The notes under the pieces are model-generated. The model was not told the DNA's origin. It made no database searches and saw only the letters and a list, made by a program, of their open reading frames with translations. A DNA stretch of 64,000 nt from Pseudanabaena frigida (GTDB taxonomy: Bacteria > Cyanobacteriota > Cyanobacteriia > Pseudanabaenales > Pseudanabaenaceae): NCBI GenBank assembly GCA_003242085.1, contig QBML01000014.1, forward strand, positions 1 through 64,000, written 5' to 3'. Every line of letters starts with the position of its first letter. The first letter of the stretch is position 1. This document shows positions 1-64,000 of the stretch, in pieces. The position numbers and the translations under genes are program-made.

Positions 1-5
1 GTTAT

Positions 6-58
6 AAACCCTATAAAAGGGTTGCGGCGCAAAGCGCCGCAACCCTTTTATAGGGTTT
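6..58. repeat. Perfect 25-bp palindrome
   Basis: Positions 6-30 pair perfectly with 34-58 around the loop AAA; the core reads GCGCAAAGCGC. The outer arms start AAACCC and end GGGTTT, like family A below. A decayed partial copy (GCGCCGCAACTCTCTTATGGGTTTT) in two pieces can be seen at about 104-128. No gene lies to the left in the window, so it may be a dispersed element or a terminator of an outside gene. Confidence 0.8.
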
Positions 59-137
59 GCTATGCGAGTGCGATCGTGGCGACATTTACGGATTGATAGC
101 TTCGCGCCGCAACTCTCTTATGGGTTTTGCTACTGCT

Positions 138-165
138 AACAAAAGGTGCTTAGCACCCTTTTGTT
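138..165 (-). terminator. Hairpin terminator of the hli gene
   Basis: AACAAAAGGTGC (138-149) pairs with 153-165 around the loop TTA, with one bulged C. The stem overlaps the stop codon of the minus-strand hli gene. No clear T tract follows, so terminator function is inferred from position. Confidence 0.5.
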
Positions 166-475
166 AATCTTTTGTCGCTTTGATTGCGTAGTAGCCAAGT
201 AGAGTAGCAAAAGTAAAGCCTGTAAAAAACAGGGCAAACAAAACGCTGATACCGCCAGTAATGCCAACTTGAGCGAGAATACCTTTGCCTGTCAAAACTT
301 CGTTAGCAAAGCCAGCTACTAAACCGATCATTGCCATACGTCCGTTCCAAGTTTCCGCAAAGTTGCTGAAACCAAATGTGCCTGCCCCTGTAGGATTTAC
401 ATTAAGCCCGACACTTTTAACGGTTTGGGAAATATCGTTATCGGTTCCTGAAACTTTAGTTGGTGTTGTTACCAT
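164..475 (-). CDS. High-light-inducible protein (HLIP, chlorophyll a/b-binding-like)
   Basis: A 103-residue protein with the chlorophyll-binding motif of the HLIP/LHC family: E41-T-W-N44-G-R46-M-A-M-I-G51. A second hydrophobic stretch follows near residues 77-98. HLIPs sit in the thylakoid membrane, bind chlorophyll and carotenoid, and protect photosystem assembly intermediates and excess pigment. At 103 residues it is longer than the single-helix forms of about 50-70 residues because of a polar N-terminal extension of about 35 residues. The ATG at 473-475 has a good ribosome binding site (AGGAGAG, about 9 nt upstream). A perfect HLR1 motif lies upstream (529-546), which predicts RpaB control and high-light induction. 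The family call is firm; which Hli/Scp paralogue it is cannot be told here. Confidence 0.9.
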   Translation of the reverse strand: MVTTPTKVSGTDNDISQTVKSVGLNVNPTGAGTFGFSNFAETWNGRMAMIGLVAGFANEVLTGKGILAQVGITGGISVLFALFFTGFTFATLLGYYAIKATKD

Positions 476-528
476 GATTAATTACTCTCCTACAGAAGTT
501 TTATATTAATTAACTAAACTTTACATTT

Positions 529-546
529 AATGTAAACAAATGTAAA
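529..546 (-). promoter_or_regulatory. HLR1 motif (RpaB-binding site) of the hli promoter
   Basis: Read on the minus strand the sequence is TTTACATTTGTTTACATT. It fits the published HLR1 consensus, two (T/G)TTACA(T/A)(T/A) repeats separated by 2 nt, at every position. A third half-site in opposite orientation adjoins it at about 520-527. A possible -10 (TAATAT, 502-507 on the minus strand) lies about 21 nt downstream. HLR1 is the binding site of the response regulator RpaB, which controls hli and photosystem genes in cyanobacteria. Confidence 0.8.
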
Positions 547-561
547 TCTGCCATCAGAAAT

Positions 562-2034
562 ATGCCCTACTGTCTTACCCAAAGCTGTCAGAAGCCAAAC
601 AATCCCGAAGGGAGTAGATTTTGCATGAATTGCGGTAAAAATTTGCAACTTAAAGGTTTATATGAGGCGATCGCCTTAATTGGGCAGGGAGGAATGGGGC
701 GCACTTTTCGGGCGAGAGATTTAGGGCGCTTTGGGCAACCTTGCGCGATCAAACAATTTTCGCCGCAGTTTCGAGAGCCAAATTTAATTAAGAAGGCGAT
801 TGCCCTATTTGAAAGTGAAGCGGCTCAACTGAAAGCTCTCGGTTCGCATCCTCAGATTCCTGAGTTGATGGCATATTTTGAAGAAGATGGATGTTTGTAT
901 TTAGTACAAGAACTCATTGAAGGCGAAAATCTCTATAACGAATTACAGAGTAAGGGCATTTTTAGCGAAGCCCAAATCTACCAGTTGCTAGAAGAAATTC
1001 TCCCCATTCTTCAATTCATCCACGATCGCCAAGTTATCCATCGCGATATCAAACCTGACAATATTATCAGGAAAAAGAAAAAAGGAAAAAGGAAAACATC
1101 TAATCCCCAATCCCCAATCCCCAATTCTTCTCAAAGTAATCTCGTATTAGTCGATTTTGGCGCAGCTAAAGCTTTTACTACGGATACTGCTAATCGCACG
1201 GGGACTTTAATAGGTAGTGCGGAATATGTGGCTCCTGAACAAGCGAGAGGGAAGGCTGTCCCTCAAAGCGATCTCTATAGTTTAGGAGTGACTTGTATCC
1301 ATTTATTAACGGGGATTTCGCCTTTCGATCTGTATGATGACACTAGCGATCGCTGGATTTGGCGAGAAAAATTACCAACTGCGATCTCTAGTCATTTAGC
1401 GAGAATTCTCGATCGCCTATTAGAGAGAGCAATTGCCAATCGTTATGGTTCGGCGAATGAGGTATTACGCGATATACATTCTTTGATAAATCTTCCCTTT
1501 GTTAGTGCTATTACGCCACAGCCTAATTATTATTCTCAAATTAAGCAACTCCAAGAATTACTTAGTTTAGGGCAATGGCAAGAAAGCGATCTCCTCACTA
1601 ATAGGATTGTTTTGGAACTTGCTAATAAAAATAAAATAGCGGAACTTACTACTGCTGATATCGATAATATTTCTTGTGAAGTTTTGATTGCGATCGACCA
1701 AGCATGGATGCAATCTAGCAATAATCGCTTTGGTTGGAGCGCTCAAAGCCAAATCTGGAAAGGGCTTGGCGGGAGATTGATTTATGAAGCGGATACCTAT
1801 TGGGAATTTGCAAATATCTATGAGAAGTTTGCCGATCGCGTCGGATGGCGCAAACCTCGTTGGCTAAATCTAAAATTATCACCAAAAATTTGGCGTAAGT
1901 ATGAGAATTTGACCTTTGCGATCGCGGCTCCGCGAGGTCATTTACCGAGTTTATTCTTTTGGGAAGGATTTAATTTAGTCGATGTGGTTTTGTATCGCTT
2001 AGAGGTATGTCGCCAAAGTAAGGGCAATTCATGA
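562..2034 (+). CDS. Ser/Thr protein kinase with N-terminal zinc ribbon and C-terminal GUN4 domain
   Basis: A 490-residue protein in three parts. Residues 4-24 form a C-x4-C-x11-C-x2-C zinc ribbon. A complete Hanks-type kinase domain follows at about 33-300: glycine loop IGQGGMG, VAIK lysine in CAIKQF, catalytic HRDIKPDN, metal-binding VDFGAAK and APEQ. A low-complexity KKKKGKRK/Pro-Ser insert lies between the HRD and DFG motifs. Residues about 340-490 match GUN4: AIDQAWMQSSNNRFGWSAQ, FADRVGWRK and APRGHLPS. GUN4 binds protoporphyrin IX and Mg-protoporphyrin and stimulates Mg-chelatase, so a tetrapyrrole signal feeding the kinase is a plausible inference, not shown. The ATG at 562 is the first that includes the whole ribbon. 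A second GUN4-tailed protein lies 1.1 kb downstream. Confidence 0.88.
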   Translation: MPYCLTQSCQKPNNPEGSRFCMNCGKNLQLKGLYEAIALIGQGGMGRTFRARDLGRFGQPCAIKQFSPQFREPNLIKKAIALFESEAAQLKALGSHPQIPELMAYFEEDGCLYLVQELIEGENLYNELQSKGIFSEAQIYQLLEEILPILQFIHDRQVIHRDIKPDNIIRKKKKGKRKTSNPQSPIPNSSQSNLVLVDFGAAKAFTTDTANRTGTLIGSAEYVAPEQARGKAVPQSDLYSLGVTCIHLLTGISPFDLYDDTSDRWIWREKLPTAISSHLARILDRLLERAIANRYGSANEVLRDIHSLINLPFVSAITPQPNYYSQIKQLQELLSLGQWQESDLLTNRIVLELANKNKIAELTTADIDNISCEVLIAIDQAWMQSSNNRFGWSAQSQIWKGLGGRLIYEADTYWEFANIYEKFADRVGWRKPRWLNLKLSPKIWRKYENLTFAIAAPRGHLPSLFFWEGFNLVDVVLYRLEVCRQSKGNS

Positions 2035-2085
2035 ATTGTCCTTACTTTAATGTTTGTAGCGGTTGCCAATGGAGTCTGTCTAATC

Positions 2086-2125
2086 AAAAAAGCACCCGAT
2101 CTCCAATTGGATTAGATGCTTTTTT
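2086..2125. terminator. Bidirectional hairpin terminator
   Basis: AAAAAAGCA (2086-2094) pairs with TGCTTTTTT (2117-2125), and an inner ATCT/AGAT pair extends the stem. The A and T runs on both sides suit the convergent kinase gene on the left and the small minus-strand gene on the right. Confidence 0.65.
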
Positions 2126-2155
2126 ATAAGGTAAAGAGAGTTTGCAACAAAGTTC

Positions 2156-2308
2156 TTAGAAAACACCTGCTACAAGGATTAAAGTGAATAGACAGAATAT
2201 ACCCATTGCCGAAGCAATAATAGTGAAATATGGAGCATGATTGACCCGATCTAGATATTCTCGCGTTTTGCTAGAACTTTTGTCGGAAGGTAAGACATTT
2301 GTTTTCAT
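2156..2308 (-). CDS. Small single-span membrane protein, unknown function
   Basis: A 50-residue protein (MKTNVLPSDK...) with a polar N-terminal half rich in Ser and Lys and one hydrophobic C-terminal helix (about residues 28-50) ending in AGVF. The frame stays open 14 codons upstream to an ATG at 2350, but the ATG at 2306-2308 has a ribosome binding site (GGAG about 8 nt before it) and is the better start. I do not recognise the family. Its size and single helix resemble small thylakoid membrane proteins, but no motif supports a specific assignment. It converges on the kinase gene and shares the terminator at 2086-2125. Confidence 0.6.
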   Translation of the reverse strand: MKTNVLPSDKSSSKTREYLDRVNHAPYFTIIASAMGIFCLFTLILVAGVF

Positions 2309-2526
2309 GATTTTTCTCCATTGATTTAAAGCAATAAATTCTGGACTCAATAGCTAAAGAGATTTATAAAGTTCGCTTTATCCAACGAAGCTTCAAAATC
2401 ATCAACAGCTATACTCCAATTTTACTCGAATCACCCAGTGAATCTTTTGCTAAACCCCGAAACGCAAGATAATCTTAACTATTCAATTAGTCCTACGGCG
2501 ATCGCTAAATATATGAGCTAAAAAAT

Positions 2527-2582
2527 TATCGGTTTATAATGCATGAAATGCGATCGCCCTAAACCCCATGACTCAAGAGCCA
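2527..2582 (+). promoter_or_regulatory. Duplicated promoter-start block, copy 1
   Basis: This 56-bp block matches 3139-3194 at 51 of 56 positions at a constant offset of 612 bp. It includes a good -10 (TATAAT inside GGTTTATAATGC), a HIP1-like GCGATCGC and the first five codons of the gene. The start codon is only about 28 nt after the -10, so the leader is very short, and no Shine-Dalgarno sequence is visible. Confidence 0.7.
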
Positions 2583-2903
2583 ATATGGAATAATCGAAAT
2601 TTGAAATTTGAGGTCAAAACACCATTAGGGTTTGTAGTTAGAACTACGGAGGAATATTGGCAAAAGTTGCTGATTAAACATCCCGATCTCTCAGATTTGG
2701 AAGAATTGGTAGAAGCTGCTTTGCAACTACCTGACGAAATCCGAGAAAGTAAACGAGACTCTGATGTATTTTTGTTTTATTTGCAAAGACGAGAAAAACG
2801 TTGGGTTGTGGCAGTAGCTCGTAAGTTAAATGGAGATGGTTTTTTAATCACAGCTTATCAAACTGATGCAATTAAGGAAGGAACACAGTTATGGCACAGA
2901 TAA
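2568..2903 (+). CDS. Putative toxin-like nuclease of the DUF4258/PBECR type
   Basis: A 111-residue soluble protein. The pattern W..LL.KHPDL near residues 31-41, LPDEIRES near 53-60, FLFY, and a final VAVARKLNGDG.LITAY strand resembles small BECR-fold (RelE/barnase-like) proteins such as the DUF4258 and PBECR families. The assignment rests on pattern recognition and is moderate. The next gene overlaps it by 13 nt and encodes a DUF2283 protein, the arrangement of many cyanobacterial toxin-antitoxin-like pairs. Its promoter and first codons are copied in front of the NACHT gene downstream. RNase or toxin activity is inferred only. Confidence 0.6.
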   Translation: MTQEPIWNNRNLKFEVKTPLGFVVRTTEEYWQKLLIKHPDLSDLEELVEAALQLPDEIRESKRDSDVFLFYLQRREKRWVVAVARKLNGDGFLITAYQTDAIKEGTQLWHR

Positions 2904-3121
2904 AAGTCTTTTATGAACCTAAAATGGAATTACTAACTGTATTTTGGCAAGCCCCCCGTAAAAATCAAATTTGTTCTGAACTGGATGATGGCATTGTTTT
3001 GATCAAGGATGCGGATACTGGTGAGACGATCGGGATTGAGTTGCTCTCTTATCACCCTAATGACGATCGCTTTGATGGGGTGTCGGTGGAATTAGGTCAA
3101 GCGAATTTTGATATTTCGTAA
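2891..3121 (+). CDS. DUF2283 family protein, probable partner/antitoxin
   Basis: A 76-residue protein with the DUF2283 pattern: a beta-strand with Y/F-E-P-K-M-E-L-L-T-V-F-W, then ELDDGIVLIKDADTGETIGIELLSYHP. DUF2283 proteins are small and often encoded beside DUF4258-type genes; an antitoxin role is a family-level hypothesis. The ATG lies inside the preceding gene (13-nt overlap) with AAGGAAGGA about 10 nt upstream, so the two are very likely translationally coupled. The gene ends 58 nt before the NACHT gene. Confidence 0.75.
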   Translation: MAQIKVFYEPKMELLTVFWQAPRKNQICSELDDGIVLIKDADTGETIGIELLSYHPNDDRFDGVSVELGQANFDIS

Positions 3122-3138
3122 TTTATACATACTTGATT

Positions 3139-3194
3139 TATCGGTTTATAATGCGTGAAATGCGATCGCCCTAAGCACCATGACTGAAGAACCA
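3139..3194 (+). promoter_or_regulatory. Duplicated promoter-start block, copy 2
   Basis: Near-identical to 2527-2582 (5 mismatches in 56). It carries the same TATAAT -10 at 3147-3152, the HIP1-like octamer and the start codon at 3180, followed by a matching Met-Thr-x-Glu-x-Pro opening. It suggests that the toxin-like pair and the NACHT gene are controlled in parallel, with a common N-terminal tag. Confidence 0.7.
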
Positions 3195-5480
3195 GAAAAA
3201 CCATCTCGCTTGCGGAAAATTTTAAGTTGGTCGTCTTTAGGCGGCACTGGTGGTTTATTCATCAATTATTTGATTAAGCAAGACTGGGTAATGGCGTCGA
3301 TCGCCTTAACTTGTTTTGTCCTAGCGGCTATTTTGGGTGTCTTTTGGGCTTATGTCAAAAACTTTTTGGAGAGACTAAAAGAAAATTTTGCAAAGAAAGG
3401 GACAGAGGATGCCGATCACTTTTTAGAAGGGATGGAACACTTACAAAAAAAGTTGGCGGCAAAATTATCGCAACATGGAGCTTTAAAGGAAGTTGCCTCG
3501 CAACTATCTGATTTTGAGTCGAAATATCTCAAAGAACAAAAACTTGCTTGCCATGAAGATCGTGCGGTGGGGATTAGGGAATTAGAAGGATTTGATAACT
3601 ATCCAGTCTTGCAAGAAATCTTTGTCCCCTTACGATTAACGGTTAGTGCGAAAGAAGCAGGTTACGATCTCTACGAATCTTTAGAAGACTATAAGACTAC
3701 CCAAATTTGGGATTTGCTGCAAAATAGTCAAAATAGACCGAAACTAAAACAAATCGCGATTCATGCTTGGGGCGGCTTTGGTAAAACCACACTTTTAAAG
3801 CATCTCTCTTTTGTTTACAGCGCTCGCGCTTATGGGAAATATAACGCGCCGAAGTTCATTCCCTTTTTGATTTATTTAGCAGATTGTTATCTGACTCTCT
3901 CGCAAGATAATCCGCCAAGCTTGCCAGAATTTTTAACCAATGATCATGTTAATAAATTGCTGGAAGATCAAGAGCTAGTCGCGCCGATAGATTGGGTGTT
4001 GAACTTACTTAGAGAAGGTCAAGCATTGGTGATGTTTGATGGTTTTGATGAAATACCCATTTCCCAAAGAGCAAAGGTCAGCGGGTGGCTAAGTGCTGCG
4101 ATGCAGAAATACCGCAATTCCGTTTTTATTGTCACTTCACGCCCAACTGCCTATCGCGAAAACTACACTGCTCAGAAGCCATCATCAAGTTTTTGGATTG
4201 AAAAGTTTACTCAGGAACAACGCCAAAAGTTTGTTGATCAGTGGTATCTCTGCCAAGAAATTATGGCTAGGGGTGGGCGCGCTGGCAGAGATGTAGAACG
4301 CGCCGCCAAAAACAAGGCAAAGTCTCTGTTAGCACAAATTAAGGAACGTCCAGAACTGGATGCGATCGCGGGTAATGCGCTCTTGCTAAATATGATGGTG
4401 CGCTATCATCGGGATGAACTAGGCGCAGAGCTACCGCAGCGCAAGGTCGAGCTATATCAAGGCATTTGTGAGTTACAGCTAAACCGCAGACCGAGTTTAA
4501 GAAAAATTGAATTATTACTCAAGTCTACCAATCAGCGTCAAGAAGTGCTGCAATTTGTGGCGCTAGAGATGATGAAACGGGCTACCAATGATCGCGAAGA
4601 GGGTTTTAAACAAATTCAACACGATGACTTATCAAATAAGTTGAAGATTGGTTTAGATAAATTTGATAGTGAAGTCAATGTGAAACAGTTTTTGGCGCAA
4701 ATGGTAGATATCAGTGAGATGTTGGTCAGGAGAGACGAAAATATCTACCAGTTCTCTCATTTGAGCTTTCAGGAATTTTTAGCCGCTTCAGAACTTGTCC
4801 GTTTAAATGAAGAAGGTAAAGAAGCAGGTGAGGCTTTGTTATTTGAGAAGTTAAGCTTGAACGCATGGAAGGATACGATTTTGTTCTATGCCAGCCTGAC
4901 ACCAAATCCCAATAGACTTATCCACAGACTATTAGATCTCGATAATCGCGATCTCGTAGATTTGATCTATCGCCAAACTAATAAGGCTGATGTTTTGAAA
5001 TCCCTTGAAAAGTTAGTTATCGATAAGCGCTATGAACAATTAGAAACTTACCTCAAAGCGAAGGAATGGGAAAAGGCGGATTGGGAAACTGATAAATTGA
5101 TTCTGAGTGCTGTCGGCAAAGAATCAGGGCAATCGCTATTATCAGATGATTTTCGCAACTTTCCTTGTGATGAGCTATTGGCTATAGATCGCTTGTGGGT
5201 AAAGTATAGCTATGGAATTTATGGCTTTAGCGTTCAGAAGGAAATTTATGTCGAGTGTGGTGGTAATCTAGATTTTAGTTTACCAAGTGATGAGACTTGG
5301 GATAAATTTTGCGATCACACAGCATGGAAACGAGAGGGTGAATTGGTGATAACAGCATTTTTTGAGAATAACTTTATGGGTGTGAAAGGACACCTCCCAT
5401 TGGGTAGTATGTTGGTGAGGGGTAGGGTTTGGGGTAGGGTTAGTGACTTCTTTTCTCGCATCGAGACTTGTGAACTTTAG
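3180..5480 (+). CDS. Membrane-anchored NACHT (STAND) NTPase with C-terminal GUN4 domain
   Basis: A 766-residue protein. Hydrophobic segments at about residues 20-60 anchor the N-terminus, followed by a charged, coiled-coil-like stretch to about 120. The NACHT ATPase has Walker A WGGFGKTT near 198-205 and an extended Walker B ALVMFDGFDEIP near 281-292, then TSRPTA. A helical region follows with FSHLSFQEFLAA, typical of NACHT proteins. Residues about 620-766 match GUN4: FPCDELLAIDRLWVKYS, FGFSVQ-type core and VKGHLP. NACHT STAND ATPases are signal-activated switches, including bacterial antiphage proteins. A tetrapyrrole-sensing or substrate role for GUN4 is inferred. It follows a toxin-like pair with a copied promoter. 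Domain calls are firm; function is unknown. Confidence 0.85.
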   Translation: MTEEPEKPSRLRKILSWSSLGGTGGLFINYLIKQDWVMASIALTCFVLAAILGVFWAYVKNFLERLKENFAKKGTEDADHFLEGMEHLQKKLAAKLSQHGALKEVASQLSDFESKYLKEQKLACHEDRAVGIRELEGFDNYPVLQEIFVPLRLTVSAKEAGYDLYESLEDYKTTQIWDLLQNSQNRPKLKQIAIHAWGGFGKTTLLKHLSFVYSARAYGKYNAPKFIPFLIYLADCYLTLSQDNPPSLPEFLTNDHVNKLLEDQELVAPIDWVLNLLREGQALVMFDGFDEIPISQRAKVSGWLSAAMQKYRNSVFIVTSRPTAYRENYTAQKPSSSFWIEKFTQEQRQKFVDQWYLCQEIMARGGRAGRDVERAAKNKAKSLLAQIKERPELDAIAGNALLLNMMVRYHRDELGAELPQRKVELYQGICELQLNRRPSLRKIELLLKSTNQRQEVLQFVALEMMKRATNDREEGFKQIQHDDLSNKLKIGLDKFDSEVNVKQFLAQMVDISEMLVRRDENIYQFSHLSFQEFLAASELVRLNEEGKEAGEALLFEKLSLNAWKDTILFYASLTPNPNRLIHRLLDLDNRDLVDLIYRQTNKADVLKSLEKLVIDKRYEQLETYLKAKEWEKADWETDKLILSAVGKESGQSLLSDDFRNFPCDELLAIDRLWVKYSYGIYGFSVQKEIYVECGGNLDFSLPSDETWDKFCDHTAWKREGELVITAFFENNFMGVKGHLPLGSMLVRGRVWGRVSDFFSRIETCEL

Positions 5481-5587
5481 CAGATAAAGATTACAGTCCA
5501 ATATTAAGCTTTTGTTACAATCCCATTTCTACGACATAATCAGCCTTCCAGCGCTTTTGTTACCTGTCACCTAGGGCAAGGTTTTCA

Positions 5588-5632
5588 TGTAGATACTGTC
5601 TTGAGTACCAAAAGGTCAAGACAGTATCTACA
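5588..5632. terminator. 17-bp perfect hairpin with T tract
   Basis: Positions 5588-5604 pair perfectly with 5616-5632 (loop 11 nt), followed by AATTTTTTCTTTTT on the plus strand. It lies 108 nt after the NACHT gene and 46 nt before the end of the convergent cupin gene, so it can serve the NACHT gene. Confidence 0.7.
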
Positions 5633-5677
5633 AATTTTTTCTTTTTCCTTGAATTGGGAATGCTCTGCCCTAGACCT

Positions 5678-6490
5678 CTAGAAGGAAAGCCCTAGAGCCA
5701 AACAAGAATCATCTTTAGTTGCACTGAGCTTATAAGACTCCGTTTTAATTGTCTTCGCGACAACCAGCATATCCTTCTTGAAGTTTCTACCGTCAATATT
5801 GCAACTCCCTTTGAGCACAAGCAGATAATTCCCTGAATACACATAGCTCGTCAATGATGTGCTTTTGATGATTTGAGAACTCATGCCACCTTTAGGAGCT
5901 AGGGGAATGCTATAGACCTTAACACCACCTTTAGGATTAGTAAACGTATAGTTCTTTTCCAAATCAGGATCTAACGTATTGATTTGAACGGGCGTATAGG
6001 GCTTGATTTTGTCTATGTTCTTAAAATCAGGAGGTGATGCGTAGGCAAGGACAAAAAATCCATTGCTATTAGAGATTTTGTGACCACTTTCAGGCGGATT
6101 GAAATAGAGAGAACCCGTCGGATAAACACCTTTTGCATCAGTCTGTGAGCCACTAATCGTATAGACAGACTCAGTCATCGAATGATAATGTAGCCCGACG
6201 CTCCCATTAGGGATGGTATACCACAGGATACTAATATGCTGACTATTTGCATCGCCAGAAAGAATCAGCTTTTCTAAATTGGGTCTGAACGTAAAAAATT
6301 TGTATTTTTTGGGATCGGTTGTGAGAGCCTTGAGATCGATAATGGTTGAGTTACTCAGAGCCGAGTATTTGTCTTGGAGTGCGATCGCTGATTTTGGTAA
6401 ATTATTTGCTAGTGCTTTAGTTGAGTTGCCATTAAAGCTGATTGAAAAGAGTAGCCCCAATGCAACGAGTGGAATTCTAAATAGTTTCAT
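5678..6490 (-). CDS. Secreted cupin-domain protein
   Basis: A 270-residue protein with an N-terminal signal peptide (MKLFRIPLVALGLLFSIS, cleavage probably after ...KALA). The mid-region contains a cupin motif: GLHYHSMTESVYTISG, then G-S-L-Y-F-N-P-P-E-S-G-H-K, giving the usual His/Glu metal ligands. A second, less conserved cupin-like half follows (about 180-270). This suggests a periplasmic bicupin or ChrR-like metal-binding protein; substrate unknown. The start at 6490 has GGAGTGAGGG just upstream. It converges on the NACHT gene. Confidence 0.7.
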   Translation of the reverse strand: MKLFRIPLVALGLLFSISFNGNSTKALANNLPKSAIALQDKYSALSNSTIIDLKALTTDPKKYKFFTFRPNLEKLILSGDANSQHISILWYTIPNGSVGLHYHSMTESVYTISGSQTDAKGVYPTGSLYFNPPESGHKISNSNGFFVLAYASPPDFKNIDKIKPYTPVQINTLDPDLEKNYTFTNPKGGVKVYSIPLAPKGGMSSQIIKSTSLTSYVYSGNYLLVLKGSCNIDGRNFKKDMLVVAKTIKTESYKLSATKDDSCLALGLSF

Positions 6491-6746
6491 TATCCCTCAC
6501 TCCAGTTTTGATATTTAGAGAATCGATGATCGCAAAGTATCACAGAGTCTAAGGGGCATCTGACCTAATGGTTACAGAATGATGGGTTACATGAGCATTG
6601 GTGTTAGTCGATGCAGAGGTAGCAGTTATTAGTAATGTAAATGTATTAGTAATAGGTGACGATTTTCACATTAAATATGCCAATGCGAAAATTGCAATAT
6701 AAAGTTATAGACTAATTTGAGAAAAATATTTGAGGCTTCTAACTTG

Positions 6747-7985
6747 ATGAAAAAAACAATAAAACAGCTTTGTGGCTTTGCGATCGCAGCTTTGATGTCT
6801 TGCTTACTGGCAGTAGCTTGCACCCCAACTAGCAATACTACTCCTAGCACTAGTACTAATGCCACTAGCCCTACCACAGGCAGCAACCAAGCCCCAATTC
6901 CCATTGGTATTGCCGTTGCCCAAACTAGTAACGTTGCACTGCTAGGACAGGAAGAAGTCACAGGTGCAAAAATTGCGGAGACTTATTTCAATAAGAATGG
7001 TGGGATCAACGGCACACCGATTCGTCTAGTTTTTCAAGACACCGCAGGTGATGAACAAGGGGCAATCAACGCTTTTAATACGTTGATTTCTCAGGATAAA
7101 GTTGTCGGTATTGTTGGCCCCACATTATCGCAGCAAGCCTTCAGCGCTGACCCGATCGCTGAACGTGCAGGTGTCCCCGTGATCGCCCCATCGAATACCG
7201 CCAAGGGAATTCCCCAAATTGGTAAATTTATTTCACGAGTATCTGCTCCCGTAGCCGTAGTTGCACCTAATGCGATCGAGGCAGCTCTGAAAATCAATCC
7301 ACAAATCAAGAAAGTTGCTGTCTTTTTTGCCCAAAACGACGCATTTAGCAAGTCTGAAACAGGTACTTTCCAAGAGACAGTTAAACAAAAAGGTTTGGAA
7401 CTAGCAACCGTGCAGACATTCCAAACAACCGATACAGACTTTCAATCACAAGTAACTAACGCGATTAATATCAAACCCGATCTGATTATTATTTCGGGCT
7501 TATCGGCTGATGGGGGAAACCTTGTTAAACAATTACGCGAACTTGGTTACAAAGGTCTAATTATTGGTGGTAATGGCTTAAATACTTCCAATCTTTTACC
7601 AGTGTGCAAAGCTCTATGCGACGGTATCATTATCGCTCAAGCCTATAGTCCTGAGCTAAAGAATGATGTAAATGCTGCTTTCCGTCAACTCTATACCGAG
7701 CAAAATAAAAAAGAACCACCACAGTTTACTGCCCAGACATTTACTGGTGTCCAAGTATTTGTCGAAGCTCTGCGAACTCTTGATAAGAAGACAAAATTAA
7801 GCACGCTATCTTTGCCTGAACTTCGCACCCAGCTAAATGAGACTTTGCTAGTTGGCAAATACGAAACTCCTCTAGGTGAAATCTCCTTCACACCCGAAGG
7901 TGAAATCATTCAGAAGCAGTTTTTCGTTGCCCAAATCAAAATGGAAGCTGACGGTAATAGCGGTAAATTTACATTTATTCAATAG
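6747..7985 (+). CDS. Branched-chain amino-acid-type ABC transporter substrate-binding lipoprotein
   Basis: A lipoprotein signal peptide (MKKTIKQLCGFAIAALMS..., lipobox ending LAVAC) is followed by a Thr/Ser/Asn-rich linker and a type I periplasmic-binding fold (LivK/Peripla_BP_6): PIPIGIAVAQTSNVALLGQ, NGGINGTPIRLVFQDTAGDE, VVGIVGPTLSQQA. Such proteins deliver amino acids, amides or related solutes to Liv/Urt-type ABC importers, or act as sensors. No permease or ATPase gene adjoins it. The frame extends 10 codons upstream to a TTG, but the ATG at 6747 begins the signal peptide and has GAGG upstream. Ligand cannot be assigned. Confidence 0.85.
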   Translation: MKKTIKQLCGFAIAALMSCLLAVACTPTSNTTPSTSTNATSPTTGSNQAPIPIGIAVAQTSNVALLGQEEVTGAKIAETYFNKNGGINGTPIRLVFQDTAGDEQGAINAFNTLISQDKVVGIVGPTLSQQAFSADPIAERAGVPVIAPSNTAKGIPQIGKFISRVSAPVAVVAPNAIEAALKINPQIKKVAVFFAQNDAFSKSETGTFQETVKQKGLELATVQTFQTTDTDFQSQVTNAINIKPDLIIISGLSADGGNLVKQLRELGYKGLIIGGNGLNTSNLLPVCKALCDGIIIAQAYSPELKNDVNAAFRQLYTEQNKKEPPQFTAQTFTGVQVFVEALRTLDKKTKLSTLSLPELRTQLNETLLVGKYETPLGEISFTPEGEIIQKQFFVAQIKMEADGNSGKFTFIQ

Positions 7986-8068
7986 CAATCTGACTTACAT
8001 AGAAATGACTTGAAACCCTCATTTCATCGTAGTAGAAATTCATGAATTGCCGCTACGATGAAAATCAA

Positions 8069-8119
8069 AACCCAAATAAATAGAGGTGGCGCGAAGCGCC
8101 ACCTCTATTTATTTGGGTT
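8069..8119. repeat. Family A palindrome, 24-bp perfect stem
   Basis: Positions 8069-8092 pair perfectly with 8096-8119 around the loop GAA (core GCGCGAAGCGC). The outer part AACCCAAATAAATAGAGG matches copies at 10934, 52219 and 52728. Confidence 0.85.
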
Positions 8120-8150
8120 AAGTAAAACTTACATTGCTATACCGAGCAAA

Positions 8151-8237
8151 CGAACCACAAGAAAAATTTTGAAAGCTTTGCTTAGCAAAGCTTTCAAAAT
8201 TTTTCTTGGATTGGGTTTGAGCGCAAAGCGCTGTAAT
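8151..8237. repeat. Family B palindromic element
   Basis: A 23-bp perfect stem (8159-8181 with 8185-8207, loop TTA) is flanked by CGAACCACAAG on the left and TTGGGTTTGAGCGCAAAG plus CGCTGTAAT on the right. Both flanks recur at 30951-31034 and 60832-60919, while the inner stem is different in each copy. Confidence 0.85.
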
Positions 8238-8328
8238 TACAGTTGCAACCTTAATTTCTGGCGATCGCTAGGTTAAAATTTGTAAATCATTAAGCACAAC
8301 AAGCAATACAAATAAAATCTAAAAAGTA

Positions 8329-8514
8329 ATGAGTGACAAGATTGTATGGACGGCTGAAGCCGAAGCAAAGCTCAAGGATATTCCCTTTTTTGTTCGCCCC
8401 TTTGCCCGTAAAAAGATTGAAAAGTATGCTGAAGATAATAACTTCTCTCCAATTACTGTTGAAATTTATGATCGAGCTAAAAAAATGTTCAATAAAAAAT
8501 ACGACCAGATTTAG
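8329..8514 (+). CDS. Small PCP-reductase-like (PCP_red) domain protein
   Basis: A 61-residue protein that is essentially one PCP_red domain: W-T-A-E-A-E-A-K-L-K-D-I-P-F-F-V-R, then KKIEKYAEDNN, I-T-V-E-I-Y and AKKMF. This domain forms the C-terminus of ChlB, a subunit of dark-operative protochlorophyllide reductase. As a stand-alone protein it cannot be the enzyme; a role in chlorophyll metabolism is inferred. No strong ribosome binding site is visible before the ATG. It stands alone between family B palindrome and a PilB-like gene. Confidence 0.7.
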   Translation: MSDKIVWTAEAEAKLKDIPFFVRPFARKKIEKYAEDNNFSPITVEIYDRAKKMFNKKYDQI

Positions 8515-8556
8515 CGATCGCCATAATCAGTAGATTTAGAGCTAATGTTCAATAAG

Positions 8557-8601
8557 CCTCAAAGAGAACTGAGATATAAAGCATCTAAGTTCTCTTTGAG
8601 G
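8557..8601. terminator. 14-bp hairpin
   Basis: CCTCAAAGAGAACT (8557-8570) pairs perfectly with 8588-8601, loop 17 nt. It lies 43 nt after the PCP_red gene and could terminate it; no strong T tract follows. Confidence 0.5.
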
Positions 8602-8715
8602 TTGTAAATAAATAATTGCTATTTCGCCTCGTCCACCCTAAAAAAAGGTGACATGAAATACTTCCTTGATTTTTGGGGTAGTATATGGGTAAGTTCAATT
8701 ATCGAGCTTACATGA

Positions 8716-10398
8716 ATGGGCGAAACTCAAGGGGAATCAGTCTGGAAAAGACTTCGGAACGGAAATATAGCTTCTTGCGAAGAAGCTTTGCAATTTTTAG
8801 TCAACATTGATGGCAATGTTCATTTAAATTGGCTCGATCAGGATTTAACTCGTCGCTTTTTTCGTGAATTTGAAGACCGTAATATTTTGCCGCCAGTAAT
8901 TCCCTTGTTGCTATGGCGCAATTGTTTTTATATCGGTAGTCCACATGCTTTAACTGACGACCATATTAAGCTGATTAGCGATCGCACTTTGACTGAGATC
9001 AAAGTAATTAAGATTTCTACCGATAGCTATCGCGCTTGGTTTCGCCGCCAAAACCTTCCCAACCCTAACGAGATTCATTCCGCACAGGCAATTAATCCGC
9101 TCACTGGTGAAACCGAGCAAGTTGATATTGGTGAAGTTACTGATATTTATTTGTCTCAAGCCGTCGATCAGACAAGGCGAATTAATGCCTTAATGTCGAT
9201 CGCTTTACAACATAGGGCTAGTGACATTCACTTAGAACCAACGCCCACAGGTTTGCGAGTTCGGTTTCGTATTGATGGGATTTTACGGGATATCAAGACT
9301 CTACCCCTCGAAATCAGCCGTAAAATCATTGTGGCGCTAAAAGTGATGTCCGATATGGATATTGCCGATAGCCGCCGTCCTCAAGATGGACGAATTGGCA
9401 AAGAATACACCAGCGATGAAAGTATGCATCTCAAACTTGATATGCGGGTGAGTACGTTGCCCTGTGTTTGTGGTGAAAAAGCTGTAATTCGCCTACTGCC
9501 GCGCGACAATCCTTTCTCCAATCATTTGGACTCTTTAGGATTTAGCGATCGCACTCTAAAGATTTATGATAGTTGGCTGCGACAACCCCAAGGACTAATT
9601 ATCATGACTGGCCCCACGGGTTCGGGCAAAACTAGTACGCTTTATACCAGTTTGCAGGCGATCGCCCAAGAGCATGTCAACGTGATTACCGTTGAAGATC
9701 CTGTCGAATATATCTTGCCAAATATTACCCAAACCCAAGTTTGCGAACCCGCAGGGATGACTTTTGCCGCAGGACTGAGAGCAATTTTACGGCAAGATCC
9801 TGACATTGTGATGGTAGGTGAGGTGCGCGATCCTGAAACTGCGGAAACTGTTGTGCGAGCAGCTCTCACAGGTCACCTCGTACTATCAACGATGCACACC
9901 AACGATGCCGCTAGTGCAATTCCTCGTCTTAAAGATCTAGGGCCAGATCCAGGGTTAATTAGCGATGCTTTACTAGGCGTTGTCGCTCAACGTCTCGTGC
10001 GAAAATGCTGTCCGCATTGTTCTGTTTCTCATCATCCGACTTCATCAGAACTACAATCTCTCAGACTCGATCGCGAGGATGTCGAGCCAAGTCGCTGGCG
10101 TAAAGGTAAAGGATGCGACAAATGTTTTTTCACGGGCTTTATTGGGCGTGAGGCGATCGTGGAACTGATCGATATTGATGATGCTTTTCGTCAAATGATT
10201 TATGAAGGTACGATCGCCCAAATGAATCGATATCTCAACGAAATTGATTTTAATTCTTTCCGAATGGCGGCGATCGATAAACTCAATGCAGGTACAACTA
10301 CAACCGAAGAAATTTTGCGTGTCTTACCGCGAAGTGCCCTTCATCGAGTTTATTCTCCTGCCTCACGCCACGCTCATATCAAAGCTGTTAATAATTAA
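8716..10398 (+). CDS. GspE/PilB-family ATPase (type IV pilus or type II secretion)
   Basis: A 560-residue secretion ATPase with all core motifs: the N2 region ASDIHLEP, Walker A GPTGSGKTS (299-307), the Asp box VITVEDPVEY, Walker B DPDIVMVGEVRDPETA, the His box TGHLVLSTMHTNDA, and a zinc-binding CCPHC...GCDKCFFTG-type C-terminus. It drives pilin assembly at the inner membrane. Compared with classical PilB (about 670 residues) the N-terminal MshEN-like region is short, as in cyanobacterial PilB2-type paralogues. No pilM-N-O or pilT/pilC genes adjoin, which also favours a secondary paralogue. An in-frame, out-of-phase ATG lies 4 nt before the start, so the exact start is slightly uncertain. Confidence 0.85.
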   Translation: MGETQGESVWKRLRNGNIASCEEALQFLVNIDGNVHLNWLDQDLTRRFFREFEDRNILPPVIPLLLWRNCFYIGSPHALTDDHIKLISDRTLTEIKVIKISTDSYRAWFRRQNLPNPNEIHSAQAINPLTGETEQVDIGEVTDIYLSQAVDQTRRINALMSIALQHRASDIHLEPTPTGLRVRFRIDGILRDIKTLPLEISRKIIVALKVMSDMDIADSRRPQDGRIGKEYTSDESMHLKLDMRVSTLPCVCGEKAVIRLLPRDNPFSNHLDSLGFSDRTLKIYDSWLRQPQGLIIMTGPTGSGKTSTLYTSLQAIAQEHVNVITVEDPVEYILPNITQTQVCEPAGMTFAAGLRAILRQDPDIVMVGEVRDPETAETVVRAALTGHLVLSTMHTNDAASAIPRLKDLGPDPGLISDALLGVVAQRLVRKCCPHCSVSHHPTSSELQSLRLDREDVEPSRWRKGKGCDKCFFTGFIGREAIVELIDIDDAFRQMIYEGTIAQMNRYLNEIDFNSFRMAAIDKLNAGTTTTEEILRVLPRSALHRVYSPASRHAHIKAVNN

Positions 10399-10433
10399 AG
10401 AAAGCCAAGATCGATTTTTTTGTTAGAGCTGCA

Positions 10434-10472
10434 CTTAGAATTTTCAGGGCTAAAAGTGCTGAAAATTCTAAG
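10434..10472. terminator. 14-bp perfect hairpin between convergent genes
   Basis: CTTAGAATTTTCAG (10434-10447) pairs perfectly with 10459-10472. It lies between the PilB-like gene and the convergent DUF427 gene and can terminate either. Confidence 0.6.
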
Positions 10473-10496
10473 CCTTCAGAACTCCTAGCTTTTTGT

Positions 10497-10781
10497 TTAT
10501 GCCTGAACTTTTACACCGCGCCAGAAAGCAATATATCCTTTGATTTGCTTGGCGGCATCCTTTGGCTCAGGATAATACCAAGCGGCATCTTTATTCGTTT
10601 CGCCATTAACTTCAATACTGTAATAGCTAGCAACTCCCTTCCAGCCACAAGTCGTATGGGTATTACTTGGTTTGAAATATGCCATATCTACTGAATCTGC
10701 TGGAAAATATTGATTCCCTTCTACGACTTCACAGCGATCGCTCTCAGCTAGTACAGCCCCGTTCCAAATTGCTTTTGGCAT
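10497..10781 (-). CDS. DUF427 domain protein
   Basis: A 94-residue protein covering a full DUF427 domain: MPKAIWNGAVLAESDRCEVV, NQYFPADSV, then T-T-C-G-W-K-G-V-A-S-Y-Y-S-I, AAWYYPEPKDAA and IAFWRGV. DUF427 proteins are small beta-rich proteins of unknown biochemical role. The frame is open 26 codons further upstream to 10859, but conservation begins at MPKAIWNG and the family length is about 90-95, so the inner ATG is chosen; neither start has a clear ribosome binding site. Confidence 0.8.
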   Translation of the reverse strand: MPKAIWNGAVLAESDRCEVVEGNQYFPADSVDMAYFKPSNTHTTCGWKGVASYYSIEVNGETNKDAAWYYPEPKDAAKQIKGYIAFWRGVKVQA

Positions 10782-10933
10782 AAATTTAGTACTTTTAAAA
10801 TTGTTGCATTTACTATTGTAATAGTTGACTGTCTCTGCTAACGAATGATTGATTAACAATAGATAAATCCTCGAAAAGGTTTGCGTAACTTTAGCCTTAT
10901 CTATAGCAATGAAAGAGATAGCTGGGACAAATC

Positions 10934-10988
10934 AAAACCCAAATAAATAGAGACGGCGCGAAGCAGCACCTCTATTTATTTGGGTTTT
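10934..10988. repeat. Family A palindrome with decayed inner stem
   Basis: The outer arms AAAACCCAAATAAATAGAG and their complement are intact and the GCGAAGC core remains, but the middle stem (GACGGCGC against GCAGCACC) is mismatched. The right flank continues ATGTCCTAAGC, the complement of the left flank of the copy at 52728. The rest of the 10860-11224 gap shows no gene; a possible -10 (TATAGT) lies at 11157-11162. Confidence 0.8.
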
Positions 10989-11224
10989 ATGTCCTAAGCA
11001 AAACTGGCATTACTACAAGTATGTGAATTTCATAAGTTACTTCATAGTCAATCCTAGTTATTTGCTTAGATCTTTTTCTTTATCGTTAACCGGCTCTTAT
11101 AAAAAAATTGAGTTTTACAACCATTAGATACAAGGTACACAAACTCTTCAGTCTGGTATAGTATTCTGGATATGGATCGTACATATTAAAAGTTTCTTGT
11201 TTGGGACGCAGTAAGGCTTGAGAT

Positions 11225-13363
11225 ATGCTTTTAATCACAGTTGGAACAGAACAATATCAATTTAATGCATTAATGCATTGGATAGAATTACTGATAAAGT
11301 ACCAACTGATTAATGAAGAAGTATGCGTTCAATATGGGGCTTCAACATATTTCCCTGATAGTTCTAGAGCATATCGGTGGCTTTCTGAACAGGAATTCTT
11401 AAACTTCATTGATAAAGCTAGTTTGATTATCAGTCATTGTGATGAAGGTATTGCTCAGCTATTAGAAGACAAAGATGTTACTTACGTTTTAGTTCCACGT
11501 TTGCAGAGATTTCGAGAATATATTGATAATCATCAAATGGAGGTCGCCGATGACTTTGAACGACGAGGAATCCCGATCGCGCGCTCTCCTGGTGATTTAG
11601 TCAAATTCATCAAGCTACAGCAGACATCATCAGTAGTTCCTAAAGTTGATGAAACTCTCTTATGCGAGTATCTGCTAAAGCGATATCCGTCTCAGAAAAT
11701 AATGCTTATTTGCTCCTTGGGCAATTATTTTCGATGTATGCAAAGCCTGAAGCCATTTTGGGAAAACCATGTCGATCGCACTTGGGTATCAGTTCGGAGT
11801 GCCACTACTGAAAGAGAAATTGAAGATGCTCGTCGATACTGGGGGTATATCCCTGTTAAGAAAAACTTCCCAAACATAATTCGCAACTTAGTGTTAGCGA
11901 TTAAAATAGTTCCACGAGAGAAACCAGAGCTAGTTTTTTCTACAGGTTCGGGTTTTGCTACTATTTATTTACTAATCGCTAAATGGTTTTGTCATAGTAA
12001 AGTTGTTTATATCGAATCTAGGACGAGACTTAAAGATCTTAGCTTGCCTGCTTGGTTACTAATGAAATTGCGGGTTCTCGATCTGCTTATAGTTAGAAGT
12101 GAGGCGATCGCCAATATTCATCCGCAGGTAGTTTACATTCCTGTTAGTGAGGATACGACCCAAATCCGCAGAGAGCAAAATAGAGACTATAAGCAAGCTT
12201 CGATCGTCACTTTTGACGAAATTGCATTTATTTACAGTCCAGAAAGATTAGAGTTTTCTACTGCAAGAGAATTTTTGAGTGATTTTCAAACTATTTGCAA
12301 CAGTGAAGACTTCTATAAAAGAATTGCGATCGATATGAGTCACACTACTTTTATGGATGGAGCAGGACTAGGAGCTTTAACTAACTGTCTGAGAATAGCT
12401 ACTTTGAATGGTACTGAATTAGTTCTATGGAGTGTGAGTGATGCTGTTAGTTCTCTGATTTCGCGATCTTCGCTCAGTGATTTATTTGTAATTGAGCCAA
12501 CTACTAATACTTTTCGTTTTTCTGATTTAGTTCAAAGAACTAGAGTCAGTAATATTACGCCCTTTGGATTATTTCTGTTTCGCACACAAAGATTACTCAA
12601 AAAGATTCCTGTATTGAGGATTTTCTATCCAATATTAAAGTTTTTCTTTCCCTCTATCGATATCGATCCTGGCATTCCTGTTCATCCTTCTGTTCGAGAC
12701 CCTATTAAAAGGTTAATCGATATAGTTGGTGCTTTGATTGGACTGAGTTTTACGGTTGTTTTATTTATCCCGATCGCGATCGCCATTATTTCAGAGAGTA
12801 AAGGAAATGTTCTGTTCGGACAGATTCGTTGTGGACTACTGAGCAAGCCTTTCCGTATTTGGAAGTTTAGATCTATGGTGAAAAATGCGGAACAGCTAAA
12901 GATGAAAGTTGAAAATCAAGTAGCTGCAAGCTCACAATCAGGAGATTTGCAAACTACTAATAGTGCAAATGATAAGTTTTTCAAGAATGCAGACGATCCT
13001 CGTGTAACTAGGATTGGTAGGTTTTTACGAAGGACTAGCCTTGATGAATTTCCGCAATTTTGGAATGTTTTGATCGGGGATATGAGCTTGGTGGGAACTC
13101 GTCCGCCTACTTTTAATGAGATTAACTCCTATGAGTTAGAAGTTGAATATCAAGATGAGCGTTATACTGAATGGAATCGACTAGATGTGAGACCTGGAAT
13201 CACTGGTGTGTGGCAAGTAAATGGACGTTCTAGTGTGAGAAGCTTTGCTGAAGTCGTAAACTTTGACATAGAATATCGAAAAAATTGGAGTGTTTGGTAT
13301 GACCTTAAATTGATCGTTCAAACAATTTTAGTTCTATTTGACAAAAAAAATAAAGCCGTATAA
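11225..13363 (+). CDS. Fusion: Alg13-like + Alg14-like glycosyltransferase, STAS domain, polyprenyl-phosphate sugar-1-P transferase
   Basis: A 712-residue protein with four modules. Residues 1-140 are Alg13/EpsF-like ([17 protein letters not shown], then a glycosyltransferase-28 C-terminal fold). Residues about 155-310 are Alg14/EpsE-like ([25 protein letters not shown]). Residues about 325-430 are a STAS domain ([18 protein letters not shown]). Residues about 490-712 are a bacterial sugar transferase with one membrane hairpin and the motifs FRIWKFRSM and [21 protein letters not shown]. The last module loads the first sugar phosphate on undecaprenyl phosphate; the Alg13/14 pair would add the next sugar, so one protein could build a lipid-linked disaccharide for exopolysaccharide. 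The STAS signature has DGAG instead of DSSG, so the usual phospho-serine is missing. Substrate sugars are unknown. Confidence 0.85.
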
Positions 13364-13450
13364 GCATCGTAGCCCTACTTAAGCTTTTTTTAGTTAGACG
13401 GCAAAGCGTTGTATTCTTTTATCAATATAGAACGTCATTTAGAAGGAGTT

Positions 13451-14497
13451 ATGGAACAAAATTGGTCTCAACTGCTAAAGCAGATTATCGATCGACAAAC
13501 CTTAGCAAGCGAACAGGCAGCAGCATTGATGCAAGGTTGGTTAGAAGGTGCGATCGCGCCAGAATTATCGGGAGCAATTTTGACAGCCCTTCAAATTAAG
13601 GGGGTTGAAGCCTCGGAGCTAGCGGCAATGGCAAATGTGCTGCAATCGCAAAGTGAAGGTCAGAAATTTAACGAGAAATTTAGTCATATCGTCGATCGCT
13701 CTAAACCTTTGATCGATACTTGTGGAACTGGTGGTGATGGAGCTTCAACTTTTAATATTTCCACATCTGTCGCTTTTGTTGTTGCAACCGCAGGCATTCC
13801 TGTGGCAAAACATGGCAATCGTGCTGTTTCTAGTCGTTCGGGTTCGGCAGATGTATTGGAAGCGATCGGAGTTCATCTCAATGCACCGACAGCCAAGATT
13901 TATGAGGCACTACCTGCGGTTGGGATTACCTTTCTATTTGCTCCTAGCTGGCATCCTGCCATGAAAGCGGTGGGAATGATTCGTAAGAGTTTAGGAATTC
14001 GTACTGTTTTTAATTTAATTGGACCTTTAGTCAATCCTCTTCATCCTACTGCTCAGGTTTTAGGTGTTTATAACAGAAACTTGACTCACACCGTAGCCGA
14101 AGCTTTGCGACTGCTCGATCGCCAACAAGCAATAGTTTTACATAGTCGCGAAGGTATGGATGAGGCTGGATTGGGCGATCTAACAGATATTTCATTTTTA
14201 TGCGATGGTCGAGTAACTGAAGAAACGATCGCTCCTCAAGAATTAGGTCTTGCTTCTGCAACCATTGAGAGTCTTAAGGGTGGCAATGTCCAAGAAAATG
14301 CGGAGATCTTGCGTGCAGTGTTGCAAGGTAAAGGCGATCGCGCTCAATCTGACTGTGTTGCCCTAAATAGTGGTTTAGCTTTACGTATTGGCGGTGCAGC
14401 AAATACTTGGGCTGAGGGGGTAAGACTTGCCTCAGAAATTATTCAAAGTGGTGCAGCTTGGGAAAAAGCCGAAGCGTTAGTTAAGTTTTTACAATAA
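13451..14497 (+). CDS. trpD: Anthranilate phosphoribosyltransferase
   Basis: Catalyses transfer of phosphoribosyl from PRPP to anthranilate in tryptophan synthesis. The PRPP-binding loop [17 protein letters not shown] is intact, followed by [19 protein letters not shown] and the typical GMDEAGL region. Start: the frame is open upstream to a TTG at 13409, but the ATG at 13451 has an excellent AAGGAG 3-5 nt before it and gives the family-typical length of 348 residues. As usual in cyanobacteria the gene stands outside a trp operon. A 17-bp hairpin overlapping the stop codon probably terminates it. Confidence 0.95.
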
Positions 14498-14543
14498 GCT
14501 CAAAAGTAAAGGCGGTACTAGGTGCTGCCTTTACTTTTGAGCT
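14497..14543 (+). terminator. trpD terminator hairpin overlapping the stop codon
   Basis: Positions 14497-14513 (AGCTCAAAAGTAAAGGC) pair perfectly with 14527-14543. The first base belongs to the TAA stop of trpD. Confidence 0.65.
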
Positions 14544-14620
14544 TTACAAGCATAGCGATCGCTATAAGCGCAAAATTAGGATTACGATGTTGTCCAGAAG
14601 ATAATTGATTTTAAAAATAT

Positions 14621-15124
14621 ATGAATTATTTAGTTAGTGTTTGGAGCGATCGGATGAAGGCTGAAGAGGTTTATAAGCGCCTAGAATCCGCAAATTTCCC
14701 AATGGAAGCCATTTCTATTTTGGGTAAAGGTTATAAAACTGCTGAAGAATTTGGCTTTATCGACCCTATAGAAATAGGACGCAAGCAAGCCTATTTCATG
14801 TCCTATTGGCTCGTGCCTTTTGGCTTTTTTGCTGGAATTGGCTTTAGCCTTGTTACCGACCTACATACCTTCGCTTGGGCTGGCAGTATTGGCAACCATA
14901 TAATCGGTGGATTACTGGGTGCTTTTGGTGGCGCAATGGGTAGTTTGTTTATTGGTGGCGGTGTTGGCGTTGCAACTAGTAGTGACTCAGTTCCCATCCG
15001 CAATCGTCTTAATGAAGGCAAATATTTGATCGTTGTGCAAGGAACAGATAATCAAGTGGTTCGCGCCAATCAGATTATGCGTCCTTTACGCCCTGAAAAT
15101 ATTCAAGGCTATGTTGCCCCATAG
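14621..15124 (+). CDS. Small membrane protein with glycine-rich helices, unknown function
   Basis: A 167-residue protein. The N-terminal 45 residues (VSVWSDRMKAEEVYKRLESANFP...ISILGKGY) form a soluble alpha/beta region like those in general-stress 17M/DUF1269-type proteins. Two hydrophobic, glycine-rich segments follow (about 63-85 and 92-122, GGLLGAFGGAMGSLFIGGGVGVA), then a C-terminal beta-strand region (KYLIVVQGTDNQVVRANQIMR). This looks like a conserved cyanobacterial membrane protein; function not assigned. A perfect hairpin begins at its stop codon. Confidence 0.65.
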   Translation: MNYLVSVWSDRMKAEEVYKRLESANFPMEAISILGKGYKTAEEFGFIDPIEIGRKQAYFMSYWLVPFGFFAGIGFSLVTDLHTFAWAGSIGNHIIGGLLGAFGGAMGSLFIGGGVGVATSSDSVPIRNRLNEGKYLIVVQGTDNQVVRANQIMRPLRPENIQGYVAP

Positions 15125-15165
15125 ATTTCCAAAAGACTTGCAAGGCAAGTCTTTTGGAAATCTAT
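15121..15165 (+). terminator. 21-bp perfect hairpin terminator at the stop codon
   Basis: Positions 15121-15141 pair perfectly with 15145-15165, loop AAG, followed by TTGTTTTTT. The stem includes the TAG stop of the preceding gene. Confidence 0.8.
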
Positions 15166-15229
15166 TTGTTTTTTACGTAGAGTGAAAAGCTTTAAGTGTA
15201 GCGGTAGCTAGTTATGTTAAGAAAAACCC

Positions 15230-15282
15230 AAAACCAAAAAGAGAGTTGCGCCGCAAAGCGGCGCAACTCTCTTTTTGGTTTT
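15230..15282. repeat. Family A palindrome, 25-bp perfect stem
   Basis: Positions 15230-15254 pair perfectly with 15258-15282 around AAA (core GCCGCAAAGCGGC). Left flank GTTATGTTAAGAAAAACCCA and right flank ATGTCTTAAC are complementary in part and resemble the flanks of other family A copies. Confidence 0.85.
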
Positions 15283-15328
15283 ATGTCTTAACTTACTTGG
15301 CTATAGCTATAAATTGTTGAAATTAAAT

Positions 15329-15403
15329 GTAGGATGGGTTAGTGATCGCGTAACCCATCATCATTAATCAATGGATGTGTTACGTTGTACTAACGCATCC
15401 TAC
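15329..15403. repeat. GTAGGATGGGTTA inverted-repeat element
   Basis: GTAGGATGGGTTA (15329-15341) and TAACGCATCCTAC (15391-15403) form an outer inverted repeat with one mismatch. An inner perfect repeat GATGGGTTA/TAACCCATC lies at 15333-15359. Similar short elements are dispersed in many cyanobacterial genomes. Together with the two palindromes before it, this fills the 332-bp gap. Confidence 0.7.
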
Positions 15404-15456
15404 AAATAATTAAGCCTCCCTACTTATAGGGTTAATTCAGTTTTGCAATTTTACAG

Positions 15457-16659
15457 ATGAATCACGTACTGATTGGAATTTCTGGAGGAATCGCCGCGTA
15501 TAAAGTTTGCGAAGTTGTCTCAAGTTTGGCAAAGCGCGGCATCGAAGTACGCGTAATCCTGACGCGATCGGCAGCCGAATTTGTGACTCCACTTACTTTT
15601 GCTACACTTTCGCGCCAGCCAGCCTATACCGATGCTGATTTTTGGCAGCCGACCAATGGAAGACCTTTACATATTGAATTAGCAGAATGGGCAAATGTAT
15701 TGCTGCTAGCACCAGTGACTGCAAATACCTTAGCGAAACTAGCCTATGGTATGGCAGACAACTTGCTAACTAATACAGTTCTTGCTTCCGATTGCCCGAT
15801 TCTGTTTGCGCCAGCAATGAATACTACTATGTGGCTACAGCCAACGGTGCAAGAAAATTGGCATAAATTATTAAAAGATTCTCGCTATACAGCGATCGCC
15901 CCAACAAATGGTATTCTCGCCTGCGATGCCGTTGGTACTGGGCGAATGGCAGAACCAGAGACGATTTTGGAATATATCGAATCTTTTCTATTTACCAATG
16001 GAAAACAAGATTTAAAGGGAAAAAAGATTTTAGTGAATGCTGGGGGAACGCGCGAATTTATCGATCCCGTGCGTTTTATTGGCAATCCTTCAACAGGTAA
16101 ACAAGGAATAGCGATCGCTCAAGCTGCTCTTCACCGTGGAGCCAGTGTCACTTTAGTTTTAGCAAGTGATATTCCTGTCAATCCCAATTTACAAATGCAC
16201 ACTATTCGCGTTCGTACGTCAAAGGAAATGCATGAAGCAATGAGCTTAGGATTTCCGCTCGCGGATATCACGATTGCGGCGGCTGCTGTTGGTGATGTGC
16301 GTTCTCAATTTCAAAGCGATCGCAAGCTACCTAAATCCGAACTTCCATTAAATCTAGAACTAGAATATATTCCCGATATTGTGGCAGACCTCGCCACTCG
16401 TAAACGCCCTAATCAAACGCTTGTAGGGTTTGCGGCTCAGACTGGGACTGAGGTAGAGGTTTTGACTGCTGCTCAGGATAAATTAGAACGCAAAAGGCTT
16501 GATGCGATCGCGGCTAATGCAGTGAATAGTTCTCAAACTGGTTTTGGCACTGACACTAATCAAGCAACTTTTATTAGTAAGAATGGCAATATATTATCAA
16601 CTCCGCTCTGCTCTAAATTAGAACTCGCCCATCGTCTATTCGATTTCCTAATGACTTGA
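15457..16659 (+). CDS. coaBC: Bifunctional phosphopantothenoylcysteine decarboxylase / phosphopantothenate-cysteine ligase
   Basis: A 400-residue Dfp/CoaBC protein for two steps of coenzyme A synthesis. The flavodoxin-like CoaC half (1-185) has GISGGIAAYK, the catalytic-His region HIELAEWAN, PVTANTLAKLAYGMADNL and the substrate-recognition clamp PAMNTTMW. The CoaB half (from about 190) starts ILVNAGGTREFIDPVRFIGN and SSGK-like NPSTGKQG, and ends with NQATFI. Length and order match the family. It is monocistronic, with a downstream gene in the same direction 47 nt later. Confidence 0.95.
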   Translation: MNHVLIGISGGIAAYKVCEVVSSLAKRGIEVRVILTRSAAEFVTPLTFATLSRQPAYTDADFWQPTNGRPLHIELAEWANVLLLAPVTANTLAKLAYGMADNLLTNTVLASDCPILFAPAMNTTMWLQPTVQENWHKLLKDSRYTAIAPTNGILACDAVGTGRMAEPETILEYIESFLFTNGKQDLKGKKILVNAGGTREFIDPVRFIGNPSTGKQGIAIAQAALHRGASVTLVLASDIPVNPNLQMHTIRVRTSKEMHEAMSLGFPLADITIAAAAVGDVRSQFQSDRKLPKSELPLNLELEYIPDIVADLATRKRPNQTLVGFAAQTGTEVEVLTAAQDKLERKRLDAIAANAVNSSQTGFGTDTNQATFISKNGNILSTPLCSKLELAHRLFDFLMT

Positions 16660-16706
16660 GATTTGTTAACATGAAATGGCATTAACTTAATGCTAGGTAG
16701 TCACAA

Positions 16707-17579
16707 ATGGCGATCGCACCTGTCGGATATAAAACTCAATCTATTGATACTGCTGTTGATGCCGAAGTGTATTTGTTTAGTCTATGGCGGCAAATGGACT
16801 TAACTCAAAGGGAAAAACTCATGCTTAGAGTTTTCAAAAAAGCTGCTATATTTTCTTTGACTGGTATAAAAAGCCTATACCCAAATGCATCTCCTGATGA
16901 AATTCGCTATCATTACGTTCGAAAACGTCTAGGACTCAATATAGCTGAGTTATTAAACTCTCCAGAATACAATAAAGAACTAATGATTGAAGATCCAATT
17001 TATTTAGCTAGAAAAGTAGCTGTTTTACTTGAGTCACTAGGAATTCCCTATTATATTGGTGGTTCTGTCGCAAGTTCACTTCAAGGTGAAATAAGATTTA
17101 CGGAGGATTTAGATCTAGTTGTAAATATTAAATCTACTCAGGTTCAATCAATTCTAGATGCTTTCTCAAAATATTTTTACATTAGCGAAATAGCAATTGA
17201 TGATGCAATGTGTGGGAGAACATCTTCTTTCAATATAATCGATCTTGAAACAACAGAAAAGGCTGATATCTTCGTGATGCGGAGTGATGCATTTGCAATT
17301 TCTAAAATGGAACGAAAACAGCTATATATTCCAGTCAATCGACCAAAATCAGATGCGATTTACCTCTGTAGTCCTGAAGATACGATTTTGCAAAAATTAG
17401 TTTGGTATCGGATGACTAAAAATGATTCACAGAGGCAATGGCGTGATGTATTAGGTGTGTTGAAGTTACAAGGCGATCGCTTAGATTTCGACTATATGCA
17501 AAAGTGGGCTGTAGAACTCAGCCTCAGTGATTTGTTGGAAACTGCTTGCACAGAATCAGGAATAGAAATCTTCTTCTAG
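16707..17579 (+). CDS. Nucleotidyltransferase-fold protein (AbiEii/MNT-like)
   Basis: A 290-residue protein. The N-terminal ~100 residues are helical. The central part has a polymerase-beta nucleotidyltransferase signature, YIGGSVASSLQG then TEDLDLVV (G-S-x10-D-x-D, residues about 115-132), and a third acidic residue in KADIFVM. SPEDTILQKLVWY, typical of AbiEii-like and MNT-type proteins, follows. Such proteins can be toxins or antitoxin-like nucleotidyl/AMP transferases or stand-alone enzymes. No HEPN or AbiEi partner gene adjoins, so no system is assigned. AGGTAG precedes the ATG at 16707. Confidence 0.75.
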   Translation: MAIAPVGYKTQSIDTAVDAEVYLFSLWRQMDLTQREKLMLRVFKKAAIFSLTGIKSLYPNASPDEIRYHYVRKRLGLNIAELLNSPEYNKELMIEDPIYLARKVAVLLESLGIPYYIGGSVASSLQGEIRFTEDLDLVVNIKSTQVQSILDAFSKYFYISEIAIDDAMCGRTSSFNIIDLETTEKADIFVMRSDAFAISKMERKQLYIPVNRPKSDAIYLCSPEDTILQKLVWYRMTKNDSQRQWRDVLGVLKLQGDRLDFDYMQKWAVELSLSDLLETACTESGIEIFF

Positions 17580-17622
17580 CTTTACGCATTCTATAGCTGC
17601 CGCTAAGTGTTATTAGTACATA

Positions 17623-17677
17623 AAAACCCAAGAAGAGAATGGCTGCGCTTCGCGCCGCTATTCTCTTCTTGGGTTTT
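17623..17677. repeat. Family A palindrome, imperfect
   Basis: AAAACCCAAGAAGAGAAT and its complement form the outer stem; the inner stem has two mismatches around the GCGCTTCGCGC core. The right flank GATTTTGTTCTAAC resembles GATTTGTCCTAAG at 46579. Confidence 0.8.
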
Positions 17678-17714
17678 GATTTTGTTCTAACGCGAGTAGC
17701 TACAGCTATATGTA

Positions 17715-17763
17715 CAAAGCAAATAAAAAAGCTGCACTTAGTGCAGCTTTTTTATTTGCTTTG
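17715..17763 (-). terminator. Transketolase terminator, 23-bp perfect hairpin
   Basis: Positions 17715-17737 pair perfectly with 17741-17763 around TTA. It lies 38 nt beyond the stop codon of the minus-strand transketolase gene and has A/T runs inside both arms. Confidence 0.75.
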
Positions 17764-17801
17764 CAGAGGCAATTCACGAATTGCCTCGACTGTGTGAGTA
17801 A

Positions 17802-19805
17802 CTAACCGAGAACCTTACGGGCAGTTGCCAAAACGTTATCAACGGTGAAACCAAACTTCTCGTAAACAATTGGACCTGGAGCCGAAGCACCGAAGGTATC
17901 CATACCGATTACTGCGCCTTCAGAGCCAACATACTTGTGCCAGCCAAAGGTGCTACCAGCTTCAACACTGACGCGCTTTTTGACAGAAACAGGAAGTACA
18001 GATTCTTTGTACTCGTCAGATTGCTCGTTGTAGAGTTCCATCGAAGGCATGGAAACAACACGAACAGCCTTACCTTCTCCAGCCAAGATTGCCGCAGCCT
18101 TAACAGCTAGCTCAACTTCAGAACCCGTCGCAATGAAGATCAATTCAGGATTAGGAGCATCAACAACGATGTAACCGCCTTTCTTGGTTCCTTCGATCGA
18201 AGTACCAGCCAAGTTCTTGACGTTTTGACGAGTGAATGCCATCAAGGAAGGACGCTTACGGTTTGCGATCGCCACTTGGTAAGTACCAACGGTTTCCTTA
18301 GCATCAGCAGGACGCAATACTAACAAGTTAGGAATTACACGCATCGATGCAAGGGTTTCGACTGGTTGGTGAGTAGGTCCATCTTCACCGAGCATGACGG
18401 AGTCATGGGTCATGATGTAAAGTACGCCAACTTCAGACAAAGCCGACAAGCGGATTGCGCCGCGCATATAGTCAGCAAATACAAGGAAAGTTGCACCGTA
18501 AGGAATTGTGCCACCATGAAGGATCATCCCGTTCATGATCGCGCCCATCGCATGTTCGCGAACACCAAAGCGGAAGTTACGACCTTCGTAAGAACCGTAT
18601 TGGAAGTCGGGCTGACCTTTAACGTAGGTCATGTTGGAGTGAGCCAAGTCGGCTGAACCACCAAGGAATTCAGGAAGTACTGGAGATAAAGCATTCAAGC
18701 AAGCTTCCGAAAGTAAACGGGTAGAGGTTTCTTTCTCAGCAACTGGCTCAAGGGCCTTTTCCCAGCCTTCAGGCAATTCGCCCGACATAATCCGCTTGTA
18801 TTCAGCAGCTTCAGCAGGATAAGCCTTTTCGTAAGCAGCAAAGTGCTCATTCCATTCGGCTTCAGCCTTAGCACCTTTGTCGATCGCTTGACGGAAACGC
18901 GCCAGAGCATCAGCAGGAACTTCAAAAGGCTCGTAGCTCCAACCGAGGTTAGCGCGGGTTGCAGCAACTTCATCAGCACCGAGAGCCGCACCGTGAACGC
19001 CAGATGTACCAGCTTTTTTGGGTGAACCGAATCCAATGGTAGTGGTAACAACGATCAAGCTAGGCTTGTCGGTGACCGCTTTAGATTCAGCAATTGCTTT
19101 CGCGATCGCATCGAGGTCTTCGTTACCATCAGCAACATAGGTAACATGCCAGCCATAAGCTTCGTAGCGCTTGCCAACATCTTCGGTAAAGGCGAGGTCG
19201 GTGCTGCCATCGATGGAAATGCTGTTGCTGTCATACATCATGATCAGCTTGCCGAGCTTGAGGTGACCACCCAAGGAAGCTGCTTCTGAGGCAATCCCTT
19301 CCATGTTGCAGCCATCACCAAGGATCACGTAGGTGTAGTGATCGACGATATTGTGACCTGGTTTGTTAAAACGTGCAGCCAAATGTGCTTCAGCGATCGC
19401 TAAGCCAACAGCATTACCAACACCTTGACCGAGGGGGCCAGTTGTAACTTCTACGCCTGCGGTTTCAAAGTTTTCTGGGTGTCCAGGAGTAGCGCTACCC
19501 CATTGGCGGAATTGCTTGATTTGGTCTAGAGGGACGCTGTCATAACCTGTGAGGTGCAGCAATGAATATTGCAACATGCAGCCATGTCCTGCGGACAAGA
19601 CAAAGCGATCTCGATCGAACCACTTAGGACTTTTAGGATTGAATTTTAAGAACTGATCGAACAGCACAAAAGCCATTGGTGCTGCGCCCATCGGCAGACC
19701 GGGGTGACCAGATTTTGCCTTTTCGACCGCATCGATCGAGAGAAAGCGGATGGAGTTAATGCAGAGTGTCTCAAGGGTTTGAGGTTTCGAGGGTGCAGCG
19801 ACCAT
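17802..19805 (-). CDS. tkt: Transketolase
   Basis: A 667-residue thiamine-diphosphate enzyme of the Calvin cycle and pentose phosphate pathway; it moves two-carbon units between sugar phosphates. Visible motifs: [29 protein letters not shown], the ThDP/Mg motif [18 protein letters not shown], the Pyr-domain [10 protein letters not shown] and [11 protein letters not shown], and [17 protein letters not shown]. Length is normal. The start at 19805 gives the typical N-terminus ahead of [23 protein letters not shown]. It is convergent with the nucleotidyltransferase gene. Confidence 0.97.
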
Positions 19806-19987
19806 AGTTACAATTGCTTAGAAAATTTTTGTACTCAATCAGGTACATTTTCCCTCAAAACTGTCCCATACAATAATAAATTTTAATATTTGGTATCGCG
19901 TGACTCAATTCATCTCGTAAAAGTTAGTTACGTACAGCTCGAAATTTTGTCTCTAAGTAGCTGGGCATGATTAAAAACCAGAGCAAA

Positions 19988-20022
19988 AACCCGTGGCGCA
20001 CGCTGTGCGTGCGCCACGGGTT
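19988..20022. repeat. 16-bp perfect GC-rich palindrome
   Basis: AACCCGTGGCGCACGC (19988-20003) pairs perfectly with 20007-20022, loop TGT. The flank TTAAAAACCAGAGCAAAAACCC resembles family A but the outer arms are not complementary. It lies in the 337-bp gap between tkt and the next gene; nothing else is recognisable there. Confidence 0.7.
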
Positions 20023-20142
20023 GGGGGGATATTTAATTGCGCCCAGCTAGCTTAGAGGAATTCAAGAAAAAGCTGAAACAAAAATATCAAAATTCAAGTC
20101 TTTGCTTTTCACGACGATCGCCATTAATTTTGTGTTTTCCTG

Positions 20143-21252
20143 ATGCTGGCACTATTCTTGCTGTCCGAAGCTGTTACACTTTATGCCCCAATGACTGCTG
20201 CGGCAACGCAACAGCAGCAAGCAGTAGTTTTTCCTAAAAATCAAAACAGCATTACATCGGCTCCAACTTTAAGTGCAGACGATCGAGTCTCAAAAGTTAG
20301 TAATTCTGGGAAACCTGCGATCGCTCAATGTGCGCCTGATAATTTTCAAAGCTTTTTCGAGCAGTTTGTACGTAACCCTGCGGAGCGTTATGACTATATT
20401 GGAGCAGAAGTCCAAGTTCGCGATTATCAAGATCCTCGGAGACTGTTGATGGCGATCGGAGACAGAAATTACATAGATTTTAGAATTTGGGCAATTGGCA
20501 ATCAATACGTTTATATCGATCCTTCTGGAAAATATCGTGGCGAGGCCGAGCTGTTAAAGGAGCGATTAAAATTAGACTATCAAAGACTCGATGCCAAAAC
20601 ATTTCGCGTAAATTACATCAGAGCCGAATTTATTGATGACCGAAAAGATCGAGATGGAACTCTAGTTAGAACCTATGGAGAGCCAGAAGCCTATATCTTT
20701 GAACATCGCGATGGATGTTGGCATTTGACTCAATCTTTACGGCAGTATGAATATTGGAAACAGTCACAAACAAACGAAGCATTTACATATACACCGAGAG
20801 CTTTTAGAGTTATTAACTCTAAAATTTATCCGCCTGTCTTAATAGGAAGTGATGATGCTATATACGTTCGCGATCGCATTCTCAATGCTTATACAGATTT
20901 GATTTACTACAAAAAGCTTGACGCTCAATTTGGATATAGGATCGTAGATAAACGAAATTGTTGGCGGAAATGGAACGTAATTCGTGAAGCTGTCGATCGT
21001 GAGTTTGGCTTTTTAGGAGGTCTGCAATGCTCTGGTAAATACTTTTTGACCCAGAGATTACCAGATTATGACGATTCTTCAGGTACCTATACCAGTCAAT
21101 CACTCGATCGCATTGCTACGGCAATTGTTGAATATCAGGCTTCGCAGGACGCAATAAAGTTGAGTCCAGAAGCATTAAAAACTCGTTGGTTAGAGATTCG
21201 TAAGAAGATATCGATCGATACAAATACCGCATGTGTGATGGCTGGAGGTTAG
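20143..21252 (+). CDS. Exported protein of unknown function
   Basis: A 369-residue protein starting with a hydrophobic stretch (MLALFLLSEAVTLYAPMTAAA) that can act as a signal peptide although it lacks N-terminal positive charges; a stop codon at 20125 in the same frame limits the start. The mature part is polar with several Cys (CAPDNF, DGCWHL, KRNCWRKW, LQCSGK, NTACVM), which could form disulfides. Repeated short patterns such as YDYIGAEVQVRDYQDP and RVNYIRAEFIDD suggest a beta-rich fold. I do not recognise the family. The broken lipoprotein gene 60 nt downstream is in the same direction. Confidence 0.6.
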   Translation: MLALFLLSEAVTLYAPMTAAATQQQQAVVFPKNQNSITSAPTLSADDRVSKVSNSGKPAIAQCAPDNFQSFFEQFVRNPAERYDYIGAEVQVRDYQDPRRLLMAIGDRNYIDFRIWAIGNQYVYIDPSGKYRGEAELLKERLKLDYQRLDAKTFRVNYIRAEFIDDRKDRDGTLVRTYGEPEAYIFEHRDGCWHLTQSLRQYEYWKQSQTNEAFTYTPRAFRVINSKIYPPVLIGSDDAIYVRDRILNAYTDLIYYKKLDAQFGYRIVDKRNCWRKWNVIREAVDREFGFLGGLQCSGKYFLTQRLPDYDDSSGTYTSQSLDRIATAIVEYQASQDAIKLSPEALKTRWLEIRKKISIDTNTACVMAGG

Positions 21253-21311
21253 TTATCCCAAAGCTTTTCACTAGTTGTCCGCAAAGTATTTCCATTCAGT
21301 AGGATAAAAAT

Positions 21312-21800
21312 ATGAAAAATTGGCAATCAATCACGGCAAGCATTATTACGAGTGTAGTTGGACTAATAGCAATAGCATGTTCAAATCCCGAACTCGCCAG
21401 TGTGCATGGAGTGACACAGTCTTAACCGAAATTAAATGTTGATTTGGAACGTGATCGCATTAATTGCAAAGGGTCAGAAAAGACTCAAGTTATCCTTGCA
21501 AGCACAGCAAACACGTCTCAATATTTACCACTACGCAAAGGAATGACCTATGGGGAAGCACGTCGAATCATTCTCAAACAAGGGTGGAAACCAAACCCAG
21601 AGGTTACAACTAATTTTAGAAGCACTGTGGTTAAAGCCATATTCGATCGCGGATATACAGAGGTTAGTGATTGTTCTGGCACAGGAGAAGCTCCTTGCCG
21701 ATATGAGTTTGTCAATCAAAATGGAGATCTGCTATACGTGGTTACGGCGGGGCGAAACAGTTTGCTGAGGAATTGGTGGATCGGGAAAAAAGCGCTGTAA
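21312..21800 (+). pseudogene. Lipoprotein gene interrupted by one in-frame TAA
   Basis: From the ATG at 21312 the frame encodes a lipoprotein signal peptide (MKNWQSITASIITSVVGLIA, lipobox LIAIAC) and stops after 37 codons at TAA 21423-21425. The same frame then stays open without a break to 21800 (about 125 codons, P-K-L-N-V-D-L-E-R-D-R-I...), including GMTYGEARRIILKQGW and CSGTGEAPCRYEF. A single C-to-T change (CAA to TAA, Gln codon) would explain the stop. It may be a recent pseudogene, a sequencing error or a readthrough case. The downstream part alone could start at TTG 21444 but would lack export. Family unknown; the GMTYGEAR.. domain is common in cyanobacterial exported proteins by my recollection. 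Confidence 0.75.
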
Positions 21801-21951
21801 TGTGGGCTTAATCTAAACCTGTATCGAAACTCAAATAATTGTTACAGCATCTTATAAATCAGCGATCCCTAACAATTTAGGTATTAACATATTGATAGGA
21901 AAATATTCCTAAATGTAAAGTTCTCTAGATATTCCTCTAAGGGTAATAGTT

Positions 21952-22098
21952 ATGAACGGCTTAAAACAAAAATTCATTGATACGGTGGAATACTTAAGTG
22001 ATGCGATCGCTAAAATTTTCACCCCAAGTAAAGATGATTTCCCAGCCACTGGCACACAACCCTATAAAGGCGATCCTGCCTCTGAAAACTCTAAATAA
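21952..22098 (+). CDS. Conserved-looking 48-residue small protein
   Basis: ATG at 21952, stop TAA at 22096-22098. It encodes MNGLKQKFIDTVEYLSDAIA and then K-I-F-T-P-S-K-D-D-F-P-A-T-G-T-Q-P-Y-K-G-D-P. An amphipathic N-terminal helix is followed by a Pro/Gly/Asp-rich tail. This pattern recalls a short cyanobacterial protein family of unknown function. A weak AGGG precedes the start. A 25-bp palindrome begins at the last base of its stop codon, the same arrangement as at several certain genes here, which supports it being real. Confidence 0.65.
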   Translation: MNGLKQKFIDTVEYLSDAIAKIFTPSKDDFPATGTQPYKGDPASENSK

Positions 22099-22150
22099 CA
22101 CCAAAAAAAGATAAGGGAACGCTTTGCGTTCCCTTATCTTTTTTTGGTGT
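22098..22150 (+). terminator. 25-bp perfect palindrome at the stop codon
   Basis: Positions 22098-22122 pair perfectly with 22126-22150 around TTT (core ACGCTTTGCGT). The right arm carries a run of seven T. It probably terminates the 48-residue gene. Confidence 0.8.
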
Positions 22151-22196
22151 ATTGTTTATGTAGCGCCTTGCGCCGTAAATAATTTGTAGATGCATT

Positions 22197-23378
22197 ATGA
22201 CGCAAACCTCGGTCACGCCACCACTCCTAGCATCACAGAGTCCTTTAGCATGGGCAAAAAAAAATCTATTCAGTAGTTGGCTTAATAGTTTACTTACAGT
22301 TTTCTGTATCTGGTTGCTGTATCAGTTTGTAAGCAATGTCTGGCTTTGGGCTACAACTCAAGCTCAATGGTCGGTGGTGAGTAGTAATTTGCGCCTGTTT
22401 TTAGTGGGGCTTTATCCTGTCGAAGAGTTTTGGCGCTTATGGAGCATCTTAGCGATCGCAGGTAGTTTAGCGGGGATCTCATGGGGGTTATGGGGCAGGT
22501 TTAGCCGTTTTGTGGCGATCGCAATTGGCGCATTATCGATAGCTCTGGCAATTTTGTTGCCCACTGATGGCATCTCAAAGCTTTTAACATTATCTATCAG
22601 TATCGCGATTGCGATTGGTTTTGCGATCGGTCAGCAATGCAAGCGGTTTGAATTAAGTTCTGTAATCTTGGCGATCGCTTGGTTCATCTCTTTACCAATC
22701 TCTCTATGGCTAATTGGTGGCAATTTAGGGCTGACTGCTGTTGATGTCAATGTATGGAATGGATTAGTCCTGACATTGATAGTAGCGATCTCAGGAATTG
22801 GCTTTTCTTTCCCATTGGGAGTTTTGCTAGCTTTAGGAAGACAGAGTTCATTGCCAATAATCAAGTGGTTTTGTGTTTTCTATATTGAAATTGTCAGGGG
22901 ATTGCCACTAATCGGCATTCTATTTATGGCGCAAGTGATGCTGCCCTTGTTTTTACCCGCAGGATTAGAAATTGATCGCGTTTTGCGGGCAATTGCCGCT
23001 TTTGTCTTTTTCAGTGCTGCTTATCTTGCCGAAAATGTGCGCGGCGGCTTGCAGTCAATTCCTAAAGGTCAAGCAGAGGCTGCAAGGGCATTGGGCTTAA
23101 ATATTCCTTTAACGATCGCTTTAATTGTTTTACCTCAAGCGCTCAAAGCTTCAATACCCGCGATTGTCGGTCAGTTCATCGGCTTATTTAAAGATACTTC
23201 GCTAGTAGCGATCGTTGGTTTAGTAGATTTGATGGGTGTGTCACGCACTGTATTATCACAACCAGAGTTTATCGGTCGCTATGCAGAGGTTTATCTATTT
23301 GTTGCTTTCATCTATTGGACGTTCTGTTTCTCTTTATCGCAATCTAGTCAGAAATTAGAAAGAAAACTCCAAAACTAA
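22197..23378 (+). CDS. Amino-acid ABC transporter permease (NatH/AapM-like)
   Basis: A 393-residue membrane protein. An N-terminal extension with several membrane helices (about residues 28-190) precedes a HisM/GlnP-type permease domain (about 195-385): GIGFSFPLGVLLALGRQ, EIVRGLPLIGILFMAQ, and the ATPase-coupling EAA loop QAEAARALGLNIPLTIALIVLPQALKAS broken by no gap. Such large permeases are one of two different membrane subunits in polar amino-acid importers. Its partner permease, binding protein and ATPase are not next to it, so they must be encoded elsewhere or it is an orphan. Confidence 0.85.
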   Translation: MTQTSVTPPLLASQSPLAWAKKNLFSSWLNSLLTVFCIWLLYQFVSNVWLWATTQAQWSVVSSNLRLFLVGLYPVEEFWRLWSILAIAGSLAGISWGLWGRFSRFVAIAIGALSIALAILLPTDGISKLLTLSISIAIAIGFAIGQQCKRFELSSVILAIAWFISLPISLWLIGGNLGLTAVDVNVWNGLVLTLIVAISGIGFSFPLGVLLALGRQSSLPIIKWFCVFYIEIVRGLPLIGILFMAQVMLPLFLPAGLEIDRVLRAIAAFVFFSAAYLAENVRGGLQSIPKGQAEAARALGLNIPLTIALIVLPQALKASIPAIVGQFIGLFKDTSLVAIVGLVDLMGVSRTVLSQPEFIGRYAEVYLFVAFIYWTFCFSLSQSSQKLERKLQN

Positions 23379-23389
23379 GGGACGCGCAG

Positions 23390-23458
23390 TAAAATAAAGA
23401 ACCAGATTTCTTTTGGCGCAGCTTTGCCGCGCCAAAAGAAATCTGGTTCTTTATTTTA
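23390..23458. repeat. Family C palindrome, 33-bp stem
   Basis: Positions 23390-23422 pair with 23426-23458 at 32 of 33 positions, loop TTT. The left flank GCGCAGTAAAATAAAGAACC is complementary to the right flank of the copy at 32088-32149, so the ancestral element was longer and palindromic. Confidence 0.85.
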
Positions 23459-23507
23459 GTCAGAGCGCTTTGCGCTATAACTAAAACCAAACAGTTATTT
23501 ATTACCC

Positions 23508-24068
23508 ATGCCAGAATCGATCGATAATGCAGTGCTACAACAACGTCCTACTTGGGATGAGTATTTTATGCTGCTGACTAAGCTTGCCGCGATGAGATCT
23601 ACTTGTTTGGCTTTTCCAGTTGGGGCAGTAATTGTCAAAAACAAACAAGTATTGGCAACAGGTTACAATGGATCGCCATCTGGATCGGTGCATTGCACTA
23701 CTCAAGGTTATTGTTATCCAGATATGAGTAGTTGTGTGGTTAGCAAAGACTTTCCCTCTAGAGCTGTTCATGCTGAAGCGAATGCGATTGCCCAAGCTGC
23801 AAAACATGGCATTTCCACTGATGGTGCAAGTATTTATGTAACTTTGGAACCTTGTATTTCTTGTTTAAAGCTAGTGGTATCGGCTGGTATTCGCGAAGTT
23901 TATTATGAGACAACTTTTAATAAGGGAAATAATGCTGCTCTTTGCCAATCATTTGTCGAAGAGGGATTAGTGACACTAAAGCAAATTCAAATATCGCCAT
24001 CCGTAATCCAAAGAGCGAACTTATTCCTGAGTTCTCCAACTTCTGAACTATCCCTGTTTGCCTTATGA
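23508..24068 (+). CDS. Deoxycytidylate (dCMP) deaminase family protein
   Basis: A 186-residue zinc-dependent deaminase. The fold shows MRSTCLAFPVGAVIVKN, ATGYNGSPSG, the catalytic HAEANAI (His ligand plus proton-shuttle Glu) and the Cys pair EPCISCLK. RSTCxRxxVGAVIV...GYNG is the dCMP deaminase (ComEB) pattern; the product dUMP feeds thymidylate synthesis. The stop codon overlaps the next start (ATGA), so the two genes are probably cotranslated. Confidence 0.88.
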   Translation: MPESIDNAVLQQRPTWDEYFMLLTKLAAMRSTCLAFPVGAVIVKNKQVLATGYNGSPSGSVHCTTQGYCYPDMSSCVVSKDFPSRAVHAEANAIAQAAKHGISTDGASIYVTLEPCISCLKLVVSAGIREVYYETTFNKGNNAALCQSFVEEGLVTLKQIQISPSVIQRANLFLSSPTSELSLFAL

Positions 24069-24988
24069 GAAGTCAAATTGCCAATAAAACTGCTATATCG
24101 AAAACGATTTTTTTGGCGATCGCTATACCTTGGATTGCGAGTGGATTACTGATTAGTTGCAACAGCCCTAATAATCGCCCAAAACAATCGGTCAATCAAA
24201 AATTATTGGGAACTTGGGAATTCCAAAATCTAGATGGGGTGAAAAATGGAATGGCAGTTTTTGAGCCAAAAAACGATCGCAATGGCGGTATAGAAGGCGA
24301 TGTTTATATCCTCACAACCGATTTGCCATCTGGTAGAGTGGCGATCGCAGGCAAATATAAAACCAACTCCAGTACAAATCTACAACAACTCGATCTCATT
24401 TTTGGCGATCTTACTACCCAAACTATTTATGAAATCGATAATGATGGGCAATTAAAAATAGCTAATACTGTACCCGAACAGCCTCGTCCAACAATTCTTG
24501 AATCTAATCCACAACGATTGATCAAAGTTTCCGATCGCACAACTATTGCGAATGAGATCAAAATATTGCGATCGCCAGATTTAATCAGTTCATCAGCATT
24601 AATTCGCGAGGCTGAGAGCAAATCTAATGTTCGGGCGATCGGGCGATTGCAACAGCAAATATTTCAAGAGAAAGGTTTGTTCTCGGTAGATGTGAATCAA
24701 CTAATGATGGGGTTGCCATTTAACTCTGAATATTACAGCTACAAAGTTACAATATTAGGCGATGCTGGATCGGGACAAGCTGTTCAAAATAGCGCAATTC
24801 CCTTAAAACAAGGGCTGAAAGCTTATACGGGCATTGTCTATGCGATCGCTAGTGCTGACGCTAATCAAAAAACTACAAAATCCATCGTTTGTGAGAGCAA
24901 CATTCCGACAAAAGCAATACCACAAAACCCAAAAATTCAAGATGAAGGATATAGCTGTCCAGATGCTTATACGTCAATCAATCCTTAA
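24065..24988 (+). CDS. Lipoprotein with pilin-like (Pilin_GH-type) C-terminal domain
   Basis: A 307-residue protein. The signal peptide ends in the lipobox GLLISC (Cys near residue 32). A lipocalin-like section follows (KLLGTWEFQNLDGVKNGMAVFEP...). The C-terminal part (about 195-307: VRAIGRLQQQIFQEKGLFS, NSEYYSYKV, LKAYTGIVYAIA, CESNIP, YSCPDAY) resembles the globular domain of cyanobacterial type IV pilin-like proteins. Function is unknown. It overlaps the dCMP deaminase gene by 4 nt. The family call is moderate. Confidence 0.65.
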   Translation: MRSQIANKTAISKTIFLAIAIPWIASGLLISCNSPNNRPKQSVNQKLLGTWEFQNLDGVKNGMAVFEPKNDRNGGIEGDVYILTTDLPSGRVAIAGKYKTNSSTNLQQLDLIFGDLTTQTIYEIDNDGQLKIANTVPEQPRPTILESNPQRLIKVSDRTTIANEIKILRSPDLISSSALIREAESKSNVRAIGRLQQQIFQEKGLFSVDVNQLMMGLPFNSEYYSYKVTILGDAGSGQAVQNSAIPLKQGLKAYTGIVYAIASADANQKTTKSIVCESNIPTKAIPQNPKIQDEGYSCPDAYTSINP

Positions 24989-25027
24989 AACATAAAAAAC
25001 CTCGCGAAGCGAGGCTTTTTATGTTTT
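24987..25027. terminator. Bidirectional terminator hairpin, 19 bp
   Basis: Positions 24987-25005 pair with 25009-25027 (one mismatch) around GAA; the core is CGCGAAGCG. It overlaps the TAA stop of the lipoprotein gene and faces the end of the convergent aminotransferase gene. Confidence 0.75.
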
Positions 25028-25062
25028 CTAGTTCGTTATGCAAACCATAAAGACTATGCTAC

Positions 25063-26214
25063 CTAGCCAAGAGCCTCGATCGCTGCCTTTACGCCTGCAC
25101 CATAAGTAAAGTTAGTGTATCCAAGTGCAGAGATTGAAGCTTCAAGGGCAGCAATTGCTGTAAGAATATCGCGATCGCCAACGAAGCCCAAATGACCGAT
25201 GCGGAAAATTTTACCGTTGAGGTGATCTTGACCGCCAGCCATCACAATATCGAACTTCTTCTTAATTGTGGCGCGAATCTTTTCAGCATCCAAACCTTCA
25301 GGTGGAACCACGGCTGTAATCGAAGCACTAGCAGCATCATCGGGAGCCAACAAACCCAAATTGAGAGCCTTCACGGCTGCTCTTGTAGCAGCACGATGTC
25401 TCAAATGACGCGCGAAAATATTCTCTAAACCTTCGCGTTGCATTATTTCTAATGACGCTTGCAAAGCCATTACCATATTTACCGAAGTGGTAAAAGGGGT
25501 CGAATTTTTTGCCGCATCTTTACGAGCTTTGCCTAAATCTAGATAGAACCTCGGTAGATTGGCAGTCTTGTATGCTTCCCATGCTTTAGGGCTGACAGCC
25601 ACAAATCCCAATCCAGGAGGGATCATATAGCCCTTTTGCGAGCCAGAGCCGACCACATCCAAGCCTAATTCATCCATTGGCACATTCATCGCACCTAGAC
25701 TAGTAACGGCATCGACGATGATTAATGCTTTTTCATGCGCTTTGACATGACGATTAATGGCTACGAGATCGTTCAGAACGCCTGTTGAGGTCTCGCTATG
25801 AGTGATAATTACTGCCTTAATTTCTTTATTGATGTCCGTCTCTAATTTGACGCGAAAATCTTCGGGATCGAGAGCTTTGCCCCATTCGGCTTTGATAACT
25901 TCAACATTGACACCATAGGCTTGACAGACTTCGACCCAGCGTTCGCCAAACTTGCCATTATCACCAACAAGGACGCGATCGCCTTTGCTTAGGAAATTAA
26001 TGATGCCTGCCTCCATTGCACCCGTTCCGCTTGCAGTGAGAATCAATACGTCATTAGTTGTTTGGTGCAACCACTTGAGCTTGGCGGTCACATCTGCCAT
26101 GACCTTGCTAAAATCGCCGCTACGGTGTCCGATTGGGGCTTTTGCCAGAGCCAACAGTGCCTGTTCTGGCACTGGTGTTGGGCCTGGGATCATTAACATC
26201 AACTTATCTTCCAT
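25063..26214 (-). CDS. Class V aminotransferase (serine/alanine-glyoxylate type)
   Basis: A 383-residue PLP enzyme. Motifs: MIPGPTPVPEQAL, ALAKAPIGHRSGDF, TASGTGAMEA, THSETSTGVLND, IVDAVTSLGA and the PLP lysine in GSGSQKGYM. It matches the alanine/serine-glyoxylate aminotransferases, including the cyanobacterial protein once annotated as a 42-kDa soluble hydrogenase subunit. A role in photorespiratory glyoxylate-to-glycine conversion is the best inference. Length is normal. Confidence 0.9.
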   Translation of the reverse strand: MEDKLMLMIPGPTPVPEQALLALAKAPIGHRSGDFSKVMADVTAKLKWLHQTTNDVLILTASGTGAMEAGIINFLSKGDRVLVGDNGKFGERWVEVCQAYGVNVEVIKAEWGKALDPEDFRVKLETDINKEIKAVIITHSETSTGVLNDLVAINRHVKAHEKALIIVDAVTSLGAMNVPMDELGLDVVGSGSQKGYMIPPGLGFVAVSPKAWEAYKTANLPRFYLDLGKARKDAAKNSTPFTTSVNMVMALQASLEIMQREGLENIFARHLRHRAATRAAVKALNLGLLAPDDAASASITAVVPPEGLDAEKIRATIKKKFDIVMAGGQDHLNGKIFRIGHLGFVGDRDILTAIAALEASISALGYTNFTYGAGVKAAIEALG

Positions 26215-26654
26215 GAGTCGAAATCTTGAATCTTTGATTAAATACTAGATCTAGTATTGTACGCATTAAAGAGGCAATAGATTTATCAAAACCGATTTTA
26301 TATAGCAGTGCTCAATCATTCATAGATTTTTGGGTTTATAGAAGCATTCCCCAAAGCGGTGCACTTCCATAAATCATTAAGGATTGCTATAGTTGTCAAC
26401 TTAGCATTAGAAGCATCCAAGATAGTGCCAAGAACAAATCAAAGCCCAGAGAGTAAACCCCTTAGCAGTTACTGTAGAATCAATTAGCGTTAATATTAAT
26501 TAAAAATATTTATTAATTTAAATTGTCTTGAGCTATGCCTAACTCCAGATTTCTGATTGAGACAAAACATTTTTTAATATTTGTCATAAAACATTAGTAA
26601 TTCATTACGTTACCCAAGATCTCAAATCTCTATAAAAACGATATAAACCTTGCT
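26215..26654. other. 440-bp intergenic region with no gene seen
   Basis: AT-rich. It contains a decayed palindrome at about 26330-26375 (TTTATAGAAG against CTTCCATAAA with the loop CCCCAAAGC) and a fragment resembling family A flanks at about 26430-26450. No convincing small gene or structured RNA is visible. Confidence 0.5.
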
Positions 26655-29600
26655 ATGCCTGATTTCTACGCTGATTCTGCCAAACCTTATGAAAAATTGA
26701 CAGCCAGCTATCAAAAATTGTCGTTACTAGAGCGTAAGATGATCCAAGTTTTCGCGATCGCCTATGAGCCAGTCAATCGCAGCTTGTTTTTTGATTGCTT
26801 ACTTCAGATGGGACTCAAGGATAAAGGTAATAATCATTTTACTACTGCAACTTTAAAGGGATATATCGATCGCTTTTTGCAATTAGACTTACTTACTCAA
26901 GACCGCTCTCAGGTTCCTCAATGTAATCCTTATCTGGTGGACATTGCTGTGCGTGATGCCGTTGAAATGGGACATTTCGAGCAGATCGTCAATGCGATTG
27001 AGGCAAAAATCCCCGTGCCATCTTACGGAAGACCTGATTCGCGTAGTTTCAATAGTGAATCGCAGTTCATTCGTGAAGTTAGGATTGGTATTTATCGCCA
27101 AGATATGAGCTTTATCACCAAGCAATTTGAAAACTTTTATCGATATGGATATTCGCAACAGAAAATCACCTTAGATACGATTTTGTATAACATATGCAAT
27201 AATCCATTCGATTCTGATTGGTTCCAAAATTTAAAGATAGAACTTTATGAAATCGCGTTGGCAAATATTTTGACCAATGGAATGTTGAAATTGAAGCCAA
27301 CAAATGAGGCATGGGCGCTTTTACAAAAGGATTTTCAAGAATCCTCTCAGCATCTAAGCGATCGCTGTACCGATCCGTTATTAATGATTTTGCTAGAACA
27401 GAGTTTATTGCGTGGCGATCTTTCTACAGCTCAATCTGCCTACGATCGAATGTCTTATGCTTATAAAGAGGCTGGGGGAGCATCTTTAGCGTGGTTATAC
27501 TTTCTCAAAGGAGATCGCGAGTTAGCGATCGGGCAATTTCGACAAGCGCTCAAAACAATTAAAAAAGCAACTGGCAAACGTCAAGTATTCTTTAGTGGAG
27601 AATCAGGATTGTTCTTCGTGCTGGCGTTAATCCAAGAGGGTACCGCCGAGAGTATGCGCGAAGCGGAAGTGTACTCTGCAATTATGGCAAAGCAGTCTAA
27701 TCACTGGCTGCAAGTTACCTATAGCAGATTACATCGAGTTTTGAAATTTCAACTGGGTGACATACCCCAAAAAGAGCTGCTCAGTAATGAATATATTCAC
27801 AATTACACGGAAAATCATTGCCTTGAAGCATTTTTTAGCGCCCTTTGTCTCTATTGGGCCAATCCTGAAAAGGCAAGAATAGAGCTGCCAAGAATACTAG
27901 AACCATTGCTGAAGCAGTCCGTTAATGCTGGATATCATTGGCTGTCAATGGAAACCGCGGAATTGCTAGGGGAACTCACTCCTAATTCCATTCATCAAAA
28001 ACATGCTAAAAAATTACGTCAGGGCAACCAAATTCCTACCATCGTCAACTTGATTCGTCCTCAAGAAACTTGGGAACTTAGTCTGAATGCCTTGCTAAAT
28101 CTTAGTAAGTCGCCACAGGAGCAAGTAAAATCAGCCAACAATTCGCCGCAACGCTTAGTGTGGTTTATTACCTTTATTAGAGGGGAATGTACCATCCAGC
28201 CAAGGGAGCAAAAAATTAATGCTAAAGGAGTATGGAGTTCTGGACGTAATATTGCTGTCAAACGTTTAAAGGAAAGCGTTCATGAGTTTCCTTACATGAC
28301 ACCTCAAGATATTATTGTCTGTTCTCACGTCCAAGCCTATTCTTCTCATGGATATTACGGGCAAAATCAATATGAATTCGATGAAGAGACGATCTGCGCT
28401 CTAATAGGACATCCATTAGTTTTTTGGGAAGATGCACCGACAACCCGTGTGGACATCGTTAAGGGAGAACCAGAGTTACTTGTCAAAGCAGGAAAAGGCG
28501 ATCGCCTGATTTTAGAGTTTTCGCCACAACTAAAGGATGGACAAAACTTTGTGGTTACTAAAGAAAGCCCAACTCGGCTGAGAGTTACGCAAGTTAATGA
28601 ATCTCACCGTCGCATTACCGAAATCATCGGCAGAAAAAACCGTTTGGAAATTCCAGTTTCTGCCCAAGATAAAGTTCTTGCCGCAATTCATTCTATATCT
28701 TCAATTGTCACGGTACATTCTGATATTGGTGGTGGAGTGAGCGATGCGGAGGAAGTTCCCTCCGACAGCAAACCTCACGTCCATATTTTGCCTTCAGGTG
28801 ATGGTTTAAAAGTTGCCGTGTTAGCGCGTCCTTTTGCTAATGCTGGTGCGTACTATCGACCTGGGACTGGTGGTGCAACTGTATTGGCCGAGATTGATGG
28901 TAAGCGATTGCAGGCAACCCGCAATCTCAAGGAAGAGAAAAAACTTGCTAATGAAGCGATCGCCGACTGTCCCACTCTTGGTAATTATGAAGAGCAAGAG
29001 AGCGAATGGACAATTGACGATCCTGAGTTTTGTTTAGAGCTATTACTAGAACTGCAAGCTCTGGGCGATCGCATTGTTTTAGAATGGCCAGAAGGCGAAA
29101 AAATGCGAATTAGTCATCGTGCTGATTTTGGCAATTTTCGCATGTCGATTAATCAGAGTCGTGATTGGTTTGCGGTGGAGGGCGAACTACACTTAGGTGA
29201 TGACCAAGTGATTAATATGCTGAGTTTGTTGCAACTGTTAGATAAAACACCCAGTCGCTTTATTCCTCTCGGCGATGGTCAGTTTATTGCTTTAACCCAC
29301 CAGTTTCGCAAGCGTCTAGATGAGTTCCGCCGACTATCAGAACAACATGGTGATGGCACGAGATTTCATCCACTAGCTGCCCTATCCTTAGAGGATTTTG
29401 TCGATGAAATTGATGACCTCAAAGTTGATAAGCATTGGAAAGCTCACGTTAAGAAGATTAAAGAAATGCGGAACTTCGAGCCTCAATTACCATCAACCTT
29501 GCAAGCAGATTTACGTGATTATCAAGTCGAGGGGTTTGAGTGGTTGGCTCGATTGGCTTATTGGGGTGTTGGCGCTTGCCTCGCTGACGACATGGGTTTA

Positions 29601-30887
29601 GGTAAAACCTTGCAGTCACTTGCTTTAATTCTCACTCGTGCTCCTCACGGCGCAACTTTAATTGTCGCGCCAACTTCAGTCTGTATGAACTGGATTAGTG
29701 AAGCCGCTAAGTTTGCGCCAACTCTCAACGTAATTGTGTTTGGGACAGGCGATCGCCAAAAAGTGTTAGACAATCTTCAGCCCTTTGATATTGTGATTTG
29801 TAGCTATGGATTGTTGCAACAAGAGGAAGTTGGCGACATGCTCTCCAAAGTTCAATGGCAAACAGTTGTCCTCGATGAAGCCCAAGCAATTAAGAATACT
29901 GCTACCAAGCGATCGCAAGCAGCAATGAATCTCCAAAGTGGTTTCAAACTGATCACTACTGGTACACCAATCGAGAATCATCTCGGCGAACTTTGGAATC
30001 TATTTCGGTTTATCAATCCGGGATTGCTAGGTTCTCTTGAAAACTTTAATACGAACTATGCCAATCCCATCGAGCGATCGCAGGATAAAGTTGCCCGCGA
30101 TCAACTGAAGAAGTTAATTCAGCCTTTCATTCTCCGCCGCACTAAAAATCAAGTACTGCAAGAGCTACCTTCGCGGACAGAAGTAACGCTACAAGTGGAA
30201 CTCAGCAAAGAGGAACTTGCATTCTACGAAGCTCTGCGGCGTGAGGCGATCGCTAAATTAAGCGGTACTGAAGCCAACCCAGGACAAAGACATTTGCAAG
30301 TCCTAGCCGAGATCATGAGATTGCGCCGTGCCTGTTGCAATACCAAGCTAGTCAGACCTGATATTCCTTTACCTAGTTCTAAACTACAACTTTTTGGTGA
30401 AGTAGTCAGCGAGTTGCTGGACAACAAACACAAGGCTTTAGTATTTAGTCAATTTGTCGATCATCTACATATCATTCGCGATTACTTAGATTCCCAAAAA
30501 ATCAGCTATCAATACCTCGATGGCAGTACTCCTGCCAAAGATCGCAAAAAGCGAGTGGAAGCTTTCCAAGCTGGTGAAGGTGATGTTTTCTTGATCAGTC
30601 TTAAGGCTGGCGGTACGGGACTAAATCTTACTGCTGCTGATTATGTAATTCACATGGATCCTTGGTGGAATCCTGCGGTGGAAGATCAAGCTAGCGATCG
30701 CGCCCATCGCATCGGACAAAAGCGCCCCGTCACAATTTATCGACTTGTGGCAAAAGGAACAATTGAAGAAAAAATAGTCGATCTACACCATCAAAAGCGA
30801 GATCTTGCAGATAGCTTACTTGAAGGTACAGATATGAGTGGTAAGGTGACAACTGATACATTACTGCAATTGATTAATGAGATTTAG
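26655..30887 (+). CDS. SNF2/SWI2-family DNA-dependent ATPase (helicase-like)
   Basis: A 1410-residue protein. The N-terminal ~930 residues have no motif I recognise; the part to about 470 looks helical and repeat-like. The SNF2 core starts near 952 (LRDYQVEGFEWL) with motif I ADDMGLGKT, motif Ia VAPTSVCMNW, motif II DEAQ near 1074 and motif III TGTPIENHLGELW. The C-terminal helicase lobe has VFSQFVDHL, SLKAGGTGLNLT and the arginine-finger region QASDRAHRIGQ. Bacterial SNF2 proteins translocate on duplex DNA and remodel protein-DNA or RNA polymerase complexes; some are defence components. No defence partner genes adjoin, so a house-keeping remodeller is the default. Confidence 0.92.
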   Translation: MPDFYADSAKPYEKLTASYQKLSLLERKMIQVFAIAYEPVNRSLFFDCLLQMGLKDKGNNHFTTATLKGYIDRFLQLDLLTQDRSQVPQCNPYLVDIAVRDAVEMGHFEQIVNAIEAKIPVPSYGRPDSRSFNSESQFIREVRIGIYRQDMSFITKQFENFYRYGYSQQKITLDTILYNICNNPFDSDWFQNLKIELYEIALANILTNGMLKLKPTNEAWALLQKDFQESSQHLSDRCTDPLLMILLEQSLLRGDLSTAQSAYDRMSYAYKEAGGASLAWLYFLKGDRELAIGQFRQALKTIKKATGKRQVFFSGESGLFFVLALIQEGTAESMREAEVYSAIMAKQSNHWLQVTYSRLHRVLKFQLGDIPQKELLSNEYIHNYTENHCLEAFFSALCLYWANPEKARIELPRILEPLLKQSVNAGYHWLSMETAELLGELTPNSIHQKHAKKLRQGNQIPTIVNLIRPQETWELSLNALLNLSKSPQEQVKSANNSPQRLVWFITFIRGECTIQPREQKINAKGVWSSGRNIAVKRLKESVHEFPYMTPQDIIVCSHVQAYSSHGYYGQNQYEFDEETICALIGHPLVFWEDAPTTRVDIVKGEPELLVKAGKGDRLILEFSPQLKDGQNFVVTKESPTRLRVTQVNESHRRITEIIGRKNRLEIPVSAQDKVLAAIHSISSIVTVHSDIGGGVSDAEEVPSDSKPHVHILPSGDGLKVAVLARPFANAGAYYRPGTGGATVLAEIDGKRLQATRNLKEEKKLANEAIADCPTLGNYEEQESEWTIDDPEFCLELLLELQALGDRIVLEWPEGEKMRISHRADFGNFRMSINQSRDWFAVEGELHLGDDQVINMLSLLQLLDKTPSRFIPLGDGQFIALTHQFRKRLDEFRRLSEQHGDGTRFHPLAALSLEDFVDEIDDLKVDKHWKAHVKKIKEMRNFEPQLPSTLQADLRDYQVEGFEWLARLAYWGVGACLADDMGLGKTLQSLALILTRAPHGATLIVAPTSVCMNWISEAAKFAPTLNVIVFGTGDRQKVLDNLQPFDIVICSYGLLQQEEVGDMLSKVQWQTVVLDEAQAIKNTATKRSQAAMNLQSGFKLITTGTPIENHLGELWNLFRFINPGLLGSLENFNTNYANPIERSQDKVARDQLKKLIQPFILRRTKNQVLQELPSRTEVTLQVELSKEELAFYEALRREAIAKLSGTEANPGQRHLQVLAEIMRLRRACCNTKLVRPDIPLPSSKLQLFGEVVSELLDNKHKALVFSQFVDHLHIIRDYLDSQKISYQYLDGSTPAKDRKKRVEAFQAGEGDVFLISLKAGGTGLNLTAADYVIHMDPWWNPAVEDQASDRAHRIGQKRPVTIYRLVAKGTIEEKIVDLHHQKRDLADSLLEGTDMSGKVTTDTLLQLINEI

Positions 30888-30950
30888 ATCTGATTTTACG
30901 TGGAAGCTTGTAAAGCCCTTCCGTAAAACCAGTCACTACAACAATTACCG

Positions 30951-31034
30951 AACGAACCACAAGCAAAAAAGGAAAGCGTCGCGAAGCGACGCTTTCCTTT
31001 TTTCTTGGTTTGGGTTTGAGCGTAAAGCGCTGCA
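30951..31034. repeat. Family B palindromic element
   Basis: AAGCAAAAAAGGAAAGCGTCGC (30961-30982, given here as its first and last bases AAGC and TCGC) pairs with 30986-31006 with one bulge, loop GAA. Flanks CGAACCACAAG and TTGGGTTTGAGCG match the copies at 8151 and 60832. Confidence 0.85.
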
Positions 31035-31069
31035 ATAAAAAAGCTCACAATAGTGCGCTTTTTTTATTG
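31033..31069 (-). terminator. Terminator of the TPR gene
   Basis: AATAAAAAAGC pairs with GCTTTTTTTATT around a short inner TCAC/GTGC pairing. It lies directly after the minus-strand stop codon and gives a long T run on the minus strand. Confidence 0.75.
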
Positions 31070-31071
31070 AT

Positions 31072-31983
31072 TTAATTGCGACGGACTTTAGGAACTTGAC
31101 GGGTGGAAAGATCGCTCTCGTCTAAGATTTGTTTGACTTGAGGTTGCGATAAAACTAATTGCACATCGGCAACTAAACGATCGCCCCAGAGATTTTCGAC
31201 TAAATAAGAGACTTTGCCGTAGCGCGGATCGATTTTCATCGCTTCCACGGCTAGTTGAACTGCTTTATCGCGATCGCCTTTGCGATAAAAAGCAGTGGCA
31301 AGGGCAAGAGTCGGTTCAGCCGCTAGAAATTCCACTTTTTCAGCTTGCTTGAGTGAGTTTTGCCATTTAGCGATCGCCTGATCGACATTGCCCCGCTCGT
31401 ATTCAACTAACCCAATGTTATTAGTTGCTGCCCAAAATTTGGTGTCAAGGACTAAGACATCGTTGTAAATAGTCACTGCTTCATCGTAACGCTTAGTCAA
31501 AAAGTAAGCGTTGCCAAGATCGAACATCGCAGTCGCAGCTTTAGGTTCGAGTGTCAAACCTTTTTTGAGACTGCTAATTGCCTCAGGATAGTTTTTGTTG
31601 CGTAGATAAGCTGCCCCCAAGCTAAATAGAATTGCTGGCTCATCTTTTTTGAGTTGATTTGCCAAGGTTAGAGAGGCGATCGCCTCTGCATATTGTTCTT
31701 TGCGAAGATAGATACTACCGAGAATCCCTTGAGTTTGGAAAGCTTTGGGAGCAAGTTGAGCTGCTAAACGGGCACGAGGCAAAGCCAAATCGTACTGCTC
31801 AAACTGAGCAAGTTGTGCTGCTTCCCTTGCTAAGTTGAGCGCTTGCTCTTCTAAGTTGCCAAAATTAATCCGAGTTGTATGGGGTAGAAGGGCTTGAGCG
31901 CGTAGTGGAGAGGCTCCAACGCTAACAGAAGCAAGTATTGCCAGCAACCAAATTCGATAACGCACAGGTATAACTCTTACCAA
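31072..31983 (-). CDS. Exported TPR-repeat protein
   Basis: A 303-residue protein with a signal peptide (about 1-30, ...ASVSVGASPLRAQA) and about six tetratricopeptide repeats from residue 50 to 260. The repeats show the classic pattern, for example YAEAIASLTLANQLKKDEPA, YPEAISSLKKGLTLEPKAA and YDEAVTIYNDVLVLDTKF. TPRs are protein-protein scaffolds; a periplasmic or thylakoid-lumen role is inferred from the signal. The partner is unknown. Confidence 0.8.
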   Translation of the reverse strand: MVRVIPVRYRIWLLAILASVSVGASPLRAQALLPHTTRINFGNLEEQALNLAREAAQLAQFEQYDLALPRARLAAQLAPKAFQTQGILGSIYLRKEQYAEAIASLTLANQLKKDEPAILFSLGAAYLRNKNYPEAISSLKKGLTLEPKAATAMFDLGNAYFLTKRYDEAVTIYNDVLVLDTKFWAATNNIGLVEYERGNVDQAIAKWQNSLKQAEKVEFLAAEPTLALATAFYRKGDRDKAVQLAVEAMKIDPRYGKVSYLVENLWGDRLVADVQLVLSQPQVKQILDESDLSTRQVPKVRRN

Positions 31984-32052
31984 TTGTGAATGTAGTGTGA
32001 TTGTATTTCAAATGATAGCGCTTCTTTATCAAAACCAATTTTAGGTTTGGCT

Positions 32053-32202
32053 AAAACCCAGAAAATCAGGTAAGGATTCTGCGATTTAATAAAGAACCCG
32101 ATTTTTTGTGGCGCGGCGAAGCCGCGCCACAAAAAATTGGTTCTTTATTTTACTGCGCTTGCCTAAGTACACTTTGCGTTCCCATCTAATTTTCTGGGTT
32201 TT
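32053..32202. repeat. Split family A-type arms enclosing a family C palindrome
   Basis: AAAACCCAGAAAAT (32053-32066) and its exact complement ATTTTCTGGGTTTT (32189-32202) are 122 bp apart. Between them lies a complete family C palindrome. This is what an insertion of C into an A-type palindrome would look like. Confidence 0.65.
32088..32149. repeat. Family C palindrome
   Basis: Positions 32088-32117 pair with 32121-32149 with a small mismatch near the base, loop GAA, core GGCGCGGCGAAGCCGCGCC. The right flank TTTTACTGCGC is complementary to the left flank of the copy at 23390. Confidence 0.85.
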
Positions 32203-32283
32203 AAAGATTTTTTGAGTAGCGATGCTTGCTAGAATATTTCTAGAATTTTGTTTGATTTATTAATCATATTTAAGAAAACTGCT

Positions 32284-32424
32284 ATGGACTTCCTAAACCC
32301 TGTATTTTCCCTATTCTCCAGCATTAATTTTCAACTGATTTTCCAATTGACTTGTTTAGCGCTGATTGTCGTTTCTGGTCCCGTCATCATCTTTTTGTTA
32401 TCCGCTAGCAGTGGCGACTTGTAA
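32284..32424 (+). CDS. psb30: Photosystem II protein Psb30 (Ycf12)
   Basis: ATG at 32284 to TAA at 32422-32424, 46 residues. The C-terminal two thirds carry the Psb30 pattern: QLTCLALIVVSGPVIIFLL followed by a short polar G-D-L end, corresponding to the family's QLTxLALIVxSGPxVIxLLxxRxGNL. Psb30 is a single-helix subunit at the edge of photosystem II near cytochrome b559. Here the N-terminus is about 10 residues longer than usual. The gene is followed at once by a long hairpin. Confidence 0.85.
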   Translation: MDFLNPVFSLFSSINFQLIFQLTCLALIVVSGPVIIFLLSASSGDL

Positions 32425-32426
32425 TT

Positions 32427-32472
32427 AAACAAAAAAAGGGGACGACGCTTTGCGTCGTCCCCTTTTTTGTTT
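32427..32472. terminator. Bidirectional terminator after psb30
   Basis: Positions 32427-32448 pair with 32452-32472 around TTT (core ACGCTTTGCGT), with one extra A in the left arm. It lies 2 nt after the psb30 stop and 10 nt from the stop of the convergent GTPase gene. Confidence 0.8.
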
Positions 32473-32481
32473 TTGTAGAAT

Positions 32482-34065
32482 TTATCGCATGGTGCTGTAG
32501 TTAATGGCTATGCGACTGGAAATACTGGTTACAAAATCGGCAAAAAAGCGATCGCCCTGTAATGCTTTAAAAGTTTTTTGACATATTTTTTGAAGGGTAT
32601 CGATCGTTGTGGGATTAGGGCTAGTTGCAGATTGAGTTTCGGGTTGCTGCTCTAGATATTCCACAAAGCTCATGCCCCCTATATGCGTTAAATAGGTTGC
32701 GGTAACAGCCTGCATCGAACCGCCGATCGCATAGGTTAGCGCGTTGACCTTAAAGCAAGAAGCGATCGCTGAAGTTGCAATCTCGATACAACCCAGTTGT
32801 AGTAATTGCTGGGCGATCGTCAGTGCAAACTGTTGCGCTTGTTTGAAATTTAAGGGACGCTCGTAAATTTTGGCGAGATCGATCAACATTTGCGTATTAA
32901 TCGCGGCTCCAGCAAGAAGATCGAGCGCGGGAATTGGATTGGCAAAGACGGTTGTTGCGGCGACTAATTGGTAACGATGAATAATCGTAATAGCATCTTG
33001 GCGGCGTTCTTGATGAATCGTGCCATTAATTTGCTGTAGCAAATTTTCGAGCTGGAGGTGCGTATTCTTAATTAGCAAATCTTCCCACTCGTTAGAGAGA
33101 ATTGTTTCGATACGTTCTTTTAAAGCAGTCACATCAGGCGGTACATCTTCCCACCATTCTTGGATCGCAGCACTATTAACTGAATCTTCGGAGTTGGCAT
33201 ACTGGCGAACTTTAATCGAACTAGGCTGGGCAGCGATCGCCACAATATCGATGGCGGCTAAAAATTTCTGAGTGCGCTCTTTCAGCTTCGTTAATACATT
33301 TTCGCGATCGCTAGGTAAATATAAATCTGTTTTGTTAAACGCCAAAATAACACGCTTACCCAATCCTGCAAGGCGATCGAGTTCGCGATACTCAGTATTA
33401 GTCAAATCTCCCGCCGTCACAAAAATCATCAGATCGGCATTCTGAGCCAGTTGTAAAGCTTCTAGCTCCCGTTCTTGCCCCAAGGCTCCCATTTCTTGCA
33501 CCCCAGGGGAATCGAGCAAGGAAATTTGGCGCTTTTTAGTTTCTGTATGAATCGGCGCAATTCCCACTGCCGAGAAGTCGATGCCTTGATATGCATATTC
33601 TTGTCGAGCGATCGTCGTGCCAATCGTTGCTGCCGTTTTACCTGCTTTACGTCCGAGCAAAGCATTAATTACCGAGGTCTTTCCTGCGGAACCCGTGCCG
33701 AAAACAACGATCTGAAAATGATTTTTTTGTAAATTACCAATCAGTTGCTGAGCTTGCTGGCTCAAGGTATCGCGCTTGCTCGGATCGGCGATTTTGGCGA
33801 TCGCATCTTGAGCTTGTTGTAACTCTTTAAACAAATAATTGCGATCGATAACTTTAGGGCGATCGATGACTGCGGCAAAACTTTTACGCACATTCACAAG
33901 CAAAAGTGTGCCGCCAATTGCTAGCGTGCATAAGGTTAGGACATGCCAGTCATGTTCAAGTGAAAATACAGTATTGGCAATCGCCGCAATACTGACTATT
34001 CCTAGACCTAACAGCCAATTTTTGGGCAAACTTTTGCTAGACAAGACTGTGCGAGGGTTCAGCAT
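32482..34065 (-). CDS. Membrane-associated GTPase with DUF697-like C-terminal region
   Basis: A 527-residue protein. Two hydrophobic N-terminal segments (about 16-35 and 41-60) anchor it. The Era/TrmE-like GTPase domain has G1 GTGSAGKTS (123-131), a threonine-rich switch I (TAATIGTTIA), G3 DSPGVQ and G4 NKTD. The C-terminal half contains a hydrophobic section (VFANPIPALDLLAGAAINTQML, here in part) typical of DUF697 proteins. Cyanobacterial members are thought to work at membranes; the function is not established to my knowledge. Confidence 0.82.
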   Translation of the reverse strand: MLNPRTVLSSKSLPKNWLLGLGIVSIAAIANTVFSLEHDWHVLTLCTLAIGGTLLLVNVRKSFAAVIDRPKVIDRNYLFKELQQAQDAIAKIADPSKRDTLSQQAQQLIGNLQKNHFQIVVFGTGSAGKTSVINALLGRKAGKTAATIGTTIARQEYAYQGIDFSAVGIAPIHTETKKRQISLLDSPGVQEMGALGQERELEALQLAQNADLMIFVTAGDLTNTEYRELDRLAGLGKRVILAFNKTDLYLPSDRENVLTKLKERTQKFLAAIDIVAIAAQPSSIKVRQYANSEDSVNSAAIQEWWEDVPPDVTALKERIETILSNEWEDLLIKNTHLQLENLLQQINGTIHQERRQDAITIIHRYQLVAATTVFANPIPALDLLAGAAINTQMLIDLAKIYERPLNFKQAQQFALTIAQQLLQLGCIEIATSAIASCFKVNALTYAIGGSMQAVTATYLTHIGGMSFVEYLEQQPETQSATSPNPTTIDTLQKICQKTFKALQGDRFFADFVTSISSRIAINYSTMR

Positions 34066-34224
34066 TCCACAACGTACTCTTAAAAAATTAAATTTTAAAC
34101 ATCTTCTACTTACAGTTTTACTATAAGCGTCAAGATAGCCATAAAAATTTTATAGCAATCTTTATCGTCCTTATCGTCAGTAGATATAGTAGGTTGTTTG
34201 CACCGCTAATCTAGATACAGGCAA

Positions 34225-34782
34225 ATGCTCAACGGAACGAATATATTTTTGATTGGGATGATGGGTGCTGGCAAAAGCACAGTTGGCAGGCTTTTGGCTC
34301 AAAAGGTAGGTCACAATTTTTTAGATACAGATCCCTTAATCGAACAATGTGCTGGTAAATCTATTTCCAAAATTTTTGCTGAAGATGGTGAAGATGTCTT
34401 TCGCGATCTCGAACAGCAGGTACTCTCGCAAGTATCCTCTCATACGCGCTTGGTTGTGGCTACAGGTGGCGGCATCGTCATGCGATCGCTAAACTGGTCG
34501 CATTTGCACGATGGGATTGTTGTTTGGATTGATGTCCCTGTCGAAGTTTTGTACGATCGCCTTAAACCCGAATCCGCACATCGCCCACTTTTGCAAACTG
34601 CCGATCCCTTGCAACGCCTGAGCGATCTTTACGAGCAAAGACGCGGTCGCTACGCTCAAGCCGATATTTCGATCGTGGTCAGTGCCGATGAAACTCCTGA
34701 TGCCGTAAGCGATCGGTTGCTTGAGATGATCTACACGAGGATTGTTCCCGATCGTCTTCGTCCAAATATTATTCCCGAATAG
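34225..34782 (+). CDS. aroK: Shikimate kinase
   Basis: A 185-residue kinase of the shikimate pathway. Walker A GMMGAGKST (near residues 10-18), the shikimate-binding DTDPLIE and FRDLE, and the glycine loop ATGGGIV are all present, as is the lid arginine in HRPLL. Length is normal. It is divergent from the GTPase gene and starts with an ATG without a strong ribosome binding site. Confidence 0.95.
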   Translation: MLNGTNIFLIGMMGAGKSTVGRLLAQKVGHNFLDTDPLIEQCAGKSISKIFAEDGEDVFRDLEQQVLSQVSSHTRLVVATGGGIVMRSLNWSHLHDGIVVWIDVPVEVLYDRLKPESAHRPLLQTADPLQRLSDLYEQRRGRYAQADISIVVSADETPDAVSDRLLEMIYTRIVPDRLRPNIIPE

Positions 34783-35011
34783 CAAGCGATCGCCATTACA
34801 ATCAATGACCTAGAAAGTAAATACAGTAAGAATTGCTGCCTTTAGTCTCTAGGTTTGCGATCTCAAACTGAGGGATGCTAATATATTTCTTTTAGTTTGA
34901 CAAAAATCGGCTTTGCATAAGCTTATGAATAACTGTGCAAGTGGAACAAGAGTGCTTGGATAAGCTTCAACATTCTTAAAGTTGGGACTAACCGCAAATC
35001 TCAGTGCTGAT

Positions 35012-37681
35012 ATGACACCATCATCCCCTTCTCGCATACCATCCATAGACTCCCAAGTTACGATTGATGCCACGATCGATGTAATTGCAGAGAGCGAATC
35101 TCCAAACGAATTTCCGTCTGCTAAGCACAATATCCCATCTCCAGTTTCACCTAGTTCGCAAGATAGTTCTGAACCTAGTTCCAGTGCCCTAGCCGTAACC
35201 TCAGGAGGCAATTTTGCTTCTGTTCTTGCGCCGCTTACTCCTGAAAAATTTAGTCAAGTTGTTAATGATGTAGAGCAAAGGTTGCGGATTGTCAACCAAA
35301 CTCTGGGAATGCTCAACACCGACTTTGACGTAATCCTCGATGAGATGCTGCAAGCGATTCGCGGCAAAATTGGCGAATTACTATCAGCAGATCGCACCAC
35401 GATTTTTTTGCTAGATGCTGATAAAAATCAACTCTGGACAAATGTGCCCAGCGAAGACGGCAAAAATATTGAAATTCGGATCTCCACCGAGCCAACTAGC
35501 ATCGCAGGTGAAGTCGCCACCTACGGTCGCATCGTTAATATACCCTTTGATTTCTTTGACGATCCGCGATCGACTCAAGCCAAAAAGCAATTTGAGCGTA
35601 CAGGTTATCGCACCTATTCCATGTTAGCGATGCCGCTTTTAAATGATGACGATCGACTGGTGGCAGTAGTTCAGCTCATCAATAAATTACATATCACCGA
35701 TCTATCGTTACCCCTCGAAGAAAGAGTTGATAACATTGGGTTTACCGAAGAAGATCAAGCACTATTTGCTCAGTTTGCGCCATCCATGCGCCTAATTTTA
35801 GAAAGCTCTCAAGCATTTTATTCGGCTGCTCAAAAACAACGTGCTGCTGATGCCTTGATGAAAGCGGCGATGTCCCTCGGTCAGAGTTTAGACCTAGAGA
35901 CGACTCTTAAAAAGGTAATGGACGAAGCCAAGTTATTGATGAATGCCGATCGCAGTACATTGTGGCTGATCGATCGCGATCGCAACGATCTGTGGACACA
36001 GATTGTCAATCACGATGGCACAACTAAGGAATTGCGTGTGCCGATGGGCGTGGGCTTTGCGGGACGAGTGGCGATTACAGGCGAAGTATTAAATATCCCC
36101 TTCGATCTATACGAGCATCCCGACGCAAATAACTCCAAAAAATTTGACCAAGATAACGGCTACCGTACCTGTAGTCTGCTTTGTATGCCGATCTTTAACT
36201 CCAATAAAGAGTTAATCGGTGTAACACAATTGGTTAACAAAGTCCAACGCGGCGATTTTCCTGAATACGATCCCTTAACTTGGCCATCAGCCCCCGATCG
36301 CTTTAAGGCAAGTTTTAATAGCAACGACGAAGACTTTATGAAGGTTTTCAACGTACAGGCTGGTGTTGCGCTAGAAAATGCCAAGTTATTCGCTAAGGTC
36401 AAGCAAGAACAGCAGATGCAAAAGGATATTTTGCGGAGTCTGTCCGATGGCGTAATTTCTACCGATAAACATGGCAAGATTATTGCCGCTAATGAGCGCG
36501 CCTACGATTTACTTGGCGTGGGTGACACCCTTTTAGAAGGGCGATCGGTATACGAACTAATTGATATTGAGACGGCAAACTTTACTAAATGGTTTGATAC
36601 CAGCTTGGGCGGTAGTGACGAAAAAAGTCGCAAGCAATATTATCCTGACCAAACTCTGCGTTCTACGGATGGCGAGCAGCACAGCATCAATATTTCGATC
36701 AATACCATGTCGGAAGGCGATGAAGGTGAAGGAGTGCGCGGGGCGCTAGTGGTAATGGAAGACATCAGCCAAGAGAAGCGACTCAAGAGTACGATGTATC
36801 GCTACATGACCCAAGAGCTAGCCGAACAGCTTTTGGCGGGTGGTGATGCCAAGATGGGCGGCGATCGCAAAGAAGTATCAGTTCTATTCTCCGATATTCG
36901 CAGCTACACCACGCTTACAGAGTCACTTGCTGCTGAAGATGTGGTCATGATGCTCAATGAATATTTTGAAACAATGGTAGAGGCGGTCTTTAACTACAAA
37001 GGCACGCTTGATAAATATATTGGTGACGCGATTATGGCGGTGTTTGGATCGCCGCTGCCGATCCCCGATCATGCATGGATGGCAGTCCAAACGGCGATCG
37101 ATATGCGCCACCGTCTCCATGAATTTAATATCAAGCGTGTCGAAAAACTAAAACCCCAAAATCAAAAAGAACTTGATATGGCAACGATCAAAATCGGGAT
37201 CGGGATTAATTCCGATACGGTGATTAGTGGCAATATTGGTTCAACCCGACGTATGGAATTTACGGCGATCGGTGATGGTGTAAACCTCGGCTCAAGGCTT
37301 GAGGGTGCAAGTAAGCAATATGGTACGGATGCCATTATTAGTGAAACTACTTACAAACTCTGTGGCGATCGCATATGGGTACGCGAACTCGATCGCATTC
37401 AAGTCAAAGGTAAAAATCAACCCGTGAGCGTCTATGAATTGGTCGGTTTAAAATCTGATCCCCTTACCGAAATTCAAACTCAAATTATCGAGCATTATCA
37501 TGCTGGACGCGAGCATTACCTCACTCGTAAGTTTAGTAAAGCTGTTGCTGAGTTTGCGGAAGTCCTAGAACTCGACAACCATAACAAAGCAGCAAATATC
37601 CATATCACCCGTTGTCAACACTTCTTACTTAACCCACCTGAAGATGAATGGGATGGAGTATGGAGGCTAACCGAGAAATAG
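35012..37681 (+). CDS. Class III adenylate cyclase with two GAF domains and a PAS domain (CyaB1-like)
   Basis: Order (numbered from this ATG): a Ser/Pro-rich leader to about 80, GAF-A (95-260), GAF-B (290-455), PAS (475-590), class III cyclase (620-810), then a short helical, TPR-like tail. This is the architecture of Anabaena CyaB1/CyaB2, whose GAF-B binds cAMP. GAF-B keeps NK...F...DE (NKVQRGDF... FNSNDED), the NKFDE cyclic-nucleotide signature; GAF-A has NK and FTEEDQ. The cyclase has both metal aspartates (FSDIRS, GDAIMA), the substrate lysine in LDKYIGD and TAIGDGVNLGSRLE. The frame is open 10 codons upstream to a TTG at 34982; neither start has a clear ribosome binding site. Confidence 0.9.
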   Translation: MTPSSPSRIPSIDSQVTIDATIDVIAESESPNEFPSAKHNIPSPVSPSSQDSSEPSSSALAVTSGGNFASVLAPLTPEKFSQVVNDVEQRLRIVNQTLGMLNTDFDVILDEMLQAIRGKIGELLSADRTTIFLLDADKNQLWTNVPSEDGKNIEIRISTEPTSIAGEVATYGRIVNIPFDFFDDPRSTQAKKQFERTGYRTYSMLAMPLLNDDDRLVAVVQLINKLHITDLSLPLEERVDNIGFTEEDQALFAQFAPSMRLILESSQAFYSAAQKQRAADALMKAAMSLGQSLDLETTLKKVMDEAKLLMNADRSTLWLIDRDRNDLWTQIVNHDGTTKELRVPMGVGFAGRVAITGEVLNIPFDLYEHPDANNSKKFDQDNGYRTCSLLCMPIFNSNKELIGVTQLVNKVQRGDFPEYDPLTWPSAPDRFKASFNSNDEDFMKVFNVQAGVALENAKLFAKVKQEQQMQKDILRSLSDGVISTDKHGKIIAANERAYDLLGVGDTLLEGRSVYELIDIETANFTKWFDTSLGGSDEKSRKQYYPDQTLRSTDGEQHSINISINTMSEGDEGEGVRGALVVMEDISQEKRLKSTMYRYMTQELAEQLLAGGDAKMGGDRKEVSVLFSDIRSYTTLTESLAAEDVVMMLNEYFETMVEAVFNYKGTLDKYIGDAIMAVFGSPLPIPDHAWMAVQTAIDMRHRLHEFNIKRVEKLKPQNQKELDMATIKIGIGINSDTVISGNIGSTRRMEFTAIGDGVNLGSRLEGASKQYGTDAIISETTYKLCGDRIWVRELDRIQVKGKNQPVSVYELVGLKSDPLTEIQTQIIEHYHAGREHYLTRKFSKAVAEFAEVLELDNHNKAANIHITRCQHFLLNPPEDEWDGVWRLTEK

Positions 37682-37712
37682 AAATAGTGGTGCTTAGCGC
37701 CACTATTTCTAT
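37678..37712. terminator. 16-bp hairpin between convergent genes
   Basis: Positions 37678-37693 pair with 37697-37712 (one G-T mismatch), loop TTA. It overlaps the cyclase stop codon and lies 13 nt from the end of the minus-strand ABC ATPase gene. Confidence 0.7.
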
Positions 37713-37724
37713 CACCACTATTTT

Positions 37725-38492
37725 TTAGCTGGCAACTTCTTTCCCATGTTGGCGCAATAACTGCATGAGTTCGTCACGATAATCATGAAATATCTTGTGT
37801 CTTTTAACGGAAGCGCTGCGATCGGGAAGGTTGATGCTGATTTCTTTTCTGACGGTGCCCGGTCTCGAACCGAGAGCGTAGATGCGGTTCGCTAAAAACA
37901 CCGACTCCTCTACATCGTGAGTAATCATAAAAATAGTAATATTGGTGCGCTGCCAGAGATCGATCATAAATTCATGCATGGACTCTTTAGTGTGAACGTC
38001 CAACGCTGAGAAAGGTTCATCCATCAGGAGAACCTTTGGCTCAGAGGCTAGAGCCCGAGCGATCGCCACCCGTTGTTTCATCCCCCCCGATAATTGCTTG
38101 GGTAACGCTTTACTAAACTGGGACAAGCCCACAACATTTAAATAGTAACTGGCGCGTTCTCTACGGATCTTTTTCGGAACACCCAGCAACTTAAGCCCGA
38201 ATTCAGCATTTTCTAAAACGCTCATCCAAGGATAAAGGGTGTAGTGCTGAAAAATCATGCCGCGATCGTGACCTGGGGCGTTAATTAACTGACCATCAAC
38301 AATTACCTCGCCAGAGGTTGGGCGATCGAGTCCAGCTATCTGTCTTAATAACGTAGATTTACCAGAGCCTGAAGCTCCAACAGCACAAATATATTCACCT
38401 TGAGAAATATTGATATTAATATCCTTTAAAACAACAAGCTGTCCATTTTTGGTAGGAAAGCTCTTATGGAGATTCTTGATTTGTATGTACAT
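37725..38492 (-). CDS. ABC transporter ATPase, probable guanidine importer
   Basis: A 255-residue ATPase of the nitrate/sulfonate/taurine (SsuB/TauB/NrtD) type. Walker A GASGSGKST, Q-loop, signature LSGGMKQR, Walker B VLLMDEPFSALD and the switch ITHDVEE are intact. It is the third gene of a three-gene operon (binding protein, permease, ATPase) whose leader is a guanidine-I riboswitch. That control, more than the sequence, points to guanidine or a guanidino compound as substrate. In Synechocystis a similar ABC set lies in the ykkC-controlled cluster with a guanidine hydrolase. Confidence 0.88.
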   Translation of the reverse strand: MYIQIKNLHKSFPTKNGQLVVLKDININISQGEYICAVGASGSGKSTLLRQIAGLDRPTSGEVIVDGQLINAPGHDRGMIFQHYTLYPWMSVLENAEFGLKLLGVPKKIRRERASYYLNVVGLSQFSKALPKQLSGGMKQRVAIARALASEPKVLLMDEPFSALDVHTKESMHEFMIDLWQRTNITIFMITHDVEESVFLANRIYALGSRPGTVRKEISINLPDRSASVKRHKIFHDYRDELMQLLRQHGKEVAS

Positions 38493-38551
38493 AATTCGCT
38501 CCTAATATTGATCGAGTATTGAATAAAAATATTGAATGATTGGATGGATAA

Positions 38552-39397
38552 TTACTGCTTTTGACTTGCCCACTTACATGAAAACCGAATCATTGCTTGG
38601 AAAAAAAGATCGAAAGATAGACCAATCACGCCAATTACAATCAATCCCACAAAAATCTCGTCAGTTTTTAGGAATCTACCTGCAACACTGATTCGTCTGC
38701 CTAAACCTTCCGTAGCGGCAATTAACTCTGAGACAATGACTAATTGCCAAGCAGCCGCTAAGTTAATGCGGCAAGCATCAAGGATTCCAGGCAATACATG
38801 GGGAAATATGACCTGAAGTAATGCCGATCTACGTGTACCGCCCAGAATATAGGTGGATTCAATTAACTCCTTAGGGACAAACTTGACAGTATCCATCACC
38901 ATTAAGGAATTGAAAAAGAATACCCCGATAAAAATCAAAGTAATTTTTGGCTCTTCTCCAATGCCTAAATAAAGAATTAGTAGAGGAATAAAAGCTGGTG
39001 CAGGCATATAGCGAACCAAGCCAAACAGAGGCTCTAATAAGGCGCGAATGCTAGCAAAACTTCCCATTAAGACTCCAATAGGAATTGAAAACGCGCCTAC
39101 CAGTAAAGCCCCTACACATACACGCCATAGACTTGCGAGTGTATCTTTTTGAATTTCGCCAGTACTCCACAATCTTGTAAATGCAGTAGCTACTTGTGCA
39201 GGTGATGGCAAAAACTTCGTATCAATATTCCCAAAGGTTGTGATAGCCCACCATAGTGAGAATGGTAGAGCAATCGAAGTGACGATCAGGACTGTGTTTA
39301 GTCTAGGTGGCAGTTCTTCCGCGATTTGCCAAAACACACTGGAGTTAACCTTTCTCGGTCTGATAAATTCACGAATTGATTTGGGTGGTTCATTCAT
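38552..39397 (-). CDS. ABC transporter permease, probable guanidine importer
   Basis: A 281-residue integral membrane protein of the SsuC/TauC/NrtB type with about six membrane helices. The ATPase-coupling loop is visible in STYILGGTRRSALLQVIFPHVLPGILDACRI (G in the conserved place). The conserved PSPAQVATAF near the N-terminus is typical of this family. It starts 5 nt after the binding-protein gene ends, so the two are cotranscribed under the guanidine-I riboswitch. Confidence 0.87.
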   Translation of the reverse strand: MNEPPKSIREFIRPRKVNSSVFWQIAEELPPRLNTVLIVTSIALPFSLWWAITTFGNIDTKFLPSPAQVATAFTRLWSTGEIQKDTLASLWRVCVGALLVGAFSIPIGVLMGSFASIRALLEPLFGLVRYMPAPAFIPLLILYLGIGEEPKITLIFIGVFFFNSLMVMDTVKFVPKELIESTYILGGTRRSALLQVIFPHVLPGILDACRINLAAAWQLVIVSELIAATEGLGRRISVAGRFLKTDEIFVGLIVIGVIGLSFDLFFQAMIRFSCKWASQKQ

Positions 39398-39402
39398 CGT
39401 GT

Positions 39403-40458
39403 TTAGGGGGTTTTCACTTTTTTGGCATAGGCATTGACAAAGCGATCGTCAAATAACTTGCTGGTGTCAGGAGAAGTCTTAGCCAACCCTACCTCATTTA
39501 AAAACTTACTCATTTCTTTCGCAGCAAACGACAAAGAGTTCATATCGTTGCCTACTTCAAAAGCTTTGAGATTTTCTTCAACCGTAAAGATTTTGGTGCC
39601 ATCAGCGTACTGTTTGTACTCATCCAAACTCACGCCCGCACGTTTCGCCATAATGTCATTGGCTTTAGCTGGATTAGCCTTAATATAATCAAGCGTCGCA
39701 AACCATGAATCTACTGCAGCTTGAACTTTTTCGGGATTAGCATCAACAAATTTGCGAGTGAATACTAAGTGATCGGAAATAGCTCCTGGAAATTCCTTAG
39801 AACTGAATAGTTCTTTACTTCCAGCCCGTTTTAATGCTTGAGTCGTAAAGGGGGCAAATACTGCGACGGCATCCACCTGTCCGCCGACAAAGGCAGTAGC
39901 GGCTTTACCAGTTTCGAGAGGTACGAATTGGATATCTTTTGGCGATAAACCAGCTTTTTTCATTCCTAATAACAGGAGGAAATGATCGACTGTCCCTTCC
40001 TCGGCGGCAACTTTTTTACCCTTAAGATCGGCGATCGAATTAATTCCTTCGCTGACAATAATTTTGTCGTTACCAGTTGAATTGTCATTTACTAAAACAA
40101 TTACCTGATCGGCTCCTCCAGCAACTGAGCTAACTGTATCTCCTAATGTTTGACTGTTGGCGTCAATTTGTCCTGCGGTTAAAGTGCTGATCGATTCTAA
40201 ATAACCATCAAACCATTTCAAATCAACGGTGAGATTACTCTTCTTGAAAATACCTTCGTCTTGAGCGACTTGCCAAGGAAACCATCCCGGCCAGGCACTA
40301 AATCCTAAGCGCAATGAATCTGCCGCTTTACTAGGTGAGTTACTCGGTGCGTTGCTAGCGGTAGTTTGAATATTGCTAGCAGGATTTGTGCAACTAATAG
40401 TGAGAGTTAAAGCGACAAAAAATACGAGAAGAGAGGATAGAAGCGATCGCAATTTCAT
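39403..40458 (-). CDS. ABC transporter substrate-binding lipoprotein, probable guanidine importer
   Basis: A 351-residue protein with a lipoprotein signal (lipobox LTISC, Cys near residue 23) and an NMT1/SsuA-type type II periplasmic-binding fold: LRLGFSAWPGWFPWQVAQDEGIF, DLKGKKVAAEEGTVDHFLL, FVGGQVDAVAVFAPF. The annotation by fold alone would be nitrate/sulfonate/taurine binding; the guanidine-I riboswitch in its leader (40501-40670) makes a guanidine or guanidino-compound ligand more likely. It is the first gene of the operon. Confidence 0.87.
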   Translation of the reverse strand: MKLRSLLSSLLVFFVALTLTISCTNPASNIQTTASNAPSNSPSKAADSLRLGFSAWPGWFPWQVAQDEGIFKKSNLTVDLKWFDGYLESISTLTAGQIDANSQTLGDTVSSVAGGADQVIVLVNDNSTGNDKIIVSEGINSIADLKGKKVAAEEGTVDHFLLLLGMKKAGLSPKDIQFVPLETGKAATAFVGGQVDAVAVFAPFTTQALKRAGSKELFSSKEFPGAISDHLVFTRKFVDANPEKVQAAVDSWFATLDYIKANPAKANDIMAKRAGVSLDEYKQYADGTKIFTVEENLKAFEVGNDMNSLSFAAKEMSKFLNEVGLAKTSPDTSKLFDDRFVNAYAKKVKTP

Positions 40459-40500
40459 GACAGTTATTTTAGAGATTTGGTATTCAAATTAACAAAATGG

Positions 40501-40670
40501 AAAAGCCCAGAAGAAACTTTCAGATGTTAATCCTGAAGTTCCTCCCGGGCTTTTATCCCTCCGTGTAGCCAACTAAACCTGTAGTCGGAGTAGTTAACCT
40601 GCTTCTCTTGGACCAGCATTTAGTTTTGAGGTAAATAGCTTCTACCTTGACCAAATCGGAACCCTAGAAA
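40501..40670 (-). ncRNA. Guanidine-I (ykkC) riboswitch, minus strand
   Basis: Read on the minus strand the region has, in order, the class signatures CTAGGGTTCCG (40657-40667), CTGGTCCAAGAGAAGCAG (about 40601-40618), and ACACGGAGGGATAAAAGCCC (about 40546-40565) with CGGGAGG. The last part overlaps a hairpin (40501-40554, GCCCGGGAGG against CTTCTGGGC) followed by CTTTTCCATTTT, an intrinsic terminator. Guanidine binding in this class stabilises the aptamer and prevents termination, so the downstream ABC operon is switched on by guanidine. The binding-protein gene starts 43 nt further on. Confidence 0.93.
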
Positions 40671-40837
40671 CAATTAAATTTTTTTCTGTAAGATAGGTAA
40701 GATCGCTATTCCTCAAAAGGTTATGTTTTAATCAAAAACTTTTCCACGAAATCAAACTATCAAGTAGACAAGAAAGTATTTGTGCTTGAATATACAAATC
40801 TGAGATATTATCGAACATGACGATTAAAAAGAAAAAG

Positions 40838-40880
40838 GTAGTTTTTAATACAATTTGCGTTACTGCTTTGAGAGTATTAA
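40838..40880 (+). promoter_or_regulatory. NtcA box and -10 ahead of the guanidine catabolic operon
   Basis: GTAGTTTTTAATAC (40838-40851) is a perfect GTA-N8-TAC NtcA site. TATTAA (40875-40880) follows 23 nt later, the spacing of NtcA-activated class II promoters. Predicted transcription starts near 40888, some 35 nt before the guanidine-I aptamer on the plus strand. On the minus strand no -10 is found at the right distance, so the site most likely serves the plus-strand operon. Confidence 0.65.
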
Positions 40881-40920
40881 TCTTTTAGTTAATGTAAATT
40901 CATTCAGCAGAAAGTATTCG

Positions 40921-41133
40921 CTTCTAGGGTTCCGATCGCACTCAATCCCAGTTTTAAGGAATTACTTTGAGCGCGATGACTGGTCCAAGAGAAGCAGCCA
41001 ATCTTTAATCGATTAATTAGAAATAATTTTAATTTGATTGGGAATTGGTCACACGGAGGGAAAAAAGCCCGGGAGAGTCAAATGACAGCAAACTCAATGG
41101 CGAGTTACTGTTCAGGGCTTCCTGGGCTTTCGC
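40921..41133 (+). ncRNA. Guanidine-I (ykkC) riboswitch, plus strand
   Basis: The class signatures are CTAGGGTTCCG (40924-40934), ACTGGTCCAAGAGAAGCAG (40979-40997), and ACACGGAGGG plus AAAAAAGCCCGGGAGAG (41051-41077). A long loop region (40998-41049) lies between the last two. The 3' part can pair in a larger hairpin (AAAGCCCGGGAGA with CTTCCTGGGCTTT, 41118-41130) that encloses AACTC/GAGTT. Only a short T run follows, so the expression platform is less obvious than on the minus strand. The first DUF1989 gene starts at 41179. Confidence 0.93.
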
Positions 41134-41178
41134 TATTGTAGGTATGCTCTTCATAGTTATTTCTTTAAGGAGTTAATC

Positions 41179-41913
41179 ATGCTTACAAAATCTAATCTCG
41201 ATCCAGCCTTAATCATCTGGGATGAAGCTATTCCCGGTGGAACCTATTGGACTCGTCTGATTAAGAAGGGAACAACACTTCGGATCGCCGCGCCTGAAGG
41301 TTCTAGAGGGATCTCCTTTCTTTGCTACAACGCAGATAATACGATCGAGCGCTACAATGCCGCTGATACTGCCAAAATTCAATTTAATGCATTCCTAAAG
41401 AAAGATAAATTGCTATATTCCGACATGGGTCGAGTTTTATTTTCGATTACTGAAGATACTTGCGGAAGCCATGACACGCTATCAGGATGTAGTAATGCAG
41501 CAACTAATTCGGCCAAATATGGAGAAGACAGTTTCTATCGCAGCGCGCGGGATAATTTTCTGTTAGCCTTGGCAAAACGTAATATGGGCAAACGCGACAT
41601 CATGCCCAATGTGAACTGGTTTTCCCATGTTGCAGTTGATGGGAAAGGAAATCTAGTTTGGGCTGAGCAAGTCGCACAAGCGGGAGATTTTATTGATTTG
41701 CGTGCTGAGATGAATGTATTAGCCGTGATATCTAACACTCCACATGTCCTCGATCCCAGTGCTGTATACGATCCTAAAACTATTCAAGTCACTGTTTGGA
41801 AATCTCCTGCTCCCACAAGCGACGATCTCTGCCGTACGAGTTGCCCAGAAGCGATAAGAGGATTTCAAAATACAGATGCCTATTTTGAAGAATTATCGAT
41901 TTTAGCCCACTAG
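41179..41913 (+). CDS. DUF1989 / urea-carboxylase-associated protein, probable carboxyguanidine deiminase subunit
   Basis: A 244-residue protein of the DUF1989 family: GGTYWTRLIKKGTTLRI, CYNADNTIERYNAADTAK, EDTCGSHDTLSGCSN, GKRDIMPNVNWF and DLRAEMNVLAVISNTPH. In bacteria two such proteins (CgdA and CgdB) together hydrolyse carboxyguanidine to allophanate and ammonia; earlier they were called urea carboxylase-associated proteins 1 and 2. I do not assign which of the two this is; it is the longer and has an extra Cys-containing C-terminus. The ATG has AAGGAG 7 nt upstream. It is the first gene after the plus-strand riboswitch. Confidence 0.87.
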   Translation: MLTKSNLDPALIIWDEAIPGGTYWTRLIKKGTTLRIAAPEGSRGISFLCYNADNTIERYNAADTAKIQFNAFLKKDKLLYSDMGRVLFSITEDTCGSHDTLSGCSNAATNSAKYGEDSFYRSARDNFLLALAKRNMGKRDIMPNVNWFSHVAVDGKGNLVWAEQVAQAGDFIDLRAEMNVLAVISNTPHVLDPSAVYDPKTIQVTVWKSPAPTSDDLCRTSCPEAIRGFQNTDAYFEELSILAH

Positions 41914-41959
41914 TTTAATTTCGACTCTATTAACCACAACATTCAATTTGGAGAAGTAT

Positions 41960-42601
41960 ATGTTAGCAACGTTAGTTGAACTCGATCCCCAAAAGGCTAT
42001 CTACAATCAAGTCCTACCTGCTCGCCGTCCTTGGATGCATTTGATCAAGAAGGGACAAACATTACGCATCGTCGATCTTGGCGGCAATCAGGCTGTGGAT
42101 GTGCTGATTTACAATGCTGCGGATACTAGCGATCGCTATAGTGCACCTGATACAATCCGAATGCAGGGGAACATTTTTATCACGACTGGTACAAAGCTAT
42201 ATTCTAGTGATGGCAATGTAATGATGACAGTTGTTAAGGATACTTGTGGTAAACATGATACCTCTGGTGGAGCCTGTAGCCGAGAAAGTAATTCGGTGCG
42301 TTATGGTTTAGATAAGAAATGGCTACACGCCTGTGTAGAGAACTACCTATACGCGCTCAAAGATTATGATATGGGCAAGAGGGATTTGGTGAGTAATATC
42401 AATTTCTTTATGAATGTGCCTGTGAGTGAAGATGGAACTTTAGAGATTGTTGATGGCATCTCCGATCCTGGCAGTACGGTTGAACTGCTGGCTGAGATGG
42501 ATGTACTGTTCCTGATTTCCAATTGTCCACAGATCAATAATCCTTGTAATGCTTACAATCCTACTCCAATCCAATTGATGATTTGGGATGCGATTTCATA
42601 G
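41960..42601 (+). CDS. DUF1989 / urea-carboxylase-associated protein, probable second carboxyguanidine deiminase subunit
   Basis: A 213-residue paralogue of the preceding protein, with the fuller family motifs: GQTLRIVDLGGNQAVDVLIYN, DTCGKHDTSGGACSRESNSV, NINFFMNVPV and LISNCPQINNPCNAYNPTPI. The two proteins are thought to work as a heteromer on carboxyguanidine. The start at 41960 has GGAG 7 nt upstream; an in-frame TTG at 41948 lies inside that site and is unlikely. It sits between its partner (46 nt) and the carboxylase (110 nt). Confidence 0.87.
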   Translation: MLATLVELDPQKAIYNQVLPARRPWMHLIKKGQTLRIVDLGGNQAVDVLIYNAADTSDRYSAPDTIRMQGNIFITTGTKLYSSDGNVMMTVVKDTCGKHDTSGGACSRESNSVRYGLDKKWLHACVENYLYALKDYDMGKRDLVSNINFFMNVPVSEDGTLEIVDGISDPGSTVELLAEMDVLFLISNCPQINNPCNAYNPTPIQLMIWDAIS

Positions 42602-42698
42602 ATTCTTTTAGCTAGGCTTAAAATAGATTAGGCATGGGCGGTGCAAAGCACTGCTCATGCCTATTGACTAAATCTTCATCATTTTAATAATACTAATT

Positions 42699-42722
42699 AT
42701 GTTCTCTAATTATGTTCTCTAA
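42699..42722 (+). other. Seven-codon upstream ORF made by a 13-bp tandem repeat
   Basis: ATGTTCTCTAATT occurs at 42699-42711 and again, as ATGTTCTCTAAAA, at 42712. The first ATG opens a 7-codon frame ending in TAA at 42720-42722, overlapping the carboxylase start in another frame. Whether it is translated is unknown. Confidence 0.35.
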
Positions 42723-45700
42723 AATTCTAATTGCGAACCGTGGGGAAATTGCTTGTCGGATCATTCGCACTTGCGATCGCTTGGGTATTAAATCTGTTGC
42801 CGTTTATTCGCAAGCGGATGCCTATGCTCTTCATGTGTCAATGGCAAGCGAGGCGATCGAAATTGGCGGAGCCCTAGCGGCCGATAGCTATTTACGTTGG
42901 GAAAGAATTTTAGAAGCAGCAAAACAAACAGGCGCAGAAGCAATTCATCCTGGCTATGGATTTTTGAGCGAAAATGCCGAATTTGCGGAAGCTTGTGCCA
43001 GTCAAGGCATCATTTTTATTGCGCCTACGCCGAGCCAAATGCGTAGTTTTGGACTAAAGCATACAGCTAGAGAATTAGCATCTCAGAATCAAGTCCCGTT
43101 ACTGCCAGGGACTGGACTATTGACAGACGTGGAGGAGGCTTTAAGAGAAGCTGACAAGATCGGTTATCCTGTGATGCTCAAAAGCACGGCGGGTGGTGGC
43201 GGGATTGGCTTGCAACTCTGTCGCAGCCAAGCGCAGTTACCAGATTTGTTTGCGACAGTTCAGCGATTGAGTCAAAATAACTTCAAACAAAGTGGCATTT
43301 ATTTAGAACGGTATGTGGAATCAGCCCGACATATTGAAGTGCAAATTTTTGGCGATGGTAATGGACGAGTGTTGACCTTAGGCGATCGCGATTGTTCGGT
43401 TCAACGCCGCAATCAAAAAGTAATTGAAGAGACTCCTGCGCCTAATGTCTCTGAGGCTTTGCGTCAACAACTTTACGAGGCAGCATTCAAACTGGGGGCA
43501 TCGGTCAATTATCAGTCAGCGGGGACTGTAGAATTTGTGTTTGATAGCGATCGCCAAGAATTTTATTTTTTAGAGGTAAATACGCGACTTCAAGTTGAGC
43601 ATGGAGTTACAGAGACGGTTACGGGGATTGATTTAGTGGAATGGATGATTCGGCTGGCGGCGGGGGATGCTAGTTTTTTTGATACCTACGAGCATTCTCC
43701 TCAGGGGCATTCTATTCAAGTCAGAATTTATGCCGAAGATCCCACCAAAAACTTCCAACCCAGTTCGGGCGTTTTAACTGAGGTTAGATTGCTAGAAGGC
43801 ATTCGTTGCGATCGTTGGATTGAGACTGGTACTGAGATCATGCCCTATTACGATCCTTTGTTGGCGAAATTGATTGTCAGCGGAGAGACCAGAACGGAAG
43901 CGATCGCCAAATTACAATCGGCTTTAGGTAATACCCAAATCGCAGGGATTGAAACCAACCTAGATTATCTTTCCCAAATCCTCCAAGCACCTGAATTTAT
44001 AGCGGGGCATATCCATACTAAATTTTTGAATTCTTTTAGCTATACACCGCGAACCATAGATGTCTTAGAAGCAGGTACTTTTAGCACTATTCAGGACTAT
44101 CCTGGGCGGGTAGGTTACTGGAATATTGGCGTGCCACCTTCGGGCGCAATGGATACCTTAGCCCTAAGGTATGCCAATCGTTTGGTTGGCAATCCTGAAT
44201 CGGCGGCAGCGCTAGAATTTACAGTGAATGGAGCGACTCTCCGTTTTAATGTCGATACGATAATCTGTCTGACAGGTGCGATCATGCAAGCGGAATTGGA
44301 TGGTCATCCAATTGCCTATTGGACTGCGATACGGGTAAGTAAAGGTAGCATTTTACAAATGAAGGCGATCGCAGGTAATGGGTTGAGATCGTATTTAGCT
44401 GTCCAAAATGGTTTTGATGTGCCTGATTATCTGGGTAGTAAATCAACATTTACCCTAGGTAAATTTGGTGGGCATTGTGGAAGGATCTTACGAATTGGCG
44501 ATGTGCTTAAGCTTAATCCTTCTGACAAGCGGACCAGTGATGCCGCACCACTTTTGAGTCTCCCCCCCGCCCTGATTCCTGAGTATCCACAACATTGGGA
44601 AATAGGAGTGCTTTATGGTCCCCATGGCGCACCAGATTTCTTTACCGATGATGATATCGATATGTTCTTTGCGAGTAATTGGGAAGTGCATTATAACTCG
44701 GCACGAACTGGTATCAGATTAATTGGAGCGAAGCCCCAATGGGCGAGAACCGATGGCGGTGAGGCGGGGCTGCACCCTTCCAATATCCATGACAATGCCT
44801 ATGCGGTGGGGGCGATCGATTTTACTGGCGATATGCCGATCGTTCTCGGTGTTGATGGGCCCAGCTTAGGCGGATTCGTCTGTCCTGCCACCATTGCCCT
44901 TGCTGAGATCTGGAAGATTGGTCAGTTAAAGCCAGGGAATACCGTCAGATTTGTTCGGATTAGTCATGAGCAAGCGTTACAGCAAAAAATTCAACAAGAC
45001 TATCAAGTTGCGACCTTAGAATTCAGTTCTACCGCTATTGAAAGTAGATCCACGGAATTTTCCCTTTCGCCTAATTCAACCTTAAATATCGCAGCCTTGA
45101 GTACGGCAGCAATATTGCATGAACTACTGCATAACGAAATTGCCGTAAAGTATCGCCGTTCGGGAGATGATAATATTCTCATCGAGTATGGGGAACTCGT
45201 TCTCGATCTGAATCTTCGTTTTCGGATTCATGCTCTCATGGAATGGTTAGCCAAGAACCCTCTGGCTGGAATTTTGGAATTAACCCCTGGCATCCGATCG
45301 CTGCAAGTACATTACGATAGTCAGATCCTGCCCCTAGAACAATTGCTAGAGAGGCTGATTGTTGCTGAGAACGAGTTGCCATCTGTTACGGATATGGAAG
45401 TGCCGACGCGCATTGTCTATCTGCCCCTATCTTGGGATGATGCCTCAACTAAACTGGCAATTGAGAAGTACATGCGATCGGTTAATCCTAAAGCGCCTTG
45501 GTGTCCCAGTAATATTGAATTCATTCGTCGCATTAATGGTTTAGAGGACATAGAAGCGGTTAAGCAGATTATCTTTAATGCTAGTTATTTAGTGCTGGGG
45601 TTAGGAGATGTGTATCTGGGTGCTCCCGTGGCCACTCCTATCGATCCCCGTCATCGCCTTGTCACTACTAAATACAATCCTGCCCGTACTTGGACTCCCG

Positions 45701-46359
45701 AAAATGCCGTTGGGATCGGGGGCGCATATATGTGCGTGTATGGGATGGAAGGACCTGGAGGCTATCAGTTTTTTGGGCGCACCATACAGATGTGGAATAC
45801 CTATCGCCAAACTTCTGATTTTGAAGCAGGAAAACCTTGGCTGTTACGCTTCTTCGATCAAGTTCGTTTTTATCCTGTCTCCGAAGCAGAGTTACTACAG
45901 CTTCGACAAGATTTTATCCATGGCAGATTTAAACTGCGGATCGAACATGAAACTTTTAGTTTAAAGAAATACAATGATTTTCTTGCGGCTATTGCCGATG
46001 AAGCGGCTATTTTTAAATCTCAACAGCAGCAGTCCTTTGATGCGGAGCGCGATCGCTGGGTAGCTGACAATCTAATGATCGATGCAGATACCGTACCCGA
46101 TATTATCCCTGACTCCGATGAATTTATTCTTCCGCCCAATAGCGAACTGGTAATTTCCCATATTCCCGCCAATGTCTGGCAAATTGTAGTGCAAGTTGGT
46201 AGTGAGGTCAAAGCAGGCGATCGCCTCGTCGTTTTAGAATCCATGAAAATGGAAATGACCGTAGTTGCTAATGTGACGGGTACAGTAACCGAAATCCTCT
46301 GTAATGAAGGGCAGATGGTGTCTGTCGGGCAAGGATTATGTGTGATTTTAAAGTCTTAG
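42712..46359 (+). CDS. Biotin-dependent guanidine (urea-type) carboxylase
   Basis: A 1215-residue single-chain enzyme. Biotin carboxylase 1-450 (KILIANRGEIACRIIRTC, KSTAGGGGIGLQLC, EVNTRLQVEHGVTE). The carboxyltransferase follows as an allophanate-hydrolase-subunit-2-like part (about 450-790; GTFSTIQDYPGRVGYW, IPPSGAMD-type, LGVDGPSLGGF) and a subunit-1-like part (about 810-1060; LGLGDVYLGAPVATP, DPRHRLVTTKYNPARTWTP). The biotin carrier domain ends the protein with ESMKMEM, biotin on Lys1179. It carboxylates guanidine (or urea) with ATP and bicarbonate. Riboswitch control and the two deiminase genes favour guanidine. Asp703 (in GAIDFTGD) may be the residue reported to separate guanidine from urea enzymes (Asn in yeast); this is from memory. 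No ribosome binding site is visible before the ATG. Confidence 0.92.
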   Translation: MFSKILIANRGEIACRIIRTCDRLGIKSVAVYSQADAYALHVSMASEAIEIGGALAADSYLRWERILEAAKQTGAEAIHPGYGFLSENAEFAEACASQGIIFIAPTPSQMRSFGLKHTARELASQNQVPLLPGTGLLTDVEEALREADKIGYPVMLKSTAGGGGIGLQLCRSQAQLPDLFATVQRLSQNNFKQSGIYLERYVESARHIEVQIFGDGNGRVLTLGDRDCSVQRRNQKVIEETPAPNVSEALRQQLYEAAFKLGASVNYQSAGTVEFVFDSDRQEFYFLEVNTRLQVEHGVTETVTGIDLVEWMIRLAAGDASFFDTYEHSPQGHSIQVRIYAEDPTKNFQPSSGVLTEVRLLEGIRCDRWIETGTEIMPYYDPLLAKLIVSGETRTEAIAKLQSALGNTQIAGIETNLDYLSQILQAPEFIAGHIHTKFLNSFSYTPRTIDVLEAGTFSTIQDYPGRVGYWNIGVPPSGAMDTLALRYANRLVGNPESAAALEFTVNGATLRFNVDTIICLTGAIMQAELDGHPIAYWTAIRVSKGSILQMKAIAGNGLRSYLAVQNGFDVPDYLGSKSTFTLGKFGGHCGRILRIGDVLKLNPSDKRTSDAAPLLSLPPALIPEYPQHWEIGVLYGPHGAPDFFTDDDIDMFFASNWEVHYNSARTGIRLIGAKPQWARTDGGEAGLHPSNIHDNAYAVGAIDFTGDMPIVLGVDGPSLGGFVCPATIALAEIWKIGQLKPGNTVRFVRISHEQALQQKIQQDYQVATLEFSSTAIESRSTEFSLSPNSTLNIAALSTAAILHELLHNEIAVKYRRSGDDNILIEYGELVLDLNLRFRIHALMEWLAKNPLAGILELTPGIRSLQVHYDSQILPLEQLLERLIVAENELPSVTDMEVPTRIVYLPLSWDDASTKLAIEKYMRSVNPKAPWCPSNIEFIRRINGLEDIEAVKQIIFNASYLVLGLGDVYLGAPVATPIDPRHRLVTTKYNPARTWTPENAVGIGGAYMCVYGMEGPGGYQFFGRTIQMWNTYRQTSDFEAGKPWLLRFFDQVRFYPVSEAELLQLRQDFIHGRFKLRIEHETFSLKKYNDFLAAIADEAAIFKSQQQQSFDAERDRWVADNLMIDADTVPDIIPDSDEFILPPNSELVISHIPANVWQIVVQVGSEVKAGDRLVVLESMKMEMTVVANVTGTVTEILCNEGQMVSVGQGLCVILKS

Positions 46360-46392
46360 AATTTTGTGCCCCTTCTGAGTTGTAGCTTGCGG

Positions 46393-46431
46393 GAGAGTTG
46401 CGATTGTTTCGTATCCGCAACGCTCTTTTTT
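46393..46431 (+). terminator. Intrinsic terminator of the guanidine operon
   Basis: GAGAGTTGCG (46393-46402) pairs with CGCAACGCTC (46416-46425) with one mismatch, followed by TTTTTT. It lies 34 nt after the carboxylase stop codon. Confidence 0.8.
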
Positions 46432-46434
46432 GTG

Positions 46435-46477
46435 CAAAGACCTGTGGCACGAGCGCAGCTTGTGCCACAGGTCTTTG
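46435..46477. repeat. 20-bp palindrome
   Basis: CAAAGACCTGTGGCACGAGC (46435-46454) pairs with 46458-46477 with one G-T mismatch, loop GCA. It directly follows the terminator. Confidence 0.8.
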
Positions 46478-46523
46478 ATCTTTATATTGAATTGCGCCCA
46501 GCCACTTATAGCTGTCGCCGTAT

Positions 46524-46578
46524 AAAACCCAAGAATTGATTGACGGCGCTCCGCGCCGCCAATTAATTCTTGGGTTTT
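46524..46578. repeat. Family A palindrome, 26-bp stem
   Basis: Positions 46524-46549 pair with 46553-46578 with two mismatches, loop TCC. Outer arms AAAACCCAAG; right flank GATTTGTCCTAAG is complementary to the left flank of the copy at 10934. Confidence 0.85.
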
Positions 46579-46707
46579 GATTTGTCCTAAGTCAAGACTG
46601 TAGCCATACCATGAATAGCTAGCTATACCGTAGCGATCGCCCCATAGAATTTTTCTAAACGAAAATTCAAGGCTTGCGGGGTTTTATGCTGTAGCTAGCA
46701 ACTGCTA

Positions 46708-46741
46708 TATAATCACTTTGTTAAGCATGGTTTACAAAGTG
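46708..46741 (+). promoter_or_regulatory. pyrG promoter -10 and leader inverted repeat
   Basis: TATAAT at 46708-46713 is a consensus -10; no good -35 is seen. An 8-bp inverted repeat CACTTTGT/ACAAAGTG (46714-46721 and 46734-46741) lies at the predicted transcript start, 32 nt before the pyrG ATG. Confidence 0.45.
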
Positions 46742-46763
46742 ATAAGCCAATGCATCCTAATAA

Positions 46764-48467
<1,704 letters not shown>

Positions 48468-48480
48468 GGCTGCCCTTCTT

Positions 48481-48517
48481 CAAAAAGCTGTTGACACCTA
48501 GTGTTAACAGCTTTTTG
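48481..48517 (+). terminator. pyrG terminator
   Basis: CAAAAAGCTGTTGACAC (48481-48497) pairs with 48501-48517 with one mismatch, loop CTA; the right arm ends CTTTTTG. It starts 14 nt after the pyrG stop. Confidence 0.75.
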
Positions 48518-48524
48518 GGTTGCA

Positions 48525-48540
48525 GTTCGGTAAACCACAC
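48525..48540 (+). promoter_or_regulatory. K-box of the groESL promoter
   Basis: GTTCGGTAAACCACAC fits the cyanobacterial K-box consensus GTTCGG-NNAN-CCNNAC exactly. TATAGA at 48541-48546 is a possible -10 directly after it. The K-box is a positive element for light and heat induction of groESL in Synechocystis-type promoters. Confidence 0.75.
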
Positions 48541-48568
48541 TATAGACATTGCAACCCTTTCGGTTAAA

Positions 48569-48595
48569 TTAGCACTCAGTCACCTAGAGTGCTAA
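48569..48595 (+). promoter_or_regulatory. CIRCE operator of groESL
   Basis: TTAGCACTC (48569-48577), nine bases, GAGTGCTAA (48587-48595): a perfect CIRCE inverted repeat, the binding site of the heat-shock repressor HrcA. It lies between the -10 and the groES start. Confidence 0.95.
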
Positions 48596-48643
48596 ACCAC
48601 TCTAGACAAAGCCAAAAAATGCTAGTCAACTGAGTGAATACCA

Positions 48644-48955
48644 ATGGCAACAACGACATTAAACGTAACTACCGTAAAGCCTTTAGCCGATCGCGTATTT
48701 ATCAAAGTAAGCGCTAAAGAAGAAAAAACCGCAGGTGGGATTTTCTTGCCTGAGACCGCAAAAGAAAAACCTCAAGTCGGTGAAATCGCCGCAGTAGGAC
48801 CTGGCAAACTCGATGACAAAGGCGAGCGCCAAGCCCTCGAAGTTAAAGTTGGAGACAAAGTTTTGTACTCCAAATATGCTGGCACCGACATCAAACTCGG
48901 TTCTGATGAGTATGTATTGCTAGCCGAAAAAGATATTTTAGCGATCGTTTCATAA
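48644..48955 (+). CDS. groES: Co-chaperonin GroES
   Basis: A 103-residue Cpn10: [34 protein letters not shown] (here in part), [30 protein letters not shown]. The mobile loop ([11 protein letters not shown]) that contacts GroEL is intact. First gene of groES-groEL under the K-box and CIRCE; groEL follows after 104 nt. Confidence 0.97.
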
Positions 48956-49047
48956 TCATTGGTAATCGGTGATTGGTGCTCGGTAACTGAGATCGAAACC
49001 AAATCACCAATCATCAATCACTAAATTACTCGTTAACCAATTACTAA

Positions 49048-50694
<1,647 letters not shown>

Positions 50695-50703
50695 TCATTA
50701 ATA

Positions 50704-50728
50704 AAAAGATTCGCTGAGCGAATCTTTT
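50704..50728 (+). terminator. groESL terminator
   Basis: AAAAGATTCGC (50704-50714) pairs perfectly with GCGAATCTTTT (50718-50728), loop TGA. It starts 10 nt after the groEL stop. Confidence 0.8.
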
Positions 50729-50732
50729 GCTC

Positions 50733-50775
50733 AAAAAAGGTAAAGGGAGTGCGAAGCACTCCCTTTACCTTTTTT
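50733..50775. repeat. 20-bp perfect palindrome
   Basis: Positions 50733-50752 pair perfectly with 50756-50775 around GAA (core GTGCGAAGCAC), ending in a T run. It stands in tandem with the groESL terminator. Confidence 0.8.
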
Positions 50776-50896
50776 TATAGATATTTCAAAACGATGGAGA
50801 AACTGTTCGCGAATGCTGCAAAATATCAATAATTCATGGCTATATAGTGGAGCACAGTGCCACCATATAGACCCTAGTGGTGTGCGAGGCAAATGA

Positions 50897-52198
50897 ATGC
50901 TCTGGAAACCGACTGAAGATGACAAGCTAAGCCTAGAGTGGAAATGGTTGCAAAGTGTTGCTATTTTTATAGTGATTAGCAATGTTTTTATGCCGTTCTT
51001 TGCATCACTACTAGCGATCAGAGTTCTGGTTTGGCATGGGTGGAAAGCGATCGCTACACCAGTTAATCGTGCCTACTTTTGGTTGTCGCTATGGATGATT
51101 TTTACCACGATTATTGCTTTTAATCCTGCCACTGCCGCAGGAGGACTAGCTAACTTTCTGCCCTATTTTCTCTTAGCTGCTATTACTAGCTATATCATTC
51201 GTGCCCCATCCCAATTTATTCATTTTCTATGGCTGTTAGTACTGAGTTCCATTCTTGTGAGCGGATTTGGAATTTTACAAGCAATTATCGATCGCCCCGA
51301 TTGGATATTTCCAAAAGTGATTTTTGACAGCTATCCAATTCCGATGGGTTTTAGCCCCGATCGCCGCATCCAGTCATTTTTTGGGCATTTCAACGAGACT
51401 GCAATTTATTTGTTAATGCTGCTACCGATCGCCTTTCATTTCGCGATTGGTAAGGTTAAAAGTATTTCTAAATCTCAACGGGCGATCGCCGCGATTGCCC
51501 TCGCCCTAGGAACTTGTGTAATTATTCTCACGGGTTCGCGTAATGCTTGGGGGCTGGTAATTTTAGGCGGAGTGGTTTTGGCTCTCTATTACCGACAATG
51601 GAAACTAGTTGCAGGCTTTGGGGCGGTCTTGTTAGTTATTGCATGGGCAGTATTTGGTCAAAAATTTGGCTTGGGTGGTGAAGCTGTGCGATCGCTTTTG
51701 CCAGAAGGATTTGTCAATCGCATAGCGAGTACGGTCGATCCGAAGTTAAGTGACTATGCCTCGACTGCCGATCGCATAAACGCATGGCAATTTGCCCTGT
51801 CGCTTATTTCCCAACATCCGATCCAAGGTTGGGGGCTGCGAAACTTTCCGCTCATTGCGAAGTCAATGGGCTACGATTTACACGGATTACCCCACGAGCA
51901 TAATTTATTTTTCGCGATCGCAGTAGGTTCTGGTATCCCTGCGCTTCTAGGATTTATCGGTATTATTGTTTGGACGATCTGGACATCGCTCAAATCAGCG
52001 ATCGCTAAAGATACAGAAGGGGTAGTTGTTGTTTCGGCGATCGGGATTAGTCTGTGCTTGCTATCAGGTTGGTTAGACCTTGTATTTTATGAACCTCGAA
52101 TTAGTATGCTTTTGTGGAGCTTACTGGGTAGCATGTACGGATTAGTAACAGTTTCTACTCCTAAAAGCAAAAGTCAATCTTTTTCAAGTGATTTATAA
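50897..52198 (+). CDS. O-antigen ligase/polymerase-like membrane protein (Wzy/IctB type)
   Basis: A 433-residue protein with about ten membrane helices. The Wzy_C-type core is visible as RIQSFFGHFNETAIYLLMLLP, ILTGSRNAWGLVILGG and, after a large loop, AWQFALSLISQHPIQGWGLRNF and LPHEHNLFF. Such proteins transfer or polymerise lipid-linked glycans; the cyanobacterial IctB, once thought to move bicarbonate, also belongs here. Which acceptor is used cannot be said. GAGG lies upstream of the ATG at 50897. Confidence 0.82.
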   Translation: MLWKPTEDDKLSLEWKWLQSVAIFIVISNVFMPFFASLLAIRVLVWHGWKAIATPVNRAYFWLSLWMIFTTIIAFNPATAAGGLANFLPYFLLAAITSYIIRAPSQFIHFLWLLVLSSILVSGFGILQAIIDRPDWIFPKVIFDSYPIPMGFSPDRRIQSFFGHFNETAIYLLMLLPIAFHFAIGKVKSISKSQRAIAAIALALGTCVIILTGSRNAWGLVILGGVVLALYYRQWKLVAGFGAVLLVIAWAVFGQKFGLGGEAVRSLLPEGFVNRIASTVDPKLSDYASTADRINAWQFALSLISQHPIQGWGLRNFPLIAKSMGYDLHGLPHEHNLFFAIAVGSGIPALLGFIGIIVWTIWTSLKSAIAKDTEGVVVVSAIGISLCLLSGWLDLVFYEPRISMLLWSLLGSMYGLVTVSTPKSKSQSFSSDL

Positions 52199-52218
52199 CT
52201 GTCAGATTCCCTGCAGCA

Positions 52219-52281
52219 TTTAGTAACTCAAATAAATAGAGGCGGCGCGAAGCGCCGCCTCTATTTATTTGAGTTACTAAA
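52219..52281. repeat. Family A palindrome, 30-bp perfect stem
   Basis: Positions 52219-52248 pair perfectly with 52252-52281 around GAA (core GGCGCGAAGCGCC). It contains the AAATAAATAGAGG segment of the copies at 8069 and 10934 but has ACTC instead of ACCC in the outer arm, changed on both sides. It overlaps the stop codon of the next minus-strand gene. Confidence 0.88.
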
Positions 52282-52675
52282 CTCTTTTGCCCATTCCGAT
52301 CGCTTTTGCTCGCTTCGGTGCTTTCTTGATAGTAATTCCAGTTATCGAAAGACCGTACTCATTTATATGCTCCGCCATTTTGGGAAGAAGAAACTTTAGA
52401 TTCTTGATATAGTTTTTTGCCCAAATTTTTGATAATTGTTCTCTGGCTTCCTCATTTATATGGATATTCTTATCTTTGTCGATCGTTATCATTGCCACGC
52501 TAAAAGCTTGTTCAGTGACGATAAAGACAAAATCTCCGCGATCGGCTGTCAGTTCTTCATACCATTCATCGATATGTCCCTCCAACTTGGACTTGTACAG
52601 TGAAAGTTCCATACTTTCACCTTGCAGTAAAGCTTTTCGCAATCCATTCGAAATTTCTCTGATTCTTGTAGACAT
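52277..52675 (-). CDS. Small soluble protein, unknown function
   Basis: A 132-residue protein (MSTRIREISNGLRKALLQGE...). It has a helical N-terminal half with many charged residues, a beta-strand pair (FVFIVTEQAFSVAMITID) and a basic C-terminus (KKAPKRAKAIGMGKRV). I do not recognise a family. The frame is open 12 codons upstream to an ATG at 52711, but that would start next to a dispersed repeat flank; neither start has a clear ribosome binding site. It lies between two family A palindromes, one of which supplies its stop codon. Confidence 0.55.
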   Translation of the reverse strand: MSTRIREISNGLRKALLQGESMELSLYKSKLEGHIDEWYEELTADRGDFVFIVTEQAFSVAMITIDKDKNIHINEEAREQLSKIWAKNYIKNLKFLLPKMAEHINEYGLSITGITIKKAPKRAKAIGMGKRV

Positions 52676-52727
52676 TCTGTTATGAGTATCGATTATGTTA
52701 AAGCAATGCAAGTTTAGCTTAGGACAT

Positions 52728-52782
52728 AAAACCCAAATAAATAAAGGTGGTGCTTCGTGCCACCTTCATTTATTTGGGTTTT
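52728..52782. repeat. Family A palindrome
   Basis: AAAACCCAAATAAATAAAGG and its near-complement form the stem; the inner part is TGGTGCTTCGTGCCA. The left flank GCTTAGGACAT is complementary to the right flank of the copy at 10934. Confidence 0.85.
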
Positions 52783-52942
52783 GCTATCTTTTGCATTGCT
52801 ATAAATCCTATATGTGTGAAGTCTACATGGTCAAATTTACAAAAATTCAAGTGTTCTAGCTATGTCTTGTCGTGATAATAGGTCAAAGCAATATAAGCAT
52901 TTGCGAAAGTAATCGCAGATCGAGAAACAACACATAAGATCT

Positions 52943-54037
52943 ATGACAAAACCCAAGCGTATTGGTATTTTGACTAGCGGTGGAGATTGTGGTGGTCTCA
53001 ATGCCGTAATTAGGGCAGTCGTGCGACGTGCTCGTGACTATGATATGGAAATTTATGGAATTAAAGGTGCAACCCAAGGACTGATGAATCGTCCTGTCGA
53101 AGCGGAACTTCTGGATATAAAAGGGGTTTCGGGGATTTTACGTTATGGTGGCACAATTTTGGGAACGGTGAATAAAGGCAATCCTTTTGCTTATCCGATG
53201 CCTGATGGTGAAATTATCGATCGCTCTGAAGAGGTGATTGAGGGATATCACAAGCTTGGACTTGATGCGCTGATTGGTATTGGTGGTGATGGTAGTTTGG
53301 CGATCCTGCGTCGTCTTGCCCAGCAAGGAAATATAAATCTAGTCGCAGTTCCCAAAACGATTGATAACGATCTCGGCGCAACTGAAAATTCAATTGGATT
53401 TAATACGGCGGTGAGCGTAGCAGTAGAGGCACTCGATCGCTTGACCTACACTGCCATCAGTCATAGTCGCGTGATGATCTTGGAAGTAATGGGACGTGAT
53501 GCGGGACATATTGCTGTAAGTGCAGGCATAGCAGGAGGAGCGCATGTAATCTTGATCCCTGAGATTCCCTACAATCTAGATGAAGTTTGCGATCGCTTGA
53601 TGAATCGGGCTTTGCGAGGCTTTCACTTTAGTACAATGGTGGTTGCTGAGGCGGTAAAAACTCCAACTGGCGAACCTGTAAAATACACGAATAGTCTCGG
53701 TCAAAGTCTCTATGGTGGTATTGGTCAGTATCTCGGCGATCAAATTAGTACGCGCACAGGCATGGAAAGCCGCGTCACAATTTTGGGGCATGTCCAGAGA
53801 GGCAGTACACCATCACCCCTCGATCGCATTCTTGGCGCAGCCTTTGGCGTAGCTGCTGTAGATTTAATTGCTGAGAGTAAATACGATCGCATGGTGGCTT
53901 GGGTGAACCGTGAAGTGATCGATGTACCCATTAGTGAGGCGATCGCTAAATATAGCGCCGTTGATATTCACGGAACCTTGGTGCGTACGGCGATCGGTTT
54001 AGGAACTTATGTGGGCGAAGTTGACCAGCTTGTATAA
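52943..54037 (+). CDS. pfkA: 6-phosphofructokinase
   Basis: A 364-residue enzyme that phosphorylates fructose 6-phosphate in glycolysis. Motifs: ILTSGGDCGGLNAVIRA, IGGDGSLAI, the catalytic PKTIDNDL, and MGRDAGHIA. GGDG (not GGDD) indicates ATP use; PKTIDND with Lys, rather than PGTIDND, is typical of the plant/pyrophosphate-type and mixed group of the family. So ATP dependence is likely but PPi use cannot be fully ruled out. A perfect palindrome overlaps its stop codon. Confidence 0.92.
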   Translation: MTKPKRIGILTSGGDCGGLNAVIRAVVRRARDYDMEIYGIKGATQGLMNRPVEAELLDIKGVSGILRYGGTILGTVNKGNPFAYPMPDGEIIDRSEEVIEGYHKLGLDALIGIGGDGSLAILRRLAQQGNINLVAVPKTIDNDLGATENSIGFNTAVSVAVEALDRLTYTAISHSRVMILEVMGRDAGHIAVSAGIAGGAHVILIPEIPYNLDEVCDRLMNRALRGFHFSTMVVAEAVKTPTGEPVKYTNSLGQSLYGGIGQYLGDQISTRTGMESRVTILGHVQRGSTPSPLDRILGAAFGVAAVDLIAESKYDRMVAWVNREVIDVPISEAIAKYSAVDIHGTLVRTAIGLGTYVGEVDQLV

Positions 54038-54069
54038 GATAAGCGGCGCTTTGCGCCGCTTATCTTATA
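54033..54069 (+). terminator. 17-bp perfect palindrome at the pfkA stop codon
   Basis: Positions 54033-54049 pair perfectly with 54053-54069 around TTT (core GGCGCTTTGCGCC), followed by ATTTTTG. The stem includes the TAA stop (54035-54037). Confidence 0.8.
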
Positions 54070-54122
54070 ATTTTTGAGGGTGCAAAGCGCTCTCTTGAAA
54101 TCTTTTAGTGAATCTTTAGCCC

Positions 54123-55151
54123 ATGTCTAGCCGCCTCAAAGCATTGCTCTATTACATTACGGCGCGGTTACTGCTAGCGCCAATCATGTTATGGGCGATC
54201 GCCTCCGTTGTATTTCTGTTAATGCGAGCTACTCCTGGCGATCCCATTGATGCGATTTTAGGCCCTCGTGCTCCTGAGTCAGTCAAAATTGCTTTACGAG
54301 AACAAGTTGGACTAACGGGTTCTTTGTTCGCGCAATATTGGGGATATATGAAAGATTTGTTGCACTTTAATCTGGGCAAATCGATTAGTACCCGCGATCA
54401 GACTGTTTGGCAAATTGTTAAAAACTATTTCCCTGCTACTGCCGAGTTAGCACTTTATGCGTTGATCGTGGCTTTAGCGATCGGCTTGACTGTGGGCATT
54501 ATCGCTGCTTTGCGCCCCAATACTAAATGGGATGTGGGTGGGAGATTGTTTGGGATTATTACCTACTCATTACCACTCTTCTGGGTGGGGATGATTTTAC
54601 AATTGGTCTTCTCGGTGCAGTTGGGATGGTTGCCAATTGGGACGAGATTCCCTGCTAGTATCGATCCTCCTACAAAGGTATTTGGTCTATATACAATTGA
54701 TGCGTTTTTAAAAGGTGATTGGAAAAATCTCTGGACGAGTATGCAGTATCTATTTTTGCCTGCCATGAGTTTAGGGATTGTGATCAGTGGTATTTTTGAG
54801 CGAATCGTGCGAGTGAATTTGCGACAAACCTTGCAGTCAGACTATGTAGAAGCTGCAAAAGCCAGAGGGATCAGCCCCAGAGCCATTTTATTTAACCATG
54901 CGCTGAAAAATGCCATGATTCCTGTAATTACGATTCTCGGTTTGACGCTAGCATCGATGCTGGGTGGTGCAGTGTTGACCGAAGTGACTTTTTCTTGGCC
55001 GGGGCTTGCGAATCGATTATTTGAAGCGATCGTCGGGCGTGATTATCCTGTGGTACAGGGGATTGTGGTGTTTTTTGCCATCATCGTTACGATCGCTAGT
55101 ATTCTCGTAGATATTATTAATGCTTGGATCGATCCACGTATTCGTTATTAG
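54123..55151 (+). CDS. Oligopeptide/nickel-type ABC transporter permease (DppB/OppB family)
   Basis: A 342-residue protein with six membrane helices. The DppB pattern is clear: RLLLAPIMLWAIASVVFLLMR, T-P-G-D-P-I-D, QVGL, the long periplasmic loop, and the coupling loop YVEAAKARGISPRAILFNHALKNA (in part), ending in IDIINAWIDPRIRY. Partner DppC, ATPase and binding-protein genes are not in the window. The large sensor kinase starts 16 nt after its stop codon, so the two may be cotranscribed. Confidence 0.88.
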   Translation: MSSRLKALLYYITARLLLAPIMLWAIASVVFLLMRATPGDPIDAILGPRAPESVKIALREQVGLTGSLFAQYWGYMKDLLHFNLGKSISTRDQTVWQIVKNYFPATAELALYALIVALAIGLTVGIIAALRPNTKWDVGGRLFGIITYSLPLFWVGMILQLVFSVQLGWLPIGTRFPASIDPPTKVFGLYTIDAFLKGDWKNLWTSMQYLFLPAMSLGIVISGIFERIVRVNLRQTLQSDYVEAAKARGISPRAILFNHALKNAMIPVITILGLTLASMLGGAVLTEVTFSWPGLANRLFEAIVGRDYPVVQGIVVFFAIIVTIASILVDIINAWIDPRIRY

Positions 55152-55166
55152 TTTATAGTCATTTTC

Positions 55167-58100
55167 ATGACTGACAATCGGCAATCTAGGCGCTCTATTT
55201 CTCGTAACATCCCTCTGAAATGGTTGATCGTTGCGCCTTTTTTGTTGCAAATTATTTTTGCGGTGGGTCTGGTCGGCTACTTGTCCTATCGCAGTGGTCA
55301 AGAGGCGATTCATAAGCTTGCGGGTAGGCTGCAAAATGAGATAAACACTCGGGTTGATGAAAAGACGACAACCTATCTGCAAACCATCGATCAGATAAAC
55401 AAAAACAACATTAGCGCTCTACGGCGTGGGAATTGGAGCTTTGATGATTTCTCTAGCCAAGAGCGACAGGCTTGGGAACAAATGCAGCTCAGCTCTTTAT
55501 TTCCAATGACGATAGTCGGGTTTGGTACGCCTTCAGGTGGACATCGTGCTGTAGAAAGACTCAAGGACGGAACATTTGTAATTCGGGCTGTCCAGAATGG
55601 TGGTGGCAGCTACATGAGCTTTACGACTAATCCTGATGGCTCTCCTGACAAGGGTATGCAAACCGAAATTAACTTTGATTCACGCCAACGCCCTTGGTAT
55701 CAGGTTGCTGTAAAAGCAAAAAAAGCGGCTTGGACTCATGTTTACCAGCATATCTATACAGGTGAACTGTTAATGGCTCTGGCCGAACCAGTTTATGAGC
55801 TTAAGGACGGAAAACTCTTGGGCGTTACCTATGGAATCCGCACCCTTGAAGAAATAAGTCGTTTTTTGCAAACCATTGATATCAGATCGGGGGCTATCTT
55901 TATCATGGAACGCGATGGAACCTTGGTGGCAAACTCGGTTTCGCAAAAGCCATATCAACTTTCTCAAAATTCCAAAGCTCAGCAATTACTCAAGGCGATC
56001 GATAGTCCGAGTCTTCCTATTAGTACTGCTGCCAAATATTTGCGCGATCGCCTTGGAGGTTTGGAAAATATCAAGCAAGCTAAGCAATTTGATTTTGCGA
56101 TCAATGGCGATCGCCAATTTGTCCAAGCTGCACAAATTAGCGATCGAAATGGGTTGGACTGGATAATTGTAGTTGCGATCCCTGAGTCTGAGCTCATGGC
56201 AGAAATTCAGGCAAATAAAATCTGGACAGTTTTATTATGTGTACTTACCTTAATTGTCGCCACAGGAATTAGTCTATTCACTACTCGTTGGATTACCCGT
56301 CCAATTTTGCGATTGAGTCTCGCAAGTAAAGCGATCGCAAGGAGAGAGTGGCAAGAAGCTTTGCTTGAAGATAGCAAGATCGCAGAAGTGAAAATTTTGA
56401 CTGAATCCTTTCGTCAGATGGAGATCGACCTTCAGTCAGCAGATACTCTCTTTGCGAACTACGAGCAAGATTTAAAAAGACAATTTACCGAAAAAGCTGC
56501 GGCTCTGATAGAGGCGCAGCGCATTGCGCGTATTGGTAGTTGGGAGTTTGATGTGGCAACTGGAGAAAGCATTTGGTCAGATCAACAATTCCGTATTTTG
56601 GGTTACGACCCCAATGAGTCATTACCACTCTATGCAAACTTTTTCGATCTTCTTCCATTAGAAGATCGCCCTCAACTTCAGGCAGTAGTAGAAGAGGCGA
56701 TCGCGCATGGTACACCCTACGAGGTCGAGCATGGCATCTTCCGTCCCGATGGCTCTATCTGTCATATCGTCAGTCGAGGTGAGGCGATCCGCGATGAACT
56801 GGGAAAGGTAATTAAACTAGTTGGCACGATTACAGATATTAGCGATCGCAAGCAAATTGAAACGGCTTTAATAAATAGTGAAGAGCAATTTCGCCATGCC
56901 TTTGAAGATGCCTCAATTGGGATGGCGATCGTTGCACTTGATGGTCATTGGATTAGGGTAAATAACGCCCTGTGCCAGATTGTTGGCTACTCTCCAGAAG
57001 AATTGTCAGAGTTGACTTTTCAAGACATTACCCATCCTGATGATTTAGAAGTGGATCTTGATTATGTACATCAGCTATTAGCAGGAACAATTTCAACTTA
57101 TCAAATGGAAAAACGCTGTTTCCATAAGCAAGGACATATCGTATGGATTTTGCTAAATGGCTCGATAGTACATGATAAACAGGGAAATTCACTGCATTTT
57201 ATTGCTCAAATCCAAGATATTACGACTCGAAAAGAAGCTCAAAAGACATTAGAACTTCAAAGCATCATCATGAATAATATGGCAGGTGGTGTCTGTTTAA
57301 TCGAGACTTCAGAGATGATTATCGTCTATACCAATCCCAAATTTAATGCAATGTTTGGCTATGCAGATGGTGAACTCGTCGGTCAACACGTTGGCATTTT
57401 GAATTATTTCGATACGCTGGTTACACCCGAAGTAACTGTTTTAGATATCGCCACACAAATCGATCGCTATGGGGAAGCGGAATATGAAGTCCACAATCGA
57501 AAAAAAGATGGCACACTATTTTGGTGTAGAGTTCATACCTCTAGATTTGAACATCCTGAATACGGAACTGTCTATGTTGCTGTTCAGCAGGACGTAACCG
57601 AACTAAAACTTTCTGAGCAAGCCTTACAAGTAACCACAAATCGCCTCAACTTTCTCCTTAACTACAGCCCAGTCGTTATTTTTAGCAGTAAACCCGATGG
57701 TGACTATGGCGCAACCTTCGTTAGTGAAAACATTAGAGAGGTAATGGGTTATGAACCAACAGAATTTTTAGAAGAGTCTGGATTTTGGTTTAATCATCTT
57801 CATCGAGATGATATCGAACAGGTACTTAGTGGCTTAGAAAGCCTATTCATCAATGATTTCTATTCCCATGAATACCGACTTTTGCACGCAGATGGAACTT
57901 ATCGCTGGATACTCAATCAACTCAGATTAATACGAGATCAATCAGGTAGCCCAGTGGAAATTTTGGGCTACCTGATTGATATTAGCGATCGCAAACAAGC
58001 AGAATTAGCATTAGCTCACAAAGAAAATCAATTCCAAGAATTATCAACTGCTTCACCCAGTATCATTTATACAATGGTTGAAGATAAGAATGGAAAAAAC

Positions 58101-60815
58101 CATTTTGAATATATTAGTCTAATAGCCGAAAAAGTCCATGAAGTTTCCATCGTCGAAATTTATCAAGATGCCGCGCTTATTTTGAACCAGATGCATCCAG
58201 ATGATCTTCAAGGCTATGTGGACGCAGTTGAATTAAGTCTAGAAAATTTTCAACCATTTTTCCATGAATGGCGAATTATCACACCTTCTGGCAAAACTAA
58301 ATGGCTTCGCGCCAACTCACGCCCATCACGGCGCGAAAATGGAGATATTGTCTTGCATGGCGTAGCAAGTGATGTTAGCGATCGCAAGCAATTAGAACTC
58401 GATCTACAGTTATCAGAAAGTAAACTAAATGACATTTTAAATAGCGCAACGGCAGTAATTACGAGAACGCTGATTAAGAGAGACGGCACATGGGAAATAA
58501 CGTATGTTTCTAATGCATGTGAAGCAGTCTCTGGCTATAGTGTGAAGGAATTAATTGAGGATCAAGCACTTTGGGTCAGTTCGATCTACCCTGAAGATTG
58601 GCAAAGTTTGGGAGATCGAATTTACGCAGATATTTTTAATGAGATTGATGGGACTTATATCTATAGATTTCGACATAAAGACGGATCTCTACGTTGGATG
58701 TCGCAAACAAACCATTCTCGCTGGGATCCATTCCTGAATGCCTATGTCGTTACGATACTTACCTCAGACATTAGCGATCGCAAGCAAGTTGAAATTGCAC
58801 TCCAATTCAGTGAATCTCGCTTTAAAGAGATGGCGGCATCTTCTCCAGGAGCGATATATACGATGATTACCCGTTCGGATGGATCGATTCAGTTTGAGTA
58901 TATGAGCGCGGTATTCGAGGAAATTCATGAAATCAAGACTGAGCAAATACTTAACGATTCCTCCCTTTATCTCAATCAGATTCATCCGCAAGATCGTGCT
59001 GACTATTTTAAAGCTTCTATCTATAGTAGGACTAACTTACAGCCATTTTCCCATGAGTGGCGCATTATTACACCATCTGGCAAGCTGAAATGGTTGCAGG
59101 CAAACTCGCGCCCAAGCCAACGTGAAAATGGAGATACTGCTTGGCATGGAGTAATTTTAGATGTTACTTCCCGTAAACAAGCCGAAGTGCTATTACAAAA
59201 AAGTGAATCTACCTTGATTGAGGCTCAGAGAGTTGCTCATATTGGTAATTGGGAATTTGATATCCAAACAAATAAAATCACTTGGTCTAAAGAACTTTTT
59301 CATATGTTTGGGTGCGATCCTAACCAGCCAGAGCCAATCTTTTCGGATTACCTTCAGATGATTCATGCCGACGATCGCATCATGCTACAACAGCGAATAG
59401 AAGCAGCAATTACGGATGGAATACCTTATACAATCGACTACCGTGCAATTCAACCTGACGGCTCTATTCGTTATCATGAAGGACGTGCAGAAGTCGGGCG
59501 CGACGATCGGGGGCAAGTTGTTCGCCTGTTTGGGACAAGCTTAGACATTACAGATCGCAAGCTAGTAGAGATAGAACTAGCGATCACTAAGGAAAAAGCT
59601 GAAGCTGCTACTAAAGCTAAAAGTGAATTTCTTGCCAATATGAGCCATGAAATCCGTACCCCGATGAATGGAGTGCTGGGAATGGCGCAACTTTTGGAAA
59701 CTACCGATCTCAGTGAAGAACAAGCAGATTTTGTAAGCACGATTATACAGAGTGGTGATGCTCTTTTGACTATCATTAATGACATTCTGGACTTCTCGAA
59801 AATCGAGTCGAGAATGTTGGTAATCGAAGCTAAATCTTTCGTTATAGAAGAGGTTGTCAGTGCGGTTTGCCAATTGCTGTATAGCCAAGCGATCGCCAAA
59901 CAGATCGAACTCAAATATACGATTGCCTCTGATGTTCCCGTCACAGCGATCGGCGATCGGAATCGTCTGCGTCAAGTCTTGCTCAATCTCATTGGCAATG
60001 CGATCAAATTTACCCAACAAGGTCGAGTTACAGTTTCTATATCTGGCAGATTTAAGACTTTCTCTCCGACAGGCAACACCTATGAACTAAAGTTTGCGAT
60101 CGCCGATACAGGTATTGGCATCAAAGGCGATCGCCTTGACAGGTTATTTCAACCATTCACTCAAGCTGATAGTTCTACTAGTCGTCAGTTTGGCGGTACG
60201 GGATTGGGCTTAGCCATTAGCAAACGCCTCGTTGAGTTAATGGGTGGCACAATTTGGGTTGAGAGTTGTGGACAAATAGGTGGTAATCCGCTCTCGGATT
60301 GGCGATCGGAACTGAACCCTCAAGACTCTCAAGGGTCAATATTTTACTTTACGATCGCGGTATCCGTCAGTGTAGCGATCGGCCAGCCTCAAGACTCCCT
60401 AGGTAACAAGATTGCTCAAGCTCTGATTGATGAAAGAATGGCTGAAAAATTCCCTTTACACATTCTGCTAGTCGAGGACAATGTAGTTAATCAAATGTTT
60501 GCAAGTATACTACTTAAAAAGCTTGGATATAAGATTGATGTTGCTAACAATGGCTTAGAAGCATTACAGTTGGTGCAAGAACGATCCTACGATCTAATTT
60601 TGATGGATGTGCAAATGCCCGAAATGGATGGATTGACGACCACAAGATTGATTCGCCAAAGTTTCAACAATGCGATAAGTAAAGTGCGGATTGTTGCCAT
60701 GACTGGCAATGCGATGCCCGAAGATCGTCAAGCTTGTTTTGAGGCAGGCATGGACGATTACATTAGTAAACCCATTAATATGCAAGAAATTATTCGTCTA
60801 ATCAAAACCAAATAA
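55167..60815 (+). CDS. Multi-PAS hybrid sensor histidine kinase
   Basis: A 1882-residue protein. TM1 at about 15-40 (LIVAPFLLQIIFAVGLVGYL) and TM2 at about 350-375 enclose an extracytoplasmic Cache-like sensor with RQRPWYQ. HAMP follows, then about eight PAS/PAC units (445-1470), several ending in the repeated tag D-I-S-D-R-K-Q. The kinase core has the phospho-acceptor His1494 in NMSHEIRTPMNG, N box, DTGIGI and GGTGLGLAIS. A receiver domain ends the protein with Asp1814 in LILMDVQMPEMDG. It autophosphorylates and passes phosphate to its own receiver; the output partner is not here. PAS units 5 and 7 (about 950-1070 and 1215-1335) are very alike (FSHEWRIITPSGK-type), suggesting internal duplication. 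Confidence 0.92.
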   Translation: MTDNRQSRRSISRNIPLKWLIVAPFLLQIIFAVGLVGYLSYRSGQEAIHKLAGRLQNEINTRVDEKTTTYLQTIDQINKNNISALRRGNWSFDDFSSQERQAWEQMQLSSLFPMTIVGFGTPSGGHRAVERLKDGTFVIRAVQNGGGSYMSFTTNPDGSPDKGMQTEINFDSRQRPWYQVAVKAKKAAWTHVYQHIYTGELLMALAEPVYELKDGKLLGVTYGIRTLEEISRFLQTIDIRSGAIFIMERDGTLVANSVSQKPYQLSQNSKAQQLLKAIDSPSLPISTAAKYLRDRLGGLENIKQAKQFDFAINGDRQFVQAAQISDRNGLDWIIVVAIPESELMAEIQANKIWTVLLCVLTLIVATGISLFTTRWITRPILRLSLASKAIARREWQEALLEDSKIAEVKILTESFRQMEIDLQSADTLFANYEQDLKRQFTEKAAALIEAQRIARIGSWEFDVATGESIWSDQQFRILGYDPNESLPLYANFFDLLPLEDRPQLQAVVEEAIAHGTPYEVEHGIFRPDGSICHIVSRGEAIRDELGKVIKLVGTITDISDRKQIETALINSEEQFRHAFEDASIGMAIVALDGHWIRVNNALCQIVGYSPEELSELTFQDITHPDDLEVDLDYVHQLLAGTISTYQMEKRCFHKQGHIVWILLNGSIVHDKQGNSLHFIAQIQDITTRKEAQKTLELQSIIMNNMAGGVCLIETSEMIIVYTNPKFNAMFGYADGELVGQHVGILNYFDTLVTPEVTVLDIATQIDRYGEAEYEVHNRKKDGTLFWCRVHTSRFEHPEYGTVYVAVQQDVTELKLSEQALQVTTNRLNFLLNYSPVVIFSSKPDGDYGATFVSENIREVMGYEPTEFLEESGFWFNHLHRDDIEQVLSGLESLFINDFYSHEYRLLHADGTYRWILNQLRLIRDQSGSPVEILGYLIDISDRKQAELALAHKENQFQELSTASPSIIYTMVEDKNGKNHFEYISLIAEKVHEVSIVEIYQDAALILNQMHPDDLQGYVDAVELSLENFQPFFHEWRIITPSGKTKWLRANSRPSRRENGDIVLHGVASDVSDRKQLELDLQLSESKLNDILNSATAVITRTLIKRDGTWEITYVSNACEAVSGYSVKELIEDQALWVSSIYPEDWQSLGDRIYADIFNEIDGTYIYRFRHKDGSLRWMSQTNHSRWDPFLNAYVVTILTSDISDRKQVEIALQFSESRFKEMAASSPGAIYTMITRSDGSIQFEYMSAVFEEIHEIKTEQILNDSSLYLNQIHPQDRADYFKASIYSRTNLQPFSHEWRIITPSGKLKWLQANSRPSQRENGDTAWHGVILDVTSRKQAEVLLQKSESTLIEAQRVAHIGNWEFDIQTNKITWSKELFHMFGCDPNQPEPIFSDYLQMIHADDRIMLQQRIEAAITDGIPYTIDYRAIQPDGSIRYHEGRAEVGRDDRGQVVRLFGTSLDITDRKLVEIELAITKEKAEAATKAKSEFLANMSHEIRTPMNGVLGMAQLLETTDLSEEQADFVSTIIQSGDALLTIINDILDFSKIESRMLVIEAKSFVIEEVVSAVCQLLYSQAIAKQIELKYTIASDVPVTAIGDRNRLRQVLLNLIGNAIKFTQQGRVTVSISGRFKTFSPTGNTYELKFAIADTGIGIKGDRLDRLFQPFTQADSSTSRQFGGTGLGLAISKRLVELMGGTIWVESCGQIGGNPLSDWRSELNPQDSQGSIFYFTIAVSVSVAIGQPQDSLGNKIAQALIDERMAEKFPLHILLVEDNVVNQMFASILLKKLGYKIDVANNGLEALQLVQERSYDLILMDVQMPEMDGLTTTRLIRQSFNNAISKVRIVAMTGNAMPEDRQACFEAGMDDYISKPINMQEIIRLIKTK

Positions 60816-60831
60816 AAACATCACTAATTCT

Positions 60832-60919
60832 CGAACGAACCAAGAAAGATTTTGTAAGCGTTGCGAAGCAACGCTTACAAAATCTTTCTTGGTTTGGGTT
60901 CGATCGCAAAGTGCTGTAG
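60832..60919. repeat. Family B palindromic element, 27-bp perfect stem
   Basis: Positions 60838-60864 pair perfectly with 60868-60894 around GAA (core GTTGCGAAGCAAC). Left flank CGAACGAACC and right flank GGTTTGGGTTCG are themselves nearly complementary, followed by ATCGCAAAGTGCTGTA. Matches 8151-8237 and 30951-31034. Confidence 0.88.
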
Positions 60920-61018
60920 ATCGCGAAGTTTTACTAAAAAAGTTCGAGTGGTAGCACCGCTAATTATAAATTAGATGCTGTGACTGCCAAACTTGCCAGA
61001 TATCGGATTAACGATTTT

Positions 61019-62734
61019 ATGAAATTTAAACCTGTTTTTGTTGGTATTGCAGTAATTGGAGTTTTGCTACTAGTGCTGAGTCTAAGCTCAGTAGCTAAGG
61101 TTTTTGCAGCGAATCCGCGCGATCTTTTGACAGGGGTAAAAACACAGCCACTAGCAGCACAGCTATTGTCGAAGCGATCGCCTTTCTTCATTTCGTTTTT
61201 AGTTGACCCAGAGAAACTAGGATTATTTACGCAGTTGGCAGCAAAACCTAACGATCGCGCCTCCGTCCGCCACGAACTAGACAATCTAAAACTGCAATTG
61301 CAACAGAACTGGTTGCTAAATTACGATCGAGATATTCAACCTTGGCTCGATCGCGAAATAAGTTTAGCCATCACTGATGCCGATCTTGATAAGCATCCTG
61401 AAAATGGTTTGCAATCGGGTTATTTACTCGCCTTTGTTGCCAAAGATGCCAATCTTGCTAAAACGACAATTGGTGATTTTTGGCAGCGTCTCGCAATCAA
61501 TGGATCTGACTTGGGTTTTGAGCAATATCAAGGCGTTTCGATTTTAAGTACTGGCTTAATCGCCGATCGCCCCGCGATCGCTGGTACTACTTTTGGTAAT
61601 TTTGTTTTGTTTGCTAATGATGCGAGTGTAATCCGCCAAGCGATCGATAATTTGCAGTCGCCGAGTTTAGCGCTTGCCAGTCTCGATACCTACCGCGATC
61701 GTCTCACCAAAATTGAAACTGGCAAAATTGGGGTCGCCTATGCAAATCTGGCTGAGCTAGGAGAGAGTTTTCCTCAAGAAAGTTTGTTGATCGGTTTCAG
61801 TCTCGATCGAGCAGGAATTAGAGCAAAAACGTTGTGGAATTTAGAAAAATCCGACCCAAAATTAGAACCTGCGACTGAGTCGAGCGATCGCCAGTCAACT
61901 AGTCGATCGTCAAAGCCCAAAGTCTCTAAAAAATCTAATGCGAATATTACCGCAGAGCTTCCTTCAGGAAGCTCTGTAATTATTGGAAATAATCTCGGAC
62001 AAACCTTACAAGATGTGAGTAGGTCGCTTTCTCCAGAATCGCAAAAAGGACTTACAAAAGCGATCGCATCGTTACTAGGAAATAGCGATATTTCCCTAGA
62101 TGGAAATATCTGGGAATGGGCAAAAGATGACTATGCGATCGCCGTATTACCAAGTCAAAATTCAAGCCGAAATAGCGATCCCGATTGGTTATTGGTTGCC
62201 AAAGTGAATGATGCTAAGACTTCAGAAACAGGGATCGCCGCTCTTGACGATTTGGCTCGAAATAAGCTTACAGTCGGACAAATCTCACTCAAAACTCAAC
62301 CCGTTACGGTCTGGACAAAGCTTAGTGCGATCGCTAATGATTCTAAATCAGGAGTAAGCTCTGAACTGTCAGGCAGCATTGTCGCAGCGCACACTCAAAC
62401 TCCAAATTATATTTATTTATCCAATTCACTTAAAGCTCTAGAATCAGCGATTACGCTCAAAGATAGTCTCGCTGCTTCGAAGATTTTTAAAGCTACCAAC
62501 GCCAAATTACCACGCGATCGACAAACCTATGGCTATATCAGCACTAGCGATCTCAATACTTTAAAGACAAAACTTTTAAGTCAGGCATCAAATACTAATG
62601 ATATAAATGAAATTTTCCAGAAGTTCGGTAATTCCCCCCTTGGATCGATTCTCAAACATTTGGAAGTATTTAGCTTTGTGACAAACAGTGATACAAATAG
62701 TCAGAATGATGAACTTTTCTTGTTTATTAAATAA
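61019..62734 (+). CDS. DUF3352 family membrane-anchored protein
   Basis: A 571-residue protein with one N-terminal membrane segment (FVGIAVIGVLLLVLSLSSVA) and a large exported part. The DUF3352 pattern includes SPFFISFLVDPEKL, LQQNWLLNYDRDIQPWLDREI (in part), LAFVAKDANLAK and F-G-N-F-V-L-F-A-N-D. A Ser/Lys-rich linker lies near residue 300. The family is common in cyanobacteria and its role is unknown. The frame is open 13 codons upstream to a GTG at 60980; the ATG at 61019 is preferred because the membrane segment follows it directly. Confidence 0.8.
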   Translation: MKFKPVFVGIAVIGVLLLVLSLSSVAKVFAANPRDLLTGVKTQPLAAQLLSKRSPFFISFLVDPEKLGLFTQLAAKPNDRASVRHELDNLKLQLQQNWLLNYDRDIQPWLDREISLAITDADLDKHPENGLQSGYLLAFVAKDANLAKTTIGDFWQRLAINGSDLGFEQYQGVSILSTGLIADRPAIAGTTFGNFVLFANDASVIRQAIDNLQSPSLALASLDTYRDRLTKIETGKIGVAYANLAELGESFPQESLLIGFSLDRAGIRAKTLWNLEKSDPKLEPATESSDRQSTSRSSKPKVSKKSNANITAELPSGSSVIIGNNLGQTLQDVSRSLSPESQKGLTKAIASLLGNSDISLDGNIWEWAKDDYAIAVLPSQNSSRNSDPDWLLVAKVNDAKTSETGIAALDDLARNKLTVGQISLKTQPVTVWTKLSAIANDSKSGVSSELSGSIVAAHTQTPNYIYLSNSLKALESAITLKDSLAASKIFKATNAKLPRDRQTYGYISTSDLNTLKTKLLSQASNTNDINEIFQKFGNSPLGSILKHLEVFSFVTNSDTNSQNDELFLFIK

Positions 62735-62811
62735 AAAATAAATTACGGGTAATCTTAAATAATAGCTTTTATTACAGTTTTTATAGCAATTCTAATGATT
62801 TGTCAGAGACC

Positions 62812-62856
62812 TCGACTCCGCTTAGTCATCTATATATGGTGACTGAGCGGAGTCGA
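62812..62856. repeat. Inverted repeat TCGACTCCGCTTAGTCATC
   Basis: Positions 62812-62830 pair with 62838-62856 with two mismatches, loop TATATAT. The right arm with its flank, read on the opposite strand (CTTCGACTCCGCTCAGTCACC as a 21-mer, here described by its ends CTTCG and TCACC), is a sequence I recall as dispersed in several cyanobacteria. It lies directly upstream of the interrupted sensor gene. Confidence 0.7.
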
Positions 62857-62867
62857 AGTTTAGAAGA

Positions 62868-64000
62868 ATGTCTACTCAAAATGAGCCTTCCCCTATGACA
62901 TTCAGTCGGCAACTAAAGCGACGTTTTTGCAACATCCCATTGCAATTGGTGATGGTAGTGCCGTTTATCGTACAAATTGTTGTTTCTGTGGGGCTGGTTG
63001 GTTATTTATCCTATCGTAGTGGTCAAGATTCAGTTAATCAATTAGCAACGGAACTGCGAAAACAAACTGTGAATCAAGTAGGACAGTTTCTCAATAGTTA
63101 CCTCGCTACTCCCGTTTTAATTAATCGGATTAATGCTGATGCTATGAAAGCAGGACAGATTAGTTTTCAGGATCTTCCCCAACTCGAAAAGCATCTCTAT
63201 AGACAACTGCAACAGTTTAATAATGTCAGTCATATTTTGGTAGGAACTGAACGAGGGGATTTAAGAATTGTCAATCGCGATCCATTACCTAGTTTATGGA
63301 TGTCAGATCCTTTAGAGTGATCGCGAGTCCGCGAATACAGTGTCGATCTCGATGGTAACAAACTAGAACTAAAGCAAACCATCGAAAATTTTCAAGTCCA
63401 GATTCGCCCTTGGTATCAAGCCGCCGTGCAAGCTCATAAACCTTTGCGCGTACCTATCTTTGCCGTCAGTGATAATTCTGATTTTTCTTTTAATAGTAGT
63501 TATCCAATTTATGCCCCTGAGACTGGTCAATTGCTAGGTGTTTTTTCTGCTGCATCCGATCTGTCATTTTTTCACAAGTTTATGACTGAGTTGGAGATTG
63601 GAAAAACAGGGCGAGTATTTATTGTGGAACGTAATGGTTTATTGGTTGGTGACTCTACTAAAAATCTTCCTTTTGTTAAAATCCAGAAAGATGGCAAAAC
63701 CATATTGCAACGACTAAAGGCAACTGATAGTCGCGATCGCCTAATTCAATTAGCCAGTACTTATTTATCAAATAAATTTAACAGACTTGAGAATGGACTT
63801 GAACAGATTCAAACAACCTTGCAGCTAGAATTTTGGGAAGGAAGCGATCGCCATTTTTTAGAAGTAGTTCCCTATAGAGATGATTTGGGATTGGACTGGC
63901 TGATTGTATTTGTAGTGCCTGAATCTGACTTTATGTTTAAAGTTCAAGACAATATTTATTGGACAGTTTTTCTTTGTGGAATGACGCTGATTCTTTCTAT
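62868..64000 (+). pseudogene. Sensor protein paralogue interrupted by an in-frame TGA, truncated by the window end
   Basis: From ATG 62868 the frame encodes the same N-terminus as the hybrid kinase at 55167 (membrane segment ending VGLVGYLSYRSGQ) and stops after 150 codons at TGA 63318-63320. The identical frame then continues open for at least 226 codons to the window end, with RPWYQAAVQAH, TGQLLGVFSAASDLSFF, FIVERNGLLVGDS and a second membrane segment, all in the paralogue's order. The stop sits in GTGATCGC, one C-to-T step from the HIP1 octamer GCGATCGC (codon CGA, Arg). Either a recent pseudogene, a sequencing error or, less likely, readthrough. The HAMP/kinase part must lie beyond 64000. 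Confidence 0.85.

Follow-up and report, generated by a model that had tools for sequence, protein, structure and literature searches.

What decides when a cyanobacterium imports and degrades guanidine? Guanidine has only lately come to be seen as a source of nitrogen, and, to our knowledge, few studies address how organisms keep from spending ATP on it while better nitrogen is at hand. The locus described here raises this question in Pseudanabaena frigida, which we take to be a freshwater cyanobacterium. It lies in a window, meaning the whole stretch of DNA analysed, of 64,000 nucleotides (contig QBML01000014.1, positions 1 to 64,000). On the evidence of its sequence, we consider the locus likely to be a divergent regulon for guanidine assimilation that serves the carboxylase/CgdAB route under two-input control, by riboswitches and by NtcA, the nitrogen-starvation regulator.

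Two guanidine-I aptamers on opposite strands

The whole window was scanned with cmscan against 4227 Rfam families at the gathering threshold, and exactly two RNA matches exceeded it, both to RF00442 (Guanidine-I; gathering cut-off 63 bits) and on opposite strands. The aptamer of the importer operon is located at 40540–40678 on the minus strand (77.0 bits, E 5.8e-12), and that of the catabolic operon at 40913–41077 on the plus strand (67.5 bits, E 7.7e-10). Both matches span the whole model (positions 1–107 of 107), and all conserved guanidine-I motifs are intact in both aptamers. A first-pass annotation had claimed complete guanidine-I signatures on both strands and had proposed a covariance-model search as the check; that search returned a significant full-length match on each strand, and the core motifs that the annotation quoted were found. 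Compared with the known guanidine-I (ykkC-yxkD) riboswitch, two copies are arranged here back to back, one for each divergent operon.

Expression platforms of the two leaders

In the guanidine-I class, ligand binding switches expression ON. In each leader, the 3' strand of the aptamer, GCCCGGGAG, is also used by a second hairpin, in which its partner is a downstream stretch with GGGCTTT at its end. The minus-strand hairpin is of the terminator type (40502–40553; MFE −31.2 kcal/mol, z −7.6) and is followed by a T-rich stretch (CCATTTTGTT), whereas the plus-strand hairpin (41064–41130; MFE −32.3 kcal/mol, z −4.4) has a weak T-tract (TTTCGCTATTGT). Both are far more stable than their shuffled sequences; the minus hairpin is kept in relatives and the plus hairpin is nearly invariant in the genus. 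Neither was called by a strict terminator scan, which demands a stem free of interruptions and, immediately behind it, five T within eight bases. Together with the aptamers, the two hairpins closely fill the interval 40501–41133 that had been proposed for the paired switches.

Since the GCCCGGGAG strand is paired differently inside the aptamer, the aptamer fold and the hairpin fold are mutually exclusive at both leaders. The same geometry, a hairpin overlapping the aptamer 3' strand, is seen in known guanidine-I transcriptional ON switches. A guanidine response of both leaders in the ON direction is predicted from these features.

A possible leader ORF of 19 codons (MTANSMASYCSGLPGLSLL; 41082–41141, plus strand) lies inside the plus hairpin, and the GGGAG of the aptamer stands in the Shine-Dalgarno position for it. 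Its frame is shared by the genus and, in part, by two outside relatives; most other cyanobacterial leaders do not have the ORF. Coding is not established for this ORF, because it overlaps the stem of the plus hairpin.

Genes of the importer and catabolic operons

The minus-strand switch had been described as heading an ABC importer operon, and the gene-family matches agree: the operon encodes a substrate-binding protein of the SsuA family/NMT1-like type (39403–40458; TIGR01728, 226.9 bits, above cut-off; PF13379 and PF09084), a permease (38552–39397; PF00528), and an ATPase (37725–38492; PF00005), all on the minus strand. On the plus strand, the predicted carboxyguanidine deiminase pair proves to consist of two paralogous DUF1989 (PF09347) subunits, both over the cut-off, namely the CgdA-type UAAP1 (41179–41913; TIGR03425, 305.3 bits) and the CgdB-type UAAP2 (41948–42601; TIGR03424, 345.4 bits). 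The third plus-strand gene (42712–46359) had been called a biotin carboxylase, which has to be corrected: it encodes a full-length guanidine carboxylase of 1215 amino acids with biotin carboxylase, carboxyltransferase, and biotin carrier domains, and TIGR02712 covers residues 2–1212 with 1868.8 bits against a cut-off of 1303.85.

Asp residues at the positions of residues 1330 and 1584 of the Kluyveromyces lactis urea amidolyase are the criteria for a guanidine, not a urea, carboxylase (PMC11410670). The window's protein has both, as D703 aligns with N1330 and D966, by a position counted from the printed alignment, with D1584. Among homologous stretches, residue 703 is Asp in 67 of 69 and residue 966 is Asp in all 67. 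It is highly improbable that we are dealing with a urea carboxylase in an operon for urea; the NCBIfam name is urea carboxylase and a survey classes the cyanobacterial gene likewise (PMC6737895), but the guanidine-I riboswitch upstream, the CgdAB partners, and the D703/D966 signature all argue against it, and the genome already encodes a urease.

The two stretches that depart from Asp703 are one locus fetched twice (L037 = L170). This locus belongs to Pseudanabaena biceps O153 (G024), in which codon 703 of the carboxylase is AAT, giving Asn for Asp; as read from the gene, this is a natural urea-type residue within an otherwise intact guanidine locus.

Previous studies describe a carboxylase pathway in the gammaproteobacteria V. 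boliviensis, K. michiganensis, and R. terrigena (PMC12508155, PMC12186494), which has the same riboswitch-controlled ABC importer, CgdAB, and guanidine carboxylase. In these bacteria the genes form one cluster with Gd-I upstream, an internal Gd-II, and atzF included; in contrast, Pseudanabaena has divergent operons and two Gd-I switches, and no atzF was detected in its genome. The sll1077–1082 genes of Synechocystis PCC 6803 (GdmH, GhaAB, and an ABC importer) share the guanidine-I control and the SsuA-type importer (PMC8390497), but they form one operon built on a Ni guanidinase instead of the carboxylase route. The Pseudanabaena genome gives no match to the arginase family (PF00491), and hence has no guanidinase of the Synechocystis type.

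NtcA-type promoter sites upstream of the leaders

NtcA binds GTAN8TAC (PMC5460508). An exact site of this type, GTAGTTTTTAATAC, is located at 40838–40851 on the plus strand, 86 nt upstream of the plus aptamer core CTAGGGTTCCG. A candidate −10 box, TATTAA (40875–40880), follows it by 23 nt; this likely box departs from TAN3T and lies in a block conserved in the genus. Facing the importer operon, an NtcA-like site with one mismatch, GTATATTCAAGCAC (40782–40795, minus strand), does not vary among the aligned members of the genus, and 22 nt after it stands a candidate −10 box, TAGTTT (40754–40759, minus strand), whose TAN3T pattern is kept in the genus alignment. The box reads TAGTTT, TAGCTT, or TAATTT in the genus, so that its three middle bases vary while the NtcA-like site is invariant; alone, this composite is not significant, as 24.5% of shuffles yield one.

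Across cyanobacteria, 38 of 71 independent 200-nt regions upstream of guanidine-I aptamers contain an exact GTAN8TAC, where the count of independent regions rests on a k-mer similarity cut-off of our own choosing. The same half-sites at spacings of N4–N7 and N9–N12 occur in 0–3 of the 71 regions. GTAN8TAC is present in 2.6% of background tiles of the same loci, in none of the 71 adjoining 200-nt stretches that hold the aptamer, and in 1 of 71 of the next 200 nt downstream; upstream of non-cyanobacterial guanidine-I aptamers it was found in 0 of 9. In addition, TAN3T boxes are most frequent at 22 nt past the site, towards the aptamer (8/38). Many guanidine-I leaders resemble NtcA-activated promoters in the exact consensus, and the TAN3T peak at 22 nt fits as well; they differ in that the putative site shares its leader with a metabolite riboswitch. 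The Synechocystis guanidine operon sll1077–1082 is repressed by excess ammonium (PMC10094980), which fits this reading. We infer that the promoters upstream of both Pseudanabaena leaders are probably bound and activated by NtcA.

A proposed two-input model for guanidine use

In the model that we propose, the GCCCGGGAG strand of each leader would fold into the long hairpin when guanidine is absent, and transcription would stop, on the minus strand before the importer genes and on the plus strand before cgdA, cgdB, and the guanidine carboxylase gene. Guanidine would lock GCCCGGGAG into the aptamer, and RNA polymerase would read through. The upstream promoters would probably be activated by NtcA under nitrogen limitation, and expression would accordingly need both a low supply of preferred nitrogen and guanidine. 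Imported guanidine would be carboxylated and then deiminated by CgdAB, yielding allophanate and ammonia, and the allophanate would possibly be decarboxylated to urea, the substrate of urease.

A simpler regulon, with the riboswitches as sole control and a coincidental or inactive GTAN8TAC in the window, appears unlikely to us. It gains from the 3.4% of shuffles of the window's region that contain an exact GTAN8TAC by chance, and from two genus members, one without the plus-operon site (G010) and one with a one-base variant, GTG (G024), but it leaves the strict spacing in 38 of 71 upstream regions, the −10 peak at 22 nt, and the ammonium repression in Synechocystis unaccounted for. The two switches had also been supposed to allow different thresholds, so that induction of uptake would precede or follow that of catabolism. 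The two aptamers do differ in their variable parts (77.0 versus 67.5 bits), as do the expression platforms, with the weaker T-tract in the plus hairpin; however, every conserved motif is intact in both aptamers, and divergently oriented genes require two leader RNAs anyway. Separate thresholds are not required, because one switch governs all genes in many relatives, and we regard a difference in ligand threshold as possible but doubtful.

The enrichment of NtcA sites ahead of guanidine-I leaders makes the two-input logic testable across the whole phylum. If the NtcA site acts, guanidine-inducible tools built from these leaders with their native promoters would depend on nitrogen status.

The allophanate step and urease

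Allophanate hydrolase (AtzF) is the usual last enzyme of the guanidine carboxylase pathway. No match over the cut-off was obtained for it in the window's genome, and none is among the matches listed over the cut-off for the other Pseudanabaena carriers. The first-pass annotation had assigned this lineage the carboxylase route in place of a Ni guanidinase; D703/D966 and the lack of an arginase-family match uphold the assignment, but with no recognisable allophanate hydrolase in the genome the route is not visibly complete. Urease is encoded by all Pseudanabaena carriers except one 76%-complete draft (G015).

Allophanate hydrolase is present in 13 of 40 further entries with a cyanobacterial CgdA (39 distinct genomes), a few of which hold CgdA and no carboxylase in the fetched stretch. 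When all carriers are pooled, 15 hydrolase-positive carriers have urease and 8 do not, while 32 hydrolase-negative carriers have urease and 3, all drafts (G015, G123, and G128), do not; the tally was made by hand, and one genome (G127) was scored urease-positive on two sub-cut-off fragments. Hydrolase absence is associated with urease presence (Fisher p 0.018); the p of 0.0004 obtained without the three drafts is descriptive, because they were excluded after we had seen which genomes had no urease. The urease-less carriers are largely of the Gloeobacter and Gloeomargarita types. The pattern is suggestive only, because the carriers are phylogenetically related, these few stretches hold CgdA without a carboxylase, and urease is common in cyanobacteria. 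A survey likewise indicates that cyanobacteria bearing uc are often without ah and that the urease-less ones carry both (PMC6737895). At neutral and acidic pH, allophanate can lose CO2 spontaneously to give urea (PMC7700744), which makes a route through urease chemically feasible. Allophanate may thus leave via urea and urease; a diverged or split hydrolase is just as possible.

We give a little under an even chance to an unrecognised or diverged hydrolase in place of urea and urease, for example a 475-aa amidase (G000:C19) or a standalone AH_C protein (G000:C1). Nearly every genome of the genus encodes a standalone AH_C-domain protein, whose gene directly follows that of the carboxylase in G096 and adjoins the importer genes in Chamaesiphon; in some hydrolase-less genomes (G098, G106, G108, and G109), an amidase adjoins an AH_C-type gene. 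However, AH_C is also found in genomes without guanidine genes, and the 475-aa amidase best matches a different amidase family (NF004815) and is shortened in one genome (G014). Two narrower proposals were rejected: the 475-aa amidase as the replacement hydrolase, as it is not conserved in the genus, and standalone AH_C as a specific marker of guanidine genes, as it occurs nearly genus-wide, including non-carriers. Standalone AH_C-type proteins whose genes directly follow that of the carboxylase or adjoin the guanidine importer were noted at L155 (6964–7320), L160 (2102–2455), and L165 (644–1003).

A broader reading joins both themes: guanidine use would be gated by NtcA and guanidine across cyanobacteria generally, and Pseudanabaena and many other carriers would end the route from allophanate through urea to urease. 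The conversion to urea would then be spontaneous or catalysed by some decarboxylase, for which the standalone AH_C protein may be a candidate. We hold this joint reading only tentatively, and the odds are against its being right in both parts. If true, it would mean that the two known guanidine pathways are combined in a hybrid, and the missing allophanate hydrolase makes such a merging of the two degradation routes testable.

Arrangement of the locus in other cyanobacteria

The system is of a known kind, and its arrangement recurs in other genomes; elsewhere these genes are often united in a single operon. The aptamer occurs in 7 of the 26 genomes of the genus set; beyond this set, the search relied on the core motif of the aptamer and may have overlooked diverged copies. 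The divergent importer/CgdA pair with two aptamers is also found in G034, G027, G029, and G096, as well as in Nostoc (L152 and L156), Amazonocrinis (L147), and FACHB-63 (L138). In Microcoleus, Lyngbya, and Kamptonema, the importer and catabolic genes point the same way, and most of these loci yielded a single aptamer core; an exception with two cores is L143. The loci of Gloeomargarita and Chamaesiphon are divergent, with one core detected in each. Divergent pairs exist at guanidinase loci too, in G043, as judged by its neighbours, and in G081, where an arginase-family gene stands on one side and a start peptide like that of a sodium:solute symporter on the other.

Both twin aptamers carry CGGAGGG in most genus members and both carry CGGCGGG in G034, G027, G029, and G096; such matching states could reflect a concerted change of both switches.

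One genome (G018; L038/L124) holds a decaying copy, in which the cgdA frame is broken, no importer genes were found, and the minus aptamer, without its 3' core, scores 56.3 bits, below the cut-off. A clean empty insertion site was sought but could not be shown: non-carriers retain the CTP synthase neighbour, but there the upstream neighbour is not joined to it. Between the carboxylase and the CTP synthase of the window (~46434–46590), small repeats with inverted copies are present, which are possibly MITE-like and also occur near the loci of relatives.

In G049 (L004, 1723–3114), a guanidine-I riboswitch lies directly ahead of a sodium:solute symporter (PF00474), and similar start peptides follow the aptamers in L001, L009, and L018. 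From this position, the G049 symporter is a candidate non-ABC guanidine transporter.
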